In this document: positions 1 to 64,000 of the stretch, piece by piece
Position numbering within the stretch: the stretch's first letter is position 1
How the letters are laid out: each line of letters begins with the position of its first letter
NCBI GenBank assembly: GCA_030680175.1
Contig: JAUXWO010000064.1
Coordinates: 1-64,000, forward strand
Source: Vicinamibacterales bacterium
GTDB lineage: Bacteria; Acidobacteriota; Vicinamibacteria; Vicinamibacterales; UBA2999
Length of the DNA stretch: 64,000 nt
Direction: 5' to 3'
Position numbers and translations under genes: made by a program
Notes under the pieces: model-generated
The model's input: the letters and a program-made list of their open reading frames with translations, nothing else
Databases searched by the model: none
Told to the model about the DNA's origin: nothing

Positions 1-39
1 TCGCGGGGACGCGCAGGTTGCGGATCTCGGCGGGCGCGG
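1..39. repeat. Exact inverted copy of ppx bases 1007-1045 at the window end
   Basis: The reverse complement of bases 1-39 is identical to bases 1007-1045 within ppx and diverges immediately beyond them. In ppx the segment reads in frame as conserved protein ([10 protein letters not shown]). In the CHAD gene it reads in another frame and interrupts the domain. A fold-back or chimeric contig end explains this best; a real inversion junction is possible but less likely. Confidence 0.85.
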
Positions 40-227
40 CGCATCTCGGGGCCGGCGTCGCCGGCGCCGGCCACCGGCAGGGCTTCGCGCAGCCGGCGCG
101 AGGCGACCCGCGCCTGGTGGACGGACGTGACATCGCCGGCCTGGGCGGCTGGCAGCGCCTGCAGCAGGCGCACGAGCCGCGCCTGGAGCAGGCGGGCCGC
201 CGGATCGGTGGTGACGAGCGGGGTCAT
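1..227 (-). CDS. CHAD-domain protein, N-terminal part (truncated by window edge)
   Basis: The reverse strand is open from an ATG at 227 to the window edge (75 codons). The motif VHQARVASRRLREALPV at about residues 36-52 is the conserved His/Arg-rich first helix of the CHAD domain, a helical fold that binds polyphosphate through conserved histidines and basic residues. The gene is divergent from ppx, and CHAD proteins are often encoded beside polyphosphate enzymes, so a role in polyphosphate binding or granule association is inferred. The last 13 codons before the edge do not look like CHAD. They are encoded by bases 1-39, which are an exact inverted copy of part of ppx (see findings), so the true protein probably departs from this reading after about residue 62. 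Confidence 0.75.
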   Translation of the reverse strand, partial: MTPLVTTDPAARLLQARLVRLLQALPAAQAGDVTSVHQARVASRRLREALPVAGAGDAGPEMRRARRDPQPARPR

Positions 228-274
228 GAACCTCGACAGCCTCCCTCACCGGCGCGCGGCGCCGGCTTCCCCGG

Positions 275-281
275 TATTATA
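275..281. promoter_or_regulatory. Possible shared -10 region between the CHAD gene and ppx
   Basis: The AT-rich island TATTATA lies in the 106-bp gap between the divergent CHAD gene (start 227) and ppx (start 334). Read on the minus strand it gives a consensus TATAAT; on the plus strand it gives TATTAT. No convincing -35 element was found on either side. Confidence 0.35.
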
Positions 282-333
282 GCGATCTGGTCCGGCGCGC
301 TTCTTCGCCGCGGCTGTTCGAACGGAACCTGCC

Positions 334-1926
334 ATGCGCATCGCGGCCATCGACATCGGGACCAACTCGGTCCACATGATTGTGGTCCGGGTGCGTCCCG
401 ATTTCTCGTTCGAGATCATCGACCGCGAGAAGGAGATGGTCCGGCTCGGCGCGGGCGGCCTCGACGGGCGCAAGCTCACGCGCGAGTCGATGACCTCGGC
501 GCTGCAGGCGCTCTCGAAGTTCGAACGGCTGGCGCGGTCGCACGAGGTGGACGAGATCCTCACGGTGGCGACGAGCGCGACGCGCGAGGCCGGCAACGGC
601 GGCGCGTTCCTCGCCGCGATCGAGCGGCGCATCGGCCTGCGTCCCCGCATCATCACCGGCACGGAGGAGGCCCGCCTCATCCATCTCGCCGCCGTCTACG
701 GCGTCGACACCCCCAAGGCGACGGTCGTCATCGACATCGGCGGGGGCAGCGTCGAGATCACGCTCGGCACCGGGGGCGCGGTGCGGTTCGCGCGCAGCTT
801 CAAGATCGGCGTCATCCGCCTCAGCGAGCGCTTCGCCACGTCCGATCCCATCAGCGGGCGCGACGAGCGCAAGATGGTCCGCCACATCTCCGAGCAGGTG
901 GACCGCTACCTCGACCACATCGTGACGGCCGGCTTCGACCGCGTCATCGGCACGTCCGGCACGATCCTGTCGCTCGGGACCGTCGCCACGGCGCTCGACC
1001 GCGGGACCGCGCCCGCCGAGATCCGCAACCTGCGCGTCCCCGCGAAGGCCATCCGGCGCGCGCGGCGCGCCGTCACGGCCCTCGACCTCGAGGAGCGGCT
1101 CACGCTGCCCGGCCTCGACCCCCGCCGCGCCGACCTCATCGTCTCGGGCGCGGTGCTGCTCGACACGCTGCTCCGGCGCCTCGGCGCCGACGACATCACG
1201 CTCTGCGACCTGGCGCTGCGCGAGGGGATGATCCTGGACTACGTCCACCGGAACCGCCGGCAGATCGCGCAGGTCGACCGGTACCCCGACGTGCGGCGGC
1301 GCTCGGCCATCGAGCTGGCCGAGCGGTGCAACTGGGACGCGGAGCACTCGACGCGCGTGGCCGCGCTGGCGCTGTCGCTCTACGACCAGTCGCGCGCCAC
1401 GCACGGCCTGACCGACCGCGAGCGGGAATGGCTCGAGTACGCCGCGCTCCTCCACGACATCGGCATGAACATCAGCTTCGAGCGGCACCACCGCCACTCG
1501 TACTACCTGATCAAGAACGGCGACCTGCGCGGGTTCGAGCCGGAGGAGATCGAGGTGATGGCCCTCGTCGCGCGCTATCACCGGCGCGCCGCGCCCAAGC
1601 GCGACCACGACGGCTACGGCGCGCTCCCGGCGGGCCTCCGCCGCGTCGTGCGCACGCTCGGCGCCTGCCTGCGCATGGCCGAATCGCTCGACCGCAGCCG
1701 CCACGGCGCGGTGCGCGGCGTGGAGCTGCGCGCCAATGGCGCCGAGGCCGTGCTCCGCCTGGAGGCCGCCGGCGACGTGGAACTCGAGGCCTGGGCTGCC
1801 CACCGCCAGCGCGGCCCCCTCGAAGAGGTGCTCGGCCAGCCCCTGCGCCTCGAGGTGAAGCGCGGTGACGACCGCGCCACCGCCCGCCCCGCCCGCCCCC
1901 GCGCGGGCGCGTTAACACGGAATTAA
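334..1926 (+). CDS. ppx: Exopolyphosphatase / guanosine pentaphosphatase family (Ppx/GppA) with HD domain
   Basis: 530 residues. Releases terminal phosphate from polyphosphate, or hydrolyses pppGpp, in the cytoplasm. The N-terminus [18 protein letters not shown] is the phosphate-1 motif of the ASKHA fold. DIGGGSVEI (about residues 135-143) is the phosphate-2 motif, and the second ASKHA lobe follows. The C-terminal third contains [16 protein letters not shown] (about residues 369-384), an HD-type motif as in long Ppx proteins. The start is the first ATG of the conserved motif; no strong ribosome-binding site precedes it. It lies directly upstream of pstSCAB-phoU and divergent from a CHAD gene, so it belongs to a phosphate/polyphosphate locus. 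Its stop codon lies inside the PHO box of pstS. Ppx and GppA cannot be separated by sequence alone; the context favours polyphosphate. Confidence 0.92.
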
Positions 1927-1951
1927 CACGTCGGAAACTGGGCTGAAACGC
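1912..1951 (+). promoter_or_regulatory. Four-unit 11-bp PHO box upstream of pstS
   Basis: TTAACAC occurs at 1912-1918 and again at 1923-1929, followed in exact 11-bp register by GAAACTG (1934-1940) and GAAACGC (1945-1951). All four units share AAC at positions 3-5. Four 7-bp half-sites with 4-bp spacers is the layout of PhoB/PhoP operators, and TTAACA is the Bacillus PhoP half-site. The box overlaps the ppx stop codon (1924-1926). Phosphate-starvation control of pstSCAB-phoU by a PhoB/PhoP-type regulator encoded elsewhere is inferred. Confidence 0.75.
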
Positions 1952-1959
1952 CCGCCGAC

Positions 1960-1965
1960 TACGCT
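1960..1965 (+). promoter_or_regulatory. Possible weak -10 of the pstS promoter
   Basis: TACGCT at 1960-1965 would start transcription near 1972, one base before the pstS ATG. The PHO box would then cover roughly -60 to -21, replacing a -35 element, as expected for a PhoP/PhoB-activated promoter. The hexamer is weak, so this is tentative. Confidence 0.35.
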
Positions 1966-1972
1966 CATCGTT

Positions 1973-3004
1973 ATGTCTGTGTCATTGCTTTCCCGCCTGT
2001 GTCTGACGGCCGCGATGGCCGCCGTGTTGGCCGCCTGCGGTGGGCCCCAGGGGCCCTCCGGGTCAGGCAGCGCCCTCGTGCGTCTCGATGGCTCGAGCAC
2101 CGTGTTCCCCATCAGCGAGGCCGTCGCCGAGGAGTTCCGCCTCGCCACCGGCACCAACGTCACGGTGGGCATCTCGGGCACCGGCGGCGGGTTCCAGAAG
2201 TTCTGCCGCGGCGAGACCGACATCAGCAACGCCTCCCGGCCCATCTCGGAGGTCGAGATCGAGGCCTGCCGCAAGAGCGGCATCGGCTTCATCGAGCTGC
2301 CGATGGCCTACGACGGCATCGCCATCGTCGTGAATCCGAAGGCCAGCTGGATCGAGTCGATCACGGTCGCCGAGCTGAAGCGCCTGTGGGAGCCGGGCGC
2401 GCAGGGGACGGTCAGGCGCTGGAACCAGGTCCGCGCGTCGTGGCCGGACCGCGAGATTCACCTCTTCGGCGCCGGGGTGGACTCCGGCACGTATGACTAC
2501 TTCACGCAGGCGATCACCGGCAAGGAAGGCGCCAGCCGCGGCGACTTCACGGCCAGCGAGGACGATAACGTGCTGGTGCAGGGCATCCGCAACGACGAGC
2601 TCGCGCTCGGCTTCCTGCCCTTCGCCTACTACCACGAGAACCGCGACTCCCTGAAGCTCATCCCGGTCGACGACGAGCAGGACCTGCCGGTGGCGGGCCC
2701 GGTGGCGCCCAATATGGACACGATCCGGTCGGGCGACTACCAGCCGCTCTCGCGTCCGGTCTTCATCTACGTGTCCGAGCCGGCGCTGGCCCGTCCCGAG
2801 GTGCAGGCGTTCATGGACTTCTACGTGGCGAACGCCGGCGAGCTCGCCGCGGAAGTGGGCTACGTGGATCTGGGGACGGAAGGGTACCGGCTCGTGGGCG
2901 AGCACCTGGCCTCCCGGCGGCTCGGGTCGGCGTTCGAGCACGGCGGCTCCCAGGTGGGCCTCACCCTCGAGCAGCTGCTCTCGCGCGAGCGCCTCCCGCA
3001 GTAG
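1973..3004 (+). CDS. pstS: Phosphate ABC transporter, substrate-binding lipoprotein
   Basis: 343 residues. Binds inorganic phosphate outside the cytoplasmic membrane and delivers it to PstCA. The N-terminus is a lipoprotein signal with the lipobox LAAC (Cys22). [20 protein letters not shown] follows, and [26 protein letters not shown] holds the Ser/Thr/Gly phosphate-binding loops of the PstS family. It is the first gene of the pst operon, 11 bp before pstC and behind the PHO box. No Shine-Dalgarno sequence precedes the ATG, which fits a leaderless or nearly leaderless message. Confidence 0.95.
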
Positions 3005-3015
3005 GCGCAGCCGCG

Positions 3016-3897
3016 ATGCAGACCCGCACGGTCGAGTGGTTCATCGAGCGCGCCCTGTTCCTGTGCGCGGCCGTCTCCGTCTTCACGACGGTGGGCATCA
3101 TCGGGGTGCTCGCGTTCGAGACGGCGGCGTTCCTGCGTGAGGTGCCGCTCCTCTCGTTCCTGTTCGGCACCGAGTGGACGCCGCTCTTCGCCAACAAGCA
3201 GTTCGGCGTCCTGCCGCTCGTGGCGGGGACCGTGCTCGTCTCGGCGATCGCGATGGTCGTGGCGCTGCCGATGGGGCTGCTGAGCGCGATCTACCTCAGC
3301 GAGTACGCGCCGTCGCGCGTGCGGCGGATCGTCAAGCCCGTCATCGAGGTGCTCGCGGGCATTCCGACGGTCGTCTACGGGTACTTCGCGCTGCAGTTCG
3401 TCACGCCGCTCCTCCAGCAGTTCTTCCCCACGCTCTCCGGGTTCAACGCGCTCAGCCCGGGCATCGTCATGGGCCTGATGATCCTGCCGCTCGTCTCGTC
3501 GTTATCCGAGGACGCGATGCAGGCGGTGCCGCGCGGCCTGCGCGAGGGCGCCTACGCGCTCGGCGCCACGCGCATGCAGACGTCGCTGCAGGTCGTGGTC
3601 CCGGCGGCGCTCTCGGGCATCACGGCGGCCTTCATCCTGGCGGTGTCACGCGCCGTCGGCGAGACGATGATCGTCGCCATCGCCGCGGGCCAGCAGCCGC
3701 GGCTCACCGCGAACCCGTTCGTGCCGATCGAAACCATGACGGCCTACATCGTCCAGGTCAGCCTCGGCGACACGCCGCACGGCACCATCGAGTACCGGAC
3801 GATCTTCGCGGTCGGCATGCTCCTGTTCCTGATGACCTTCAGCCTGAACCTCGTGAGCAACTGGCTGCGCGACCGCTTCCGCGAGGAGTACGCATGA
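3016..3897 (+). CDS. pstC: Phosphate ABC transporter permease PstC
   Basis: 293 residues, an integral membrane permease that pairs with PstA to form the phosphate channel. It has six hydrophobic segments, and the cytoplasmic EAA-type loop near residues 180-200 ([20 protein letters not shown]) couples the channel to PstB. The C-terminus ends in a short Arg-rich tail ([12 protein letters not shown]). The stop overlaps the pstA start in an ATGA at 3894-3897, so the two subunits are translationally coupled. Confidence 0.95.
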
Positions 3898-4784
3898 CGG
3901 CCGCGGATCACGCCCCCGTCCAGGCCGGGCGCGGCAATGCCGGACGGCTGTGGGCCGATCGCGCCTTCCAGGCGGTCGGCCTCGGTGTCCTCATCGTGGC
4001 GCTCAGCGCGCTCGCCGCCCTCCTGTATGACGTCTGGAGCGACGGCTACCACCGCCTGAGCTGGCAGTTCCTCACGACGTTCCCCTCCCGCCGTGCGGAC
4101 AACGCCGGGATCTACGCGGCGCTCATCGGCAGCATCTACGTGATCACGGTCACCGCGGTCCTGGCGCTGCCCATCGGCGTCGCCGCGGCGGTCTACCTCG
4201 AGGAGTACGGCGGACGCAGCCGCGTCGCGAAGTTCATCGAACTGAACATCGCCAACCTCGCCTCGGTGCCGTCGATCATCTACGGGCTGCTCGGGCTGGG
4301 GCTGTTCGTGCGGATGATGGGGATGGGCCGGAGCGTGCTGGCTGGCGCCGCGACGCTCGCGCTGCTCGCCCTGCCGGTCGTCATCCTCTCGACCCGCGAG
4401 GCGCTGCGCACGGTGCCGATGTCGATCCGCGAGGGCTCCTACGCGCTCGGCGCGACGAAGTGGCAGACCATCTGGCACCAGGTGCTCCCCATGGCGACGC
4501 CGGGCATCCTGACCGGCCTGATCCTCTCGCTCTCGCGCGCGATTGGCGAGACGGCGCCGCTCATCACCATCGGGGCGCTGACCTACATCCCGTTCGCGCC
4601 CGACAGCATCTGGTCGCCGTTCACGGTGCTGCCGATTCAGATCTTCAACTGGGTGTCGCGGCCGCAGGCCGAATTCAAGACCGTGGCGGCCGCCGCGATC
4701 ATCGTCTTGTTGATCCTGCTGCTGACGATGAACGCCGCGGCGATCCTGCTCAGAGACCGTTACCAGAAACAGGGGCGCGTATGA
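3894..4784 (+). CDS. pstA: Phosphate ABC transporter permease PstA
   Basis: 296 residues, the second membrane permease of the high-affinity phosphate transporter. The ATG at 3894 overlaps the pstC stop by four bases. The open frame extends further upstream, but only as an out-of-frame shadow of pstC. The EAA loop ([20 protein letters not shown]) and the following [12 protein letters not shown] match PstA. It ends in ATGA with pstB at 4781-4784, keeping tight coupling through the operon. Confidence 0.95.
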
Positions 4785-5617
4785 ACGTCGTCACCCGGGG
4801 CATGCCGAGCCTGTCGGGCCTCACGAACCGGAGCGGCACCACGCCGGTCGCGCCGGACACGCCGGTCAAGATCGACGTGGAGGGCCTGCAGTTCTACTAC
4901 GGGGCCAAGCAGGCGCTCGAGGACATCTCGATCCGCATTCACGCCAACCTCGTCACGGCCTTCATCGGCCCGTCGGGCTGCGGCAAGAGCACGTTCCTCC
5001 GCACGCTGAACCGGATGAACGACATCATCCCGGACACGCGCGCCGAGGGCCGGGTCCGCATCGACGGCCAGGACATCTACGGCCCCGGCGTGGACGTGGT
5101 CCAGTTGCGGCGCCGGGTCGGCATGGTCTTCCAGAAGTCGAACCCGTTCCCGAAGTCCATCTTCGAGAACGTGGCCTACGGGCTGCGGGTGAACGGGCTG
5201 GCGCGCAGCAAGGCCGAGATGGCCGCGCGGGTCGAGGAGAGCCTGAAGGCGGCGGCGATCTGGGAGGAAGTGAAGGACCGGCTGCACGAGTCAGCGCTGG
5301 CGCTCTCGGGCGGCCAGCAGCAGCGGCTCTGCATCGCGCGGGCCCTGGCCATCCGCCCCGAGATCCTGCTGATGGACGAACCCGCCTCCGCCCTGGACCC
5401 GATCGCCACCCAGCGGATCGAGGAGCTGATCTACGATCTGAAGAAGAACTACACGATCGTCATCGTCACGCATAACATGCAGCAGGCGGCGCGCGTCTCC
5501 GATCACACGGCCTTCTTCTGGCTGGGCCGCCTCGTGGAGTACGATCGGACCGACAAGATCTTCACGGCGCCGGCGGAGAAGCTGACGGAAGACTACGTCA
5601 CCGGCCGGTGCGGGTAA
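4781..5617 (+). CDS. pstB: Phosphate ABC transporter ATP-binding protein PstB
   Basis: 278 residues, the cytoplasmic ATPase that powers phosphate uptake. Walker A is GPSGCGKST (about residues 63-71), the Q-loop is [17 protein letters not shown], the signature is LSGGQQQR, Walker B is [12 protein letters not shown] and the switch histidine is VIVTHNMQQ. The N-terminus has about 30 extra residues before the ABC fold, longer than in E. coli. The start at 4781 overlaps the pstA stop by four bases. PstB family members also take part in PhoR/PhoU phosphate signalling. Confidence 0.96.
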
Positions 5618-5632
5618 GCCGGGGAGGCAAGG

Positions 5633-6319
5633 GTGGAGAGAGTCGTACGGCACTTCGAGGAAGAACTGGCCACCCTGCAGGAGCGGCTGCTCGCCATGGG
5701 CGGCCTCGCCGAGGAGCGCGTGCGGGAGGCCGTCCACGGCCTGTCGCGGCGTGAACCCGACGTCGTGGCGCGCGTTCTGGTGGGTGACGAGCCCGTCAAC
5801 GACCTGCACATCGAGATCGACGACCGCTGCTTCAAGCTGCTCGCCCTGCACCAGCCGATGGCCGCCGACCTGCGCGTCATCGTCGCGGCGGTGAAGATCA
5901 ACACGGACCTCGAGCGCGTCGGCGACCTTGCCGTGAACATCGCCGAGGCCAGCCAGCGGTACCTGCAGCACGCGCCGGTCAAACCCCTGATCGACATCCC
6001 GCGCATGGGCGAGATCGCCCAGACGATGCTGCGGGACTCGCTCGACGCGTTCGTGCGCCGCGACATCGAGCTGGCCGAGGCCGTGCTGGCCGAGGACGAC
6101 AAGCTCGACGCCCTCAAGACGCAGATCTTCCGCGAGCTGCTGACCTACATGCTGCAGGATGCCGCCACGATCGAGGCGGCGCTGGACCTGATCCTGGTGT
6201 CCCGCCACCTCGAGCGGATTGGCGACCACGCCACGAACATCGCCGAGGATGTGATCTTCATGGTGTCGGCGCGCGACGTGCGGCACCAGGGCGGCGACGC
6301 GGCGTCTGCGCAGGGGTGA
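5633..6319 (+). CDS. phoU: Phosphate signalling/transport accessory protein PhoU
   Basis: 228 residues with two three-helix PhoU repeats. Each repeat carries the metal-binding E/D-x3-D signature, seen in INTDLERVGDLAVNIAE (about residues 86-102) and LVSRHLERIGDHATNIAED (about residues 188-206). PhoU links the Pst transporter to the PhoR kinase and restrains uptake when phosphate is plentiful. The start is a GTG at 5633, preceded by GGGGAGG at a suitable distance. It closes the operon 15 bp after pstB. No PhoR or PhoB gene is present in this window. Confidence 0.95.
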   Translation: MERVVRHFEEELATLQERLLAMGGLAEERVREAVHGLSRREPDVVARVLVGDEPVNDLHIEIDDRCFKLLALHQPMAADLRVIVAAVKINTDLERVGDLAVNIAEASQRYLQHAPVKPLIDIPRMGEIAQTMLRDSLDAFVRRDIELAEAVLAEDDKLDALKTQIFRELLTYMLQDAATIEAALDLILVSRHLERIGDHATNIAEDVIFMVSARDVRHQGGDAASAQG

Positions 6320-6419
6320 GGCGGGCGCCGGGCGGGGCCGCATGCGTTCTGCGCATCCATCCCATGCCACGCATGCGCCCGTTCGCCCGTCTTGGGGTCC
6401 CAACCGGGTCCCGGTGGAC

Positions 6420-6425
6420 TAGAAT
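6420..6425 (+). promoter_or_regulatory. -10 element immediately upstream of yacG
   Basis: TAGAAT at 6420-6425 ends six bases before the yacG ATG (6432). Transcription would begin at or next to the start codon, giving a leaderless mRNA. No clear -35 was found. Confidence 0.4.
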
Positions 6426-6431
6426 AGGCGG

Positions 6432-6617
6432 ATGGATCGGCGCGCGCTGTGCGTGCTGTGCCGCAGGCACCCGGTCGCCCCTCGCTGGCGTCCCTTCTGC
6501 AGCGCCCGCTGCCAGCAGGAGGACCTCGCCCGCTGGGCGGACGGGACGTACCGCATCGCCGGGCCGCCGCTTGGGGCCGACGACGACGAGGACGACGACC
6601 CACTCCGGGGTGCGTAG
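6432..6617 (+). CDS. yacG: YacG-type DNA gyrase inhibitor, zinc finger protein
   Basis: 61 residues. The N-terminal part has the CxxC...CxxxC zinc-finger pattern of the YacG/DUF329 family (CVLC at about residues 7-10, CSARC at about 23-27), then the conserved DLARWADGTYRIAG. YacG binds GyrB and inhibits gyrase in E. coli. The C-terminus is a short acidic tail (DDDEDDDP), as in many homologues. The gene stands alone between phoU and citrate synthase and has a leaderless-type start. The first pair is followed by RRHP rather than the usual K. Confidence 0.85.
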   Translation: MDRRALCVLCRRHPVAPRWRPFCSARCQQEDLARWADGTYRIAGPPLGADDDEDDDPLRGA

Positions 6618-6650
6618 TGGACACGCCCCATAGCCTTCATAACACTCCCC

Positions 6651-7937
<1,287 letters not shown>

Positions 7938-7949
7938 CGTCCACCGCCA

Positions 7950-7975
7950 CGCGCCCCCGCCCCGGCGGGGGCGCG
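7950..7975 (+). terminator. GC-rich hairpin after gltA
   Basis: A perfect 11-bp stem (7950-7960 with 7965-7975) and a 4-base loop lie 12 bases after the gltA stop. There is no U-tract, so it may act as an mRNA-end stabiliser or a non-canonical terminator. Confidence 0.5.
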
Positions 7976-8001
7976 CCGGCCTCCAACCTCCGGAGTGGTG
8001 C

Positions 8002-8910
8002 ATGCGCCGGTTCCCCGCCCGCCCGTTGACCCTGGTGCTCGTGTTCCTCCTCGCCGCCTGCGCCGGCGAGGCCCAGCAGCAGGCCGCCTCCGGCTTCGAC
8101 AGCACCCGCGCCTACACGCACCTGCGCGAGATGGTTCTGATGGGGCCGCGCCCCGCCGGGTCGCCCGGCGCCGCGCGCAACCGCGCCTACATCCTCGAGG
8201 AGCTCAAGCGCTACGGCATCGCCGCCGTCGAGCAGCCCTTCGTCGCCGAGACCCCGCTCGGGCGCGTCTCGATGGTCAACATCATCGCGACGCTGCCGGG
8301 CACGCGCCCCGAGCGCATCGCCTTCGGCACCCACTACGACACCAAGCTCTTCCGGGAGTTCCGCTTCGTCGGCGCCAATGACGGCGCCTCGAGCACCGCG
8401 GCGGTGCTCGAACTCGCGCGCGTGCTCAAGGACCGGCCGCGCCCCTTCACGCTCGAGTTCATCTTCTTCGACGGCGAGGAAGCGGTGGTCGAATGGCGCG
8501 AGGGCGACCACACCTACGGCAGCCGCCATTACGTGGCGGCGGCGCAGAAGGCCGGGACCCTCGCGTCCCTGAAGGCCTTCATCCTGCTCGACATGATCGG
8601 GGACCGAAACCTGAACATCATGCGGGAGTCTTACTCGACCCGGTGGCTCACCGACCTCATCTGGGCGGCCGCCCACCGGATCGGGCATGGCCAGTACTTC
8701 CTGGCCCAGACGACGCCGATCGAGGACGACCACATCCCGTTCCTGAAGGCGGGTGTGCCGGCGGTCGACATCATCGACCTCGACTACCCGGCCTGGCACA
8801 CCGCCGGCGACACGCTCGACAAAGTCAGCGCCCGCAGCCTGCAGATTGTGGGGGATGTGGTCCTCGCCGCCCTTCCGGACATCGAAGCACGCCTCATCAA
8901 GACGCCCTGA
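8002..8910 (+). CDS. Secreted M28 family metallopeptidase, glutaminyl-peptide cyclotransferase-like lipoprotein
   Basis: 302 residues. The signal ends in the lipobox LAAC (Cys20), so it is an exported lipoprotein. Zinc ligands of the M28 fold are visible: HYDTK, GANDGASS, FFDGEEA, and the late YPAWHTAGDT. The combination FFDGEEAVVEW followed by TYGSRHYVAAA is closer to glutaminyl-peptide cyclotransferases than to aminopeptidases, with single-zinc chemistry converting N-terminal Gln to pyroglutamate. The aminopeptidase alternative cannot be excluded. It converges with the minus-strand metallolyase gene, leaving four bases between the stops. Confidence 0.8.
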   Translation: MRRFPARPLTLVLVFLLAACAGEAQQQAASGFDSTRAYTHLREMVLMGPRPAGSPGAARNRAYILEELKRYGIAAVEQPFVAETPLGRVSMVNIIATLPGTRPERIAFGTHYDTKLFREFRFVGANDGASSTAAVLELARVLKDRPRPFTLEFIFFDGEEAVVEWREGDHTYGSRHYVAAAQKAGTLASLKAFILLDMIGDRNLNIMRESYSTRWLTDLIWAAAHRIGHGQYFLAQTTPIEDDHIPFLKAGVPAVDIIDLDYPAWHTAGDTLDKVSARSLQIVGDVVLAALPDIEARLIKTP

Positions 8911-8914
8911 CGTC

Positions 8915-10126
8915 CTACTGATACACCTCGGCGAGGATCTCGGCTTCGGTGAGGACCGTCGGCGAGGCCTTGGCCTTCTGGAACACGCGGTCGACGAGCG
9001 GGTCGGTGGACGGCAGGCCGCGCTTCTCGAGCCAGAACACGACGTTCGACTTGCCCGACATCGGCCCGACCTCGATCTCCTGCTCGCGGCCGACCAGGCT
9101 CGCCGGAATCGCGGAGTAGACCGCGTCCATCAGCGCCCGGTCCCCCATCTTCCACGCCTTCACGACCGCCGCCGCGTGGACGCCCGTCGCCGTCCGGAAC
9201 GCGTCGCGGCCGATCACGGGGTAGTTGTCGGGGATCGGCACGTCCGTCGCCGCGGAGACGGCGTCGCAGTAGTCGTGGAGCCGCAGCAGGTCGGCCTGGC
9301 GATACCCCATCAGGACGAGGTTCACGAGGAGCAGGTCCATGGGCGTGTTGCCGACGCGCTCGCCCACGCCCAGGGCCGCGCCGTGCAGGCGCGTGGCGCC
9401 GGCGTCGAGCGCCGCCAGGCTGCACGCGATCGCCAGGTCGCGGTCGCGATGGCCATGCCAGTCGATGCCGACGTCGGCCCCGGTCCCGGCGATGACCGAC
9501 TTGACGAAGCGCACGACGGCGGCGGCGCCTGCCGGCGTGGCATGCCCGACGGTGTCGGCGATGCAGATGCGCCTGGCCCCCGCGTGGATCGCGCAGGTGT
9601 AGATCGCGCGCAGCGTGTCGGGATGCGCCCGCGTCGTGTCCTCGGTGACGTACATCACCTCCAGGCCCTGCTTGACCGCGAAGGTGATGGCCTCCTCGGT
9701 CGTCTTCAGCAGCCAGTCGAGCGTCCAGCCTTCCGTGTACTGCCGGATCGGCGAGGACCCGATGAAGGTGCAGCACTCGATGTCGAGGCCCGTGCGCTGG
9801 ACGATCTCGGCGATGGGACGCACGTCGTTGACGTGCGTGCGCGCGGCGCAGTTCGCCTTCACGCGCAGCTTCTGATCCACGATCTCCCGCGCGAGCCGCT
9901 CGGCGTCCCGCACGACGTGCGGCCCGGCGCCGGGCAGCCCGATATCCGCGGTGTCGATGCCCAGCGCGTCGATGAGGTGCAGGATGCCGATCTTCTCCTC
10001 GATGGTCGGCGTCCGCACGGAGGGCGACTGCAGCCCGTCGCGCAGCGTCTCGTCATCGAGCATCACCACCGGCGGCACCGGCGGCGCATCGATCGCGTTC
10101 CAGTCGTAGATCAGTGACTCATGCAT
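8915..10126 (-). CDS. DRE-TIM metallolyase (isopropylmalate/homocitrate synthase family, HMGL-like)
   Basis: 403 residues of a single TIM barrel. The first strand carries LDDETLRDGLQSPS (the Arg/Asp catalytic motif), and DWHGHRDRDLAIACS supplies the metal-binding HxH. ALGVGERVGNTPMD is the family signature. The C-terminal allosteric domain of LeuA is absent, so leucine-type feedback is not expected. The substrate is uncertain: 2-isopropylmalate, homocitrate, citramalate or a hydroxymethylglutaryl-type reaction are all possible. The ATG at 10126 is chosen because GAGG lies about 8 bases upstream; a GTG at 10144 is in frame. Confidence 0.78.
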   Translation of the reverse strand: MHESLIYDWNAIDAPPVPPVVMLDDETLRDGLQSPSVRTPTIEEKIGILHLIDALGIDTADIGLPGAGPHVVRDAERLAREIVDQKLRVKANCAARTHVNDVRPIAEIVQRTGLDIECCTFIGSSPIRQYTEGWTLDWLLKTTEEAITFAVKQGLEVMYVTEDTTRAHPDTLRAIYTCAIHAGARRICIADTVGHATPAGAAAVVRFVKSVIAGTGADVGIDWHGHRDRDLAIACSLAALDAGATRLHGAALGVGERVGNTPMDLLLVNLVLMGYRQADLLRLHDYCDAVSAATDVPIPDNYPVIGRDAFRTATGVHAAAVVKAWKMGDRALMDAVYSAIPASLVGREQEIEVGPMSGKSNVVFWLEKRGLPSTDPLVDRVFQKAKASPTVLTEAEILAEVYQ

Positions 10127-10156
10127 CAATCGCGCCTCAACCACACCTTCCGGACG

Positions 10157-11761
10157 TCAGGCCGTGTACTTTACGACGAGCGCCGTCACGTCGTCGTGCT
10201 GGGGGGCGCCGGCGGCAAACGCCTGCACCGCGTCGATGAGCCGCGCGAGGATGTCCGCGGCCGAGGCGTCCGGGTGGGCCTCGAGCAGCGCGACGAGCCG
10301 TTCCTCGCCGAACTCCTCTTCCTCGGTATTGAGCGCCTCGGTGACCCCGTCGCTGTAGATGACGACGACATCGCCGGGCGAGAGCTGCACGCGCGCGTCC
10401 GTGTACGGCGCGTCCTTGAAGAAGCCGACCGGCATGCCGCCGGACGTGAGCCGCCGGACCGTGCCGCCGCCGTAGACGACGGGCGGGTTGTGGCCGGCAT
10501 TGCAGTAGGTCAGTTCGCCCGCCGCCGTGATCGTCGCGAGGAACATGGTGGCGTAGCGGGCGCCGATCGCGCGCCGCAGCAGGCTCTGGTTCACCCGGTG
10601 CAGCGTCTCGGCCGGGGGCGCGTCGCCCACATACGCCGCGAGCAGGCCCTGAATCTTCGCGGTCAGGAGCGCCGCGGCGGGCCCCTTGCCCGACACGTCC
10701 CCGACGACGACCTCGATGCTGCCGTCGTCGATCTCGGTCACGTCGTAGAAGTCGCCGCCAATCGACCGCGAGGGCAGTGACGCGCCAATCGCCTGGTAGA
10801 AGGCGCCGTCGTGGCGGCCGGGCGGCAGCAGCGCCTGCTGAATCTCGGCGGCGATATTCAGCTCGTGCTCGATGCGCGCCTTCTCGAGGGTCTCACGATA
10901 CAGCCGCGCGTTCTCGATGGCGACCCCGGCCTCGGTCGCCAGCGTGTCGAGCGCCGTGCGCGTGCTCGCCGAGAGCAGCTGGCCTTTCTCGCGGCTGTCG
11001 AGGTAGAGCACGCCGGTGGTTTTCGGTTCGCTGGCGATGTCGGGGCGATCCACGTAGCGCACCAGGCGCAGCGGCGTGCACAGGACGTGGCGGATGCCAA
11101 GGGCGACGGTCCCCATGTGCACGTTCGCGAGGTCGCCGTCGAGCAGGTCGGCCACGACCTTGAGTTCGCCGGTCGAGAAGACCTCCTCGGGAATCTTGCG
11201 GCTGGTGTCGAACCGGGTGCCGGGCAGCGTGATGTGCCCCCGCGCGCGCGCCAGCTTCATCTCGAGCGCTCCCGCCGGGGAGGCGAGCATGATGAAGCCG
11301 CGCTCGGCGCCGGTGATCTCGATCGCCGCGTCGAGCACGAGCGCGAGCACCTCGTCGAGGACGCGGCCCGACCCGAGCGCGCGGAGCCCCTCGAGCAGCG
11401 CGGCGAGTTGCCGCAGGTCGCCCACGGCCGAGTTGGTGTGCCGTTCGGTGGCCACCGGCCCGTCATCCGCCAGGAAGATGGCCTCGACGGCGCCGGTCCG
11501 GCCGAATTGGATGCGGTCGCCGTGCGCCAGCCGGTGCTCGGTCACCGTCTCGTCGTTGACGAGCGTGCCGTAGCGCGACCCGCGGTCGCGCAGCACGTAG
11601 TGGCCGTCGACCCGGGCGATCTCGGCGTGATCACGGGATACGTCGCTCCCGACCAGGCGCAGATCGCTCTCGGTGCGACGGCCGATGGCGACGACGGGCC
11701 GGTCGATCACGACCATCCGCCGCCCCATGCCGTCGTGGACATCCAGACGCGGTTCAGCCAC
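10157..11761 (-). CDS. FHA-GAF-PP2C (SpoIIE/RsbU-type) serine phosphatase
   Basis: 534 residues with three modules. An FHA domain (about residues 4-95) has the core GRRTESDLRL...VSRDHAEI...RDRGSRYGTLVND. A GAF domain follows (about 130-300). A PP2C-like RsbU/SpoIIE phosphatase comes last, with AAEIQQALLP, GGDFYDV and GDVSGKGPAAALL for metal binding and YSDGVTEALN near the end. It is likely a cytoplasmic stress or partner-switching phosphatase that reads phosphothreonine partners and a small ligand. The GTG at 11761 is chosen because the frame upstream of it reads as low-complexity Ala/Arg. No anti-sigma or anti-anti-sigma gene is adjacent. Confidence 0.88.
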   Translation of the reverse strand: MAEPRLDVHDGMGRRMVVIDRPVVAIGRRTESDLRLVGSDVSRDHAEIARVDGHYVLRDRGSRYGTLVNDETVTEHRLAHGDRIQFGRTGAVEAIFLADDGPVATERHTNSAVGDLRQLAALLEGLRALGSGRVLDEVLALVLDAAIEITGAERGFIMLASPAGALEMKLARARGHITLPGTRFDTSRKIPEEVFSTGELKVVADLLDGDLANVHMGTVALGIRHVLCTPLRLVRYVDRPDIASEPKTTGVLYLDSREKGQLLSASTRTALDTLATEAGVAIENARLYRETLEKARIEHELNIAAEIQQALLPPGRHDGAFYQAIGASLPSRSIGGDFYDVTEIDDGSIEVVVGDVSGKGPAAALLTAKIQGLLAAYVGDAPPAETLHRVNQSLLRRAIGARYATMFLATITAAGELTYCNAGHNPPVVYGGGTVRRLTSGGMPVGFFKDAPYTDARVQLSPGDVVVIYSDGVTEALNTEEEEFGEERLVALLEAHPDASAADILARLIDAVQAFAAGAPQHDDVTALVVKYTA

Positions 11762-11832
11762 CGCTCTCGATGATATCCCACGCGGGAGGCCATGTCCCCC
11801 CTGTGCGTCCCGGGCGGCGTGCCGGGCCCACC

Positions 11833-12135
11833 TCAGGGCCGCCGGCGCCCGAGCAGCCGCGAGCGCCGGCGCGCGGGCTTGAGAACCCAGACAATCAGCA
11901 CCGTCGCCACGACGACGCCCACCCACCCGGCGAGGCGCGGCGGCCCCTCGGGCAGCTGCGGCAGCACGAGCAGGCTCACCGCAATCAGCGTCAGGATGGC
12001 CACGACCACCGGCCAGGGCCCCCGGCCCGGCCGCGCCTCGGGCGGCGCCACGCGGGGCGCCGTGGTGGCGGCTCCGCAGCGATAGCAGATGAGCGCCTTG
12101 TCGGCGATCTCGGTACTACACGTTCGGCATTTCAT
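11833..12135 (-). CDS. Small zinc-ribbon membrane protein
   Basis: 100 residues. The N-terminal zinc ribbon is MKCRTCSTEIADKALICYRCG (CxxC...CxxC). Two hydrophobic helices follow (about residues 43-60 and 70-86), and the protein ends in a very basic tail (KPARRRSRLLGRRRP). Function is unknown. Such proteins are common as uncharacterised membrane zinc-ribbon proteins. It precedes the FHA phosphatase on the same strand by about 70 bp and may be co-transcribed. Confidence 0.7.
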   Translation of the reverse strand: MKCRTCSTEIADKALICYRCGAATTAPRVAPPEARPGRGPWPVVVAILTLIAVSLLVLPQLPEGPPRLAGWVGVVVATVLIVWVLKPARRRSRLLGRRRP

Positions 12136-12210
12136 GGATTCGCGGCGCGTGGACTCCCAGGGTCCTGTCCGCCAAATGCGGAAGAGGCGCCTCCCGGTAG
12201 TGTACCCTTG

Positions 12211-12330
12211 TCTCCACCCCGGTCAGAAGATTGATGCCGTCCCTTCCGCCAACGATGGACACATCCCAGGTCTCCACCAAGGTCAGAAGATAGATGCCGT
12301 CCCTTCCGCCAGCGATGGACACATCGGAAC
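12211..12330. repeat. 60-bp tandem duplication upstream of the rhomboid gene
   Basis: Copies lie at 12211-12270 and 12271-12330. The first 55 bases differ at four positions and the last five diverge. The unit includes GGTCAGAAGA and GATGCCGTCCCTTCCGCC. The gap between the zinc-ribbon gene and the rhomboid gene holds nothing else but an 8-bp array. Open frames across the repeat on the minus strand are repetitive and not judged to be genes. Confidence 0.85.
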
Positions 12331-12334
12331 ATCC

Positions 12335-12366
12335 ATCACCACATCACCACATCACCAGATCACCAG
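12335..12366. repeat. 8-bp tandem array ATCACCAC/ATCACCAG, four copies
   Basis: Four 8-bp units end four bases before the rhomboid ATG. The same unit makes a longer array at 29054-29117. Confidence 0.85.
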
Positions 12367-12370
12367 ATCG

Positions 12371-13045
12371 ATGATCCCTCTTCGCGACATCATCCCGTCC
12401 CGCACGTTCCCCATCGTCACCGTGTGCGTGCTGGTCCTCAACACGCTCGTCTTCCTGTTCCAATCCACGCTCGACCCGGACATGGAAGTGCAGTTCGTCT
12501 ACGCGTTCGGCCTCGTGCCGTCGGCGTTCTCGGCGGTCAACGTCGTGACGTCGATGTTCGTGCACGGCGGCCTGCTCCACTTCGCCGGCAACATGCTCTA
12601 CCTGTGGATCTTCGGGGACAACGTCGAGGACCGCATGGGGCACGGGCGGTTCGTCGTGTTCTATCTGCTCTGCGGGACCGCGGCCGCGGCCGGTCAGACG
12701 CTGGCGGCGCCGGCCTCCGCGCTGCCGATGGTGGGCGCCAGCGGCGCCATCGCCGGCGTGATGGGCGCCTATCTGGTCCTCTATCCGCAGTCGCGCGTGC
12801 TCACGCTCTTCCCCTTCCCGCTCATGGTCTTCGAGGTGCCCGCGGTGTTCCTGCTCGGGCTGTGGTTCGTCGCGCAGTTCCTGAGCGGACTCGGGACGCC
12901 GGCCGGCGACGCCCTCGGCGGCATCGCCTTCTGGGCGCATGTGATGGGGTTTGTGGCCGGCGTCGTGCTGGTGTTCGTGTTCCGCCGCCCGGAGCGCCAG
13001 CGCGTCGAATGGTGGAACGACGTGCCGGTGACGCGGAGGCGTTGA
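12371..13045 (+). CDS. Rhomboid family intramembrane serine protease
   Basis: 224 residues with six or more hydrophobic segments. The catalytic serine is in GASGAIAGVMGAY (about residues 119-131) and the catalytic histidine is in AHVMGFVAG near residue 200. FVHGGLLHFAGNMLYLWIFGDNVED is the conserved TM2 region. It cleaves membrane proteins within the bilayer; the substrate is unknown. The ATG at 12371 is preferred over an upstream in-frame extension, because that extension would translate the tandem repeats. Confidence 0.92.
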   Translation: MIPLRDIIPSRTFPIVTVCVLVLNTLVFLFQSTLDPDMEVQFVYAFGLVPSAFSAVNVVTSMFVHGGLLHFAGNMLYLWIFGDNVEDRMGHGRFVVFYLLCGTAAAAGQTLAAPASALPMVGASGAIAGVMGAYLVLYPQSRVLTLFPFPLMVFEVPAVFLLGLWFVAQFLSGLGTPAGDALGGIAFWAHVMGFVAGVVLVFVFRRPERQRVEWWNDVPVTRRR

Positions 13046-13051
13046 TCGGGA

Positions 13052-14017
13052 TCAGGACCGCTGACGGATGGCGCGCGAGACGCGTGCGAGCTCGATCATC
13101 AGGCGCTCGAACTCGGCCAGCCACGCCTCGGGGTCCATGCTGTCCTTCTGGTCGCGCAGCGCCTCGGCTTCCGCCTCGAGCCCGCGCCGGCGGCGCACCA
13201 GCTCGGCGAGGCCGGGGTCGGCCAGCAGCGCCGGATCCTCGGCGTCGAGAAACACGCTGCGGGCCAGCCGGCCGTGCGGCCCCGCTTCGGCGGCTTCGCG
13301 GCCGACGCCCTCCCCCAGATCGTCGATCACCGCCCGCTCCGTCGCCAGCTGCGCCCGCTGCTCGTAGTGCTGCTTCACGGCGGCACTGGTGGCGAAGAAC
13401 AGCTCCCACACCGACGTCCGGCCATTCTTGTCGAGGTCGGTCGAGGCCGCGTCAAGCGCCTGTGCGAAGTACTCCGGGAAGACAGTCGCGTAGCGCTGCG
13501 CCACGGAGTCGGTGGCCGTGATGACGACTCGCCCGCGCGCGGACAGCGCTGCAAGGAACGGGAAGCTCGACGACGTGGTGTTGACGACGGCCAGCCGCCC
13601 GGGGATGCCGTTCAGCAGATCCGACCACTCACCGGCCGTCAGGTCCGGACCGACCAGGTTGAACTTGGCGGCCTCGCCGTCGAACGTGCCGTGGCCGAGG
13701 AGCACCACCAGCAGGAAATCCTCGCGGGTCATCTCCCGGCGGAGATCGGCCAGCGCCTTCCGCACCTGGTCGGCCGTCCCCTGGGGCGCCTCGGTGACGG
13801 TCTCGTCGGCGAGGACGCGGATGCGCGCCTCCTCGAAGCCGTAGCGCCGCACGAGCGCCGCGGTGATGCGGTCCCGCCACTCGCGCTGCTGCCCGGCGTA
13901 CTGCGCGCCGCCGCTCGCGCCGGAGACGACGAGCGCCCACTGCTGCTGCGCGTGCGCCGTGCCGGCGACGGCCAGCAGGCAGGCGCACACGAGGGCCCGC
14001 ACGGCCAGGCGCCTCAT
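13052..14017 (-). CDS. Secreted caspase/legumain-fold protein lacking the catalytic cysteine, with EF-hand-like loop
   Basis: 321 residues. A signal peptide (LAVRALVCACLLAVAGTAHA) is followed by a caspase/C13-like fold. LLVVLLGHGTFDG (about residues 104-116) carries the catalytic His, but the strand that should carry Cys reads LAVVNTTSSSFPF, with Thr/Ser instead. DLDKNGRTSVWE (about residues 190-201) matches the 12-residue EF-hand loop pattern. The C-terminus is helical and charged. It is the last gene of the MoxR/VWA operon, and its ATG overlaps the upstream stop (ATGA at 14014-14017). A pseudo-enzyme or calcium-responsive scaffold in the periplasm is inferred. Confidence 0.7.
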   Translation of the reverse strand: MRRLAVRALVCACLLAVAGTAHAQQQWALVVSGASGGAQYAGQQREWRDRITAALVRRYGFEEARIRVLADETVTEAPQGTADQVRKALADLRREMTREDFLLVVLLGHGTFDGEAAKFNLVGPDLTAGEWSDLLNGIPGRLAVVNTTSSSFPFLAALSARGRVVITATDSVAQRYATVFPEYFAQALDAASTDLDKNGRTSVWELFFATSAAVKQHYEQRAQLATERAVIDDLGEGVGREAAEAGPHGRLARSVFLDAEDPALLADPGLAELVRRRRGLEAEAEALRDQKDSMDPEAWLAEFERLMIELARVSRAIRQRS

Positions 14018-16230
14018 ACGAGCCCCGTCCGCCGGCGCAGCACCCACTCGCCCGCCAGCAGCAGGATGATCACGACGAGCATCCAGCCGGTGTTCCAGAG
14101 GTCGCGCACCTCGGGCGTGCCGCTCGCCGAGCGGGACGCCCGCAGGCGGTCGAGGATCGCCCCGGCGTCGCCGGCCGCCATCACCTCGCCGCCACTGGCA
14201 CGCGCGAGCCGCTGCAGCACCTGCTCGTTCAGGCGCGGATCCGCCATCTCCAGATCGACGCCGCCCACGAGCGCGGCGTGCGTCGCCGTACCGATCAGTT
14301 CGTGCTGCCGCCGTGCCTCGGCGGTGACGCGATAGACGCCCTCGGTGTCGAGCCGCACCGAGGCCGAATAGCGGCCCTCCTCGGGATGGCTGAGCGCGGC
14401 CACGACCTGCCGCTCGCCACCGCCCGGCAGCGTGATCCGCATCGCCACCTCGGCATCACGGACCGGGGCGAACTCCCCGTCGCGGACCACGACGCTGACG
14501 GTCTCGGTCGTGCCGGGCATCGCGGCCTCGAACGGCGCGAGCGTGACGGGGTCGGGCGCGGCCGCGGTCAGCCACCGTGCCATCTGCCGCCAGACGGTCT
14601 CGTAGGTGGTGTCGGCCGCGGGCGCCAGCATGCGCCAGCGCCACGTCGCCTCGCCGGCGAAGACCATCGCGCGCCCCTGGCCGTAGCGCTGCACCGCCAG
14701 CAGGGGACGCGGATCGCCGCCGACACCGGCCGTGACCGCCAGCACCTGCGCGCCAGGACGGGGCCCGCCGATGGGGGCCACCGAGGCGAGCGGCGGCAGC
14801 GCCCCCCAGCGGCGACGGCTGTCCTCGACGGTGGCGGCGATCCGCGTCACGGCATGAAGGCCGCCCTCGGGCGTCAGCAGGAGGGCGCCCGGCGTGCCCC
14901 GCGCGCCCTCGGTGGAGGCGCGCGCGAGGCCGCCCCGCCGGTCGGTGAGCTCGACCGGCAGCACCTCCTCGAGGGGCGTGCCGACGAGGCCCTGCTGGTC
15001 GAACGACCGCGCGCCGAGGACCAGCAACCCGCCCCCACGCATGGCCACGAAGTCGGCCGTCATCTCGAGCTGCTCGCGCGTGAAGAAGCCGCCCTCGATG
15101 TTGCCGAAGATCACCGCGTCGTACGCAAAGAGGTCCGCGCGCCGCAGCGGGTACCCGGCCGCGAGGGCCGCCGCGCGGGAGGCGGCCGCCTGGACGAAGA
15201 AGGTGTCGCGGTTCTCGTCGTTCTGGCCCTTGCGGATGACGGCGTCCACCTCGAGCCCGCGGTCCGCGGCCAGCGCGCGCTTCAGGAAGGTGTGCTCGTA
15301 GCCGGGGGCGCCCTCGACGATCAGCACGCGGCGTGCGCGTCCCGAGGGCGGCACGATCACGCTGCGCGTGTTGTTCTCCACGACGAGCTCGCCGGCCGCC
15401 ACCGGAATGTCCACGGCATAGACGGTCGGCGCCCCCGGTTCGGGCGACACCGTGAACACCGCGTGCACCGGCGCGCCGTCGGCCGCGGGCACGACGCGCC
15501 GCACCTCGATCGGGCGTCCGTTCGCGAGCACGCGGAGGTCAATCGGATCGACGCCGAACCCGTGACTCACGACCGACACGCTCAGCTCGATGGACGAATC
15601 CGCGAGCAGCGGTTCGCCCGCCGTCACGTTCACGACCTCGCGGTCGCGGCCCGCCTCCGCCGCGCCCACGCCGATCGCGTACACCGGCACCGGCAGCTGC
15701 TCGAGCGGCGCGCGATCACGCGACTCCGTGTCCCCGCCGTCCGAGATGACGACGATGCCCGCGATCGCCTGGCCGCGGTACCGCTCCAGCGTCGACGCGA
15801 GCGCGCCGCTCAAGTCCGAGCGGCGTCCGGTGGCGGCGAGGGGCTCGGCGCCCGCGGCCGTGAGCGCCTCGCCGAAGGTCAGGACCTCGGTGCGGAACTC
15901 CGCGTCGAGCGCGGGGGCCAGTGTCTCGACGAGCGCCCGCGCGCGATCGAGGCGCGGCGCCCCGTCCGCATCGGCCAGGCGCATGCTGCGGGAGACATCG
16001 ACGAGGATGGGCACGACGCTGTCGCGCGCGGAGGCCGGCACGATCTGCACCGGCCGGAGCAGGCAGGCGACGATCAGCACGAGCGTGGCGGCACGCAGCG
16101 CCGTCAGCGCCTGGCGCCGGGGCGAGGACGCCGGGAGCCCCGAGCGCGCGTACGCAAGCCACGCCAGCCCGATGGCGGCCCCGAAGACCAGCACATAGCC
16201 CCACCACGGGAGCGCAACGGCAAACCGCAT
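14014..16230 (-). CDS. VWA-domain membrane protein with glutamine-amidotransferase-like fold
   Basis: 738 residues. Two N-terminal membrane helices (about residues 9-25 and 40-57) precede a von Willebrand A domain with the MIDAS motif DVSRS (VPILVDVSRSMRLAD). Ig-like and class I glutamine-amidotransferase-like regions follow (VLIVEGAPGYEHTFLKRAL, FAYDAVIFGNIEGGFF). A last membrane helix (LWNTGWMLVVIILLLAGEWVL) anchors the C-terminus. The large middle part is probably extracytoplasmic. The ATG at 16230 starts 10 bases after the DUF4175 stop, and the gene overlaps the next gene by four bases. It works with the MoxR, DUF58 and BatA proteins of this operon; the target is unknown. Confidence 0.8.
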   Translation of the reverse strand: MRFAVALPWWGYVLVFGAAIGLAWLAYARSGLPASSPRRQALTALRAATLVLIVACLLRPVQIVPASARDSVVPILVDVSRSMRLADADGAPRLDRARALVETLAPALDAEFRTEVLTFGEALTAAGAEPLAATGRRSDLSGALASTLERYRGQAIAGIVVISDGGDTESRDRAPLEQLPVPVYAIGVGAAEAGRDREVVNVTAGEPLLADSSIELSVSVVSHGFGVDPIDLRVLANGRPIEVRRVVPAADGAPVHAVFTVSPEPGAPTVYAVDIPVAAGELVVENNTRSVIVPPSGRARRVLIVEGAPGYEHTFLKRALAADRGLEVDAVIRKGQNDENRDTFFVQAAASRAAALAAGYPLRRADLFAYDAVIFGNIEGGFFTREQLEMTADFVAMRGGGLLVLGARSFDQQGLVGTPLEEVLPVELTDRRGGLARASTEGARGTPGALLLTPEGGLHAVTRIAATVEDSRRRWGALPPLASVAPIGGPRPGAQVLAVTAGVGGDPRPLLAVQRYGQGRAMVFAGEATWRWRMLAPAADTTYETVWRQMARWLTAAAPDPVTLAPFEAAMPGTTETVSVVVRDGEFAPVRDAEVAMRITLPGGGERQVVAALSHPEEGRYSASVRLDTEGVYRVTAEARRQHELIGTATHAALVGGVDLEMADPRLNEQVLQRLARASGGEVMAAGDAGAILDRLRASRSASGTPEVRDLWNTGWMLVVIILLLAGEWVLRRRTGLV

Positions 16231-16240
16231 CACGCGTCTT

Positions 16241-19200
16241 CTACTGCGGCGGCTTCCTGGGCGCCGCCAACGACCGGTAGTACCGATCGACCTGATCGCG
16301 GTAGGCGTCCGGGGCCGCTTCACGGCGGCCGGCGTTCAGACGATCGCGGGCCTCGCGCGCGCGCAGCTGCTCGGACGCCTGCCCCTCGATCTGCTCGATC
16401 GCGAGCAGGAGGTGGGCCTTGAGCGACTCCCACCGCGCGAAGTCCTGTTTGAAGCCCTCCGTGCCGGGCGCCGACACGCTCGCGCGCCAGCCCTCAGGGG
16501 TGCTGCCCCCGCCCATGCCGGGATTGTCGCGGCCGAGCTGCTCAGCCACTTCCTGGGCCTCGCGCATCTGGCGCTCCGTCTCGCGTTGGAGGCGGCCCCG
16601 CTCGCCGCTGCCCCCTTGCCCGCCGGCGCCCTCCTGGCCCCCGCGCCCCTGTGCCCCCGGCCCGGCCTGCTGGCCCTGGCTTCCGGACTGGCCCTCCTGC
16701 CCCTCGGCCGCGCGCTCACGGCCGGCGCCCTGCGCCTGCTCGCCCGCGTCACGCTCCAGCCGTTCCATGGACCGTTGCACCTCGGCCAGTCGATCGCGCA
16801 GCTCGCGCGTGCGCGCCAGCTGCTCCGACAGGCGGCGCGACTCCGCATCCTGCGTCCCCATCGCGGCGCCCAGCCGTTCGGCGACGCGGTCGAGCGCGCG
16901 CGCCACGCCTTCTCCGTCCCGAGCCACCTCACGGCCGGCCTCGCGCCCCGCCTGCGAGGCCTCCTCGCCGGATGGTCCCGCCCCGCGCAGGGCCTCGGCC
17001 GACTGCCGCATGCGCTCGGCCACGCGCTGGCGCTCGATCTCTCGGGCCGCGTCGTCGACAGCCTGCCGCTCGCGGCTCTCGGCCTCGGTGCTGGCGCCGA
17101 GCTGCCGCACGGCATCCTCGAGCCGGCCGGCCCGATCCGCCAGGCGGTCCTGCTCGCCCGCGAGCCGGCGCCGCGCATCCGTACCCGCCTCCCCGTTGGC
17201 CTGCTGTCCGGCCTCGGTGGCGAGGCGTCGCTGCGCCTCGGCGATCTGCTGCGCCTCGAGCTGCAGGTCTCCGGCCGTGCGCCGGCGCTCGTCGGGACGC
17301 GTGTTGCGGAGCGCCTCCTCGGCGCGGCGCAGTTCCTCGAGCGCCCGGCCCCCACGGGCCGTCGCCTCGTCCGGATTCTCGCGGCCGAGCTGCCCCGCCG
17401 CATCGCGCATCTGCTGGGACGCCTCGCGCAGCCGCTCCCCGCTCGAGCCCTGTGCGCCCTGGCTCTCGGCGCCCTCGCCGCTCTGGCCGCTCTGCCCGCG
17501 CTGCCCCGATTGCGACGGTCGCTGCGCCTGCTGCCGCTGCTGCTGTTCGAGCTGCCGCGCGAGCGCCTCGGCCTCGCGGCGCAGTTCTTCCTGATCGCGG
17601 GTGAGCCGCGCGAGCTGGCGCTTGACCTCCTCCGCGTTCATCTGGTCGCGGTTGCGCGCGAGGTCGCGCTGCTGGCGATTGAGCGCATCCTGACGGCGGG
17701 CCAGCTCGCGCAGGTCCTCGAGCGGGTCGTCGGCCGGCTGATCGTCACGCGTCTCGGCGGAACTGGGCGTCTCGTAGTTCGTGCCCTGATTGCGCCGCAG
17801 CTCCTGATCGAAGAGCGACGAGAGATCGGCCTGCTGCCGATTGCCGCCGCCCCCGCCGCCCTGCTGCTGCCGCGCCACCTGCCGTTCGCGCACCTCGGCC
17901 TGCGCCTTGAGCAAGTGGTTGAGCGCCTCCATCTCGTGGGGAATCGCCTCTGCGATCTTCAGCTGATCCAGGGCCCCGGCGGCGCGCCCCATCGCCACCA
18001 CGGCGTTGGCCATCGCGTCGTCCTCCCCACCGGCCGCCGGCGTCATGCCGGCGCCGCGACGCCCACGAACAGGGGGACGGGCCTGCGCCGCCATCTGCTC
18101 GGCCCGCGCCTTGAGATCGGTCTGGGCCTTCGCCACGGTCCGGATGTCCTGCGCCGACCGCGCGTCGTTGGCCCGGCGCGCGCGCGCATCGAGCTTCCAC
18201 GTGGCGACGATGATCTCCTTCTGGACGGCGGCCAGATCGTCCATCGTGTTCCCGCCACCGCCCGGCGCGCTCATGCTCTGGCTCTGCGCGGCCCGGAAGA
18301 CCTCCTCGAAGGGCTTCACCTCGAGGAAGAAGATGTCGCTGCGCGATTCGACGGGACGCCGTCCCCGGCCCACATCGCGCGCCCTCGCGTAGTAGGTGAC
18401 GAAGTCGCCAGGCTCGACGCCCAGCTCCTCGAGGTAGAGCACGTGGCTGCCGGAGGCCGTCTGCGCCCCCGCGCCGCGTCCGAGGGGGATGACGGTCTCG
18501 CGCCCCGCCGGTGTCTGCAGGACGAGGTCGAAATTCGCGATGCCGTAGTCATCGTCGGCGCGCGCCTCGATCAGGACTTCCTCGAGGGCCGTGACCTGCC
18601 GGTCGCCCGCGGGCCGCATGATGCGCACGTCCGGCGGACGGTCGTTGAGGACGCGGATGAAGTACTCGGTCTCGCCGGGATTCTCGAGCCCGTCGGTGTC
18701 GGCCAGCGACACGCGGTACGAGCCGTCGCCCGAGACCACGAGGTTCCCGTCCACGACCGCGGTGCCCGCCTCGAGCGGCACGCGCGTCCCATCGTCGAGC
18801 ACGAGCGCGCCGGCGGCGATCACCTTGTCGGCCGTGATCGCCACGCGCACGCGTGTACCGGCTGGGGCGTAGATGTCGCCGCTGTCCTCGTCGGTACGCG
18901 CGGCCAGGCCGAACGCGCGCGGATACTCGTACTGCAGGTCGATGCGCTCGACGCGCGGCGGATACACCACCGTCACGGTGTAGGCGGGCGACGAGGCACT
19001 GCCCGCGGTGACGCGGTAGGCAAACGACGCGTCGAGGGCGTCGAGCGTCAGCGTGAACTCCCCGGGCGCCTCGCCACGGCGCATGCGGATGCCGGGGTCG
19101 TCCGCCCCGCCGCCCGCCACGAAGGACGGCACGAGACCGCCCTCGATGCCGTGCAGCCGGGTGATGATCGTCAGGGGCTGCCCGGCCGCGACCTTCACGT

Positions 19201-19777
19201 CTCCGGGGACCACCTCGATCGTGAGACGCGCCGGGAACAGGTAGGCCGTCGTCAGCAGCGCCGCGCGATGGAGGGGGCCGAGGAAGAGCACCAGCGCCAC
19301 GGCAAACGCGAACGCGGCGGCCGCCGCCATGCGGGTCGCGTGGACCAGCTGCGGCCGGGACACCACGGCGTCGAGGTCGACGCCACGCGCCGCGCGCGCG
19401 GCGTCGCCGGCCAGCAACCGGGCCATCTGCGGGGAGTGATCCGGGCGTGCCGCGTACTCGACCGCCGTCACCAGCACGTCGTCGAGGCCGCCGACGCGCT
19501 CCTCGATCAACCGGGCGAGCGTGAGGGGCGCCGGCTGCCGGCGTGCCGGCCACAGGGCACGGGCCAGGCTGCCGCCGGCGATCACGAGCGTGAGCACGGT
19601 GAGCGCGATCAGGGCGACGCCGCCCGGCGCCGCGATTAGCACCGCGCCGACGCCCGCGAGCAGCACGACGGCCGCCACCGCAGCACCCAGCGTCCACGCG
19701 CGCAGCCACGCGAGGCGGCGCCAGCGCCACCCCACTGCCGAGAGCAATTCGCCGAGCTCGACCAGCCGCTCGCCCAT
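16241..19777 (-). CDS. DUF4175-type large membrane protein with long Gln/Arg/Glu-rich coiled coil
   Basis: 1178 residues. Two N-terminal membrane helices (about residues 30-75) and another near 145-165 are followed by Ig-like beta regions to about residue 480. The C-terminal half is extremely rich in Gln, Arg, Glu, Ala and Gly and is predicted helical or disordered. It carries SGQRGQSGQSGEGAE-like low-complexity stretches. This is the layout of DUF4175 / TIGR02302 proteins found with MoxR-VWA operons. A large periplasmic scaffold or spacer is inferred; no enzymatic motif was found. The start ATG at 19777 follows a GGGGGG run. Confidence 0.78.
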   Translation of the reverse strand: MGERLVELGELLSAVGWRWRRLAWLRAWTLGAAVAAVVLLAGVGAVLIAAPGGVALIALTVLTLVIAGGSLARALWPARRQPAPLTLARLIEERVGGLDDVLVTAVEYAARPDHSPQMARLLAGDAARAARGVDLDAVVSRPQLVHATRMAAAAAFAFAVALVLFLGPLHRAALLTTAYLFPARLTIEVVPGDVKVAAGQPLTIITRLHGIEGGLVPSFVAGGGADDPGIRMRRGEAPGEFTLTLDALDASFAYRVTAGSASSPAYTVTVVYPPRVERIDLQYEYPRAFGLAARTDEDSGDIYAPAGTRVRVAITADKVIAAGALVLDDGTRVPLEAGTAVVDGNLVVSGDGSYRVSLADTDGLENPGETEYFIRVLNDRPPDVRIMRPAGDRQVTALEEVLIEARADDDYGIANFDLVLQTPAGRETVIPLGRGAGAQTASGSHVLYLEELGVEPGDFVTYYARARDVGRGRRPVESRSDIFFLEVKPFEEVFRAAQSQSMSAPGGGGNTMDDLAAVQKEIIVATWKLDARARRANDARSAQDIRTVAKAQTDLKARAEQMAAQARPPVRGRRGAGMTPAAGGEDDAMANAVVAMGRAAGALDQLKIAEAIPHEMEALNHLLKAQAEVRERQVARQQQGGGGGGNRQQADLSSLFDQELRRNQGTNYETPSSAETRDDQPADDPLEDLRELARRQDALNRQQRDLARNRDQMNAEEVKRQLARLTRDQEELRREAEALARQLEQQQRQQAQRPSQSGQRGQSGQSGEGAESQGAQGSSGERLREASQQMRDAAGQLGRENPDEATARGGRALEELRRAEEALRNTRPDERRRTAGDLQLEAQQIAEAQRRLATEAGQQANGEAGTDARRRLAGEQDRLADRAGRLEDAVRQLGASTEAESRERQAVDDAAREIERQRVAERMRQSAEALRGAGPSGEEASQAGREAGREVARDGEGVARALDRVAERLGAAMGTQDAESRRLSEQLARTRELRDRLAEVQRSMERLERDAGEQAQGAGRERAAEGQEGQSGSQGQQAGPGAQGRGGQEGAGGQGGSGERGRLQRETERQMREAQEVAEQLGRDNPGMGGGSTPEGWRASVSAPGTEGFKQDFARWESLKAHLLLAIEQIEGQASEQLRAREARDRLNAGRREAAPDAYRDQVDRYYRSLAAPRKPPQ

Positions 19778-19830
19778 AACCCCCCGTTACATCCTACGCC
19801 GAGACCTCGCGGCCCGGCACAGCTACGCCC

Positions 19831-21719
19831 TTAGACCGCCCGCCGGCCCAGGAAGCTCTCCCCCGCCAGTGCCACGAGCATCACCAGCAGGCCGAACTGC
19901 CAGAGGCGCTGCTGCGCCTCCTGCTCACGCGCCTCCGACTCGGCCGCCGGTCGTGCCACGGCCGCACGCCGCGTCAGGTTGGCGTCGAACGCCTCCGCCG
20001 TCATCGCCGCGGGATTCGACTCGCGCACGTCCACGTTGACTGCGGCGCGGCGCGCAACGCCGCCGGCCACCGGCGCCTCCATCTCGACGATACCGGGCGT
20101 GCCGTCGTGTCCTGGCGGCGCCTCCGGCAGGGTCCAGGTGTGTTGCGCCTGGCGGCCCGAGGTCAGGTAGCGCGCCATCTCGACGACAAACGGTACGAAC
20201 GCCGGGTTCAGCGGGAACTGGTTCCAGCGCGTGTCGAGGTCCGAGGCAAACACCACGAGCCGGCCGGCGCCGACGGGCCGTTCGGCCAGCGCCACCGCGC
20301 CACCCGCGAATCGCGCGAGCACGCGCCATCCCGCCTCCTCGCGCACCTGGCGATACTCGGTCACGTCCACGTCACCGAAGGCCGCCGCCGGACTGGAGAA
20401 CGGCCGGAACACCGGGTGCCGCGTATCGGCGGGCACGAGGGTGGTGGCGCCTCCGGAGGCGCGGACGGGATCGGGCTCGACGCCGATCGCCACGCCGACG
20501 GTGTCGCGCAGGGTCGCGATGTCGACGTCAGGGCCGAGGGTAAGGAAGACCTGCCCCCCGCTTTGGAGATACGCGGCCAGCGCCTCGCGCCCCTCCCGGT
20601 TCAGCGACCGCGTCCCCGAGATGAAGACGGCCGCGCGGTCCTCGAGCGACGGGCTCGCCGAGAAACGGCGGCCATCGATCAGCGCCACCTCGAAGGGGGC
20701 ATCGCCTCCGGCCACTTCGAGCGCCCGCTGCAGGTACAGCCCCGCATTCGACAGCACCGCCTCCGCCGTCAGCACCAGCACCGGCACGGCCGGTGGCGGG
20801 TCGAGCACGGCGTAGCGCCGGTTGTCACCCGGGTAGCCGTCTCGATCGTCAATCTCGATGAGCAGCGCGCCGCGCGCCGGGACGTCCACGGCGAACCGCG
20901 CCTCGCCGGAGGCCTGGGCGGCCACTTCGATCTCCATGGCCCCGGCCGCCTGGCCATCGATCGCCAGCCGGACGGGCACCCGCACCAGGCGTTCGCCGTA
21001 GTTGTGGACGAGCGCCGCGACGCCATCCGCCTCGCGGCGCACCGACGTCACCGCCAGGTTCCCCTCGGGGGCGGGCACGATGCGCACGACGATCTCGAGG
21101 CCGTCGGGCACGCTGCCCTCGTCGCTGGCGTCCCAGCCGCCGCGCTGCAGGTCCGTGACCACGACCAGGCGCCCGCCCTGCGGACCGATGACCTCCGCCG
21201 CGCGCGAGAGCGCCGTCCGAAACCGCGTCCCGCCCACGCCGGCCTCGAGTCCGTCGATGGCGGCCAGCGCCGCGCCGCGGTCGGACGAGGGCGGCGCCAC
21301 GACGGTGGCGTGGTCGTCGAACCGGACCACGGCGACGAGATGCGTGGCGGGCGCGTCGTCGATGGCCTCGCGCGCGAGCGCACGGGCCGCGTCGAACTGG
21401 CCGCGCCCGGAGACGCTCATCGACACGTCCACCGCCACGACGGTCATCGGCATGGCCCCGCCGCTGTTGGCGCCGACGAGGTACGGGCGCGCAAACGCGA
21501 ACGCGAGCAGCAGCAGGGCGGACACGCGCAGGGCGAGCAGCACGCGCTCGCGCAGGCGCCGCCGATGCTGCTCCTCCACGGGCGCGCCGTGCATCAATCG
21601 CACGGCGGCAAACGGCACGACCTTCTCGGTGCGCCGCTGGAAGAGATGCAACGCGATCGGCACGGCGATGGCGAGTGCGCCGAGCAGGAAGAGCGGCGAG
21701 AGGAACGACAGCCCCGGCA

Positions 21720-21720
<1 letters not shown>
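19831..21720 (-). CDS. BatA-like protein with N-terminal membrane helices and VWA domain
   Basis: 629 residues. The BatA N-terminus (FLSPLFLLGALAIAVPIALHLFQRR) has one helix, and a second lies at about residues 62-80. The VWA domain follows with AVDVSMSVSG (MIDAS DxSxS). A Rossmann-like/GATase-like region comes later, and a final helix near the C-terminus (LWQFGLLVMLVALAGESFLG) anchors the end. Such proteins occur with MoxR and DUF58 in aerotolerance (Bat) type operons and are thought to act in MoxR-assisted assembly in or across the membrane. The start codon shares one base with the DUF58 stop (TGATG at 21718-21722). Confidence 0.85.
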
Positions 21721-22619
<899 letters not shown>

Positions 22620-22634
22620 CAGACTCTCGCGCCG

Positions 22635-23633
<999 letters not shown>

Positions 23634-23694
23634 CGTCCGCACCTCAGTCCCGCGTGGCCCTGGCCGGCCCGTGGCCGGCCCTCCCGACATTCCG

Positions 23695-24516
23695 CTAATG
23701 CGTGAGCGTGTAGACGATCTGGTTGATCATCATCTGGTACGACTCCGCGGTGAAGCGCAGGTACCCCGGATAGTCGGCCGCATTCGACCATTCCCATCCG
23801 TCGCCCATGTCCGTGTTGAAGTTGATCAGCATCATCGCGCGGCCCTGGTCGTCCAGCACGGCGCGCAGGCTCGGCACGTAGCCGCCCTTCTCCCAGGTGC
23901 GGCCGTTGAAGAACGACCCGAGGCCGGGAATCTGGGGGTACCGATCGATCGCGTAGAAGCTCGTGTAGACCGGATGCGGCGGCGTGAGCTCCACGATCTC
24001 GCGGTCCGGGAAGATCTTCCGGATCTCGCGCGCCGTGTGCTCCCACTCGAACGGTCCATGGAAGTCGTCGAAGGTGAGCGTGCCGCCGCGCAGCAGGAAC
24101 TCCCGCAGGATGGCGGCCTCGACCTCGCTCAGCCACAGATTGCTCGGCTCGACGATGTACAGCCACGGGTGGTGCCAGAGCTTCTCGTCGTCAATCGTGA
24201 GGACCACGGGGTCGCCCACATTGATCGACGTGACGCTCCGCACCCGGCGCGAGAGGTTCTCCTCCGCCGCGGGTGCGTCGATGGCCCAGGGATCGTCCCA
24301 GAAGCCGCGGCGGCGGCCGCGCCCCATGTCCATCGGCTGTGAGTTGTAGCGCACCCGCACGAACGTCCACTGGAGCCCGGCAAATCGCTCGTCGGTGAAG
24401 ATCCCCGGCTGCGCGCCCGCGCGGTCCGCCAGATCGGGCGCCAGGAGCAGCGCCCCCGCGAGCGAGGCCGCCACGGCGGCTGCCCATCCGCCCGCGCGGC
24501 GCGGCGTCACGTTCAC
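23695..24516 (-). CDS. Secreted DUF4159 protein
   Basis: 273 residues with an N-terminal export signal that includes an Arg pair (MNVTPRRAGGWAAAVAASL). Twin-arginine export is possible but unproven. The body matches the DUF4159 pattern: FVRVRYNSQ, a Rossmann-like fold with FLLRGGTLTFDDFHG, and HPVYTSFYAIDRYPQIPGLGSF. DUF4159 resembles class I glutamine-amidotransferase-like folds but shows no catalytic Cys triad. It starts at a GTG that overlaps the TPR gene stop (GTGA at 24513-24516). Function is unknown; the operon suggests periplasmic work with the VWA proteins. Confidence 0.82.
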   Translation of the reverse strand: MNVTPRRAGGWAAAVAASLAGALLLAPDLADRAGAQPGIFTDERFAGLQWTFVRVRYNSQPMDMGRGRRRGFWDDPWAIDAPAAEENLSRRVRSVTSINVGDPVVLTIDDEKLWHHPWLYIVEPSNLWLSEVEAAILREFLLRGGTLTFDDFHGPFEWEHTAREIRKIFPDREIVELTPPHPVYTSFYAIDRYPQIPGLGSFFNGRTWEKGGYVPSLRAVLDDQGRAMMLINFNTDMGDGWEWSNAADYPGYLRFTAESYQMMINQIVYTLTH

Positions 24517-27056
24517 TGCCCGCCTCCGACCAGCCGGAGCAGCAGTTCCTGTGCGCGCTCGTAGGTCGGCGCGATCTCGAGCGCCGACAGCGTCTGGCGC
24601 TTCGCGGCGTCGCGGTCGCCGCCGTCGACGAGGCTCTCGGCGAGATCCGCGTGCGCCGAGGCGCGGTCGAGCGGGCCGGCGGCCAGCGCCACGGTGAAGT
24701 GCCGCACCGCGTCGCCGGTCTTCCCGGCCTCGCGCGCGAGCTTCCCCAGGGCCGCGTGGGCCGAGGCGTCGAACGGATCGATCGCGACCACGCGTGCGTA
24801 GGCGATCTGTGCGGCGTCGGGGTCCGCCGCCGGATCGATGAGCGCCGTCCAGGCGCGCGCGGAGGCCAGGTCCGACGGGTCGTGCGAGGTCAGCGCCGCG
24901 TACGCGGCGGCCGCCCGGGCGGTGTCGCCGAGGGCGGTGGCGAGTTCCGCAATCCGCGCGTGGGGGCTCTCGGGGCCGGTGGCGTTCGGCACGAGCGCGG
25001 CCGCGCGCTCGAACCGCGCGATCGCCTCGGCCGGCCTGGACTCGGCGAGCGCGTCGGCCAGCGCCAGCTGGGCGGGAAAGCTGCCGGGATGCGCGTCCGC
25101 CATGGCGGCGAGCGCCTCGAGCGGCAAGCCGGGGGCGAGCGCCTCCGGCGCCGCGAGCGCGAGGCGGAGGGCGCCAAACCGCTCCTGCAGGAACACGTCG
25201 AACGTCGCCTGCAGATCATCGAGGTCCACGCCGAGCGCGGCGCGGATCGTCGTCGCCTCGTCCCTGCCGTCCGCGTAGGCCTGCACCAGGCGGCGGACCG
25301 CCGGCTGTCCGAAGCGCGCCATCAGGTGATCGACCACGAGCGACGCCTGGTAATACGAGAGCGAGATCAGCTCAGGGTTCGTGAAGCCGGAGCCGAGATC
25401 GCGGATGGGCAGCACGGGGCCGCGCGCCAGCGCCTGCGCAAACGGGATCTCCATCTCGCGTCCCCACTCGGGACGCGCCCGCCGCTCCTCGTAGACGGAA
25501 ATGCCCTCGGTGAGCCATCGCGGCACGCGCTGCTTCGAGAGCTGCAGCGTGACGACGTGCGCGATCTCGTGCCAGAGCGTCTCGCCCCAGTTGAACGTGC
25601 CCGGCGGCCGCGCACGCGGCGAGTCCATCGTCACGACGCGGCCGAAGCACGCGCCCAGCGCGCCGATGAGCCCCGTCAGCCCGACGTTGCGGACGGCGAA
25701 GTCGTCGTGCACCGGGAACATCTCGATCAGGATCGGTCCGGTGGGCGTGAAGTTCCACCGCGCCGAGAGATCGTCGAACGCCTGGCGCGCGAGGGCGGGC
25801 ACCTGCTCGCGCATCACGGGCGCCTCGTCGGGGTGCAGCTTCACGACGAGTTCGCGATCGCGGATCGTCTCGAACGACTGCAGCGTATCGAGCAGTTCCA
25901 GGAGGTTGAACGTGATCTGGTTGTAGGGGTCGACCCGGAAGGCCAGCTCGAGCACGCCGCGCGCCGTGCGTTCGTCGCCCGTCCGCATCAGGTGCACGCC
26001 GAGGTCGGCATAGGCGCGCGCGTTGTCGCGGTCGAGCAGGACGCCGCGCCGCGCCAGATCGGCGGCCTCGTCGAACCGGTACTTGCGCGCGGCGGCGGCG
26101 CCCACCACCCGGTAGACCTCGCCGTAGAGCGGGTTCACCTCGAGCGCGGCGGCTACCGCCTCGTTGTAGGTCGCCTCGTCGCCGTCGGCCCACGCGATCG
26201 CCGCCGCCAGCGCCCACGCGGGGAGGCTGTAGGGGTTGACCGCGTGCGCGCGCGTGACCGCCTCGGAGGCGGCCTCGTGCCGGCCCGCATCGAGCTCGAG
26301 TTCGGCCAGCAGCACCAGGGCCCCGATGCTGCGCGGGTTGTCCTCGAGGATCTGGCGGACCATCCGCTCCGCGAGCGGCGGGTTCTCGTCGGCGACGGCG
26401 CGCGCCATCCCGAGGTGCGCCGGCGCGTAGCCGGGATCGTCGGCGAGCGCCGCCTTGAAGGACCGCACCGCGTCCTGCCGGTTGTACTTCTCGAGGAAGA
26501 GCTCGCCCCACGCGGTGTTCGCCTCCGCGGTGTGGGACGCGCGCGCCACCGCCTCGCGGAAGAGCCGGTTGGCATCATCGAAGCGGCCCAGGGCCTTCGC
26601 GGCGCGCGCGACCCGGAGCGTGGCGCGCGGGTCCGCGGGATCGATGGGGCTCGTCAGGAGGATCTGCAGCGCGCGCCGCGCCTCGAGGCGGCGGCCGATC
26701 TCGAGGTACATGACGCCCAGCTCGAGCGCGGCCTCGCCGGTCGGATCCTCGAACGACTGCGCCTGGAAGATCTGCTCGGCCTCGCCGTAGCGGCCGCGCG
26801 CCGCGAGGGCGCGCGCATGCACGACGGCAATCGTGGGCTCGCCGCGGTACGTCGCGGCGAGGCGATCGACCTCGTCGAACTGGCCGGCGTCAAACGCGCG
26901 TCCGGCCAGGATCGCCGGATGATCCGGCGCCTGCTGGGCCGAGACGATCGCAGGCATCGCCACGAGGGACGCCAGCGCCACACACAGCGATGCCACCCGT
27001 CGAGGGCACGACAGGAACGCCGTCCACCGGCCTCCACGCCCGCATCGCCGCGTCAT
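24513..27056 (-). CDS. Secreted TPR-repeat protein with gluzincin (MA-type) peptidase domain
   Basis: 847 residues. A signal peptide ends near AIVSAQQ (about residue 40). TPR-like helices fill the first half. In the middle LWHEIAHVVTLQLSKQ carries the HExxH zinc motif, and WLTEGISVYEE supplies the third ligand, as in peptidase MA-like domains. More TPR helices follow. It is the first gene of the eight-gene minus-strand operon. The ATG at 27056 is chosen for the signal peptide. A -10 hexamer lies only 16 bases upstream, so the mRNA leader would be short. The peptidase looks intact; the substrate is unknown. Confidence 0.8.
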   Translation of the reverse strand: MTRRCGRGGRWTAFLSCPRRVASLCVALASLVAMPAIVSAQQAPDHPAILAGRAFDAGQFDEVDRLAATYRGEPTIAVVHARALAARGRYGEAEQIFQAQSFEDPTGEAALELGVMYLEIGRRLEARRALQILLTSPIDPADPRATLRVARAAKALGRFDDANRLFREAVARASHTAEANTAWGELFLEKYNRQDAVRSFKAALADDPGYAPAHLGMARAVADENPPLAERMVRQILEDNPRSIGALVLLAELELDAGRHEAASEAVTRAHAVNPYSLPAWALAAAIAWADGDEATYNEAVAAALEVNPLYGEVYRVVGAAAARKYRFDEAADLARRGVLLDRDNARAYADLGVHLMRTGDERTARGVLELAFRVDPYNQITFNLLELLDTLQSFETIRDRELVVKLHPDEAPVMREQVPALARQAFDDLSARWNFTPTGPILIEMFPVHDDFAVRNVGLTGLIGALGACFGRVVTMDSPRARPPGTFNWGETLWHEIAHVVTLQLSKQRVPRWLTEGISVYEERRARPEWGREMEIPFAQALARGPVLPIRDLGSGFTNPELISLSYYQASLVVDHLMARFGQPAVRRLVQAYADGRDEATTIRAALGVDLDDLQATFDVFLQERFGALRLALAAPEALAPGLPLEALAAMADAHPGSFPAQLALADALAESRPAEAIARFERAAALVPNATGPESPHARIAELATALGDTARAAAAYAALTSHDPSDLASARAWTALIDPAADPDAAQIAYARVVAIDPFDASAHAALGKLAREAGKTGDAVRHFTVALAAGPLDRASAHADLAESLVDGGDRDAAKRQTLSALEIAPTYERAQELLLRLVGGGQ

Positions 27057-27072
27057 GTTCGAAGTGCGGCTA

Positions 27073-27078
27073 AGTATA
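27073..27078 (-). promoter_or_regulatory. -10 element of the TPR/MoxR/VWA operon promoter
   Basis: On the minus strand GGGCTATACT places TATACT at 27078-27073. Transcription would begin near 27066, about 10 bases before the ATG at 27056. The same GGGCTATACT occurs at the carD promoter. No good -35 was found here. Confidence 0.45.
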
Positions 27079-27133
27079 GCCCACGCCTCCCGTGTCCCTG
27101 GGGGTTCAGACGCCGTCGCGCCGCCCCTGGCTG

Positions 27134-27691
27134 TCACAAATTGTCTCTGTGACGAACCGTCGGGGCGGGCGGGTGCGCGCGGAGTCCGAGCGCCGCCTCT
27201 TCAATGGCGACGCGCCGCCGTATCAACCACCCGAAACCGGCAAGCGAGACGAGGCCGGACCACGGCGCGCCGACAATCGCCGCCACGCCGGCCAGTTCGC
27301 CAAGGACGGCGAGATAGTTCGGGTGGCGCAACAGGCGATAGGGTCCGCGCGTGACGAGCGGCGCCTCCGGTGGAACGATGACCCGGAAGGTCCATCGCCA
27401 GCCGAGCGACGCGATCGCCCACAGCTTCAGCGCCTTGGCCAGGCCAAACACCGCGAGCCCGGCGCCGATCACGTCGCGCGGGGCGGGTCCCGTCAGCGCC
27501 CCCTCGCAGGCCATGGCGATGAAGCAGGCGGGATAGGCCCACTGCATCGTGCGGTAGACATCGCCTGGCGGCTCCACCCCGCCGCGCGCACGCAGGAGCC
27601 GCGCATTGTGGGCCGACAGCAGGGTCTCGCCGAGCATGATGGCCACCACGGCCAGCAGGGTGACGACGGCAATCGCAACGGACGCGGGCAT
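27134..27691 (-). CDS. ICMT-superfamily membrane methyltransferase
   Basis: 185 residues with about five hydrophobic helices. The conserved GPYRLLRHPNYLAVLGE (about residues 115-131) is the SAM/substrate motif of isoprenylcysteine carboxyl methyltransferase-like enzymes, including the small-molecule methyltransferases found beside polyketide synthases. The gene starts 3 bp after the FAD oxidoreductase stop on the same strand, so they are co-expressed. The methyl acceptor is unknown; a lipid or polyketide product of the neighbouring ketosynthase is inferred. Confidence 0.8.
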   Translation of the reverse strand: MPASVAIAVVTLLAVVAIMLGETLLSAHNARLLRARGGVEPPGDVYRTMQWAYPACFIAMACEGALTGPAPRDVIGAGLAVFGLAKALKLWAIASLGWRWTFRVIVPPEAPLVTRGPYRLLRHPNYLAVLGELAGVAAIVGAPWSGLVSLAGFGWLIRRRVAIEEAALGLRAHPPAPTVRHRDNL

Positions 27692-27694
27692 CGA

Positions 27695-28873
27695 TCAGGC
27701 TTCCTGTCTTGCGAAAGGGGGCATCCCCGGAGCCTCAACGTCCCCGGCGTACCGGATCATCCCGGCAAACAATGCGGGCAGCACCCGCGCGGTCGTGGAG
27801 GCGAGACGCACGCCGCGCGGGGCATCGACGAGACGACGCAGCGTCCGGTTGAAGATCCACTTCGCCCCGAACGCCGCGCGCCGTCTGGCCAGCAGGGCGG
27901 CGGGCGCGCCGGCCGGCGTGAGGCCGCCGCCGAGCACGTCCAACGTGACTGCCGCCGCGAGCTCGGCGCCGGCCAGCGCGAGCCGCAGGCCGTCGCCCGT
28001 CATCGGGTCGATGAACCCCGCGGCATCGCCCGCCAACAGCAGGCCGGGGACCCCGGCGCGTTGCGCGTCCACCGCCATCGGTCCCAGCATGACCGCGGGT
28101 CCGGCGATGCGCGCACCGGCGAATCGCGCCGCCAGCCGGTCGTCCGCCGCAAGGGCCGCCTGCAGCCGCGCGGTGGGATCGCCCCACCCGGACGTGCCTG
28201 GCCGATGCGGCTCGACGAGGCACGCGTTGGTCAGCCCGCCCGGCACGGGCGCGACGCCGATGTAGTGCCCGGCGCGCACGTGCATCTCGCCGCAGTCGCC
28301 GACCTCGTCCACGCCCTCGAAGTATCCGCCGATCGCCCAGCGTCGCGGCCACGCCGGCTGCGCCGCCAGGCCGAGCGCGAGCGCCAGCCGCGAACGCCGG
28401 CCATCCGCGGCAATGGTCATGCGCGCCGGGTGGTCGACGAGCGCGCCCGCGCGCCGGACACGCACGCCGATGACACGCGCGTCCACGGTCTCATCGACGA
28501 TGGCGCCGGCGACGCGCGCGCCTTCCTCGACGATCGCCCCCGCCGACGCGGCCTCGGCGATGAGCCAGCCGTCGAGCACGCGCCGTGTGATCGCGCGGCC
28601 GGCCACGCCGTGCCCGTACCGGCCGTCGACCGACACGCCGCCGGGCCCCGTGAGCCGCATCCCGGCGATCGGAATGGAGCGCGCCAGCAGCGGCGCCAGA
28701 TCCAGGTGGCGCGCGAGAACGGCCAGCGCCCCGGGGTTCAGCGTGTCGCCGCAGAGCTTGTCGCGCGGGAACGTGGCGCGCTCGAACACGCGCACGCGCA
28801 CGCCGGCCGTGGCCAGCAGCCACGCCGCCAACGCCCCCGCCGGCCCTCCCCCCACTACGACGACGTCATCCAT
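27695..28873 (-). CDS. FAD-dependent oxidoreductase, geranylgeranyl-reductase-like
   Basis: 392 residues. The N-terminal dinucleotide-binding motif is DVVVVGGGPAGALAAWLLA. FPRDKLCGDTLNPGAL is the second conserved segment of the geranylgeranyl reductase / halogenase-like group, and LLLAGDAAGFIDPMTGDGLRLAL is the FAD ribityl-binding motif. It reduces or hydroxylates a lipid-like or aromatic substrate; the exact one cannot be told. It is coupled to the ICMT-like gene, and the ketosynthase lies upstream across a repeat-filled gap. Confidence 0.86.
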   Translation of the reverse strand: MDDVVVVGGGPAGALAAWLLATAGVRVRVFERATFPRDKLCGDTLNPGALAVLARHLDLAPLLARSIPIAGMRLTGPGGVSVDGRYGHGVAGRAITRRVLDGWLIAEAASAGAIVEEGARVAGAIVDETVDARVIGVRVRRAGALVDHPARMTIAADGRRSRLALALGLAAQPAWPRRWAIGGYFEGVDEVGDCGEMHVRAGHYIGVAPVPGGLTNACLVEPHRPGTSGWGDPTARLQAALAADDRLAARFAGARIAGPAVMLGPMAVDAQRAGVPGLLLAGDAAGFIDPMTGDGLRLALAGAELAAAVTLDVLGGGLTPAGAPAALLARRRAAFGAKWIFNRTLRRLVDAPRGVRLASTTARVLPALFAGMIRYAGDVEAPGMPPFARQEA

Positions 28874-28883
28874 TCGACCTTCG

Positions 28884-29016
28884 CTATCAGCTATCAGCTA
28901 TCGGCGATCGGCTTTCGGCGATCGGCTTTCGGCGATCGGCGCTCGGCTTTCGGCTTTCGGCTTTCGGCGAACGGCTTTCGGCTTTCGGCTTTCGGCGATC
29001 GGCGATCGGCTCTCAG
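28884..29016. repeat. 7-bp tandem array, 19 degenerate copies (CTTTCGG family)
   Basis: Nineteen contiguous 7-bp units vary among CTATCAG, CTATCGG, CGATCGG, CTTTCGG, CGCTCGG and CGAACGG. The central TC/GG positions are kept and the second and third bases change. The same unit, in rotation GGCTTTC or its complement GAAAGCC, recurs at 41846, 51918 and 58912. Confidence 0.9.
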
Positions 29017-29053
29017 ACTCGGCGAGCCGAAGATCGGTCGCTCGCTGGATCAG

Positions 29054-29117
29054 ATCACCAGATCACCAGATCACCAGATCACCAGATCACCAGATCACCA
29101 GATCAGAAGATCAGAAG
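29054..29117. repeat. 8-bp tandem array, 6x ATCACCAG then 2x ATCAGAAG
   Basis: Six perfect ATCACCAG units are followed by two ATCAGAAG units. The unit is shared with the array at 12335-12366, some 17 kb away. Confidence 0.9.
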
Positions 29118-29177
29118 ATAGCTAACGAGATCTTCACATCTCACTTCAGATCACCACATCACCACATCACGAGATCG

Positions 29178-30449
29178 TCAGATCTTCAGGCTTCCCAGCA
29201 CAATGGCTGAGTTCTTCGAGCCGAAGCCCAGGCAATTGCAAAGCGCCACGCCGACGTCGGCCGCACGTGCGGTGTTCGGGATGAAGTCCAGGTCGCACGC
29301 CGGATCCGGGTCGGTGAGGTTGATGGTCGGCGGCAGCAGGCCGCGGGTCATGGCCAGCGCGGAGGTAACGATGCCGGCGGCGCCGCTGGCGCCCTGCGGA
29401 TGGCCGATCATCGACTTCGTCGAGGAGCCCGGCACGCGGTCGGCGGCCGCGCCGAGCACGCGCCGCGTGCAGCGTGCCTCGATGGTATCGTTCAGGACCG
29501 TCGACGTGCCGTGGTAGTTGACGTAGCCGATCTCCTCGACGGCGCGTCCCGCGCGCCCGAGCGCCAGCGTCATGCAGCGCTCGATCTCGACGCCATCCGG
29601 ATCCATCTGCACGCGGTGATACGCGTCGCAGGTGGAGGCGTAGCCCTCGACCACGGCATAGGCCGTCGCGCCCCGCGCGCGCGCCCGGTCCTCGCGCTCC
29701 ATCACGACCATCCACGCGCCTTCCCCCAGCACGAAGCCGTCGCGGCCCCGATCGAAGGGGCGCGACGCCTCCGCGGGCCGGTCGTTGTGATGGGTCGAGA
29801 CGGCGCGCATGCGTGAGAATCCGAAGATCATGCCCGGCAGGACGCAGCCGTCGGTCCCGCCCGACAGCACGACGTCGGCCTCCCCCTGCCGCAGCAGCCC
29901 CGCGGCATAGCCGATCGCGTCGGTCGAACTCGTGCAGCCGGTCGAAATCACGTGACTCGGTCCGCGGACGCCGAGCGAGATCGAGATCTCGCTCGACACC
30001 ATCCCGCAGATCCCGACCGCGATCGCGTACGGGGTGACCTTCTGCCCGCCGTTGGTGAAGAAGTCCTGGTACTGGCGCTCGCCGACGTCGATCCCGCCCC
30101 CCCCGCTGCCGATGATCACGCCCGCGCCGGGCTCCCCCGCCGACAGCCCCGCGTCGTTCCACGCCTCGCGCGCGGCGATCACGCCAAAGAGCGCGGCGCG
30201 CGAGTAACGGCGTGGATCGGCCCGCGAGGTCCATCCGCCGTCCCCTTCCCCGGCAATCGCCTGCGCGTCCGCGATCGAGGTCGCGGGCACTTCGGCCGCG
30301 ACGCGGCAGGGATACGCCGACGCATCGAAGCCCGCGATCGCGCGCGTGCCGCTCACGCCGCGCGAGACGTGGTCCCAGAACACCTCGCGGCCCACCCCGA
30401 AGGTCGAGACGACGCCGATGCCGGAGATGACGATGCGCGGTGCGGTCAC
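29178..30449 (-). CDS. Beta-ketoacyl-[ACP] synthase II-like ketosynthase
   Basis: 423 residues. Decarboxylative condensing enzyme of the FabF family. The triad is present: Cys172 in ISTGCTSSTDAIG, His313 in NYHGTSTVLND and His350 in SMIGHPQGASGA. The GTG at 30449 is preferred because GGAG lies 5 bases upstream; a GTG at 30455 is also possible. No ACP or malonyl transferase is adjacent, so this is probably not the housekeeping fab locus. The neighbours (FAD oxidoreductase and ICMT-like methyltransferase) suggest a small specialised lipid or polyketide pathway. Confidence 0.88.
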   Translation of the reverse strand: MTAPRIVISGIGVVSTFGVGREVFWDHVSRGVSGTRAIAGFDASAYPCRVAAEVPATSIADAQAIAGEGDGGWTSRADPRRYSRAALFGVIAAREAWNDAGLSAGEPGAGVIIGSGGGGIDVGERQYQDFFTNGGQKVTPYAIAVGICGMVSSEISISLGVRGPSHVISTGCTSSTDAIGYAAGLLRQGEADVVLSGGTDGCVLPGMIFGFSRMRAVSTHHNDRPAEASRPFDRGRDGFVLGEGAWMVVMEREDRARARGATAYAVVEGYASTCDAYHRVQMDPDGVEIERCMTLALGRAGRAVEEIGYVNYHGTSTVLNDTIEARCTRRVLGAAADRVPGSSTKSMIGHPQGASGAAGIVTSALAMTRGLLPPTINLTDPDPACDLDFIPNTARAADVGVALCNCLGFGSKNSAIVLGSLKI

Positions 30450-30513
30450 GGACACTCCAGTCGCGGACGGAGGGGATGGCGGGAAGACAGGCAGGGCGCC
30501 GAGCGCCTCGCCC

Positions 30514-30519
30514 TATAAT
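30514..30519 (+). promoter_or_regulatory. Consensus -10 TATAAT upstream of the 30531 gene
   Basis: TATAAT at 30514-30519 ends 11 bases before the ATG at 30531, so the leader would be about five bases. No -35 match was seen. The complementary strand gives TATTAT, which could serve the divergent ketosynthase gene. Confidence 0.5.
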
Positions 30520-30530
30520 ATGCGCCAACC

Positions 30531-31256
30531 ATGTCCGACACCCCGGCGCGGCCATCCGGTCTCGCGGCACTCGCCGCCTGGGCGGGCGGGGCTCTGTTCG
30601 TCGCCTCCCTCCTGTACTACGCGTACTTCTTCTTCGTGACCCTCGGCCGCCCCGTGCCGCCGGGCGAGGCCCGCGGCCTCCTTCCTGCGATCGCCGTCAA
30701 CCTCGGGCTGTTCGGCGCGTTCGCTGCCCACCACAGCGTGATGGCGCGCAGCGGCGCCAAGGCGTGGCTCGCCGCGCACCTGCCGCCCGCCCTCGAGCGC
30801 ACGGCGTACAACTGGGTGGCGAGCCTGATGCTGATCGGGGTCTGTACGTGGTGGTGGCGGGTGCCCGGCGTGCTGTACGCGCTGGACGGCGCGGGGTGGG
30901 GGGTGTTGACGCTGGTGCAGGTGGCCGGCGTGGCGATCACGCTGGGCGGGGCGGCGGTGCTGGACCCGTTGGAGCTCGGTGGCATCCGGCAAGCCCGCGG
31001 CGAGCGGCTCCCGCTCACCTTCCGGATCAGCGGTCCGTTCCGCCTCGTGCGGCACCCGATCTATCTGGGGTGGCTGCTGATGGTCTTCGGGGCCCCGGTG
31101 ATGACCGTCGACCGGTTGATCTGGGCCGTGATCAGCTCGGCCTACCTGATCGTCGCGATCCCCTGGGAGGAGCGCTCGCTGATCGACACGTTCGGCCAGA
31201 CGTACCGCGACTACCAGCAGCAGGTCCGCTGGCGCATCGTCCCCGGCCTCTACTAG
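30531..31256 (+). CDS. MddA/NnrU-like membrane methyltransferase (ICMT superfamily)
   Basis: 241 residues with about six hydrophobic helices. GPFRLVRHPIYLGWLLMVFG (about residues 165-184) is the ICMT-superfamily motif, and the late EERSLIDTFGQTYRDYQQQV matches the C-terminal signature of this group. Overall length and layout fit methanethiol S-methyltransferase MddA and NnrU-like proteins better than the short ICMT gene at 27134. The substrate is unproven. It is transcribed away from the ketosynthase. The start is supported by a consensus -10 just upstream and by the Met before a polar N-terminus. Confidence 0.75.
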   Translation: MSDTPARPSGLAALAAWAGGALFVASLLYYAYFFFVTLGRPVPPGEARGLLPAIAVNLGLFGAFAAHHSVMARSGAKAWLAAHLPPALERTAYNWVASLMLIGVCTWWWRVPGVLYALDGAGWGVLTLVQVAGVAITLGGAAVLDPLELGGIRQARGERLPLTFRISGPFRLVRHPIYLGWLLMVFGAPVMTVDRLIWAVISSAYLIVAIPWEERSLIDTFGQTYRDYQQQVRWRIVPGLY

Positions 31257-31281
31257 CCCCTTCGACTCCGCTCAGGGCAGG

Positions 31282-31376
31282 CGGACCTACCGGACCTGCC
31301 CGGACCTACCGGACCTGTCCGGACCGACCGGACCTGCCCGGCCCCACCGGACCTGTCCGGACCCACCGGACCTGTG
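31282..31376. repeat. 19-bp tandem array, five copies of alternating 9+10 units
   Basis: CGGACCTAC and CGGACCTGCC-like units alternate five times and end exactly at the base before the stop codon of the minus-strand zinc-ribbon gene (31377). It fills the gap between the two convergent genes. Confidence 0.85.
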
Positions 31377-31754
31377 TTACTTCCACCCCTGTGAGGGTCC
31401 GCGCCGCTTCGGCCCGCGCGGCTCCTCTTTCACCGGGGGCGGCTCGTCCTCCTCCTCGTCCTTCGGGAGCCCCTCGAGCTGGTCGACGAACAGCAGCGAG
31501 TGCATCGACGGGATCTCGAACTTCTTCCCGCACGTCTTGCACACGACCTCGTCGTCCACGCGGATGAGGTAGTCGCGCAGCTTCTCGAACTTGGCCTTGT
31601 CCCGCTCGTCGGCGCCCGGCGGCAGCCGGTCCTTGCGCGTGCGGCGGACCCAGCGCACCTGGTAGTCGTTGGTGCGGTTGCACCGGGGACACGGGTAGCG
31701 CTGCGTGCGGGGTTCCGGCTTGTCGGTGAAGAAGGAGCGTTCGTCGAGGGCCAC
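31377..31754 (-). CDS. Zinc-ribbon protein of unknown function
   Basis: 125 residues from a GTG at 31754. Two CxxC pairs are visible: YPCPRCNRTNDYQ near the N-terminus and VVCKTCGKKFEIPSM in the middle, so one split zinc ribbon is likely. The C-terminus is acidic then basic (DEEEDEPPPVKEEPRGPKRRG). No known family was recognised. An in-frame ATG further upstream (31838) would add a low-complexity extension, so the start is uncertain. The 19-bp array abuts the stop codon. Confidence 0.6.
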   Translation of the reverse strand: MALDERSFFTDKPEPRTQRYPCPRCNRTNDYQVRWVRRTRKDRLPPGADERDKAKFEKLRDYLIRVDDEVVCKTCGKKFEIPSMHSLLFVDQLEGLPKDEEEDEPPPVKEEPRGPKRRGPSQGWK

Positions 31755-31906
31755 GAGCCAATCGTAGCAGCTTTGACGCGCCGTGGGGGGAGACGTCCGC
31801 GCCGGCCCTCGGCACCCAGCCGAGAGCCGGCGCGACACGTGTGTCCACCAGTGGAGTGTAGCGACTGAAGAGGTACTACCAGCGCCTCTGCTCAGCCGCG
31901 ATCCTG

Positions 31907-31929
31907 CGGGCCGCCCAACGGGCGGCCCG
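31907..31929 (-). terminator. Perfect 10-bp hairpin downstream of the first TonB receptor
   Basis: A 10-bp perfect stem (31907-31916 with 31920-31929) and a three-base loop lie 26 bases after the receptor stop. No U-tract follows on the minus strand. A similar hairpin follows the paralogue. Confidence 0.5.
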
Positions 31930-31954
31930 GTAGTAAATCGTCAACGACACCCCA

Positions 31955-34783
31955 CTAGAAGCGCGCGGTCAGGCCGAAGCGGATGATCCGCGGGGCCAGG
32001 ACGATCGACGGGCGTCCCCACGTGCTGCCGATGCCCGTGTTCTGGGCCAGCACGTGGTTGGCGTTCAGGACGTTGAACAGGTCCACGGTCGCCTCGAGGC
32101 TGCGCGCCCCCGAGCGCATCCGCTTGCTCAGCCGCAGGTCGACGAACTTCGTGACGTCCTCGGTCCGATCCGTCCCGCGCTGGTTGACGCGCACGGTCTC
32201 GCTGACCTGCGTGGCGGTCAGCCCGCCGAAGTTGAACGTGCGGATCAGCGGGTCGCCCGCGCGGGCCGTGTACTTGCCGGAGATGGCGAAGTCGTACGGC
32301 AACTGGTAGCTGCCCGACAGCGTGAAGGTCCACGGCAGGTCCGTGAAGACCGACCCCTTGTCGCGGTTGATCAACACGTTCGGGTTGCTGAAGTCGGATC
32401 CCGTGTACGTGCCGCTGTGGTCGAAGCCCTCGTGCTTCTGGATCGTGAACCCCGCCAGCATCTGCCAGCGGTTCGACATGCGCTTGTTGATGTCGAACTG
32501 CACGCCGTTGTAGGTGCTCTTCAGCTCCGGCACGTTCGTGATCACGCGATCGCGCGCCGTCGTGAAGGCCGGCAGCAGCCGGTAGATGGTGATGGACTGG
32601 CTCGACCCGTCGACGTCCGTGTAGGTGCGGTTCTCCGGCGTGTACGCGTCCCGCGTGCGCGCCTGGTCCACGATCCCGAGGCCGTCCCGATGCGCGCGGC
32701 GATGGTAGCTCACCGACACGCCAAGGTTGTCCACGACCTGGTGCGAGAGCCCGACGTTGAATTCATCGCTGTAGGGCCGCGACGAGTTCGCATCCACGGT
32801 CGGGAAGAGGCCGGCCGGGAAGCCCTCGAAGGCGCCCAGTTCGCCGGGGTCGAGCGCGAGGTTCCCGTTGAGGTCGTTCCAGGCCACGCCCTGGTTGACG
32901 AGGGCGTTCTGGTTCGACGACTCGACGAGCTGCGACCCGAACTGGTTGTAGAACCGGCCCCAGTACGCCTTGAGGGCCGTGCGGCCGCGGCCGCCGAGGT
33001 CGTAGGCGATGCCCAGGCGCGGCATGATGTTGAAGCTGTAGTTGAAGACGTCACGCTCGGGGAACGAGCGCTCGCCGACGAACGAGCCGGCCGGGCTCGA
33101 CTGCGCCGGCAGATACCCCTTCACGCCGTCCATGCGGACCCCGGCGTTGATGGTGGCACGGCCGACGATCCAGCGATCCTGCACGAAGGCGCCCCAGGTC
33201 TCGAGACGGTGGTCCGAGTTGATGGGCGTGTTCGACAGCAGCGCGCGCGACGGCACGCCGTCACGCAGCTCCAGGTAGTAGTCGCCGTTCCTGATGCGGT
33301 CGTACTTCATCATCTCCCACGACAACTGCACGCCGAGCTTGAAGTCGTGCGAGCCGCCGAGCATCTGGTCGACGAAGAAGCTGTACCCCGCATTGGCCTG
33401 GTAGCGGTGGTTCGGGTTCACCGACTGGCCGATCGCGGCATTGATCTGCGTCTGGCGGACCACGTCGCGGATGGCGATGTCGTTCGGCCCGACCTCCTTT
33501 TGATAGCGCGTGGGAAACTCGCCCCACATCCGGCCGACGCGCGCGTCGAAGACGCCGCGCTGGCCGACGACCTGGTTGACCTGCAGCACGAAGTTCTGCG
33601 CCGGCTGATCCTGCAGCACGGTCGCCTTGTCCTCGCTGAACGGCACCTCGCGCCGATGGAACCGATCCTTCAGGTTGCGGTTGAGCATGAACGACGTGCG
33701 CGTGTTCGCCGCCGCCTGCCACGTCACCTTGCCCATGAAGTTGCGGATGCGGTTGTCGTCGATCGCCTGCGACCCGTCCGGGTTGGTCGCGCCGATCTGG
33801 AACTGGTCCAGCCGCCACCACCGCATCGCGCCGAAGAACCAGGCGCGGTCGCGCGCGATCGGTCCGCCCAGCGTCGAACTCCAGTCATACGAGATATCAA
33901 TCGGGTTGCCCGCGGCGCCGCTCTGCGCGCCGGGGGCGAGGCCGAGGCGGGCGCGCAGCGTGTCGTCGATGTTGGTGCCCTGCAGCGCCTCGTTCATGAA
34001 GTAGAAGTTGTGGTCGCTCGAGAAGCGGTTGCCCCCCGACTTGGTGACCATGTTCATGTAGACGCCGCTGACATCGCTCTCCGCGGTGCCCGACGCCGTC
34101 TGCATGTTGTATTCCTCGTACATCTCGAAGCCGTAGTACTGCATCGTCGCGCCGCCGTCCCCGCCGCCCCAGTTGGTCTTCAGTCCGTCGATGCTGAACG
34201 ACTTCTGGCTGTTGGCCGATCCGAAGGCCTCGATGTTGTACTGCTGCATGCCCTCGGTGCCGCCGACGTCGAGCCGGCCGGTCACCACGCCGGGCACGAG
34301 GCCCGCCATGACCCACGGATTGCGCCCCGTGGGAATCGACTCGGCCAGATCCTTGGAGATGTTGGTTTGCGTCGTCGTGGAGCTGACGTCCACGACCGGT
34401 GAGGCGCCGCTGACCGTCACGGTCTCCTCGAGCGTGCCGACGCTGAGTGTGACGTCCACGCGGGTCACGTTGGCCACCTGCACCACAATCCTCTCGCGGC
34501 GGCTCACGTTGAACCCGGTCAACTCGTAGACGGCGTTGTAGGTGCCCGGGGGCAGCCCGGCCGCCTGATACGTCCCGGCATCGCCGGTGACGAGGACCCG
34601 CCCCCCGCCAATCAACGCCTCACCCGAGAGCGTGACCGTCACGCCAGGCAGCACGCCGCCCTGCGCGTCACGCACCACCCCGGCCAGCGTGCCGGTCTGC
34701 TGAGCCGCCGCCGTCGCGACGGCCGCCCCCACCACCAGCGCTGTCATCACTCCCACACGAACCACACGCAACACGGACTTCAT
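31955..34783 (-). CDS. TonB-dependent receptor with N-terminal carboxypeptidase-regulatory-like domain (paralogue 1)
   Basis: 942 residues. A signal peptide ends at ATAAAQQ. A CarboxypepD-regulatory-like Ig fold (GTLAGVVRDAQGGVLPGVTV, about residues 31-110) precedes the plug (SPVVDVSSTTTQTNIS... FSIDGLKTNWGG). The 22-strand barrel ends in the classical outer-membrane terminus RFGLTARF. Oar-like receptors of this kind are numerous in Acidobacteriota and import large substrates or act as channels; the ligand is unknown. The start ATG at 34783 has a perfect AAGGAGG five bases upstream. The downstream tandem paralogue is nearly collinear, with a 168-bp stretch differing at two positions only. Confidence 0.92.
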   Translation of the reverse strand: MKSVLRVVRVGVMTALVVGAAVATAAAQQTGTLAGVVRDAQGGVLPGVTVTLSGEALIGGGRVLVTGDAGTYQAAGLPPGTYNAVYELTGFNVSRRERIVVQVANVTRVDVTLSVGTLEETVTVSGASPVVDVSSTTTQTNISKDLAESIPTGRNPWVMAGLVPGVVTGRLDVGGTEGMQQYNIEAFGSANSQKSFSIDGLKTNWGGGDGGATMQYYGFEMYEEYNMQTASGTAESDVSGVYMNMVTKSGGNRFSSDHNFYFMNEALQGTNIDDTLRARLGLAPGAQSGAAGNPIDISYDWSSTLGGPIARDRAWFFGAMRWWRLDQFQIGATNPDGSQAIDDNRIRNFMGKVTWQAAANTRTSFMLNRNLKDRFHRREVPFSEDKATVLQDQPAQNFVLQVNQVVGQRGVFDARVGRMWGEFPTRYQKEVGPNDIAIRDVVRQTQINAAIGQSVNPNHRYQANAGYSFFVDQMLGGSHDFKLGVQLSWEMMKYDRIRNGDYYLELRDGVPSRALLSNTPINSDHRLETWGAFVQDRWIVGRATINAGVRMDGVKGYLPAQSSPAGSFVGERSFPERDVFNYSFNIMPRLGIAYDLGGRGRTALKAYWGRFYNQFGSQLVESSNQNALVNQGVAWNDLNGNLALDPGELGAFEGFPAGLFPTVDANSSRPYSDEFNVGLSHQVVDNLGVSVSYHRRAHRDGLGIVDQARTRDAYTPENRTYTDVDGSSQSITIYRLLPAFTTARDRVITNVPELKSTYNGVQFDINKRMSNRWQMLAGFTIQKHEGFDHSGTYTGSDFSNPNVLINRDKGSVFTDLPWTFTLSGSYQLPYDFAISGKYTARAGDPLIRTFNFGGLTATQVSETVRVNQRGTDRTEDVTKFVDLRLSKRMRSGARSLEATVDLFNVLNANHVLAQNTGIGSTWGRPSIVLAPRIIRFGLTARF

Positions 34784-35131
34784 GACGCCTCCTTGCACTC
34801 CTGTCCACCACCGCCGCGGCAAGACCCGCAGCGACACGACCAGTCAAGGCGCCTGTAGGGGAGAACCCGAAGCGAAGCCAGGGGCTTCGAAAAAAAGGCA
34901 CACGACGAAGGGACAGCCGGAGGACGGCCGCGCCGTGGCGTGAATGTGGCCCGCATGTTACAGGCGAGCGCGCGGCGAATTCAATGAATAACGGACGGGG
35001 GGCGGGGACGGGCGGGCGTGGGCCGCGTGCAGGGAGGCCGAGGGGACCGGCGGACGGGGAGGCGGATGCGGGAGGGCGCGACGCCGACGGGGCGGCCGGC
35101 CGACGCCGGCCGCCCCCATCGTGCGGGATGA
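34784..35131. other. Intergenic region between the two TonB receptor genes
   Basis: 348 bp. It holds the strong ribosome-binding site of receptor 1 (AAGGAGG at 34789-34795, minus strand), an A/T-richer stretch near 34890-34990 that may carry its promoter, a G-rich low-complexity stretch (34990-35090), and the hairpin after receptor 2. No gene or RNA was recognised. Confidence 0.6.
35089..35116 (-). terminator. Perfect 12-bp hairpin downstream of the second TonB receptor
   Basis: A 12-bp perfect stem (35089-35100 with 35105-35116) and loop CGAC lie 15 bases after the stop of receptor 2. There is no U-tract. It is analogous to the hairpin after receptor 1. Confidence 0.55.
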
Positions 35132-37966
35132 CTAGAAGCGCGCGGTCAGGCCGAAGCGCACGATGCGCGGCGCCAGGATGCGCGAGGGGCGGCCCCAGGT
35201 CGAGCCAATGGCCTCGTTCTGGAGCAGCACGTGGTTGGCGTTCAGCACGTTGAACACGTCGAGGTTCACTTCCCAGTTCGAGATGCCGACCTGGAAGCGC
35301 CTCGCGAGGCGCACATCCACGAACTGGTCGACCTTCTCGGTGCGGTCCTCGCCGCGCTGCTGCACGTTGACGGTGTCGGTGCCCTGCACCAGGCCGCTCA
35401 CGCTGAGCGTCCGGTTGAGGGGGTCACCGTCACGCGCCGTGTACTTGCCCGAGAACACCACCTGGTACGGCAGCACGTAGCTGCCCGACAGGGTGTAGGT
35501 CCACGGCAGGTCCGTGAACACCGAGCCGTTGTCGCGGTTCAGCAGGTAGTTCGGGTTGTTGAAGTCGGTGTTGCCACCGGGGTTCGTGAACGTGCCGCTG
35601 TGGTTGAAGCCCTCGTGCTTCTGGATCGACAGGCCCGTCAGCATCTGCCAGCGGTTCGACATGCGCTTCTGGATGTCGATCTGGACGCCGTTGTAGTCGC
35701 TCTCGAGGACGTCCACGTTGGTGATCACGCGATCACGGACGAGGCGCAGCGCCGGGTCCAGGTTGTAGACCGTGATGGTCTGGGGCCCGCGCTCCGGGTC
35801 CGTGTAGGTGCGCTGGATCGCCGTGTAGGCCGAGGTCGGCCGCGCGCGGTCCACGATGCCCAGGCCGTCGCGGTGCTGGCGGCGGTGGTAGCTGACCGCC
35901 ACCGACAGATCCGCCAGCAGCTGGTGGGAGAGGCCCACGTTGAACTCGTCGCTGTACGGACGCTTCGAGTTCTGGTCCATCGACGGCACGATGCGGCCGA
36001 AGCCCGCGAAGCTCGACAGGTTCACCTCGCCCGGATCGGGCAGGCGGTTGCCGTTGAGGTCGTTCCACGGCACCTGGGCGGTGACGAGGGCGTTCTCGTT
36101 CAGGTTCTCCGCCAGCTCCGAGCCGAACTGGTTGTAGAACCGGCCCCAGTAGGCCTTGAGCGCGGTGCGGCCGTTGCCCGACAGGTCGTAGGACAGGCCG
36201 ATGCGCGGCATGAAGTTGAAGCTGTACTCGAACACGTCACGCTCGGTGAACGACCGCGCGCCGACGTAGGTGCCGGCCGGGCTCGACTGCTCGGGCAGCC
36301 ACGCCTTGACGCCGTCCATGCGCACGCCGAGGTTCAGCGTGGCGCGGCCCGCCGTCCAGCGATCCTGGACGAAGACGCCCCAGGTCGACAGCCGGTGCAG
36401 CGAGTCGATCGGGGTGTTGGCGATCTGCGCCTGGAAGGCCACGCCGTCGCGCTGCTCCAGCAGGATGTCGCCGTTGCGGATGCGCTCGTAGTCCATGCCT
36501 TCCCACGACAGCTGCACGCCCACCTTCAGGTCGTGCGTGCCGCCGGCGAAGTTGTCCACGAAGTAGCTCGCGGTCGCGTTGGCCTGGAGCCGGTAGTTCG
36601 GGTTGAGCGACTGCGTCTCGGCGGCGCGCTCACGCGTGAAGCGGACGGTGTCGCGAATCGCGATGTCGCTCGCCGTCACTTCGGGCTGGTAGCGGCTGGG
36701 GAACACGCCCCACATCCGGCCGACGCGCGCGTCGATCACGGTGCGGCCGCCCACCACCTGGTTCCACTGCGCCACGAAGTTCTGCGCGGGCTGGTCCTGC
36801 AGCGTCGTGGCCTTGTCCTCGACGAACAGGTACGGCGAATCGCGCCGATGGAAGCGGTCCTTCAGGTTGCGGTTGAACATGAACGACGTGCGCGCGTTCG
36901 GGGTGGCCTGATAGGTGACCTTGCCCATGAAGTTGCGGATGCGGTTGTCGTCGATCGCCTGCGATCCGTCCGGGTTGATGGCGCCGACCTGGAACTGGTC
37001 CAGCCGCCACCACCGCATCGCGCCGAAGAACCAGGCCTTGTCCTGCTTGATGGGCCCGCCGAGCGTCGAGCTCCAGTCGTAGGAGATGTCGATGGGGTTG
37101 CCCGCCGCACCGCTCTGCGCGCCCGAGGCCAGGCCCATGCGCTGCCGCAGCTCGTCGTCGATGTTCGAGCCCTGCATCGACTCGTTCATGAAGTAGAAGT
37201 TGTGGTCGCTCGAGAAGCGGTTGCCGCCCGACTTGGTGACCATGTTCATGTAGACGCCGCTGACATCGCTTTCCGCGGTGCCCGACGCCGTCTGCATGTT
37301 GTATTCCTCGTACATCTCGAAGCCGTAGTACTGCATCGTCGCGCCGCCGCTGCCGCCGCCCCAGTTCGTCTTCAGCCCGTCGATGCTGAACGACTTCTGC
37401 GAGTCGGCCGAGCCGAACGCCTCGATGTTGTACTGCTGCATGCCCTCGGTGCCGCCGACGTCGAGCCGGCCGGTCACGACGCCGGGCACGAGGCCCGCCA
37501 TCACCCAGGGGTTGCGGCCCGTCGGAATCGCCTCGGCGAGTTCCTTGCCGATGTTGGTCTGGGTCGTCGTCGAGGTCACGTCCACGATCGGCGACTGGCC
37601 GCTCACCGTGACCGTCTCCTCGAGCGAGCCGACCGACAGCACCATGTCCAGGCGCGTGGCATTCGCGACCTGAATGGCCACGCCGCCGCGACGCTGCGCG
37701 CCGAAGCCCGGCAGGTCGAACACCACCTCGTACGACCCGGGCGGCAGGCCCGCGGCCTGGTAGTTCCCCGTGTCGCCCGTCACCACCACACGCGCGCCGC
37801 CGATCAGGGCCGCGCCCGAAATCGTGACCGTCACGCCGGGCAGCACGCCGCCCTGCGCGTCACGCACCACACCCGCGAGGGTGCCCGTCTGCTGGGCGGC
37901 CGCGCCGCTGGCCAGCATCAACACACCAATCGCCACCACACACAACCGACTAAACCACGATCTCAT
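35132..37966 (-). CDS. TonB-dependent receptor with N-terminal carboxypeptidase-regulatory-like domain (paralogue 2)
   Basis: 944 residues, with the same order as paralogue 1: signal peptide ending ASGAAAQQ, regulatory-like Ig domain (about residues 27-108), plug with FSIDGLKTNWGGGSGG, and a barrel ending RFGLTARF. Alignment by eye is continuous along the whole length. The start ATG at 37966 is preceded by GGAGG at seven bases. Two paralogous receptors in tandem, with no SusD-like or transporter gene between them, point to duplication with later divergence of surface loops. No TonB box could be confidently placed. Confidence 0.92.
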   Translation of the reverse strand: MRSWFSRLCVVAIGVLMLASGAAAQQTGTLAGVVRDAQGGVLPGVTVTISGAALIGGARVVVTGDTGNYQAAGLPPGSYEVVFDLPGFGAQRRGGVAIQVANATRLDMVLSVGSLEETVTVSGQSPIVDVTSTTTQTNIGKELAEAIPTGRNPWVMAGLVPGVVTGRLDVGGTEGMQQYNIEAFGSADSQKSFSIDGLKTNWGGGSGGATMQYYGFEMYEEYNMQTASGTAESDVSGVYMNMVTKSGGNRFSSDHNFYFMNESMQGSNIDDELRQRMGLASGAQSGAAGNPIDISYDWSSTLGGPIKQDKAWFFGAMRWWRLDQFQVGAINPDGSQAIDDNRIRNFMGKVTYQATPNARTSFMFNRNLKDRFHRRDSPYLFVEDKATTLQDQPAQNFVAQWNQVVGGRTVIDARVGRMWGVFPSRYQPEVTASDIAIRDTVRFTRERAAETQSLNPNYRLQANATASYFVDNFAGGTHDLKVGVQLSWEGMDYERIRNGDILLEQRDGVAFQAQIANTPIDSLHRLSTWGVFVQDRWTAGRATLNLGVRMDGVKAWLPEQSSPAGTYVGARSFTERDVFEYSFNFMPRIGLSYDLSGNGRTALKAYWGRFYNQFGSELAENLNENALVTAQVPWNDLNGNRLPDPGEVNLSSFAGFGRIVPSMDQNSKRPYSDEFNVGLSHQLLADLSVAVSYHRRQHRDGLGIVDRARPTSAYTAIQRTYTDPERGPQTITVYNLDPALRLVRDRVITNVDVLESDYNGVQIDIQKRMSNRWQMLTGLSIQKHEGFNHSGTFTNPGGNTDFNNPNYLLNRDNGSVFTDLPWTYTLSGSYVLPYQVVFSGKYTARDGDPLNRTLSVSGLVQGTDTVNVQQRGEDRTEKVDQFVDVRLARRFQVGISNWEVNLDVFNVLNANHVLLQNEAIGSTWGRPSRILAPRIVRFGLTARF

Positions 37967-38248
37967 TTGGTCGCCTCCGGGGACATGAGCTGCACGTAAC
38001 TCTCACCCTGAATGTCTTGCAGTCGTACAAACCGTCGTTCGACCTTCATGCAAAAGTCGACGCAAGATGTTACTCACATTTCTCAATGGATTTACGCATT
38101 AGTTGCCGGAATCGTTCGCCTCGCGCCCTGAGATTGATCCGCAATCCCGTTTGCCGTCCAAATCGTTGGATTACCCCAAGCTCATCCGGAGCGGCCGTGG
38201 CGAGCGAGTATGATGGCTGACAGGCATCCCACCAGGCCCTGATTGCTC
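37967..38248. promoter_or_regulatory. Divergent promoter region of TonB receptor 2 and lon
   Basis: 282 bp. It is markedly more A/T-rich than its surroundings between about 38020 and 38170, the expected place for promoters of both genes. TATGAT at 38209-38214 could be the lon -10. No CIRCE-type (TTAGCACTC) operator was found. Confidence 0.5.
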
Positions 38249-40618
38249 ATGAGCGACGACGCGCCACCCCCGCCCCTCCCGACCGACCTGCCCGTACTGC
38301 CCCTGCGCCGCACGGTGGTCTTTCCGCTCACGCTGCAGCCCCTCGCCGTCAACCGGCCCGCCTCGGTCGAGGCCATCAATGCCGCCCTCGGCACGGACCG
38401 CATGATCCTCCTCGTCCAGCAGCGCGACGACGCGGAGGATCCGGGACCGGAGGCGCTGCACGCGGTCGGCACCGTCGGGCTCGTGCGCCAGATGGCGCGC
38501 GCGGCCGGCGGCCTGAACGTCATCGTCGAGGGCGTCGCACGCGTGTCGGTGGACCTCGTTACCCGCACGGGCACCACCCTGCGCGCCACGGTCACGCCGC
38601 GGCCGGAGGCGGTCGAGAAGACGGTCGAGACCGACGCGTACGTCCGGCGCATCCGCGAACTGGTGGAACAGGCGCTCGCCCTCACCACCGGCCTCTCGCA
38701 GGAGGTCCGGCAGATGGTGCTCGGCATCGAGGACCCGCTGCGCGTGGCGTACCTGCTGGCCACGATGCTCGATGCCTCGGCGGAGGAACGGCAGCAGCTG
38801 CTCGAGGCCGACCCGCTCACGCGCAAGCTCGAACTCGTGCACGGCCTGCTCGCGCGCGAGGTGTCCGTGCTCGAACTGAAGGGCAAGATCGAGTCGCAAG
38901 CGCAGCAGGAGATGAGCACCGCGCAGCGCCAGTATTACCTGCGCCAGCAGCTCAAGGCGATCCAGGACGAGCTGGGCGAGAGCGAAGGGGACGAGCTCGC
39001 CGACCTGCGCGCGCGCATCGCGAAGGCGGCGCTCCCCGAGGCGATCAACACCGTCGCCACCCGCGAAGTGGACCGGCTTGCGCGGATGACCGCCGCCTCG
39101 CCCGAGTACCAGATGATCCGGACCTACCTGGACTGGCTGCTCGAGATGCCCTGGTCGGTCTCGACGCCCGACCGCCTCGACCCGGTCGAGGCGCGGCGCG
39201 TCCTCGACGAGGACCACTACGACCTCGACAAGGTCAAGGAGCGGATCGTCGAGTACCTCGCCGTCCGGAAACTCAAGGGCGACATGAAGGGGCCGATCCT
39301 CTGCTTCGTCGGCCCGCCCGGCGTCGGCAAGACCTCGCTCGGCCAGTCGATCGCGCGCGCCATGGACCGGACGTTCGTCCGCATCTCGCTCGGCGGCATC
39401 CGCGACGAGGCCGAGATCCGCGGGCATCGCCGCACCTACATCGGCGCGATGCCTGGCCGTATCATCCAGGCGTTGAAGCAGGCCGGCTCGGCCAACCCGG
39501 TCTTCATGCTCGACGAGCTCGACAAGCTCGCCGTGGGCTTCCAGGGGGATCCGGCGGCGGCGCTCCTCGAGGTGCTGGACCCGGCGCAGAACCACACGTT
39601 CCGCGACCACTATCTCGAGGTGCCGATCGATCTCTCGAAGGTGCTGTTCATCGCCACCGCCAACCAGCTCGGCCCCGTCCACCCGGCCCTGCTCGATCGC
39701 ATGGAGGTGATTCCGCTCTCGGGGTACACCGAGGATGAGAAGGTGCACATCGCCGGCCGCTACCTGATCCCGCGGCAGCTCCAGGAGCACGGCCTGACCG
39801 CCGAGGCGCTCACGATCGACGAGGGCGCCCTGCACCACATCATCGACCAGCACACGCGCGAGGCCGGCGTCCGCACGTTGGAGCGGCTGATCGGCACGGT
39901 CGCGCGCAAGGTCGCCGCACGCCGCGCGACCGCCTCCGCGGACGCACCCGTGACGGCCGTCGTCGTGACGGCCGCCGAGGTGGACGACTATCTCGGGCCT
40001 CCCCGCTTCAAGCGCGAGGTCGCCTTCCGCACGTCGCGGCCCGGCGTGGCCACGGGTGTGGCCTGGACCGAGGCCGGCGGTGACGTGCTCTTCATCGAGG
40101 CGAGCCTGCTCCCCGGCGGCAAGGATCAGATCATCCTGACGGGACAGCTCGGCGCGGTGATGCAGGAGTCGGCACGCGCGGCCGTCAGCCACATCCGCGC
40201 CAACGCCGAGGCGCTCGGCGTGGACCCGGCGTTCCTGGCGGCGCGTGACCTGCACGTCCACGTCCCGGCCGGCGCGATCCCGAAGGACGGCCCGTCGGCG
40301 GGCGTGACGATCGCCACGGCCATCCTCTCGGCCGCGCGCGGCCAGGCCGTGCGCGAAGACGTGGCCATGACGGGCGAGATCACGTTGAGCGGCCTGGTGC
40401 TGCCCGTCGGCGGCATCCGTGAGAAGGCCCTCGCCGCGCGCCGCATGGGCATCCGCACCTTCATCCTCCCGGCGCTGAACGCACCCGACCTCGAGGAGAT
40501 CCCCGAGGAACTGCGCCGCGACCTGACCTTCGTCCCCGTCCGCACGCTCGAGGAAGTGATTGCCGTGGCGCTGCCCACCCGAGAGGTCCAGGCCGGCTCG
40601 GACCCCACGAGGCCCTGA
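38249..40618 (+). CDS. lon: ATP-dependent protease Lon
   Basis: 789 residues. The LON substrate-binding domain (about residues 14-205) is followed by AAA+ with Walker A GPPGVGKT (355-362) and Walker [10 protein letters not shown]. The proteolytic domain carries the Ser-Lys dyad, Ser683 in PKDGPSAGV and Lys726 in GGIREKAL. It degrades misfolded and regulatory proteins in the cytoplasm. The start is the ATG at 38249; a TTG two codons upstream is less likely. Short GATCCCC repeats follow the stop. Confidence 0.96.
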
Positions 40619-40655
40619 TCCCCGATCCCCGGCCCCCGATCCCTGATCCCCAACC
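40616..40655. repeat. Degenerate GATCCCC (7-8 bp) repeat after lon
   Basis: About five imperfect GATCCC(C) units fill the gap from the lon stop to the next GTG start. Confidence 0.6.
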
Positions 40656-40656
40656 C

Positions 40657-41778
40657 GTGCCCACCCTCGCCTTCTATATCTCCGGACACGGCTTCGGCCA
40701 TGCCTCCCGCGACATCGAGGTCCTGAACGCGCTCGCCGCGCGGCGTCCCGACGTGCGTGTCGTTGTCCGCACGACCGTGGCCCCCTGGCTCTTCGATCTG
40801 ACGATGCGAGGCGCGTTCGAGTATGCGCGGGTGGAGTGCGACACCGGCATCGTGCAGATCGACGGGCTGCGGCTCGACGTGGCGGACACGCTCCGCCGCG
40901 CGCGCGCCTTCATGGCGGAGCTGCCCGCGCGCGCCGCGGCCGAGGCCGACGCGCTCACCGCGATCGGCGCGTCCCTCGTCGTCTATGACATCCCGGCGCT
41001 CGGCAGCGCCGCCGCCGCGCGCGCCGGCCTGCCGGCGGTCGCCCTCGGAAACTTCTCGTGGGACTGGGCGTACGCGGCGTACGACGGCGCGGCCGACGTG
41101 GCGGAGGCGGTGGCCGACGCGTACCGCCCGACGGCGCTCGCGTTGCGGCTGCCGATGCAGGGCGGTTTCGAGGCCTTCAGCCGCGTGGAGGATGTGCCCT
41201 TCATCGCGCGCCGGTCGGCACGCGCGGCCGTCGAGACGCGCGCGGCACTCGGCCTCTCCCGGGACGAGCGCGTCGTGCTCACCTCGTTCGGCGGCCACGG
41301 CGTCGTCGACATGAACCTCGACGCGCTGGCCGCGCTCGACGGCTACGCCGTGCTCGTGAGCGGCAGCATCCCGTTCGGCGTGGCAGGCGAGACACTGCTC
41401 GCGGGCGGACGCCGCGGGCGGATTGTCCCCTTCGACGAAACCTCGCTCTACGCGCAAGGCATCCGCTATGAGGATCTCGTCGCGGCCGCCGACGTCGTCG
41501 TGACCAAGCCGGGCTTCGGCATCATCGCCGAGTGCGTGGCCAACGACACCGCGATGGTGTACACGTCACGCGGCCACTTCGCGGAGTACGACGTGATGGT
41601 GCGCGAGATGCCCCGCGTGCTGCGCTGCCACTACCTCGACCAGGCGGATTTCTTCGCCGGCCGCTGGCGCGAGGCGCTCGACGCGGTCCTCGACCAGCCG
41701 CCGCCGCCGGACCACCCAGCCGTCAACGGCGCGGAGATCGTGGCGGAACGACTGGTCGAGTGGATGGAGAAGATATAG
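40657..41778 (+). CDS. GT-B fold glycosyltransferase-like protein (MurG / arabinokinase N-domain-like)
   Basis: 373 residues from a GTG. The N-terminus [23 protein letters not shown] is the glycine-rich loop of GT-B transferases, close to the N-domain of plant L-arabinokinase. The C-lobe has [15 protein letters not shown] and [19 protein letters not shown], with the nucleotide-sugar binding Glu region. Donor and acceptor are unknown. It is separated from lon by 38 bp of repeats. Tandem 9-bp units begin right after the stop. Confidence 0.7.
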
Positions 41779-41784
41779 GTGCTC

Positions 41785-41838
41785 GAGGTGCCCAAGGTGC
41801 CCAAGGTGCCCAAGGTGCCCAAGGTGCCCAAGGTGCCC
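41785..41838. repeat. 9-bp tandem array AAGGTGCCC, six copies
   Basis: One GAGGTGCCC unit and five perfect AAGGTGCCC units, immediately followed by a 7-bp array. It starts seven bases after the glycosyltransferase stop. Confidence 0.9.
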
Positions 41839-41845
41839 GGGTGCT

Positions 41846-41929
41846 GAGAGCCGAAAGCCGAGAGCTGACAGCCGGAAGCTGACAGCCGGGAGCCGACAGC
41901 TGAAAGCTGATCGCTGATCGCCGAGAACC
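41846..41929. repeat. 7-bp tandem array, 12 degenerate copies (GAAAGCC family)
   Basis: Twelve contiguous 7-bp units: GAGAGCC, GAAAGCC, GAGAGCT, GACAGCC, GGAAGCT, GAAAGCT, GATCGCT and similar. It is the complement of the family at 28884, 51918 and 58912, and ends six bases before the thioesterase ATG. Confidence 0.9.
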
Positions 41930-41935
41930 AACGTG

Positions 41936-42436
41936 ATGAATGTGCCGCCCGTCGTCGCCCTGCCTGGCTGGGTGTCCGTCCAGCCGTTTCCGGCGCTGCC
42001 CGCGTCGCGCTCCTTCGTGTCCGGGGCGCCCGATGGGGACCGGCTGCGCGTCGCGTACTTCGCACGCCCGGGCCGCGACCAGCTCTTCGCGCGGGCCTGG
42101 TTCGGCCCGGGCGCCGAGGGTCCGCCGCGCCACGCGCATGGCGGCGCCGTGGCCGCGGTCCTCGACGAGGCGATGGGCGCGTGCTGCTGGGCGGCGGGGC
42201 ATCAGGCCGTGGCGGCCAGGCTCGGCGTGGACTTTCTCGAGGGCGTCCCGCTGGGCACGGACGCGGTGGTCGAGGCGTGGATCGATCGCATTGACGGCCG
42301 CAAGGTGCACACACGGGCCACGCTGCGCCACGAAACGGGCGAGACGCTCGCGACGGCCGACGGGCTGTTCGTGGTGCTGACGCCGGACCAGCTGCAGGGG
42401 CTGGCGCGTACGCGTCGAATAGCGAATAGCGACTAG
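41936..42436 (+). CDS. PaaI-family thioesterase (hotdog fold)
   Basis: 166 residues. The hotdog signature is HAHGGAVAAVLDEAMGACCW (about residues 66-85), with the conserved HGG and Asp/Glu. It hydrolyses an acyl-CoA or aryl-CoA thioester in the cytoplasm; the substrate is unknown. The start ATG at 41936 is preferred to the GTG one codon upstream. The last five residues (IANSD) and the stop codon are encoded by a 7-bp repeat array (42417-42451), so the natural C-terminus may have been altered by repeat growth. Confidence 0.82.
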   Translation: MNVPPVVALPGWVSVQPFPALPASRSFVSGAPDGDRLRVAYFARPGRDQLFARAWFGPGAEGPPRHAHGGAVAAVLDEAMGACCWAAGHQAVAARLGVDFLEGVPLGTDAVVEAWIDRIDGRKVHTRATLRHETGETLATADGLFVVLTPDQLQGLARTRRIANSD

Positions 42437-42451
42437 CGACCCGCGACTAGC
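42417..42451. repeat. 7-bp tandem array, five copies (GAATAGC family), spanning two stop codons
   Basis: Units GAATAGC, GAATAGC, GACTAGC, GACCCGC and GACTAGC. The thioesterase stop TAG (42434-42436) and the minus-strand methyltransferase stop (42447-42449) both lie within it. Confidence 0.85.
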
Positions 42452-43145
42452 GCTTGACGCAGGTCACAAGCGACCACATCCGCGGCACGTTCACCTTCTC
42501 CACCGAGACCGGCGTGAGCTCCGCCTGCGCCAGGAAACCCGGCAGGCAGAGATCCGACTTGAATCCGATATGGACGGTGAGCGGCGAGATCGCCGTCTCG
42601 ATCCGCGAGAGCAGCGGGTTCGTGCTCTTGAAGTGATTCAGGATGACGATGCGGCCGCCCGGCCGGCAGACGCGGCGCATCTCGCGCGCGACCTGGACGG
42701 GATCGGGCACGACGCTGATGAGGTACGGCGCATAGACGATGTCGAACGAGTCGTCGGGGAAGGACATCGCCGCCGCGTCCATGTCGAGCACGCTGCAGTT
42801 GACGAGCCCCTTGCGATCGATCCGTTCCTGCGCCTTCTCGAGCATCCCCCCCGACAGGTCGATGCCGGTGACCGAACAGGTCCGCGGGTACAGGGCCAGA
42901 TTGATCCCGGTGCCGACGCCGACCTCGAGGATCCGGGTGCCGGTGCGGATGTCCATCTTCCGGATCGCTTCGAGGCGGCCGGGGTGGAGGGTCGGGCCGA
43001 AGGTGAAGTCGTAGACCCCGGCCAGCTTCTCGTAGACGCGCTCGACGAAGTCGTTCTCGACCGCGGTGACCGAGAGGGCCCGCGTGGCGACGTCCGACCC
43101 CAGAATCTTCTCGTCGGATTGCCGCTGACTGTCAAACAAGGCCAT
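42447..43145 (-). CDS. PmtA-like class I SAM-dependent methyltransferase
   Basis: 232 residues. The SAM-binding motif is ILEVGVGTGINLALYP (about residues 72-87), with acidic motif II GIDLSGGMLEKAQERI and motif III LDMDAAAMSFPDDSFD. The N-terminal KLAGVYDFTFGPTLHPGRLEAI is typical of phosphatidylethanolamine N-methyltransferases of the PmtA group, so phospholipid methylation at the membrane surface is likely. A good GGAGG precedes the ATG at 43145. A UbiE-type menaquinone or ubiquinone methyltransferase is the main alternative. Confidence 0.78.
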   Translation of the reverse strand: MALFDSQRQSDEKILGSDVATRALSVTAVENDFVERVYEKLAGVYDFTFGPTLHPGRLEAIRKMDIRTGTRILEVGVGTGINLALYPRTCSVTGIDLSGGMLEKAQERIDRKGLVNCSVLDMDAAAMSFPDDSFDIVYAPYLISVVPDPVQVAREMRRVCRPGGRIVILNHFKSTNPLLSRIETAISPLTVHIGFKSDLCLPGFLAQAELTPVSVEKVNVPRMWSLVTCVKR

Positions 43146-43207
43146 GTATCCTCCGCGCCCCTGGCGCGACTATATCAGAACCGGCCCCTCTGGGCCGGGG
43201 CGAAGAT

Positions 43208-45058
43208 TCAGGGAAGATCGAGGCCGTCCAGCACGTCCAGCGCCAGGGGCAGGCGCCCCGTCGGCGTGGCAATCTGCAGCCCCTGCACCATCGGCACGAG
43301 CTCCGTCGCCACTTCGCGTGCAATGGCCACGCCTTCGGCCGCCGCGGCCTCGGCCGTGCCCGTCCGGCGCATCCGCTCGAGGATCGCCTCGGGCACCGTC
43401 AGGCCCGGCACTTCGTGGGCCAGGAACTCGGCGTTCAGAACGCTCTCGAACGGCCAGACGCCCGCGATGATCGGCACCCCGGCGCCCTGCACTTTCGCGA
43501 TGAAGCGCTCGAACGCCCGCACGTCCCAGATCGGCCGCGTCACGATGAACTCGGCGCCCGCCTCCACCTTGTACTCGAAGCGCCGCAGGACGTGATCGAG
43601 GTCCCGCGCGCCCGGGTTCGTCATCGCGCCCATGTGAATCGCGGTCGGCGGGCCGATCGGCTGGCCGCCGATGTCGAGCCCGTGATTGAGCTGGCGCACG
43701 AGATTCGTCAGGCCGATGGAATCCACGTCGAACACCGCCGTCGCATCCGGATAGTCGCCAAGCTTGCGGACATCGCCGGTGATGCCGAGCAGGTTGCGCA
43801 GCCCCATGGCGTGCGCCCCCAGCATGTCGGACTGGATGCCGAGCAGGTTCCGGTCGCGGCAGGAGTACTGCAACACGGTCTCGATCCCGGCCTGCTGCTC
43901 GATCAGCACCGCGAGCGACAGCGCGCTCATGCGGGCGCCGGCGCGCGGTCCGTCCGGGATCGTCACCACGTCCACGCCGCGCAGCCGCAGCTGGCGCGCG
44001 TGCTCGAGCGCCTCCTGCCACACGTGGCCCTTCGGCGGCAGCAGTTCGATGCCGACGACGAACTCCCGGCGCGCCAGCGCGGCGGCGAGCCGCGACTTCT
44101 GCGCGCGCGGCACCGGCGGCTGGGCATGCGGCGTATCGACCGAGACCCGGGGGGCGGGGGCGGCGGCGGCCACCGCGGCGCCCGGGTGCATGGCCGTGAC
44201 GGCGAGCCGGATCTGCCGGATGTGCTCGGGGGTCGTGCCGCAGCAGCCGCCGACGAGCCGGACGCCGAGCGCGACGAAGCGCCGCGCGTACGACGCCATG
44301 TACTCGGGCGAGCAGAGGTAGATGTTGCGGCCTTCGATGTCGCGCGGCTTGCCGGCGTTCGGCTGCGCGGCCAGCGGCGTGTCCACGGCGGCCGCGACGC
44401 GCTCGAGCGTCTCGAGCATCGGCGCGGGCCCCACGCTGCAGTTGACCCCGACGAGGTCGGCGCCGCGCGCGACGAGCGCCGGCGCGAACTGCTCGGGCGG
44501 CGTGCCGTCCAGGCTGCTGCCGTCCTCCTCCGTCGTCATCTGCGCGATGATCGGCAGGTCGCACACGGCGCGCACCGCGGCGATCGCGGCCCCGATCTCG
44601 TTCAGGTCGCGGAAGGTCTCGAGCAGGAACACGTCGACGCCGCCGTCGAGCAGGGCGGCCGCCTGCTCGCGGAAGACCTGCTCGGCCTCGTCGACGCCCG
44701 TCTTGCCCCACGGCTCGATGCGCACGCCGAGCGGGCCGATCGCGCCGGCCACGTAGCCGTCGTCGCCGGCGGCCTCGCGCGCGAGCCTCGCGCCTTCGCG
44801 GTTGATGGCGTGCACCTGGTCGCCGAGGCCGAAGGCCCGCAGCTTCACGCGGTTCGCGCCGAAGGTGTTGGACTCGATCACGTCCGCACCGGCGCGCACG
44901 TACTCCTCGTGCACCTGGCGGACGAGCGCGGGGTCGCTCAGGTTCAGCGACTCGAAGCAGCGATTGATGAAGACGCCCTTGCCGTACAGCATGGTGCCCA
45001 TCGCGCCGTCACAGACGAGCACGCGGGCGGCCAGGGCGTCGAGGAAGGGAATGCGCAA
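43208..45058 (-). CDS. Bifunctional homocysteine S-methyltransferase / methylenetetrahydrofolate reductase
   Basis: 616 residues. The N-terminal homocysteine methyltransferase barrel (about residues 10-290) has the zinc ligands GVNCSVGP and VGGCCGTTPEHI. The C-terminal half (about residues 345-610) is a MetF-like reductase with GIELLPPKG and YSCRDRNLLGIQSD. The fused layout matches YitJ-type proteins, joining methyl-group generation and methionine synthesis without cobalamin domains. The TTG at 45058 is the likely start; the stop of nuoI is at 45060-45062, so the genes nearly touch. Upstream reading is a shadow of nuoI. Confidence 0.9.
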   Translation of the reverse strand: MRIPFLDALAARVLVCDGAMGTMLYGKGVFINRCFESLNLSDPALVRQVHEEYVRAGADVIESNTFGANRVKLRAFGLGDQVHAINREGARLAREAAGDDGYVAGAIGPLGVRIEPWGKTGVDEAEQVFREQAAALLDGGVDVFLLETFRDLNEIGAAIAAVRAVCDLPIIAQMTTEEDGSSLDGTPPEQFAPALVARGADLVGVNCSVGPAPMLETLERVAAAVDTPLAAQPNAGKPRDIEGRNIYLCSPEYMASYARRFVALGVRLVGGCCGTTPEHIRQIRLAVTAMHPGAAVAAAAPAPRVSVDTPHAQPPVPRAQKSRLAAALARREFVVGIELLPPKGHVWQEALEHARQLRLRGVDVVTIPDGPRAGARMSALSLAVLIEQQAGIETVLQYSCRDRNLLGIQSDMLGAHAMGLRNLLGITGDVRKLGDYPDATAVFDVDSIGLTNLVRQLNHGLDIGGQPIGPPTAIHMGAMTNPGARDLDHVLRRFEYKVEAGAEFIVTRPIWDVRAFERFIAKVQGAGVPIIAGVWPFESVLNAEFLAHEVPGLTVPEAILERMRRTGTAEAAAAEGVAIAREVATELVPMVQGLQIATPTGRLPLALDVLDGLDLP

Positions 45059-45059
45059 A

Positions 45060-45479
45060 CTACTTCTGGGCCGGCACGAGGAGTTCCGTCTTGTCCCAGA
45101 TGAAATCGTCCTTCGAGTAGACCGCCAGTTCGTAGTCCTTACCCATGAAGATGGCCGACACGGGGCAGGCCTCCTCGCAGTAGCCGCAGAAGATGCAGCG
45201 GGTCTTGTGAATCTGGTAGACGGAGGCGTAGCGCGGCCCCGCCTGGACCGAGCCGTCGTTCTCCGCGGCCTCGAGGTAGATGGCATCGGCCGGGCACGCC
45301 ACCGAGCACAGGCCGCAGGCGACGCACTTCTCGAGGCCGTTCTCGTCGCGCATCAGCACCTGCTTGCCCCGGTAGCGCGGGAACATGGGCACCTTCTGCT
45401 CCGGGTAGTTGACCGTGATCGGCCGGCGGAACAGGTGCTGGAACGTGAGCGCGAACCCTTCAATGAGCGGACGAATCAT
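45060..45479 (-). CDS. nuoI: NADH-quinone oxidoreductase subunit I (NuoI-like 8Fe ferredoxin)
   Basis: 139 residues. Two [4Fe-4S] motifs are clear: CVACGLCSVACP (about residues 52-63) and CIFCGYCEEACP (about 95-106). The flanks (FRRPITVNYPEQK, RYRGKQVLMRDENGLEKC) match NuoI, which carries N6a/N6b clusters in the peripheral arm of complex I. No other nuo gene is nearby, so it may be an extra or displaced copy serving complex I from a distant locus. It is read just before the homocysteine methyltransferase gene. Confidence 0.88.
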   Translation of the reverse strand: MIRPLIEGFALTFQHLFRRPITVNYPEQKVPMFPRYRGKQVLMRDENGLEKCVACGLCSVACPADAIYLEAAENDGSVQAGPRYASVYQIHKTRCIFCGYCEEACPVSAIFMGKDYELAVYSKDDFIWDKTELLVPAQK

Positions 45480-45601
45480 GCCGGATGCCTCTCCACGAAA
45501 AACCCTCCCATCATAGCACTCCCACCCCCGGGGAGCGGCCGTGGCCCGTTCCGGACACCGCGTGCGACAATGGGGGACGGTCTCGTCCCGGGGACCCTGC
45601 C

Positions 45602-46927
45602 ATGCTCGACGGACCCAAGTTCCTGAGCGCGGAGCAGTATCTGCTGATCACGCAGATCCTGAAGGTGGCCATCATGGCCGCCCTCGCGACGATGCTGGTC
45701 CGCTACCACCGTTTTCGCCACATCCTGATCTTCGAACGGCGGGACTGGCCCGACCGGCGGCTCTTCGCGCTCGGCCTGGGCGTCCCCGTCACGGTCGGCG
45801 TGATCTCACGCCTCCTGCTCGGCTACGAAGCGGCCGACCTCACGCTCGAAGGCGCCTTCCTGGCCGGGCTCATCGCCGGCCCGTACACCGGAGCGCTGGT
45901 CGGCGCCATGGCCGGGCTGCCGGCGCTTGCGGCCGGCGAGTACGGCGCCCTGCCCTTCGCCATCGGGTGCGGCTTCGCGGGCGGCGGCCTCCGCGAGGCC
46001 TGCCCGAAGGAAGACATCTGGCACTTCACGGCGTTCGCCCTGCTCTCGCTGCCCCGGGACCTCTGGCGCATGTCCCGCACGCTCGTGGTGAACTGGCGGG
46101 TGCTGATCCTGACCGTCCCGATCGGCCTCGAGCTGATCCGCCAGGCGGTCGGCCTCCGCTTCGGCGAGCACCGCCTCTTCTTCATGGGGGCGCCGTTGCC
46201 GTGGCTGACGCTGATGACGATCGCCGGCACCATCCTGACGGTGGCCACGCCCATCAAGATCTGGAACAACGCCCGCATCGAGCACCGCCTGCATGAACAG
46301 GAGACGCTGCTGCTGGCCGCGCGGGTCGAGGCGCTCAAGAGCCAGATCAACCCCCACTTCCTGTTCAATACGCTCGCGTCGGTCTCGTCGCTGATCCGCT
46401 CCGAGCCCGACCAGGCGCGCATCGTCATTCAGAAGCTCACCGGCCTGCTGCGGCGGGTCCTCCGCAGTCACGAGCAGTTCGTGCCCCTGCGCGAGGAGCT
46501 GGCAGCCATCGACGAGTACCTCGCCATCGAGGTGATCCGTTTCGGCCCGCGCCTGTCCGTGCTGAAGGACATCGACCCGGCCACCCTCGATCTCGTCGTC
46601 CCCAGCCTGCTGCTGCAGCCCCTGGTCGAGAACGCCATCAAGCACGGCGTGTCACGCAAGGCCGGCGCCGGGGAACTGACCATCCGGACCGCGCGGCGCG
46701 GCCAGGTCGTCGTCATTGAAGTCGAAGACAACGGACTCGGGATCCCGGCCGATCGGCTCCAGGCCGCGATGTCGAGCGGGATCGGCCTGAGCAACGTCCG
46801 CGAGCGCCTGCGCGTGATCTACGGATCGCAGGGGCACGTGGAGCTGGCCGGCACGCCGGGGGTGGGCGCGCGCGCGCGCGTTGAGTTTCCGGTCCTTCTG
46901 GCGCAGGAGCCGCCGCTGACCGCCTGA
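45602..46927 (+). CDS. LytS-type sensor histidine kinase with 5TM-LYT input domain
   Basis: 441 residues. About five to six membrane helices fill residues 15-235. The His_kinase (LytS) domain carries the phospho-acceptor motif NPHFLFNTLASVSSLIRSEP, and the ATPase domain has VENAIKHGVSRKAG and ENGLGIP-like motifs (VEDNGLGIPADRL). It senses an unknown extracytoplasmic or membrane signal. The ATG at 45602 is chosen over an extended frame with Pro/His-rich text. The response regulator follows after one base, so the pair forms a two-component operon. Confidence 0.92.
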   Translation: MLDGPKFLSAEQYLLITQILKVAIMAALATMLVRYHRFRHILIFERRDWPDRRLFALGLGVPVTVGVISRLLLGYEAADLTLEGAFLAGLIAGPYTGALVGAMAGLPALAAGEYGALPFAIGCGFAGGGLREACPKEDIWHFTAFALLSLPRDLWRMSRTLVVNWRVLILTVPIGLELIRQAVGLRFGEHRLFFMGAPLPWLTLMTIAGTILTVATPIKIWNNARIEHRLHEQETLLLAARVEALKSQINPHFLFNTLASVSSLIRSEPDQARIVIQKLTGLLRRVLRSHEQFVPLREELAAIDEYLAIEVIRFGPRLSVLKDIDPATLDLVVPSLLLQPLVENAIKHGVSRKAGAGELTIRTARRGQVVVIEVEDNGLGIPADRLQAAMSSGIGLSNVRERLRVIYGSQGHVELAGTPGVGARARVEFPVLLAQEPPLTA

Positions 46928-46928
46928 G

Positions 46929-47705
46929 ATGAGCACACCCGATCTGACCGCCCTGGTGGTGGATGACGAGGCCCTCGCACGGGATGAGCTGCGCTACCTG
47001 CTCGGCCGCCTGGACGGCGTGACCGTGACCGGCCAGGCCGACAACGGCCTCGAAGCGCTCGAAGCGGTCGCGCGCCTCCGGCCCGACGTCGTCTTCCTTG
47101 ACCTGCAGATGCCCGGGCTCACCGGACTCGAAGCGGCGCACCGGCTGGCCGCGGAGCCTGGGTGCCCGGCCCTCGTCTTCGTCACCGCCTACGACGAGCG
47201 CGCGGTGGAGGCGTTCGAGGTCAATGCGGTGGACTACCTGCTGAAACCGGTCGAACTCGCCCGGCTCGAGCGCGCGGTGACGCGCGTGCGCCGCCGCCGG
47301 GGCGGCGACGGACCGGTCCACCCACAGATCGACGCCCTGCTGCGCCTCACCGGAGAGGCGAACGAACGGCGAACCCAGCTGGCCCTGCGGGTGGGCCAGC
47401 ACTTCGTCCTCGTCCAGGCAGATGACATTATCTATGCCTCGCTCGTGGACGAGTCGATTACCATTGTGACTGGACAGCTGTCCGGGACGTCTAACCTAAG
47501 GACACTGGATGAGCTGCAGTCGGCACTCGACCCGGCGGTCTTCTGGCGGGTCCACCGGTCGCATCTCGTCAACATCAACAAGATCAAGGAGATCGTCCCT
47601 TGGTTCAGCAGGAACTACATCCTCAGGATGAACGATTCGACGGCGACGGAAATCCCCGTCAGCCGGGCACAGACGCGCCGCCTGAGGGAGTATCTCAAGC
47701 TGTAG
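46929..47705 (+). CDS. LytR/AlgR-family response regulator with LytTR DNA-binding domain
   Basis: 258 residues. The receiver domain has the phospho-acceptor Asp58 in DVVFLDLQMPG, acidic pair VVDDE near the N-terminus and Lys in YLLKPVE. The LytTR domain (about residues 150-255) has FWRVHRSHLVNINKIKEI and the final SRAQTRRLREYL. It binds direct repeats at target promoters. The partner kinase is immediately upstream. The stop abuts a 9-bp repeat array, and signal peptidase follows on the same strand. Confidence 0.93.
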   Translation: MSTPDLTALVVDDEALARDELRYLLGRLDGVTVTGQADNGLEALEAVARLRPDVVFLDLQMPGLTGLEAAHRLAAEPGCPALVFVTAYDERAVEAFEVNAVDYLLKPVELARLERAVTRVRRRRGGDGPVHPQIDALLRLTGEANERRTQLALRVGQHFVLVQADDIIYASLVDESITIVTGQLSGTSNLRTLDELQSALDPAVFWRVHRSHLVNINKIKEIVPWFSRNYILRMNDSTATEIPVSRAQTRRLREYLKL

Positions 47706-47749
47706 ACGGGTCCGGCGGGTCCGACAGGTCCGGCGGGCCCGACGGGTTC
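47705..47749. repeat. 9-bp tandem array, five degenerate copies (GACGGGTCC family)
   Basis: Units GACGGGTCC, GGCGGGTCC, GACAGGTCC, GGCGGGCCC and GACGGGTTC directly follow the lytR stop and lie just upstream of lepB. Confidence 0.8.
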
Positions 47750-47764
47750 GAGGGGGCCGGGTTC

Positions 47765-48451
47765 GTGTCGTGCGAAGAACGGGGCGCGCCGTCGCCCGAT
47801 GCGCCGCATGTCAGCGCCGGCATCCCGATGGCGCTGGCCATGGAGGCCGAGCCGCCGGTGCGCTCCCTGGCGCCGGCCGGCGAGGCGCTGCGTATCGAGC
47901 TCGACGACCCGACGACGGTGATGCTGCGCCGCGTGGCCCTCTTCCGCGATGAGTTCGTCGCGTGGATGCGGACGCTGGCGTCCGCGCTCATCTACGCGGT
48001 GCTCATCATCACGTTCGTCTTTCAAGTCGCACGCGTCGAGGGCCAGAGCATGGCGCCCACGCTCGCCGACCAGGACCGGCTCATCGTCAACAAGCTGATC
48101 TACCGGTTCGCCGAGCCCCGGCGCGGTGACATCGTGATGCTCTACTACCCGCTCAACCCCGACAAGTCGTTCGTCAAGCGGGTGATCGCCGAAGAGAACG
48201 ACCAGGTCCGCATCGTCGACGGGCGTGTCTACGTGAACGACGTGCCGCTGCGGGACGACTACGTGCCGGTGGAGTTCCGCAGCCACGACGACTGGGGCCC
48301 CCAGGTGATTCCCGAGGGCTACTACTTCGTGATGGGCGACCACCGGAACAACAGCTCCGACAGCCGCCACTGGGGGATGGTGCCGAAGAAGTACATCATC
48401 GGCAAGGTGCAGCTGCGCTGGTGGCCGGTTCCGGAAGCGCGGGTGTTCTAG
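47765..48451 (+). CDS. lepB: Signal peptidase I
   Basis: 228 residues from a GTG at 47765. One membrane helix (LIYAVLIITFVFQV, about residues 75-88) precedes the catalytic Ser95 in EGQSMAPTL and Lys138 in FVKRVIAEE. The late GDHRNNSSDSR is the conserved box E. It removes signal peptides at the outer face of the cytoplasmic membrane. The GTG is favoured by an upstream GAGGGGG; an ATG at 47828 would shorten the cytoplasmic tail. It is downstream of the LytS/LytR pair across a repeat array. Confidence 0.93.
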   Translation: MSCEERGAPSPDAPHVSAGIPMALAMEAEPPVRSLAPAGEALRIELDDPTTVMLRRVALFRDEFVAWMRTLASALIYAVLIITFVFQVARVEGQSMAPTLADQDRLIVNKLIYRFAEPRRGDIVMLYYPLNPDKSFVKRVIAEENDQVRIVDGRVYVNDVPLRDDYVPVEFRSHDDWGPQVIPEGYYFVMGDHRNNSSDSRHWGMVPKKYIIGKVQLRWWPVPEARVF

Positions 48452-48471
48452 ACGGTGGACGGTGGACGGTC
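48451..48471. repeat. Short 7-bp array GACGGTG, three copies
   Basis: GACGGTG, GACGGTG and GACGGTC follow the lepB stop and overlap its last base. Confidence 0.6.
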
Positions 48472-48516
48472 CGGGGCGTTGCCCGGCATCCACGGCTCAC
48501 GTTCACGACCGGCTGG

Positions 48517-49500
48517 TCAATAGCCGAGCGACGGCTCCACTGAAAAGCGCAGCGGCTCACCCGCGGCGAACCGCCGCAGGTTCTCCGAGAACAGATCGAT
48601 CACCTCGTCCCAGTGGCCGGCACGGAAGCCGGAGGTGTGAGGCGTGAGGATCACCTGCGGCAGGCCCCACAGCGGATCGTCCGTGGGGAGCGGCTCCTGG
48701 TGAAAGACGTCGAGCGAGGCGCCCCCGAGGTGGCCTGAGCGGAGCGCCTCGACGAGCGCCTCGCGCACGACGATCCGGCCACGCCCCACGTTCACGAAGA
48801 TCGCGCCCGGCCGCATCCGCGCGAACTCGCGGGCGCCGATGAGGCCCGTCGTCTCGGGCGTCAGCGGCGCCGCCACGACCACGACATCAGCGCGGGCCAG
48901 CAGGTCGGGAAGCGCCGACGGCGGCAGCGCCTCATCGAGTCCCGCCACGGGCGGCGCGTCGGTGCGGCGGCGGGTGGCGATCACCCGCATGCCGAACGCC
49001 GAGGCCAGCCGCGCCACCTCCGCGCCGATTGTCCCGACGCCCACCAGCCCCAGCGTGCGGCCGCGCAGCATCCACGGGAGTCTCACGCCCATGAAGTCGT
49101 TCTGCGACCAGCGCGCCTCACGCTGGCGCTCGAGCGCAAAGGGCAGCTGCTTGGCCAGCGCCAGCACCGTGGCGAGCACGTGCTCGGCGATGGGCGCCGC
49201 CTGCACACCGCGCGTGTTCGAGAGCGCGATCCCCCGCGCGGCCAATTCCGGCACACAGATCGTCTCGACTGCGACCGCCGACGAGTGCACCCAGCGGAGC
49301 GCCGCCGCACGCGCCAGCTCCTCCGCCGAAAGAATCCACGTGTACGCGACGTCGCAGGCCTCGAGCCCGCGCGCACGCGCCGCCTCGTCGGTCGCATGCA
49401 CGAACGTGTGCTCGGGGAAGCGCGCGGCGAGCGCCGCCACGGCCCCGGCCGGAATCTGCCATTGCGGCACGTGCTGCTGAATGGAGATTAGGACGTTCAT
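48517..49500 (-). CDS. D-2-hydroxyacid dehydrogenase, NAD(P)-dependent
   Basis: 327 residues. The nucleotide-binding motif is GLVGVGTIGAEVARLA (about residues 152-167). The catalytic Arg is in NVGRGRIV's neighbourhood and His is in LTPHTSGF (about residues 290-297). The family includes glyoxylate/hydroxypyruvate and phosphoglycerate dehydrogenase-like enzymes. There is no C-terminal ACT domain, so SerA is unlikely. The substrate is unknown. It follows moaC on the same strand by 8 bp and may be co-transcribed with rex-moaC. Confidence 0.88.
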   Translation of the reverse strand: MNVLISIQQHVPQWQIPAGAVAALAARFPEHTFVHATDEAARARGLEACDVAYTWILSAEELARAAALRWVHSSAVAVETICVPELAARGIALSNTRGVQAAPIAEHVLATVLALAKQLPFALERQREARWSQNDFMGVRLPWMLRGRTLGLVGVGTIGAEVARLASAFGMRVIATRRRTDAPPVAGLDEALPPSALPDLLARADVVVVAAPLTPETTGLIGAREFARMRPGAIFVNVGRGRIVVREALVEALRSGHLGGASLDVFHQEPLPTDDPLWGLPQVILTPHTSGFRAGHWDEVIDLFSENLRRFAAGEPLRFSVEPSLGY

Positions 49501-49508
49501 TGCCGTGC

Positions 49509-50036
49509 TCAGCGCCGAACCTTGACTCCAGGACGTCGATCGCTGGACGGCCGTCTGTAGTCGCCCGACCGTCCTCCGCGCTTCTCGACGAGGCAGATCT
49601 CGCCGATCACCATCGTCTTGTCCACGGCCTTGACCATGTCGTAGAGCGTCAGGGCCGCGCCCGCCACCGCCGTGAGCGCCTCCATCTCGACACCGGTCTG
49701 CCCCGTCGTACGCGCCACGGCCTCGATCCGATACCCGGTGCGTGTGGCGACGAGATCGACGGCGATGGAGGACAGCGGCAGCGGATGGCAGAGCGGGATC
49801 AGGTCGGCCGTGCGCTTGGCGGCCATGATGCCGGCGATCCGCGCGGCCTGCAGCGCGTCGCCCTTCTTCGTGCGCCCCGTGCCCACCAGGCGGCGCGCCA
49901 CCGCCGACATCGTCACCGTGCCGCGCGCCCGCGCCTCGCGCGCGGTCACCGGCTTGTCGCCGACATCCACCATGCGGACACGGCCATCGGCGTCCACGTG
50001 CGTCAGGCGCGGCCGCGCGGCTGGCGGTCGAGGCAT
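49509..50036 (-). CDS. moaC: Cyclic pyranopterin monophosphate synthase MoaC
   Basis: 175 residues. The family core [34 protein letters not shown] (split here for length, about residues 55-88) and the active-site [21 protein letters not shown]-type segment are present, along with the final KAVDKTMVI. It forms cyclic pyranopterin monophosphate in molybdenum-cofactor synthesis. The start ATG shares one base with the rex stop (TGATG at 50034-50038). MoaA is not in the window. Confidence 0.93.
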
Positions 50037-50701
50037 CACTCCCCTCCTTCGTCCTGGGCGAGATAGAACGACAGGCTCTCGAGCGAGACGGTCAGGTCCA
50101 CATTCTTCAGCTTGATGCCGGCCGGGGCCTTGAGCGCGCCCGGCGAGAAGTTCAACACGGCCTTCACCCCCGCGGTCACGACCTGGTCGAGCACGAACTG
50201 GCCCGACTCGGCCGGCACCGCGATGACGACGATGTCGATGCGATCGCGGCGGACATGGCGCCGCAGGTCCTTCAGGTCGAGGATCGGGACGCCGCTGCGC
50301 GAGTGTTCGCCGATCTTCTCGGCCGACACGTCGAAGAGCGCCACGATCTCGAACCCCTCGCGGCGGAATCCGGGGTAGTCGGCCAGCGCAAGGCCGAGGT
50401 TGCCGGCGCCCATCACGGCCACGCGCAGGCGCCTGTCGAGGCCCAGGATCTGGCGCAGGTGCCGCTTCAGATCCTTCACGTAGTAGCCGACGCCGCGCAC
50501 GCCGAACTCGCCGAAGTACGCGAGGTCCTTGCGGATCTGGGCGGCGTTCAGGTGGAACTGCTGCGCCAGGGCCTGCGACGAGATCGTCTCGACCCCCGCG
50601 GCTTCGAGCTGGTTCAGACAGCGGAGGTAGACCGACAGCCGATTGGTGGTGAGTTCGGAAACCTGCTCGGTGGTGGGCTTCCGCTTGTTCGTCTGTTTCA
50701 C
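50036..50701 (-). CDS. rex: Redox-sensing transcriptional repressor Rex
   Basis: 221 residues. A winged-helix domain ([16 protein letters not shown]... [22 protein letters not shown]) binds DNA; the Rossmann domain ([19 protein letters not shown], about residues 96-114) binds NADH/NAD+. It represses respiratory or fermentation genes when NADH is low. The start is a GTG at 50701. A near-leaderless promoter is suggested by TATTCT ending 10 bases before. TTGTGAAA overlaps the start and looks like one half of a Rex operator, but the inverted half is not visible. Confidence 0.94.
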
Positions 50702-50711
50702 AAGCGTCTAC

Positions 50712-50717
50712 AGAATA
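50712..50717 (-). promoter_or_regulatory. Possible -10 of rex
   Basis: TATTCT on the minus strand at 50717-50712 would start the transcript about four bases before the GTG start. No -35 match was seen. Confidence 0.35.
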
Positions 50718-50744
50718 GGCCAACACCCCGCTCGGGGTAAAGGA

Positions 50745-51890
50745 TCAGGGCGCCTTCTTCTTCGCGAGGTAGGCCGCCCGAAGGGCGTCCACGAACCGCG
50801 CATCCACCAGCCCTGCCGGGTTGCCCTGGTAGTCCAGGCCCTGGTCCGCGCGGAACTTGTCGACGGCAGCGATCGCCTCGGCATCGTAGTCGGCGAACTC
50901 GCGCGTGTAGGCCGAGGACTTCTGCTTGAAGTCCGCCATCAGCGCGTCGTACGCCGCCGGGTCCGTGCGGCGCAGTTCCTGGTTGGCTGGCGTGTTGATG
51001 GACGCCGGCGGCTCCGGAAACACCGCGACCGCCGGCCGCCAGTACCCCACGGCGTGCAGCATCCGCTTCAACTCGACGACGTCCGGGCCGCTGACATGCG
51101 AGAAGTCGCGGTAGCCGAGGCGGCGCGCCGTCGTGTAGTAGATACGCTTCATCTCGCCCACCGGTTCGGCGTGTTCGCCCACGTCGATCGAGAGCGTGAG
51201 GTAATCGCCGCCGCGTCCGGGATCATTCGGGTCCGCGACGCGAATCGCCGCCGACTGCAGGTTGCCCCACCGCCGGTCCCCGCCGGTCTTCTGGCCGGCC
51301 TCCATGGCCAGGATCATGCGCTCGGCCAGCGGCATGCCGGTGCCGGCCGTCGACTCGAAGCTCGCCGCCACGGCCTCGACGGTCTCGGGCCCCACCATGA
51401 TGTTGGCCTGCACGGTGTAGTGCAGCCCCTGCCGGCTGCCGGCCCAGTTGCCGTTGTTCTTCCCCGAGTGCGCGGCCGCGCGCCCCTGCATGTCGATGAG
51501 GCCCACCTGCCGCGACTCGCGGCCCTGATCATCGGCCAACAACTGCCGCAGCGCGTCCTGCGGCTCCACGCCCTTGGCCATCAGGTCGAGGCCGCGCACG
51601 CCGTACTCGACGACGGTGGCCGCCTGGGTGCAGACGGCGCCGACGCCCGCGCGCACCCATGGCACGGCCCGCCCCACAAACGGCACCCGCGTCGTCACCG
51701 CCGCGCCGGACTGGCCGGTCGCCGGGTCGATGGCGCAGAGCGAGAACGTGCCGTACTGCGGCAGGCCCTCGGCGTTGAGCGTGACCCCGTCAGCCGCGCG
51801 CATCGGAGCGGTCGTCTGGGCACCGAGCGATGAGGGGACGACCAGAACGGCACCGAGCACAAGAACAGCCGCGAGACGACGCATGAACAT
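50745..51890 (-). CDS. Secreted DUF1028 (Ntn-hydrolase-like) protein
   Basis: 381 residues. A signal peptide (VLVLGAVLVVPSSLGAQ) is followed by a DUF1028 domain: YGTFSLCAIDPATGQSGAAV near the start, VGAVCTQAATVVEYG, and QANIMVGPETVEAVAASFE. DUF1028 folds resemble Ntn hydrolases such as proteasome subunits; here the catalytic residue is uncertain. The C-terminus after about residue 250 has peptidoglycan-binding-like segments (LKRMLHAVGYWRP). The ATG at 51890 is chosen for GAGG six bases upstream; an in-frame ATG lies at 51902. Confidence 0.78.
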   Translation of the reverse strand: MFMRRLAAVLVLGAVLVVPSSLGAQTTAPMRAADGVTLNAEGLPQYGTFSLCAIDPATGQSGAAVTTRVPFVGRAVPWVRAGVGAVCTQAATVVEYGVRGLDLMAKGVEPQDALRQLLADDQGRESRQVGLIDMQGRAAAHSGKNNGNWAGSRQGLHYTVQANIMVGPETVEAVAASFESTAGTGMPLAERMILAMEAGQKTGGDRRWGNLQSAAIRVADPNDPGRGGDYLTLSIDVGEHAEPVGEMKRIYYTTARRLGYRDFSHVSGPDVVELKRMLHAVGYWRPAVAVFPEPPASINTPANQELRRTDPAAYDALMADFKQKSSAYTREFADYDAEAIAAVDKFRADQGLDYQGNPAGLVDARFVDALRAAYLAKKKAP

Positions 51891-51917
51891 GGGGGACCTC
51901 ATGACTGGGGATTCTAC

Positions 51918-51994
51918 AGCGATCGGCGACCGGCTGTCGGCTGTCAGCTGTCAGCGATCAGCTCTCGGCGGTCAGCTCTCGGCTTTCAGCTCTC
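51918..51994. repeat. 7-bp tandem array, 11 degenerate copies (GGCTTTC family)
   Basis: Units AGCGATC, GGCGACC, GGCTGTC, AGCTGTC, AGCTCTC, GGCGGTC and GGCTTTC in perfect 7-bp register. Same family as 28884, 41846 and 58912. It lies in the divergent-free gap between the DUF1028 start and the VWFA-protein stop. Confidence 0.9.
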
Positions 51995-52011
51995 GGCTCA
52001 GCACCGCGGCA

Positions 52012-52060
52012 CCCCGGCACCTCGGCACCTCCCTACGGCACCTCGGCACCTCCCTACGGC
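52012..52060. repeat. CGGCACCTC-type repeat with a 21-bp duplication at the end of the VWFA gene
   Basis: CGGCACC units and a 21-bp duplicated segment ending in CCCTAC (52031-52036 and 52052-52057) run into the stop codon of the VWFA-related gene (52054-52056). Confidence 0.6.
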
Positions 52061-54186
52061 ACGAGCCTGAAGCCGTAGGCGACGCGCTCGGTCGTGCCTT
52101 GACGCTCGGCGCTGACTTCGAGGACGTACTCGCCCTGCGCGAGGGGGGCGAGGGTGACGTCGGCGACGAGGAACGGCAGGCCGCGGTCCGCGTCCATGCG
52201 CTCGCCGATCGTCACGGGCAGGGGCATCGGCTGCCCGTCGCGGGTCAGGAGTTGCGCGCTGATCGTGGCGTCCCGCAAGCTGACGGGCACCTCGACGCGC
52301 AGGCGCTCCGTGCGCCGGAACCGTGGATCGGCGGTCGCCTGATACTGCAGCCCCGTTGACGGGCCGCGGCGTGAGGCCATCGGCGTGGTGCCGATCAACG
52401 CGCCCGGCGCGGGTACGTCGGTGCCGACGGACAGTTGCAGCGGAAGCCGCGCCCCCGTCGCGGTCACCTGCGCGCGCACGATGTAGCGGCCGGGCTCGAG
52501 ACCGGGGCCCTCCGGGAGCACCAGCGACAGCGTGCGCTGCCCCGGCGCGAGCGATCGCGTGACCGTCACCGGCTCCGCGATGAGATTGGGCGGCGGCTGG
52601 AACGTGATCTCCACCTCGCCCCCCGCGCGCCACGCCTCGTCGCGCACCGTGGCGGCGTCCAGTTCGATCACCACCCAGATGGCGCCCGCGCCGCGATCGT
52701 CGAGGTAGGCCGCCGGGAGTGCGCCGCCCACGTCACCGTCCGGCGGCGGCCAGAACCCGGACGCCTCGATCCGTAACGGCAACGTGCCGCGTGCCGACCC
52801 GAGGCGTCCAAGCGCCGCGGCCACCGCCGGCGGGGGCCCGGCCGGCGCCGCCGCCACCGCCGTCACGGCCGCCAGTTCGGACTCGCGCGGCGCGAGGTAC
52901 CCGGGGCGCGCCCGTACCTCCAGCCCCGGGCGCTTGACGCGCACGGTAAGGCGGCGATACCGGCCATCAAGGCGCGTGTTCGTGGAGTAGTACCCCAGCA
53001 GGTAGTACGACCCGAGGTCGCCCATGAAGCGGGAGACGGCGCCTGTCACATCGTTGGTGTTCAGCACGGCGACGCCGTCGGTCTCCTCGGCCAGCGTCCG
53101 GAGCGCCGACTGCCGGTTGAAGAGCCGGCGGCCGTCCTCGACCGGTGTGGCCGGCATGCGCGGGCCGATGGGTTCGTCGAAGGCGACGAGCCCTCGGGGA
53201 TCGATGGTGTAGAAGCTCACGTTCGATCGGTTCGCACGCTGCACGAGCAGCTGAAAGGTCAGCTGGTTGTCGAGGTTCGCGAGCAGTTGCCGGTCGCGCT
53301 CGCACTCGGTCATCCCGGCGTCGGTCAACTGCCGCGGGTCGCTGCCGAGCGTGAGCCGGCCCGTGGGGCCGACGTGGAGCGGGTCGACCACCTGCTCGGT
53401 CCCGAGCGCGGCCCCGAGCGCCTCGTTCCTCTGGAAGAGCCGCCAGCCCTCCGACAGCAGCAGCACGAACTTGCGCTCCTCGCGGACGCCCTCGAGGTGC
53501 ACCACCATCTCCTCGAGCGCGTCGAGCGTCTTCTTCTCGCGCCGGCGATCGACCATCTCGTTGACGATCGCCTCGTTGGCGCCGTAGCACCGGAGGTAGG
53601 CCTCCTCACGGGGATCCACCATGTCCACGCGATCGCGCTGGCCCCAGTACCAGTTGGTCGCCATCATCGCCTGCAGCGTGGACGTGCGACGCGCGAACGT
53701 GATGTTGTGCGCCGACATCTCGGGCGTCATCACCCCCACCATGTCGTCCTGGCCGATCAGCCGCTCGAGCAGGCGGCCGACCGGCTCCTGCGCGCGGTAC
53801 GACCCGCTCAACTGCACGTGCCACACGTCCATGAACAGCACGAAGAGGCGCGCGCGCGGATCGGCGGCCATCGCCTCGGCCTCGCGGACGCTGTTCGGCT
53901 CGAGGCGATCCGACTCAGGTCCGATGGGCCGCGGCTCGATGAGCTCGAACTGCTCGATGGACTGCGGGGCGTTGTCCTCGAGCACCTCGAAGTCGTCGGC
54001 GGTCAGGTCGGTGACCGCCTGGCCGTTCTGCGAGATGTAGGCGTCGACGCGCACCAGGTTGGCGCCGCCACGGAAGGGCGGCAGGGGGGCGCGTTCGGGG
54101 ACGGCGGGCTGCTGGGCGGCCAGGCCCGCGACGAGCACGACGAGGCCGGCGGAGAGCACCGAACGCAGTGACGAGGGTCCAGGCAT
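52054..54186 (-). CDS. Secreted VWFA-related protein (acidobacterial type)
   Basis: 710 residues. A signal peptide is followed by NLVRVDAYISQNGQAVTDLTADDF, the hallmark of the VWFA-related family (TIGR03436-like) that is expanded in Acidobacteriota. The expected MIDAS reads LFVLFMDVWHVQLSGS, so the DxSxS triad is degenerate. The C-terminal part is beta-rich with Ig-like segments. It is probably extracellular or periplasmic, with unknown function. A 35-bp gap separates it from the DUF4126 gene upstream. Confidence 0.85.
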   Translation of the reverse strand: MPGPSSLRSVLSAGLVVLVAGLAAQQPAVPERAPLPPFRGGANLVRVDAYISQNGQAVTDLTADDFEVLEDNAPQSIEQFELIEPRPIGPESDRLEPNSVREAEAMAADPRARLFVLFMDVWHVQLSGSYRAQEPVGRLLERLIGQDDMVGVMTPEMSAHNITFARRTSTLQAMMATNWYWGQRDRVDMVDPREEAYLRCYGANEAIVNEMVDRRREKKTLDALEEMVVHLEGVREERKFVLLLSEGWRLFQRNEALGAALGTEQVVDPLHVGPTGRLTLGSDPRQLTDAGMTECERDRQLLANLDNQLTFQLLVQRANRSNVSFYTIDPRGLVAFDEPIGPRMPATPVEDGRRLFNRQSALRTLAEETDGVAVLNTNDVTGAVSRFMGDLGSYYLLGYYSTNTRLDGRYRRLTVRVKRPGLEVRARPGYLAPRESELAAVTAVAAAPAGPPPAVAAALGRLGSARGTLPLRIEASGFWPPPDGDVGGALPAAYLDDRGAGAIWVVIELDAATVRDEAWRAGGEVEITFQPPPNLIAEPVTVTRSLAPGQRTLSLVLPEGPGLEPGRYIVRAQVTATGARLPLQLSVGTDVPAPGALIGTTPMASRRGPSTGLQYQATADPRFRRTERLRVEVPVSLRDATISAQLLTRDGQPMPLPVTIGERMDADRGLPFLVADVTLAPLAQGEYVLEVSAERQGTTERVAYGFRLVP

Positions 54187-54220
54187 CGTGTCCTTCCGCA
54201 GCGGGCGTGGCGCTTTCAGT

Positions 54221-54802
54221 CTATACCCTGGCCTCCCGGCGCCTGCCGCGAAACGCGACGAGCAGCCACCTGAGCAACAGCGCGATCGCCACGACGATCA
54301 GCAGGACGACGACGAGGGCCAGCACGGGGAACTTGATCGCCAGGACGCCGAGGCCGATCACGAACACGTCCTCGGCCAGGCTGAGCGCCCAGTTCGAGAA
54401 CGGCTCCGGACTGGTGTTGGCCGCCGCGCGGGTGCCGGCCTTGCTCAAGTGGCTGCCGGCGGCCACCGTCCCGCCCGCCAGTCCGACGAGGCCCTGCAGC
54501 AGCGGTGAGGCCTCCCCAAGCGTCGTCACCGCGATCACCGCCCCGCCGATCGGACGGATGAACGTATGGACGGCATCCCAGATCGTGTCGAGCCACGGAA
54601 TCTTGTCCGCGATGAACTCGAGCGCGTAGAGCGCCAGGGCCGTCGCGATCAGCCAGTCGTGGTTGAACGCCTGGAACTGCGCGGGGAGTGCGACCCACTG
54701 ATACCGCGCCGCCAGCCCGATCACCGCCACCGTCGCGTAGAGGTTCACCCCGGCGGCGAGGGCGAAGCCGAAGGTCCGGCCAAGCAGGATCAGGGATTCC
54801 AT
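54221..54802 (-). CDS. DUF4126 membrane protein
   Basis: 193 residues with about five hydrophobic helices. GFALAAGVNLYATVAVIGLAARY near the N-terminus and GLVGLAGGTVAAGSHLSKAGTRAAANTSPEPFSNW in the middle are the conserved DUF4126 blocks (about residues 11-33 and 104-138). The C-terminus ends in RWLLVAFRGRRREARV. Function is unknown; distant relations to small transporter-like proteins have been suggested for such folds. The gene overlaps the plsC stop by 13 bases, so the two are translated together. Confidence 0.82.
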   Translation of the reverse strand: MESLILLGRTFGFALAAGVNLYATVAVIGLAARYQWVALPAQFQAFNHDWLIATALALYALEFIADKIPWLDTIWDAVHTFIRPIGGAVIAVTTLGEASPLLQGLVGLAGGTVAAGSHLSKAGTRAAANTSPEPFSNWALSLAEDVFVIGLGVLAIKFPVLALVVVLLIVVAIALLLRWLLVAFRGRRREARV

Positions 54803-55533
54803 GGCGATGTCTCAGATTGACGGAGCAACGCCTCGATGCGTTCCCGGACGGTCGCAATCAGCTGGTCCCGGTCGTCGATCGTCAGGCCCTCTGTGAGGAT
54901 CGGCTCACCGATGCGGACCTGAACCAGCGCCGGGTGGATCAAGGCGCTCCCCTTCCGCATCGCATCACGCCCGCCGCTGATCGCCACCGGGACAATCGGC
55001 GCCTGCGCGTCGATCGCCATGATGAAGCCGCCCTTCTTGAACGGCAGCAGGTCGTCGGTCCGGCTGCGTGTGCCTTCGGGGAAGATCAGGAAGGAATGGC
55101 CCGCGCGCAGCGCGTCAGCGGCCCGCGCCACCGACGCCATGGCCTGCTCGCGATTGCTGCGGTCCACCGGCACGAATCCGCCGACGTCCATCGCCATGCC
55201 CATGATCGGAATCCGGCGCAGGCCGGCCTTGTAGAGGATGTGCAGCCGCGGGTGGAGCGCACGGAACAGCACCGGCGGGTCCACGTTGCTCTGGTGGTTG
55301 GCGCAGAACACGACGGCACGATCGCGCGGCACGCGGCCGCCTCCGGTCACCCGGTAGCGGATCCCCGCCAGTCCGAGCGCGAGCACCGCCCCGGCGTGCC
55401 CGATGCCGAACAGGAAGCCCTTCAGGCGGAACGGCACGACGAGGAGCAGCGCCAGCGGCCCGACGACGAGGATGTACAGGCCTACGCCCACGTAGGTCGC
55501 GAGGGAGCGGACAACGGCAATGAGGGTGGACAC
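54790..55533 (-). CDS. plsC: 1-acyl-sn-glycerol-3-phosphate acyltransferase (PlsC family)
   Basis: 247 residues from a GTG. One or two N-terminal membrane helices (about residues 15-60) precede the acyltransferase motifs NHQSNVDPP (HX4D) and FPEGTRSRTDD, with GFIMAIDAQAPIVPVAISG as motif III. It acylates lysophosphatidic acid to phosphatidic acid at the membrane. The GTG start lies right after the carD terminator, so a promoter must sit in or after that terminator, or the gene is read through. The frame upstream of the GTG reads across the terminator and is not coding. Confidence 0.88.
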   Translation of the reverse strand: MSTLIAVVRSLATYVGVGLYILVVGPLALLLVVPFRLKGFLFGIGHAGAVLALGLAGIRYRVTGGGRVPRDRAVVFCANHQSNVDPPVLFRALHPRLHILYKAGLRRIPIMGMAMDVGGFVPVDRSNREQAMASVARAADALRAGHSFLIFPEGTRSRTDDLLPFKKGGFIMAIDAQAPIVPVAISGGRDAMRKGSALIHPALVQVRIGEPILTEGLTIDDRDQLIATVRERIEALLRQSETSPWNP

Positions 55534-55554
55534 GATCCGGCGTAGTCTACCCGT

Positions 55555-55588
55555 AAAAAAAGAAAGAGCCTGGGAAGACCCCAGGCTC
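55555..55588 (-). terminator. Intrinsic terminator of carD
   Basis: On the minus strand a perfect 9-bp stem (55580-55588 pairing with 55566-55574; five-base loop) is followed by TTTCTTTTTTT. It lies 40 bases after the carD stop and is the only classical rho-independent terminator seen in the window. Confidence 0.9.
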
Positions 55589-55627
55589 CGGAGAACCACT
55601 GGTGCGCCGCCAGGTGGCGGCCGATGG

Positions 55628-56236
55628 CTACGAGGCGCGCGCGGCGCGCGGTTTCGAGAGGGGCGTGACACGCGGCGCGCTGGCCTTGGCCGGCGTCGCC
55701 TTGGCGCTCGCCCGCGCCTGGGCGCGCTGCGCGGCCCGGGCCTTCACCACGAAGCACTTCTCGAGGGCGCTGTCGACGCGCGATTCGATGTCGTCGGCCA
55801 GCACCTGCATCACCTCGGAAATCTCCGAGACGATCAGGGACTTGGCGCGATCGAGCATGCGCTTCTCGCGGAACGACAGGCTCTTCGACTTCGACAGGAA
55901 CGTGAGGCTCTTCAGCACGTCGGCCATGTCGTAGATGGACCCGCTCCGCATCTTGTCGGAGTTGTCCTTGAAGCGGCCCTTCCAGTTCTGGTGGTTGTCG
56001 ATCTTCCCGTCGCCGAGCAGATGGAACAGCCGCTCCACCTCCTCGTCGGTGATCGCGCGCCGCAACCCGACGTTGTCGACGTTCACCACCGGGACGAGCA
56101 CGGTGGTCTCGTTCGAGATGATACGCAGATGGAAGAACCCGCAGGTGGTGCCGAGAATCGTCTTCTCTTCGATCTTCTCAACTACACCGAGGCCGTGATT
56201 GGGGTAGATGACCTTGTCGCCGACCTGGAATGACAC
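55628..56236 (-). CDS. carD: CarD/CdnL family RNA polymerase-binding regulator
   Basis: 202 residues. The N-terminal RNAP-interacting Tudor-like domain reads VGDKVIYPNHGLGVVEKIEE (about residues 5-24). A helical DNA-binding domain follows (about 75-165). The C-terminus is an Ala/Lys/Arg-rich tail that may add non-specific DNA binding. CarD stabilises open promoter complexes at many promoters. The start is a GTG at 56236 preceded by GGGGG. The gene has its own strong promoter and intrinsic terminator. Confidence 0.92.
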   Translation of the reverse strand: MSFQVGDKVIYPNHGLGVVEKIEEKTILGTTCGFFHLRIISNETTVLVPVVNVDNVGLRRAITDEEVERLFHLLGDGKIDNHQNWKGRFKDNSDKMRSGSIYDMADVLKSLTFLSKSKSLSFREKRMLDRAKSLIVSEISEVMQVLADDIESRVDSALEKCFVVKARAAQRAQARASAKATPAKASAPRVTPLSKPRAARAS

Positions 56237-56299
56237 GTGGCCCCCGTTCGGAAAATGGGTGGTGGGTAGGACCTGAATTTCGTGTAACAGGCGAACCTC

Positions 56300-56329
56300 A
56301 GTATAGCCCGGTCTCGGGTCCAAAATCAA
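56300..56329 (-). promoter_or_regulatory. Sigma-70-type promoter of carD
   Basis: On the minus strand TTGATT (56329-56324) and TATACT (56305-56300) are separated by 18 bases. Transcription would start near 56293, giving a leader of about 57 bases. This is the best-formed promoter in the window. Confidence 0.8.
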
Positions 56330-56539
56330 CGAAAATCCTCAGAAAATCGCATGTTTCTGGCTTCGAGCGCCCGTGCATCCAGGGCAGGGTAAAGGCTGAT
56401 GAGCCACCAAGTTACCCACGGTTGAGCTCGCAAGGTCGTGTCGGATTCCCGGCCACCCAGCCGGACGGACAACCATTGGATATGAGTATTCTGGACTAAG
56501 ATCTCTGACGCGCGGGCCCGGTCCTGCTATCCTTCCTCC
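56330..56539. other. Gene-free region between carD promoter and the 56540 gene
   Basis: About 210 bp of moderate A/T content. It contains no coding frame of note. TATCCT at 56528-56533 ends six bases before the next ATG and could be a leaderless -10. Nothing else was recognised. Confidence 0.5.
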
Positions 56540-57109
56540 ATGCGAGCATTGCTGTCGTCGTTCGGCGTCGCCGTCATCGCCCTTGGACTCACCCTGTCCG
56601 CCCAGGGGCAGGCGCGGCCCGACGCCCCCAACCTGGCGCCCTACGTGCCCACGCCGCAGGAAGTCGTGGACCGCATGCTCACGCTGGCGCGTGTGACGAA
56701 AGACGATGTCGTGTACGACCTCGGCTGCGGCGACGGGCGCATTCCGATCACGGCGGCGCAGAAGTACGGCGCGCGCGGCGTCGGCGTCGACATCGACCCG
56801 GTCCGCATTGCCGAGGCCAACGCCAACGCCAAACGCGCGGGCGTGTCGCACCTGGTGACGTTCCACCTGCAGGATGCCCTCACCACCGACGTCAGCGACG
56901 CGACCGTCATCACGCTCTACCTGCTCTCGCAGTCGAACCTCCGCCTGCGCCCGATCCTCACCCGCCAGCTCAAACCCGGCTCGCGCATCGTGGCGCATGC
57001 CTTCGGCATGGGTGACTGGGAGCCCGAGAAGGTCGACAGCTTCACGGACACCTCCGACAGCCCGCGCACGCTGTACCTGTGGACGGCCGACGGCAAGGTG
57101 CGGCCGTAG
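56540..57109 (+). CDS. Exported class I SAM-dependent methyltransferase-like protein
   Basis: 189 residues. A clear signal peptide (MRALLSSFGVAVIALGLTLSAQGQA) is followed by a Rossmann methyltransferase core: VVYDLGCGDGRIPITAAQKYG (about residues 57-77), GVDIDPVRIAEANANA and VTFHLQDALTTD. A complete SAM motif behind an export signal is odd, because SAM is not known to be present in the periplasm. Either the signal acts as a membrane anchor facing inward, the protein is cytoplasmic after an alternative start, or it binds another ligand. The next gene overlaps it by 31 bases. Confidence 0.78.
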   Translation: MRALLSSFGVAVIALGLTLSAQGQARPDAPNLAPYVPTPQEVVDRMLTLARVTKDDVVYDLGCGDGRIPITAAQKYGARGVGVDIDPVRIAEANANAKRAGVSHLVTFHLQDALTTDVSDATVITLYLLSQSNLRLRPILTRQLKPGSRIVAHAFGMGDWEPEKVDSFTDTSDSPRTLYLWTADGKVRP

Positions 57110-58896
57110 CCGCCGAATACCGGGCGCGCCTCGACGCCCGGCGGGCGGCCGTCGCGATGCTCGAACGCCGGCACGCGGCGTTCAGCCACGCGCGGCTGGG
57201 CCTGTTCGTGGGCGCGGTCGTGCTGGCGGTGCTCGCCTACCGTGTGCCTGGGGTGAACGGCTCGTGGCTGCTCCTGCCCGCGGCCGCCTTCGCCGTCGTG
57301 GCCTGGCAGCACGGGCGGCTCCTCACCGCGCGGGAGCGCGCGGAGCGGGCCGTCTCCGTCTACGAGCGCGGCCTCGCGCGGCTCGAGGATCGCTGGGCCG
57401 GCACGGGCGAAACCGGCGAGCGCTTCCGGCGCGAGGACCATCCGTACGCCGACGATCTGGATCTGTTCGGACGCGGCGGGCTCTTCGAACTGCTGTCGGG
57501 CCCCCGCACCCGCGCCGGCGAAGAGGTGCTGGCCGGCTGGCTGCTGGCGCCGTCGGCGACCGACGCGGTGGTGGCGCGGCAGGCCGCGGTCGAGGAACTC
57601 GCGCCGCGGCTTGACCTCCGCGAGGATCTGGCCACCGTCGGCCCCGACCTTCGCGTGGGTGTGGACCGCGCGGCGCTCTGCGCCTGGGCCACCTCGCCTC
57701 CGGTGCTCACCGCCGTCTGGCCGCGCGTCGTGCTGCCTGTCTTCGCCCTCGCATCCACTGCCCTCGTGGTCCAGTGGTTCGCCACCGGCGTGCCTTCGCA
57801 GGCGCTCGTCCCCGTCCTCGTCGCGCAGAGCCTGTATGCGCTGCTCTACCGGCGCGCCTCGGCGACGCTCGCCCTGGAGGTGGAACGGCACGGGCGGGAC
57901 CTGGTCCTCCTGGCCACGGTGCTCTCGCGCATCGAGCGGGAGGCGGTGGAGAGCCCGCGCCTTCGCGTCCTCTCGGACGCGCTGAGGGCGAGCGGGCACA
58001 CGCCCTCGGAGGAGATCGCGCGGCTCGCGCGGCTCGTGGATGTGCTCACCTCGCGGCGCAACCAGATCTTCGCGCCGATCGCGGCGCTGTGGCTCGTGGG
58101 GACGCAGACCGCGTTCGCGGTGGACGCCTGGCGCCGCCGCGTCGGGCCTGCCGTCCCGGGCTGGCTGGAGGCCGCGGGCGAGTTCGAGGCGATCGTCGCG
58201 CTCTCCGGCTATCGCTACGAACACCCCGACGATCCGTTTCCGGTCTTCGCCGAGGGACCGGCGCAGTTCACTGCCACCGCGCTCGCGCATCCCCTGCTGC
58301 CCGTCGCGACGGCGGTGCCGAACGATATCGCGCTCGGGGGCGAGGCGCATCCGCAGCTCTGGCTCGTCAGCGGATCGAACATGGCGGGCAAGAGCACGCT
58401 GCTGCGCGCCGCCGGCCTCAACGCCGTGCTGGCACAGGCCGGCGCCCCGGTGCGTGCGCGTGCGCTGACGATGACGCCGCTCGCCGTGGGCGGGACGCTC
58501 CGCATCCAGGACTCGCTGCAGGCGGGCCGCTCGCGCTTCTTCGCCGAGATCACGCGACTGCAGCAGATCGTGGCCCTGGCGCGCCGTCCCAATGGCGGCC
58601 CCGCGGTCCTGTTTCTGATCGACGAACTGCTATCGGGCACCAACTCGCACGACCGCCAGCACGGCGCGGCGGCCATTCTGCGCGGCCTCGTGGACCTCGG
58701 CGCCATCGGGCTGGCGACCACGCACGACCTGGCCCTCGCCATCGTCGCCGACTCGCTCGCCCCCCGCGCGCGCAACGTGCACCTCGAGGACCGGTTCGAG
58801 GAAGGCGTGCTGCACTTCGACTACCAACTCCGTCCGGGCGTCGTGCAGAGCAGCAATGCGATCGCGCTGATGCGGTCGGTGGGACTGGATGTGTAG
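57079..58896 (+). CDS. Membrane-anchored MutS-like ATPase
   Basis: 605 residues from a GTG that overlaps the preceding gene. Hydrophobic segments lie at about residues 40-80 and 225-270, and another near 335-350. The C-terminal MutS ATPase domain (about residues 425-600) has Walker A SGSNMAGKST and Walker B FLIDELLSGTNSHDR. The DNA mismatch-binding N-domain of MutS1 is missing. This fits the poorly characterised membrane MutS-family proteins, so mismatch repair is not implied. Internal starts at 57157 or later cannot be excluded. Confidence 0.83.
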   Translation: MDGRRQGAAVAAEYRARLDARRAAVAMLERRHAAFSHARLGLFVGAVVLAVLAYRVPGVNGSWLLLPAAAFAVVAWQHGRLLTARERAERAVSVYERGLARLEDRWAGTGETGERFRREDHPYADDLDLFGRGGLFELLSGPRTRAGEEVLAGWLLAPSATDAVVARQAAVEELAPRLDLREDLATVGPDLRVGVDRAALCAWATSPPVLTAVWPRVVLPVFALASTALVVQWFATGVPSQALVPVLVAQSLYALLYRRASATLALEVERHGRDLVLLATVLSRIEREAVESPRLRVLSDALRASGHTPSEEIARLARLVDVLTSRRNQIFAPIAALWLVGTQTAFAVDAWRRRVGPAVPGWLEAAGEFEAIVALSGYRYEHPDDPFPVFAEGPAQFTATALAHPLLPVATAVPNDIALGGEAHPQLWLVSGSNMAGKSTLLRAAGLNAVLAQAGAPVRARALTMTPLAVGGTLRIQDSLQAGRSRFFAEITRLQQIVALARRPNGGPAVLFLIDELLSGTNSHDRQHGAAAILRGLVDLGAIGLATTHDLALAIVADSLAPRARNVHLEDRFEEGVLHFDYQLRPGVVQSSNAIALMRSVGLDV

Positions 58897-58911
58897 ACGG
58901 GGACGGCGTTA

Positions 58912-58946
58912 AGCTGTCGGCTTTCAGCTCTCGGCTTTCGGCTTTC
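58912..58946. repeat. 7-bp tandem array, five copies (GGCTTTC/AGCTNTC)
   Basis: AGCTGTC, GGCTTTC, AGCTCTC, GGCTTTC, GGCTTTC lie between the MutS-like stop and the HerA-like start, followed by CGGCACGCC. Confidence 0.85.
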
Positions 58947-58965
58947 GGCACGCCGGCACGCCTTT

Positions 58966-61362
58966 ATGACTTTCGAACAACTCGGGCTCTTCTATCTGGG
59001 GCGGCGGTACGACGCGGTGGCGCGGCAGCGGCTGCCGGAACCGGTGTTGTACGACGCCGCGGATCTGGTGACGCACGCCGTGTGCATCGGCATGACCGGC
59101 AGCGGCAAGACGGGGCTGGGGATCTCGCTCATCGAGGAGGCCGCGATCGACGGCATCCCGGTGCTGGCGATCGATCCCAAGGGCGACCTCGGCAACCTGA
59201 TGCTCACGTTCCCGGGGCTCACGGCCGCGGAGTTCGCGCCGTGGGTGAACCCTGACGAGGCGCGCGGCGCGGGCCTCTCGACCGAGGCGCTCGCCGAGCG
59301 TGAGGCCGCGCGCTGGTCGGCGGGGCTCGCCGACTGGGGGCAGGACGGCGCCCGTATCCGGAAGCTGAAGGACGCGGCCGACGTGGCCATCTACACGCCC
59401 GGCAGCCGGGCGGGCCTCCCGCTCTCGATCCTCGATTCGTTCCGCGCGCCGCCCACCGCCGTGCGCGACGAGCCGGAGCTGCTGGCCGAGCGCGTGCAGA
59501 CCTCCGTGACGAGCCTGCTGACGCTGGCCGGCGTGGACGCCGATCCGGCGCGCAGCCGCGAGCACATCCTCGTGTCGACCGTGCTCACCGAGGCGTGGCG
59601 CGCGGGACGCGATCTCGATCTGGCCGGGCTCATCGCGGCCGTGCAGTCGCCGCCGGTCACGACCGTGGGCGTCCTCGACCTCGAGAGCTTCTATCCGGCG
59701 AAAGAGCGGTTCGACCTGGCCATGCGCCTGAACCACCTGCTGGCCGCGCCGGGGTTTGCCGCGTGGATGGAGGGCGCGCCGCTCGACATCGACCGCCTGC
59801 TCTACACGCCCGAGGGACGGCCGCGCGTGGCCGTCATCTCGATCGCACATCTCGGCGACGCCGAGCGGATGTTCTTCGTCAGCCTGCTGCTCGGCCAGGT
59901 GATCGCGTGGATGCGCGCACAGCGCGGCACGTCCACGCTGCGGGCGCTCGTCTACATGGACGAGCTCTTCGGGTTTCTGCCGCCCACGGCGAACCCGCCG
60001 TCGAAGACGCCGCTGCTGACGCTGCTCAAGCAGGCGCGCGCCTACGGCCTGGGCCTGGTGCTGTCGACGCAGAATCCGGTGGACCTCGACTACAAGGCGC
60101 TCTCGAACGCGGGCACGTGGTTCCTCGGCCGCCTGCAGACCGAGCGCGACAAGGCGCGGGTGCTGGACGGGCTCGAGGGCGTGGCGTCTGGCGCCGGCGC
60201 CGGCCTCGATCGCGCGAGCCTCGATCGGCTTCTATCCGGGCTCGACAAGCGCGTGTTCCTGCTCCACAACGTCCATGCGAAGGCGCCCGAGGTCTTCCAG
60301 ACCCGCTGGGCCCTGTCGTACCTGCGCGGCCCGCTCGGCCGCGACGAGATCAGGCAGTTGATGGGCGGGGCCACCACCACCGTCGCATCGGAGGCCTCCT
60401 CCGCACCAGCCGCCCCCGTGAGCCACCCCGAGGGTCCTGACGCCGCTGAGGCGCCTGCGAGGGCCCCGCTCCTTCCGCCGTCGATTCCTCAGTTCTTCGC
60501 GCCGGGCCCGGGCGGCCCACGCGTGGCGCGGCTGCTCGGGATCGCGCAGGTGCGGTTCACGGATCGGAAGCTGGGCGTCGACGAGGTGACCGACCTCGTC
60601 GTGACGACCGGCATCGGCGAGGGGGCCATCGCGGTGGACTGGTCGGAGGCCAGGCCCGCCCCGTTTGGCGCCGCGGATCTGTCGAGCACTCCCCCCCGGG
60701 ACACCACGTTTGCGTCGGTGCCGGCATCCGCGACCCGCGTGGCCAGCTACAAGGGATGGGCGAAGGGCTTCGCGGTGTGGTTGGGCGCCGCGCAGGGCAT
60801 CGAGGTCCTCACGGCGCCGCGCCTGAAGCTGGCGTCTGCGCCGGGTGAGTCCGAGCGGGACTTCCGCATTCGCCTGCAGACCTCGCTGCGCGAGCGGCGC
60901 GACGAGGCGAAGCAGCGCATCGCGCAGAAGTACGCCGCGAAGCTGCAGCGGCTCGACGACCGCATCCGTACGGCTGATGCCGCGGTCGAGCGCGAGCAGG
61001 GGCAGGCGGCCGACCAGAAGCTGCAGACGGCCGTTTCCTTCGGCGCGGCCGTGCTCGGCGCCGTCTTCGGGCGCAAGGCCGTCAGCGCCTCGTCGATCGG
61101 CAAGGCGACGACCGCGGCGCGCGGCCTGGGACGGGTCGGCCGCGAAGCACGCGATGTGGCGCGCGCCACGGGGAGGCGGGACGACCTCGTCGAGGAGCGC
61201 CGATCGCTCGAGGCCGAGATGGAGGAGGAACTGCACGCGGCGCACGACGAGTTCGACGCATTGACCGAGCCACTCGAGGCCGTCCGCATCCCGCCGGCGC
61301 GCGGCGGCATCTCGGTGCAGCAGGTCGGGCTTGTGTGGGTCTCCGCGGGCGGTGAACGGTGA
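58966..61362 (+). CDS. HerA/FtsK-like ATPase (DUF853-type)
   Basis: 798 residues. Walker A is GMTGSGKTGLG (about residues 42-52) and Walker B is ALVYMDELFGFLPP (about 327-340). IDPKGDLGNLMLTFPG and LVLSTQNPVDLDYKALSNAGTWF are conserved in HerA-like translocases. A coiled-coil, Arg/Glu-rich region spans about residues 640-780. It is a DNA or polymer translocase-like ATPase in the cytoplasm, with unknown substrate. No NurA nuclease is adjacent, so a classical HerA-NurA pair is not present. It follows the MutS-like ATPase across a repeat. Confidence 0.82.
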   Translation: MTFEQLGLFYLGRRYDAVARQRLPEPVLYDAADLVTHAVCIGMTGSGKTGLGISLIEEAAIDGIPVLAIDPKGDLGNLMLTFPGLTAAEFAPWVNPDEARGAGLSTEALAEREAARWSAGLADWGQDGARIRKLKDAADVAIYTPGSRAGLPLSILDSFRAPPTAVRDEPELLAERVQTSVTSLLTLAGVDADPARSREHILVSTVLTEAWRAGRDLDLAGLIAAVQSPPVTTVGVLDLESFYPAKERFDLAMRLNHLLAAPGFAAWMEGAPLDIDRLLYTPEGRPRVAVISIAHLGDAERMFFVSLLLGQVIAWMRAQRGTSTLRALVYMDELFGFLPPTANPPSKTPLLTLLKQARAYGLGLVLSTQNPVDLDYKALSNAGTWFLGRLQTERDKARVLDGLEGVASGAGAGLDRASLDRLLSGLDKRVFLLHNVHAKAPEVFQTRWALSYLRGPLGRDEIRQLMGGATTTVASEASSAPAAPVSHPEGPDAAEAPARAPLLPPSIPQFFAPGPGGPRVARLLGIAQVRFTDRKLGVDEVTDLVVTTGIGEGAIAVDWSEARPAPFGAADLSSTPPRDTTFASVPASATRVASYKGWAKGFAVWLGAAQGIEVLTAPRLKLASAPGESERDFRIRLQTSLRERRDEAKQRIAQKYAAKLQRLDDRIRTADAAVEREQGQAADQKLQTAVSFGAAVLGAVFGRKAVSASSIGKATTAARGLGRVGREARDVARATGRRDDLVEERRSLEAEMEEELHAAHDEFDALTEPLEAVRIPPARGGISVQQVGLVWVSAGGER

Positions 61363-61437
61363 ACGGGGATCGGGGACCGGGGATCGGGGAACCGCGAACT
61401 GCGAATCACAAATGGCGAACGGCGAATTGCGAATTGC
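61361..61437. repeat. 7-bp tandem array, 11 degenerate copies (GAACGGC/GATCGGG)
   Basis: Units GAACGGG, GATCGGG, GACCGGG, GAACCGC, GAACTGC, GAATTGC and others from the HerA stop codon onward, with looser GCGAATAGC-like units to 61466. Confidence 0.85.
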
Positions 61438-61466
61438 GCGAATCGCGAACAGCTCGCGAATAGCGA

Positions 61467-62474
61467 ATGGCGAACAGCGCACTGCACGTCGACGTTCTGA
61501 GGGGCGGCCTCGTCGAGTCCCGCCACCGCGTCCACGCCGTTGTCGCGGACGCGGCCGGACGGCTGGTGTGGGCGGCGGGCGATGCGGGCCTTGTCACCTT
61601 CGTCCGCTCCGCCATCAAGATGTTCCAGGCACTGCCGCTCGTCGAGGACGGCGGCGTGGAGCGGTACGGCCTGACGGCCGCGGAGATTGCGATCACCACG
61701 GCCTCCCATGGCGGCGAGCCGTTCCACATCGACACCGTGCGCGCGCTGCTCGGCAAGACCGGGTGCACCGAGGAGATGCTGGCGTGCGGCCCGCATCCGC
61801 CGATGCACCAGGCGTCGGCCGGCGCGCTCGGCACCGGCGGCATCACCCCCGGCCGCATCCACAACAACTGCTCCGGCAAGCACGCCGGCATGCTCGCGCT
61901 CGCGGGGCTGCATGGCTGGCCGCGCGCGCACTACCAGCTGCTCGCGCATCCCGTGCAGTCGCGCGTGCTCGCCACCCTCGCGGAGTGGACCGGCGTCCCG
62001 CACGAGGCCATCGGCTGCGCGGTCGACGGCTGCGGCCTGCCGACCTTCGCCCTGCCCCTCGACGCCATGGCGCGCGGCTGTGCGCGTCTGTCGGCCGCGG
62101 CGGCGCGCGGTGACGAGGCGCCCGCGCGCGTGCTCGGCGCCATGACCGCGCACCCGGAGTACGTCGCCGGGACCGATCGCCTCTGCACCGACCTGATGCG
62201 GGCCGCCGGGGGGCGTCTCTGGGCCAAGGTGGGCGCCGAGGGGTACTACTGCGCGGGCGTGCCGGACCGCGGGCTCGGCCTCGCCCTCAAGGTCGAAGAC
62301 GGCGCGTGGCGGGCTGTCGAGCCCGCGCTGCTCGCGGTGCTCGGCGAGGCCGGCGCCCTCGACGACGAGGTGCTGGCGGCGCTCGAGCAGTACGCGACGC
62401 CCACGATCACCAATACCCGCGGGGAGCGGGTCGGGGCGATCCGGGTGCACCGCTCAGGAGAGACCCGCCCCTGA
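61467..62474 (+). CDS. L-asparaginase II (Rhizobium etli type)
   Basis: 335 residues. RSAIKMFQALPLVEDG (about residues 47-62) and HNNCSGKHAGMLAL (about residues 131-144) are the signature blocks of the PF06089 asparaginase family, with the catalytic Ser and Lys. ASHGGEPFH and VDGCGLPTFALPL support this. It hydrolyses asparagine to aspartate and ammonia in the cytoplasm. There is no signal peptide. The start lies at the end of a repeat array, with no clear ribosome-binding site. Confidence 0.9.
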   Translation: MANSALHVDVLRGGLVESRHRVHAVVADAAGRLVWAAGDAGLVTFVRSAIKMFQALPLVEDGGVERYGLTAAEIAITTASHGGEPFHIDTVRALLGKTGCTEEMLACGPHPPMHQASAGALGTGGITPGRIHNNCSGKHAGMLALAGLHGWPRAHYQLLAHPVQSRVLATLAEWTGVPHEAIGCAVDGCGLPTFALPLDAMARGCARLSAAAARGDEAPARVLGAMTAHPEYVAGTDRLCTDLMRAAGGRLWAKVGAEGYYCAGVPDRGLGLALKVEDGAWRAVEPALLAVLGEAGALDDEVLAALEQYATPTITNTRGERVGAIRVHRSGETRP

Positions 62475-62493
62475 GGCTCAGGTCGCGCACCGT

Positions 62494-62523
62494 GGTAAGA
62501 TTCCAACCAGTAAGAGTCTTACC
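62494..62523 (+). promoter_or_regulatory. Palindromic operator of the vapBC pair
   Basis: GTAAGAGTCTTAC (62510-62522) is a perfect 13-bp palindrome. A further GGTAAGA at 62494-62500 forms an inverted repeat with TCTTACC (62517-62523). The operator ends at the base before the antitoxin ATG. TAAGAT at 62496-62501 could be the -10, so bound antitoxin would cover the promoter, as expected for VapB autoregulation. Confidence 0.7.
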
Positions 62524-62781
62524 ATGCGTATTACCAGCAAAGGCCAGGTCACGATTCCCCAGGAACTCCGTGAGGAATTGGGGTTTCTGCCCCACACCGA
62601 GGTGGAATTCGAGGCGGACGGCGACACCGTCAGGATTCGGAAGAAGGCCGGCGGGAAGGGCCGCGGTCAGGCAATCGTCGAGCACCTGCGCGGCACGGCC
62701 ACGGCGCGCCGGGAGATGTCCACGGCCGAGATCATGCGGCTGACCCGCGGTGAGGACTGGGGTGGCGACGACCCTCGTTGA
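62524..62781 (+). CDS. VapB-like antitoxin (AbrB/SpoVT fold)
   Basis: 85 residues. The swapped-hairpin AbrB domain is MRITSKGQVTIPQELREELG (residues 1-20), followed by VEFEADGDTVRIRKK. The C-terminal tail would bind and mask the PIN toxin. It starts directly at the operator and overlaps the toxin gene by 20 bases. Antitoxin binding to the GTAAGA half-sites and repression of its own promoter are inferred. Confidence 0.88.
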   Translation: MRITSKGQVTIPQELREELGFLPHTEVEFEADGDTVRIRKKAGGKGRGQAIVEHLRGTATARREMSTAEIMRLTRGEDWGGDDPR

Positions 62782-63166
62782 CGCCAACGTCCTCATCGAC
62801 GTCATGAACGACGACGAGGAGTGGACCGACTGGTCGGCGGCCATGCTGGCGCACTGCGCCGATCAGGGCGCGCTCGTCATCAATCCCATCATCTACGCCG
62901 AGGTGTCGTATCGCTTCGAGACGCGCGAGGCGCTTGACGATGTGCTGTCGCCGGCCTTCGTGACGCGGGAGGATCTTCCGTGGGCCTCGGCGTTCCTCGC
63001 GGCGCGCGTCTATCAGCAGTATCGCGCCACGGGTGGCGCACGTCAGACGCCGCTGCCTGACTTCTTCATCGGCGCGCATGCGGCGGTGCGCGGCTACCAG
63101 CTCCTGACCAGAGACGCCCGGCGGTACCGCACCTACTTCCCCACGGTGCGCGTCATCGCACCGTGA
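62762..63166 (+). CDS. VapC-like toxin, PIN-domain ribonuclease
   Basis: 134 residues. The PIN acidic residues are visible: LVDANVLIDV (Asp near residue 6), EVSYRFE (Glu near 43) and LPDFFIGAHA (Asp near 101). It should cleave RNA, often tRNA or rRNA, when released from the antitoxin. The GTG at 62762 is preferred because GAGG lies about 7 bases upstream; a GTG at 62750 is in frame. It lies 118 bp before a tRNA-Leu gene. Confidence 0.85.
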   Translation: MATTLVDANVLIDVMNDDEEWTDWSAAMLAHCADQGALVINPIIYAEVSYRFETREALDDVLSPAFVTREDLPWASAFLAARVYQQYRATGGARQTPLPDFFIGAHAAVRGYQLLTRDARRYRTYFPTVRVIAP

Positions 63167-63221
63167 GCACGCCAGGTCGAGTGCCACAGCGCCGCCGTTC
63201 GGTGTACTCTTGAGGGTCGCT

Positions 63222-63240
63222 GTCCGCGTCATGCGCGGAC
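63222..63240 (+). other. Stem-loop between vapC and tRNA-Leu
   Basis: GTCCGCG (63222-63228) pairs perfectly with CGCGGAC (63234-63240) around a five-base loop. It has no U-tract. It could end vapBC transcription or be part of the tRNA leader. Confidence 0.4.
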
Positions 63241-63284
63241 GGAGGCACCCGGCGGGGGTGACTGACACCCTCGCCACACGTCGT

Positions 63285-63371
63285 GCCGGCGTGGCGGAAT
63301 TGGCAGACGCGCGGGACTCAAAATCCTGTGCCCGCAAGGGCGTGTGGGTTCGACCCCCTCCGCCGGCACCA
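63285..63371 (+). tRNA. tRNA-Leu (anticodon CAA)
   Basis: 87 nt including the encoded CCA (63369-63371). Acceptor arms GCCGGCG and CGCCGGC pair fully. The anticodon loop CTCAAAA gives CAA at 63319-63321, reading UUG. The long variable arm (GCCC-GCAA-GGGC) is typical of class II tRNA-Leu. GGTTCGA is the T-loop signature. Other leucine tRNAs must be elsewhere. Confidence 0.96.
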
Positions 63372-63516
63372 TATTTATAATCAATCACTTACAGGCGCAT
63401 GCACTCGGTCGTTGCGGCGGCGCACTGGACAGCGATCGGGGTGAATTGCGGGGGGACTCCGATCCTTGATCCGTGTCGATAGCCCCGCCCCGACCAAGGC
63501 AAGTCCGACGCCACGG

Positions 63517-64000
63517 CTAGGCGCGCTTCCGCTTCCGCGCTGGCGGGCTGAGCCGCGCCTTTGCCATCCTCGCGGCCGGTAGGCCTTCGAAGAGTGGCGG
63601 CTGCTGCTCAGGGACGCGCGACGAGGGCGGCGCCTTCTTGAGCGTCACGTTGATCTGCCGATCCGCCGGATACTCGAAGGCGCGCGGGTGCGCGAGCAGC
63701 TCGTTGATCGTGAGAATCTGAAGCCGCGGGTAGGGCTTCCCGTTCCACGGAGACGTGTAGACGCCGGCGCTCGCCGCCTCAGCGCGCATCTGCTTCGACG
63801 GTGACTCCGTCGAGATCAGCGCCCCCAGCGTCGCCCCCTCCCGCTCGAGCACGCCTCGCAGGTCACGAACGTCCGTTGCCTTCAGCTTCCCGCCCTTGAC
63901 GGAGAAGACCGCGACCTTCGTTTTCGCGCCTTGAGGTTCATCGTGGAAGAACAGCCGACCGTCGATGCCCTGGTCGGCGCCGCGCTTCACTTCGGCCGGC
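63517..64000 (-). CDS. DNA methyltransferase/Mrr-type restriction protein, C-terminal part (truncated by window edge)
   Basis: At least 160 residues; the frame is open through the window edge. KRGADQGIDGRLFFHDE, then VAVFSVKGGKLKATDVRDLRGVLEREGA and ALISTESPSKQMRAEA, match the C-terminal PD-(D/E)xK-type region found fused to DNA methylases (Mrr_cat_2 group), with the Asp in GIDG and Lys in SVKGG as catalytic candidates. The methylase half is outside the window. The C-terminal basic tail (RLSPPARKRKRA) closes it. Its position beside a tRNA-Leu and a VapBC pair suggests an accessory region. Confidence 0.8.
   Translation of the reverse strand, partial: PAEVKRGADQGIDGRLFFHDEPQGAKTKVAVFSVKGGKLKATDVRDLRGVLEREGATLGALISTESPSKQMRAEAASAGVYTSPWNGKPYPRLQILTINELLAHPRAFEYPADRQINVTLKKAPPSSRVPEQQPPLFEGLPAARMAKARLSPPARKRKRA

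What the first reader, a model, noticed from the sequence alone, without database searches (positions are those of the whole stretch)
41785..41929. Abutting 9-bp and 7-bp arrays between a glycosyltransferase and a thioesterase
AAGGTGCCC x6 is followed directly by a 12-copy 7-bp array. At 51918-52060 a 7-bp array is again followed by GGCACC-type repeats, which are the complement of GGTGCC. The same two kinds of array are paired at two sites, and 58912 also ends in CGGCACGCC.
Basis: seen in the sequence. Interest (0 to 1): 0.6.

Follow-up and report, generated by a model that had tools for sequence, protein, structure and literature searches.

The report
Polar short-repeat arrays between genes
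A soil-type acidobacterium fills many gaps between its genes with short 7-9 base repeats of a dozen different "words", and each word always runs in one fixed direction away from the neighbouring gene; only single-word examples of such a pattern were found in the literature.

Summary
The arrays are real: AAGGTGCCC (about 7 copies) abuts a degenerate heptamer array (AGCYGAN, about 12 copies) at 41778-41935, with similar neighbours at 51918-52062. The site at 58904-58965 is weak (two GGCACGCC copies). Shuffled sequence gives almost none.

The real regularity is wider. In 1.21 Mb of this 4.98 Mb Acidobacteriota genome about 240 non-coding arrays of at least 10 unit types fill intergenic gaps. Each type has a fixed polarity: one defined strand reads inward from the gene border, at stops and starts alike. 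Neighbouring arrays in a gap are convergent (53 convergent, 0 divergent), even when the two units are unrelated. A label-free test reproduces this in two genomes of other families in the same order, more weakly in a third. Vocabularies are largely private to each genome. The same polarity was published for GGGNATC (Xanthomonas, Nostoc) and fits TAACTGA (Beggiatoaceae).

Best guess at mechanism: scars of strand-specific 3'-end extension at both sides of an intergenic break, then joining (confidence 0.3). No reverse transcriptase was found. mRNA-level selection is the main rival. Verdict: new variant of a known kind, unexplained polarity law.

The parts
41778..41840 (+). 9-bp array (A)AGGTGCCC, type B9, at the 3' border of the upstream glycosyltransferase-like gene (stop codon ends at 41778); inward strand = +
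   Evidence: TRF period 9, 6.9 copies, 96% match; sequence
41843..41935 (-). 7-bp array, type A', inward-reading unit TCRGCTN on the minus strand (AGCYGAN on plus), ending just before the start codon of the next gene; convergent with the B9 array
51918..51998 (+). 7-bp array type A' (TCRGCTN on plus) beside the start of the DUF1028 gene (minus strand)
51998..52062 (-). GGTGCC(GA) array, types B8 and 21-mer, inward on minus strand, at the 3' end of the gene 52054-54186 (minus)
58904..58949 (+). 7-bp array type A' after the stop of the MutS-like gene (ends 58896)
58948..58963 (-). two copies of GGCACGCC (GGCGTGCC on minus): weak, B-like partner before the HerA-like gene start at 58966
   Evidence: sequence
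28883..29011 (+). 7-bp array type A', about 17 units
29051..29170 (-). 8-bp array GTGATCTG (type H), inward on minus strand, convergent with the heptamer array
61350..61392 (+). GGTGAAC then GGGGATC heptamers (types F, J) in the same polarity
61394..61479 (-). 7-bp array type E' (TTCGCYR on minus; GCGAAYR on plus), convergent with the J array
40657..41778 (+). flanking gene, glycosyltransferase-like (sub-threshold Pfam match)
   Evidence: PF13528 E=0.0014, below cut-off
   Evidence: ORF

Best explanation
Shown: intergenic arrays of 7-, 8- and 9-bp units in which each unit type has a fixed polarity. One defined strand (usually the G-richer one) reads 5' to 3' away from the adjacent gene, so that two arrays in one gap converge. 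The rule holds at stop and start borders and for pairs of unrelated units. Inferred mechanism: each gap is a repair scar. After a break between genes, a strand-specific process added short tandem repeats to the 3' end on each side (the same polarity as a telomere's G-strand), often a different word on each side, and the two ends were then joined by end joining. Slippage later changed copy numbers, and selection removed scars that damaged genes or put the G-rich sense strand just ahead of a start codon. The enzyme and the source of the words are unknown.
For: Pairs in one gap: 53 convergent, 0 divergent, 2 mixed tandem, the rest tandem interruptions of one array; the rule holds in stop/stop (14:0), start/start (5:0) and co-directional (34:0) gaps. 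Of these, 21 pairs join unrelated units. Label-free: in G000, G046 and G051, 70 inverted same-family pairs, and no family shows both signs. Independent genomes: sum of |orientation x border| 103/127 in G051, 51/77 in G046, 130/238 in G000, all above 5000 random draws. In 297 Acidobacteriota genomes the convergent TCAGCT..AGCTGA motif occurs at about 20 places in 11 genomes, and the divergent form at 2 places, identical in sequence, in 2 genomes of one genus. Both borders carry arrays in 53 gaps against 18.5 expected. The inward strand is the G-richer one in 27 of 32 unit families. Non-array intergenic sequence has no such skew. Ku is present in G000, G046 and G051.
Against: No enzyme found: G000 has no RVT_1 match. 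Ku is equally present in array-poor relatives. In short co-directional gaps with one array, polarity is of start type 30:7, whereas a symmetric break predicts 1:1 and needs added selection. Arrays with no detected partner are also polar (48:9 when asymmetric by more than 40 bp), though inspection shows that many have an undetected partner. No gradient of unit homogeneity along arrays, as tip growth might leave. Same-family pairs are commoner than random, 33 against 12.5. Arrays more than 100 bp from both borders show no polarity by G-skew. The rule is weak in G037 (p=0.007, some families with both signs). G-skew alone predicts polarity poorly.
Confidence: 0.3

Rival explanations
1. Selection on transcripts. 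Arrays grow by slippage in either orientation, but only those survive that put a G-poor, SD-poor strand in the 5' leader and the G-rich strand after the stop codon, where they may act in translation, termination or 3'-end stability.
For: Start-type polarity 30:7 in short co-directional gaps. TAACTGA sits in forward sense just upstream of starts in Beggiatoaceae and was proposed as a translational regulator site (PMC4679880). Some G-rich units (AGGATTG, AAGTGAG) look SD-like.
Against: Polarity is as strict in stop/stop gaps (14:0), where no start codon is involved. Non-array border sequence shows no keto or G asymmetry. Type A and E units differ little in G content between strands but are polar.
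Confidence: 0.3
2. Inverted-repeat mobile elements (REP or MITE-like) whose ends are the arrays; a palindromic insert is convergent in either orientation, and single arrays are decayed halves.
For: Type I (CGTACAAACACGAAGGACACGAAGGCCACGAAG ... inverted, gap usually 54-66 bp) has conserved arms and is such an element. Same-family pairs are enriched.
Against: 21 convergent pairs are of unrelated units. Spacers of type A pairs share no sequence with each other. Copy number and spacing vary freely.
Confidence: 0.15
3. Plain neutral microsatellites: slippage of local seeds in dispensable DNA, no special polarity mechanism.
For: Arrays are intergenic, variable and differ between relatives.
Against: Does not predict family-specific polarity or convergence, nor the same word at dozens of loci.
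Confidence: 0.1
4. Telomerase-like reverse transcriptase (DRT10 type) that makes 7-9 nt tandem repeats from an ncRNA template, with accidental integration at breaks.
For: DRT10 makes 9-nt tandem repeats by A-B-A' template realignment (PMC12632851). Unit length and polarity resemble telomere addition.
Against: No RVT_1 match in G000 (100% complete), nor in G045 or G058. More than 10 words would need as many templates.
Confidence: 0.05

Closest known systems
GGGNATC G-quadruplex heptamer arrays of Xanthomonas and Nostoc (Rehm et al. 2015, PMC4692102)
   Same: 7-bp intergenic arrays, singles or inverted pairs; nearer to the 5' neighbouring ORF whatever the ORF direction, i.e. the same polarity; type J (GGGGATC) here is close in sequence.
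   Different: That work treats one G4-forming word. Here many words, most not G4-forming, in one genome, with mixed convergent pairs and 8- and 9-bp units.
TAACTGA heptamer repeats of Beggiatoaceae, cyanobacteria and Bacteroidetes (MacGregor 2015, PMC4679880)
   Same: Forward before starts; reverse after a stop in some species: same polarity rule. Units AACTGAN occur in G046.
   Different: One word; mostly 2-6 copies; proposed as translational regulatory sites; placement in Microcystis is less uniform.
Cyanobacterial short tandemly repeated repetitive (STRR) heptamers
   Same: Degenerate 7-bp intergenic arrays (from my own knowledge of the literature; the term occurs in PMC2670836 and PMC7593598).
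   Different: Polarity and mixed pairing not tested here for STRRs.
REP / palindromic extragenic elements (PMC3733652)
   Same: Type I here behaves as a dispersed inverted repeat.
   Different: Other types have no conserved palindromic core.
DRT10 / telomerase tandem-repeat synthesis (PMC12632851)
   Same: Strand-specific short tandem repeats; same polarity logic.
   Different: No reverse transcriptase detected in G000.

Membership tests
Intergenic heptamer (STRR-type) tandem arrays | 7-bp tandem units, several copies | tested here: met
   159 non-coding period-7 arrays in 1.21 Mb against 15 coding
Intergenic heptamer (STRR-type) tandem arrays | located in intergenic regions at many loci | tested here: met
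   type A 86 non-coding, 3 coding
GGGNATC G4 repeats | G-tracts able to form a quadruplex | tested here: not met
   by sequence AGCYGAN, GCGAAYR and AAGGTGCCC lack G3 tracts; only type J and D units have them
GGGNATC G4 repeats | nearest to the 5' neighbouring ORF irrespective of its direction | tested here: met
   polarity tables agree with PMC4692102 section 13
REP/MITE elements | conserved inverted-repeat ends copied between loci | tested here: not met
   spacers of type A pairs not similar, mixed pairs common; met only for type I
Known structured RNA (Rfam) | match to a known RNA family | tested here: not met
   only one tRNA in the window
DRT10 / telomerase-like system | reverse transcriptase gene in the genome | tested here: not met
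   no RVT_1 match in G000
End-joining scar model | Ku present | tested here: met
   G000:C46, E=3.7e-42; not discriminating, 44 of 59 genomes have it
End-joining scar model | array absent and gap short in close relatives (empty site) | tested here: inconclusive
   two gaps in 20 kb of G037 vs G049: array present in one, absent in the other; flanks too diverged to align

The most novel reading that the evidence does not exclude
Bacteria of several phyla share a strand-specific process that writes short tandem repeats of genome-private words onto 3' ends at intergenic breaks, a telomere-like end-healing activity not based on a known reverse transcriptase; the arrays are its fossil record.
Probability: 0.15. 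Interest if true: 0.9.

Novelty: new variant of a known kind. Interest (0 to 1): 0.55.

Why it matters
Heptamer arrays have puzzled people since cyanobacterial STRRs. A rule that holds for dozens of unrelated words in several genomes, strict enough to give zero divergent pairs, says that the process is strand-specific with respect to the gap, not random slippage. That turns an old curiosity into a testable question: is polarity made by mutation (end extension and joining) or by selection on transcripts? Either answer would be useful, one for DNA repair, the other for how bacteria mark gene borders.

Tried and rejected
Specific nonamer-heptamer partnership: not above random pairing. Reverse transcriptase source: none in G000. 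Local composition: non-array border sequence has keto 0.499/0.500 and almost no G skew. Pure G-skew rule: fails in G046 and G037. Growth-tip gradient of homogeneity: none, 41 vs 35, p=0.99. RNA structure of the finding's arrays: z -2.0 and -0.9 on the two strands, -0.2 and -1.1 at the other two sites, so no strong case. Rfam: no family. A second word, GTGGGTA, could not be tested across the phylum, as its inverted pairs occur only in G000 (one convergent, none divergent). Nostoc plasmids, as a curated test in another phylum, are not in the collections under the accessions tried.

Full report
What was checked. The window lies in G000:C112, a 4.98 Mb, 143-contig genome. The nearest named loci for a window protein are mostly Acidobacteria metagenome bins at about 70-77% identity. 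The two arrays at 41778-41840 (9 bp) and 41843-41935 (7 bp) are there as described, as is the pair at 51918-52062. The pair at 58904-58965 has a true heptamer array but only two copies of GGCACGCC. A fourth case, heptamer with an octamer, is at 28883-29170. Dinucleotide shuffles give almost no such arrays.

Extent. This caller is a simple one, and starts may be off by a few codons. Period-7 arrays are 159 non-coding against 15 coding, period-8 47 against 13; period-9 arrays are mixed with coding ones (71 against 142). The main non-coding unit types, named by the strand that reads inward from the gene border, are TCRGCTN (A'), TTCGCYR (E'), GTGGGTA (D), GGTGCC-types of 8 and 9 bp (B), GTGATCTG (H), GGTGRAC (F), GGGGATC (J), TTAGTTC (M), GCAGATT (L) and ACACGAAGG (I). 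Type I is a dispersed inverted repeat with conserved arms, not a simple array, and type H is part of a longer dispersed element.

The polarity rule. Labelling each type by its inward strand, adjacent arrays in one gap are convergent 53 times, divergent never, and mixed tandem twice; further tandem cases are one array interrupted. The labels of A and E were fixed after seeing the data, so label-free tests were made. Clustering units without labels and letting each family choose its own sign, the agreement of orientation with nearest border is 130/238 in G000 (random mean 42.6), 51/77 in G046 (15.9) and 103/127 in G051 (32.0), none reached in 5000 draws; G037 gives 39/93 (21.9, p=0.007). In G000, G046 and G051 there are 70 inverted pairs of one family in a gap, and no family has both signs; G037 has some of both. 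In 297 genomes of the phylum the pattern TCAGCT(N)TCAGCT..AGCTGA(N)AGCTGA is found at about 20 places in 11 genomes; the reversed arrangement is found at two places, identical in sequence, in two genomes of one genus.

What the pairing means. The finding's nonamer-heptamer pair is one instance. GGTGCC arrays pair with the A heptamer 5 times, 3.3 expected; same-family pairs are enriched, 33 against 12.5. Both borders of a gap carry arrays 53 times against 18.5 expected for gaps over 60 bp, though gaps differ in how much they tolerate, which inflates this. In short co-directional gaps with a single array the polarity is that of the start border, 30 to 7.

Distribution. AGCYGAN triples occur 409 times in G000 and 0-8 times in each of 35 same-family genomes, but 156 times in G046, 76 in G051 and 24 in G045, of other families in the order. 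Samples of 20 relatives also hold non-coding period-7 arrays (26 against 3 coding in 320 kb), with other words. So the habit is widespread in the order and the words are largely private. Comparison of 20 kb of G037 with its congener G049 shows gaps with an array in one and none in the other.

Mechanism. The geometry is that of two 3' ends, each extended with repeats and then joined: the added strand reads away from the gene on both sides, and the words on the two sides may differ. The inward strand is G-richer in 27 of 32 families, as for telomeres. Surrounding non-array sequence has no such skew. Against it stand the lack of an enzyme (no RVT_1 in G000; Ku present but also in array-poor relatives), the 30:7 start bias, and the absence of a homogeneity gradient. 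Selection on transcripts explains the start bias but not the equally strict rule in stop/stop gaps (14:0). I therefore rate the scar model at 0.3 and selection at 0.3, with the remainder spread over mobile elements and unknowns. The rule itself is much more secure than any mechanism.

Comparison with the literature. Rehm et al. 2015 (PMC4692102) report for GGGNATC in Xanthomonas and Nostoc that repeats lie nearer to the 5' ORF irrespective of ORF direction, with 83% conserved in place between two Xanthomonas species. MacGregor 2015 (PMC4679880) reports TAACTGA forward before starts and, in some species, reverse after stops, and relatives with shorter gaps without repeats. Both fit the rule. 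I found no paper stating it across many words; the searches covered open-licence PMC papers only.

Limits. Own gene caller; draft genome; families set by simple clustering; 24% of the genome sampled, partly chosen by contigs with AGCYGAN or AAGGTGCCC hits, and the G046 and G051 samples were chosen around AGCYGAN hits. That affects densities, not orientation tests.

Noticed in passing
window 12210-12325: A 60-bp unit duplicated in tandem (92% match), followed at 12334 by an 8-bp CATCACCA array.
   Followed up: no
window 31282-31375: 9/19-bp array of GGTCCGG type units (GGTCCGGTGGGTCCGGACA) between genes.
   Followed up: partly
L049 around 4992-5111 and other loci (G000 C11:24992-25111, C22, C62, C101, C104, C136): Dispersed inverted repeat CGTACAAACACGAAGGACACGAAGGCCACGAAG with a spacer usually of about 55 bp, REP/MITE-like, enriched between convergent genes.
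   Followed up: partly
L045 12527-12620, L043 1402-1480, L053 6670-6759: About 100-bp dispersed element containing GTGATCTG octamers with a similar degenerate tail (GATGTGAGATGT..AGATCTATCTCCTGATCTGG).
   Followed up: no
L185 (G024), L186 (G025), L173 (G002): Same-family relatives carry their own heptamer words, some as inverted pairs (AAAGGCA/TTTTGCC, CTTGGGG/CCCAAGA, TCAGTTG/GACAACT).
   Followed up: partly
G095 (same phylum): 12 matches to the backwards control of the GTGGGT inverted pattern, suggesting yet another abundant repeat word.
   Followed up: no
window 63285-63368; G000 C11 17485, C101 2515: The window has a tRNA gene (Rfam). Elsewhere in G000 some arrays abut tRNA 3' ends with the usual family polarity.
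   Followed up: partly
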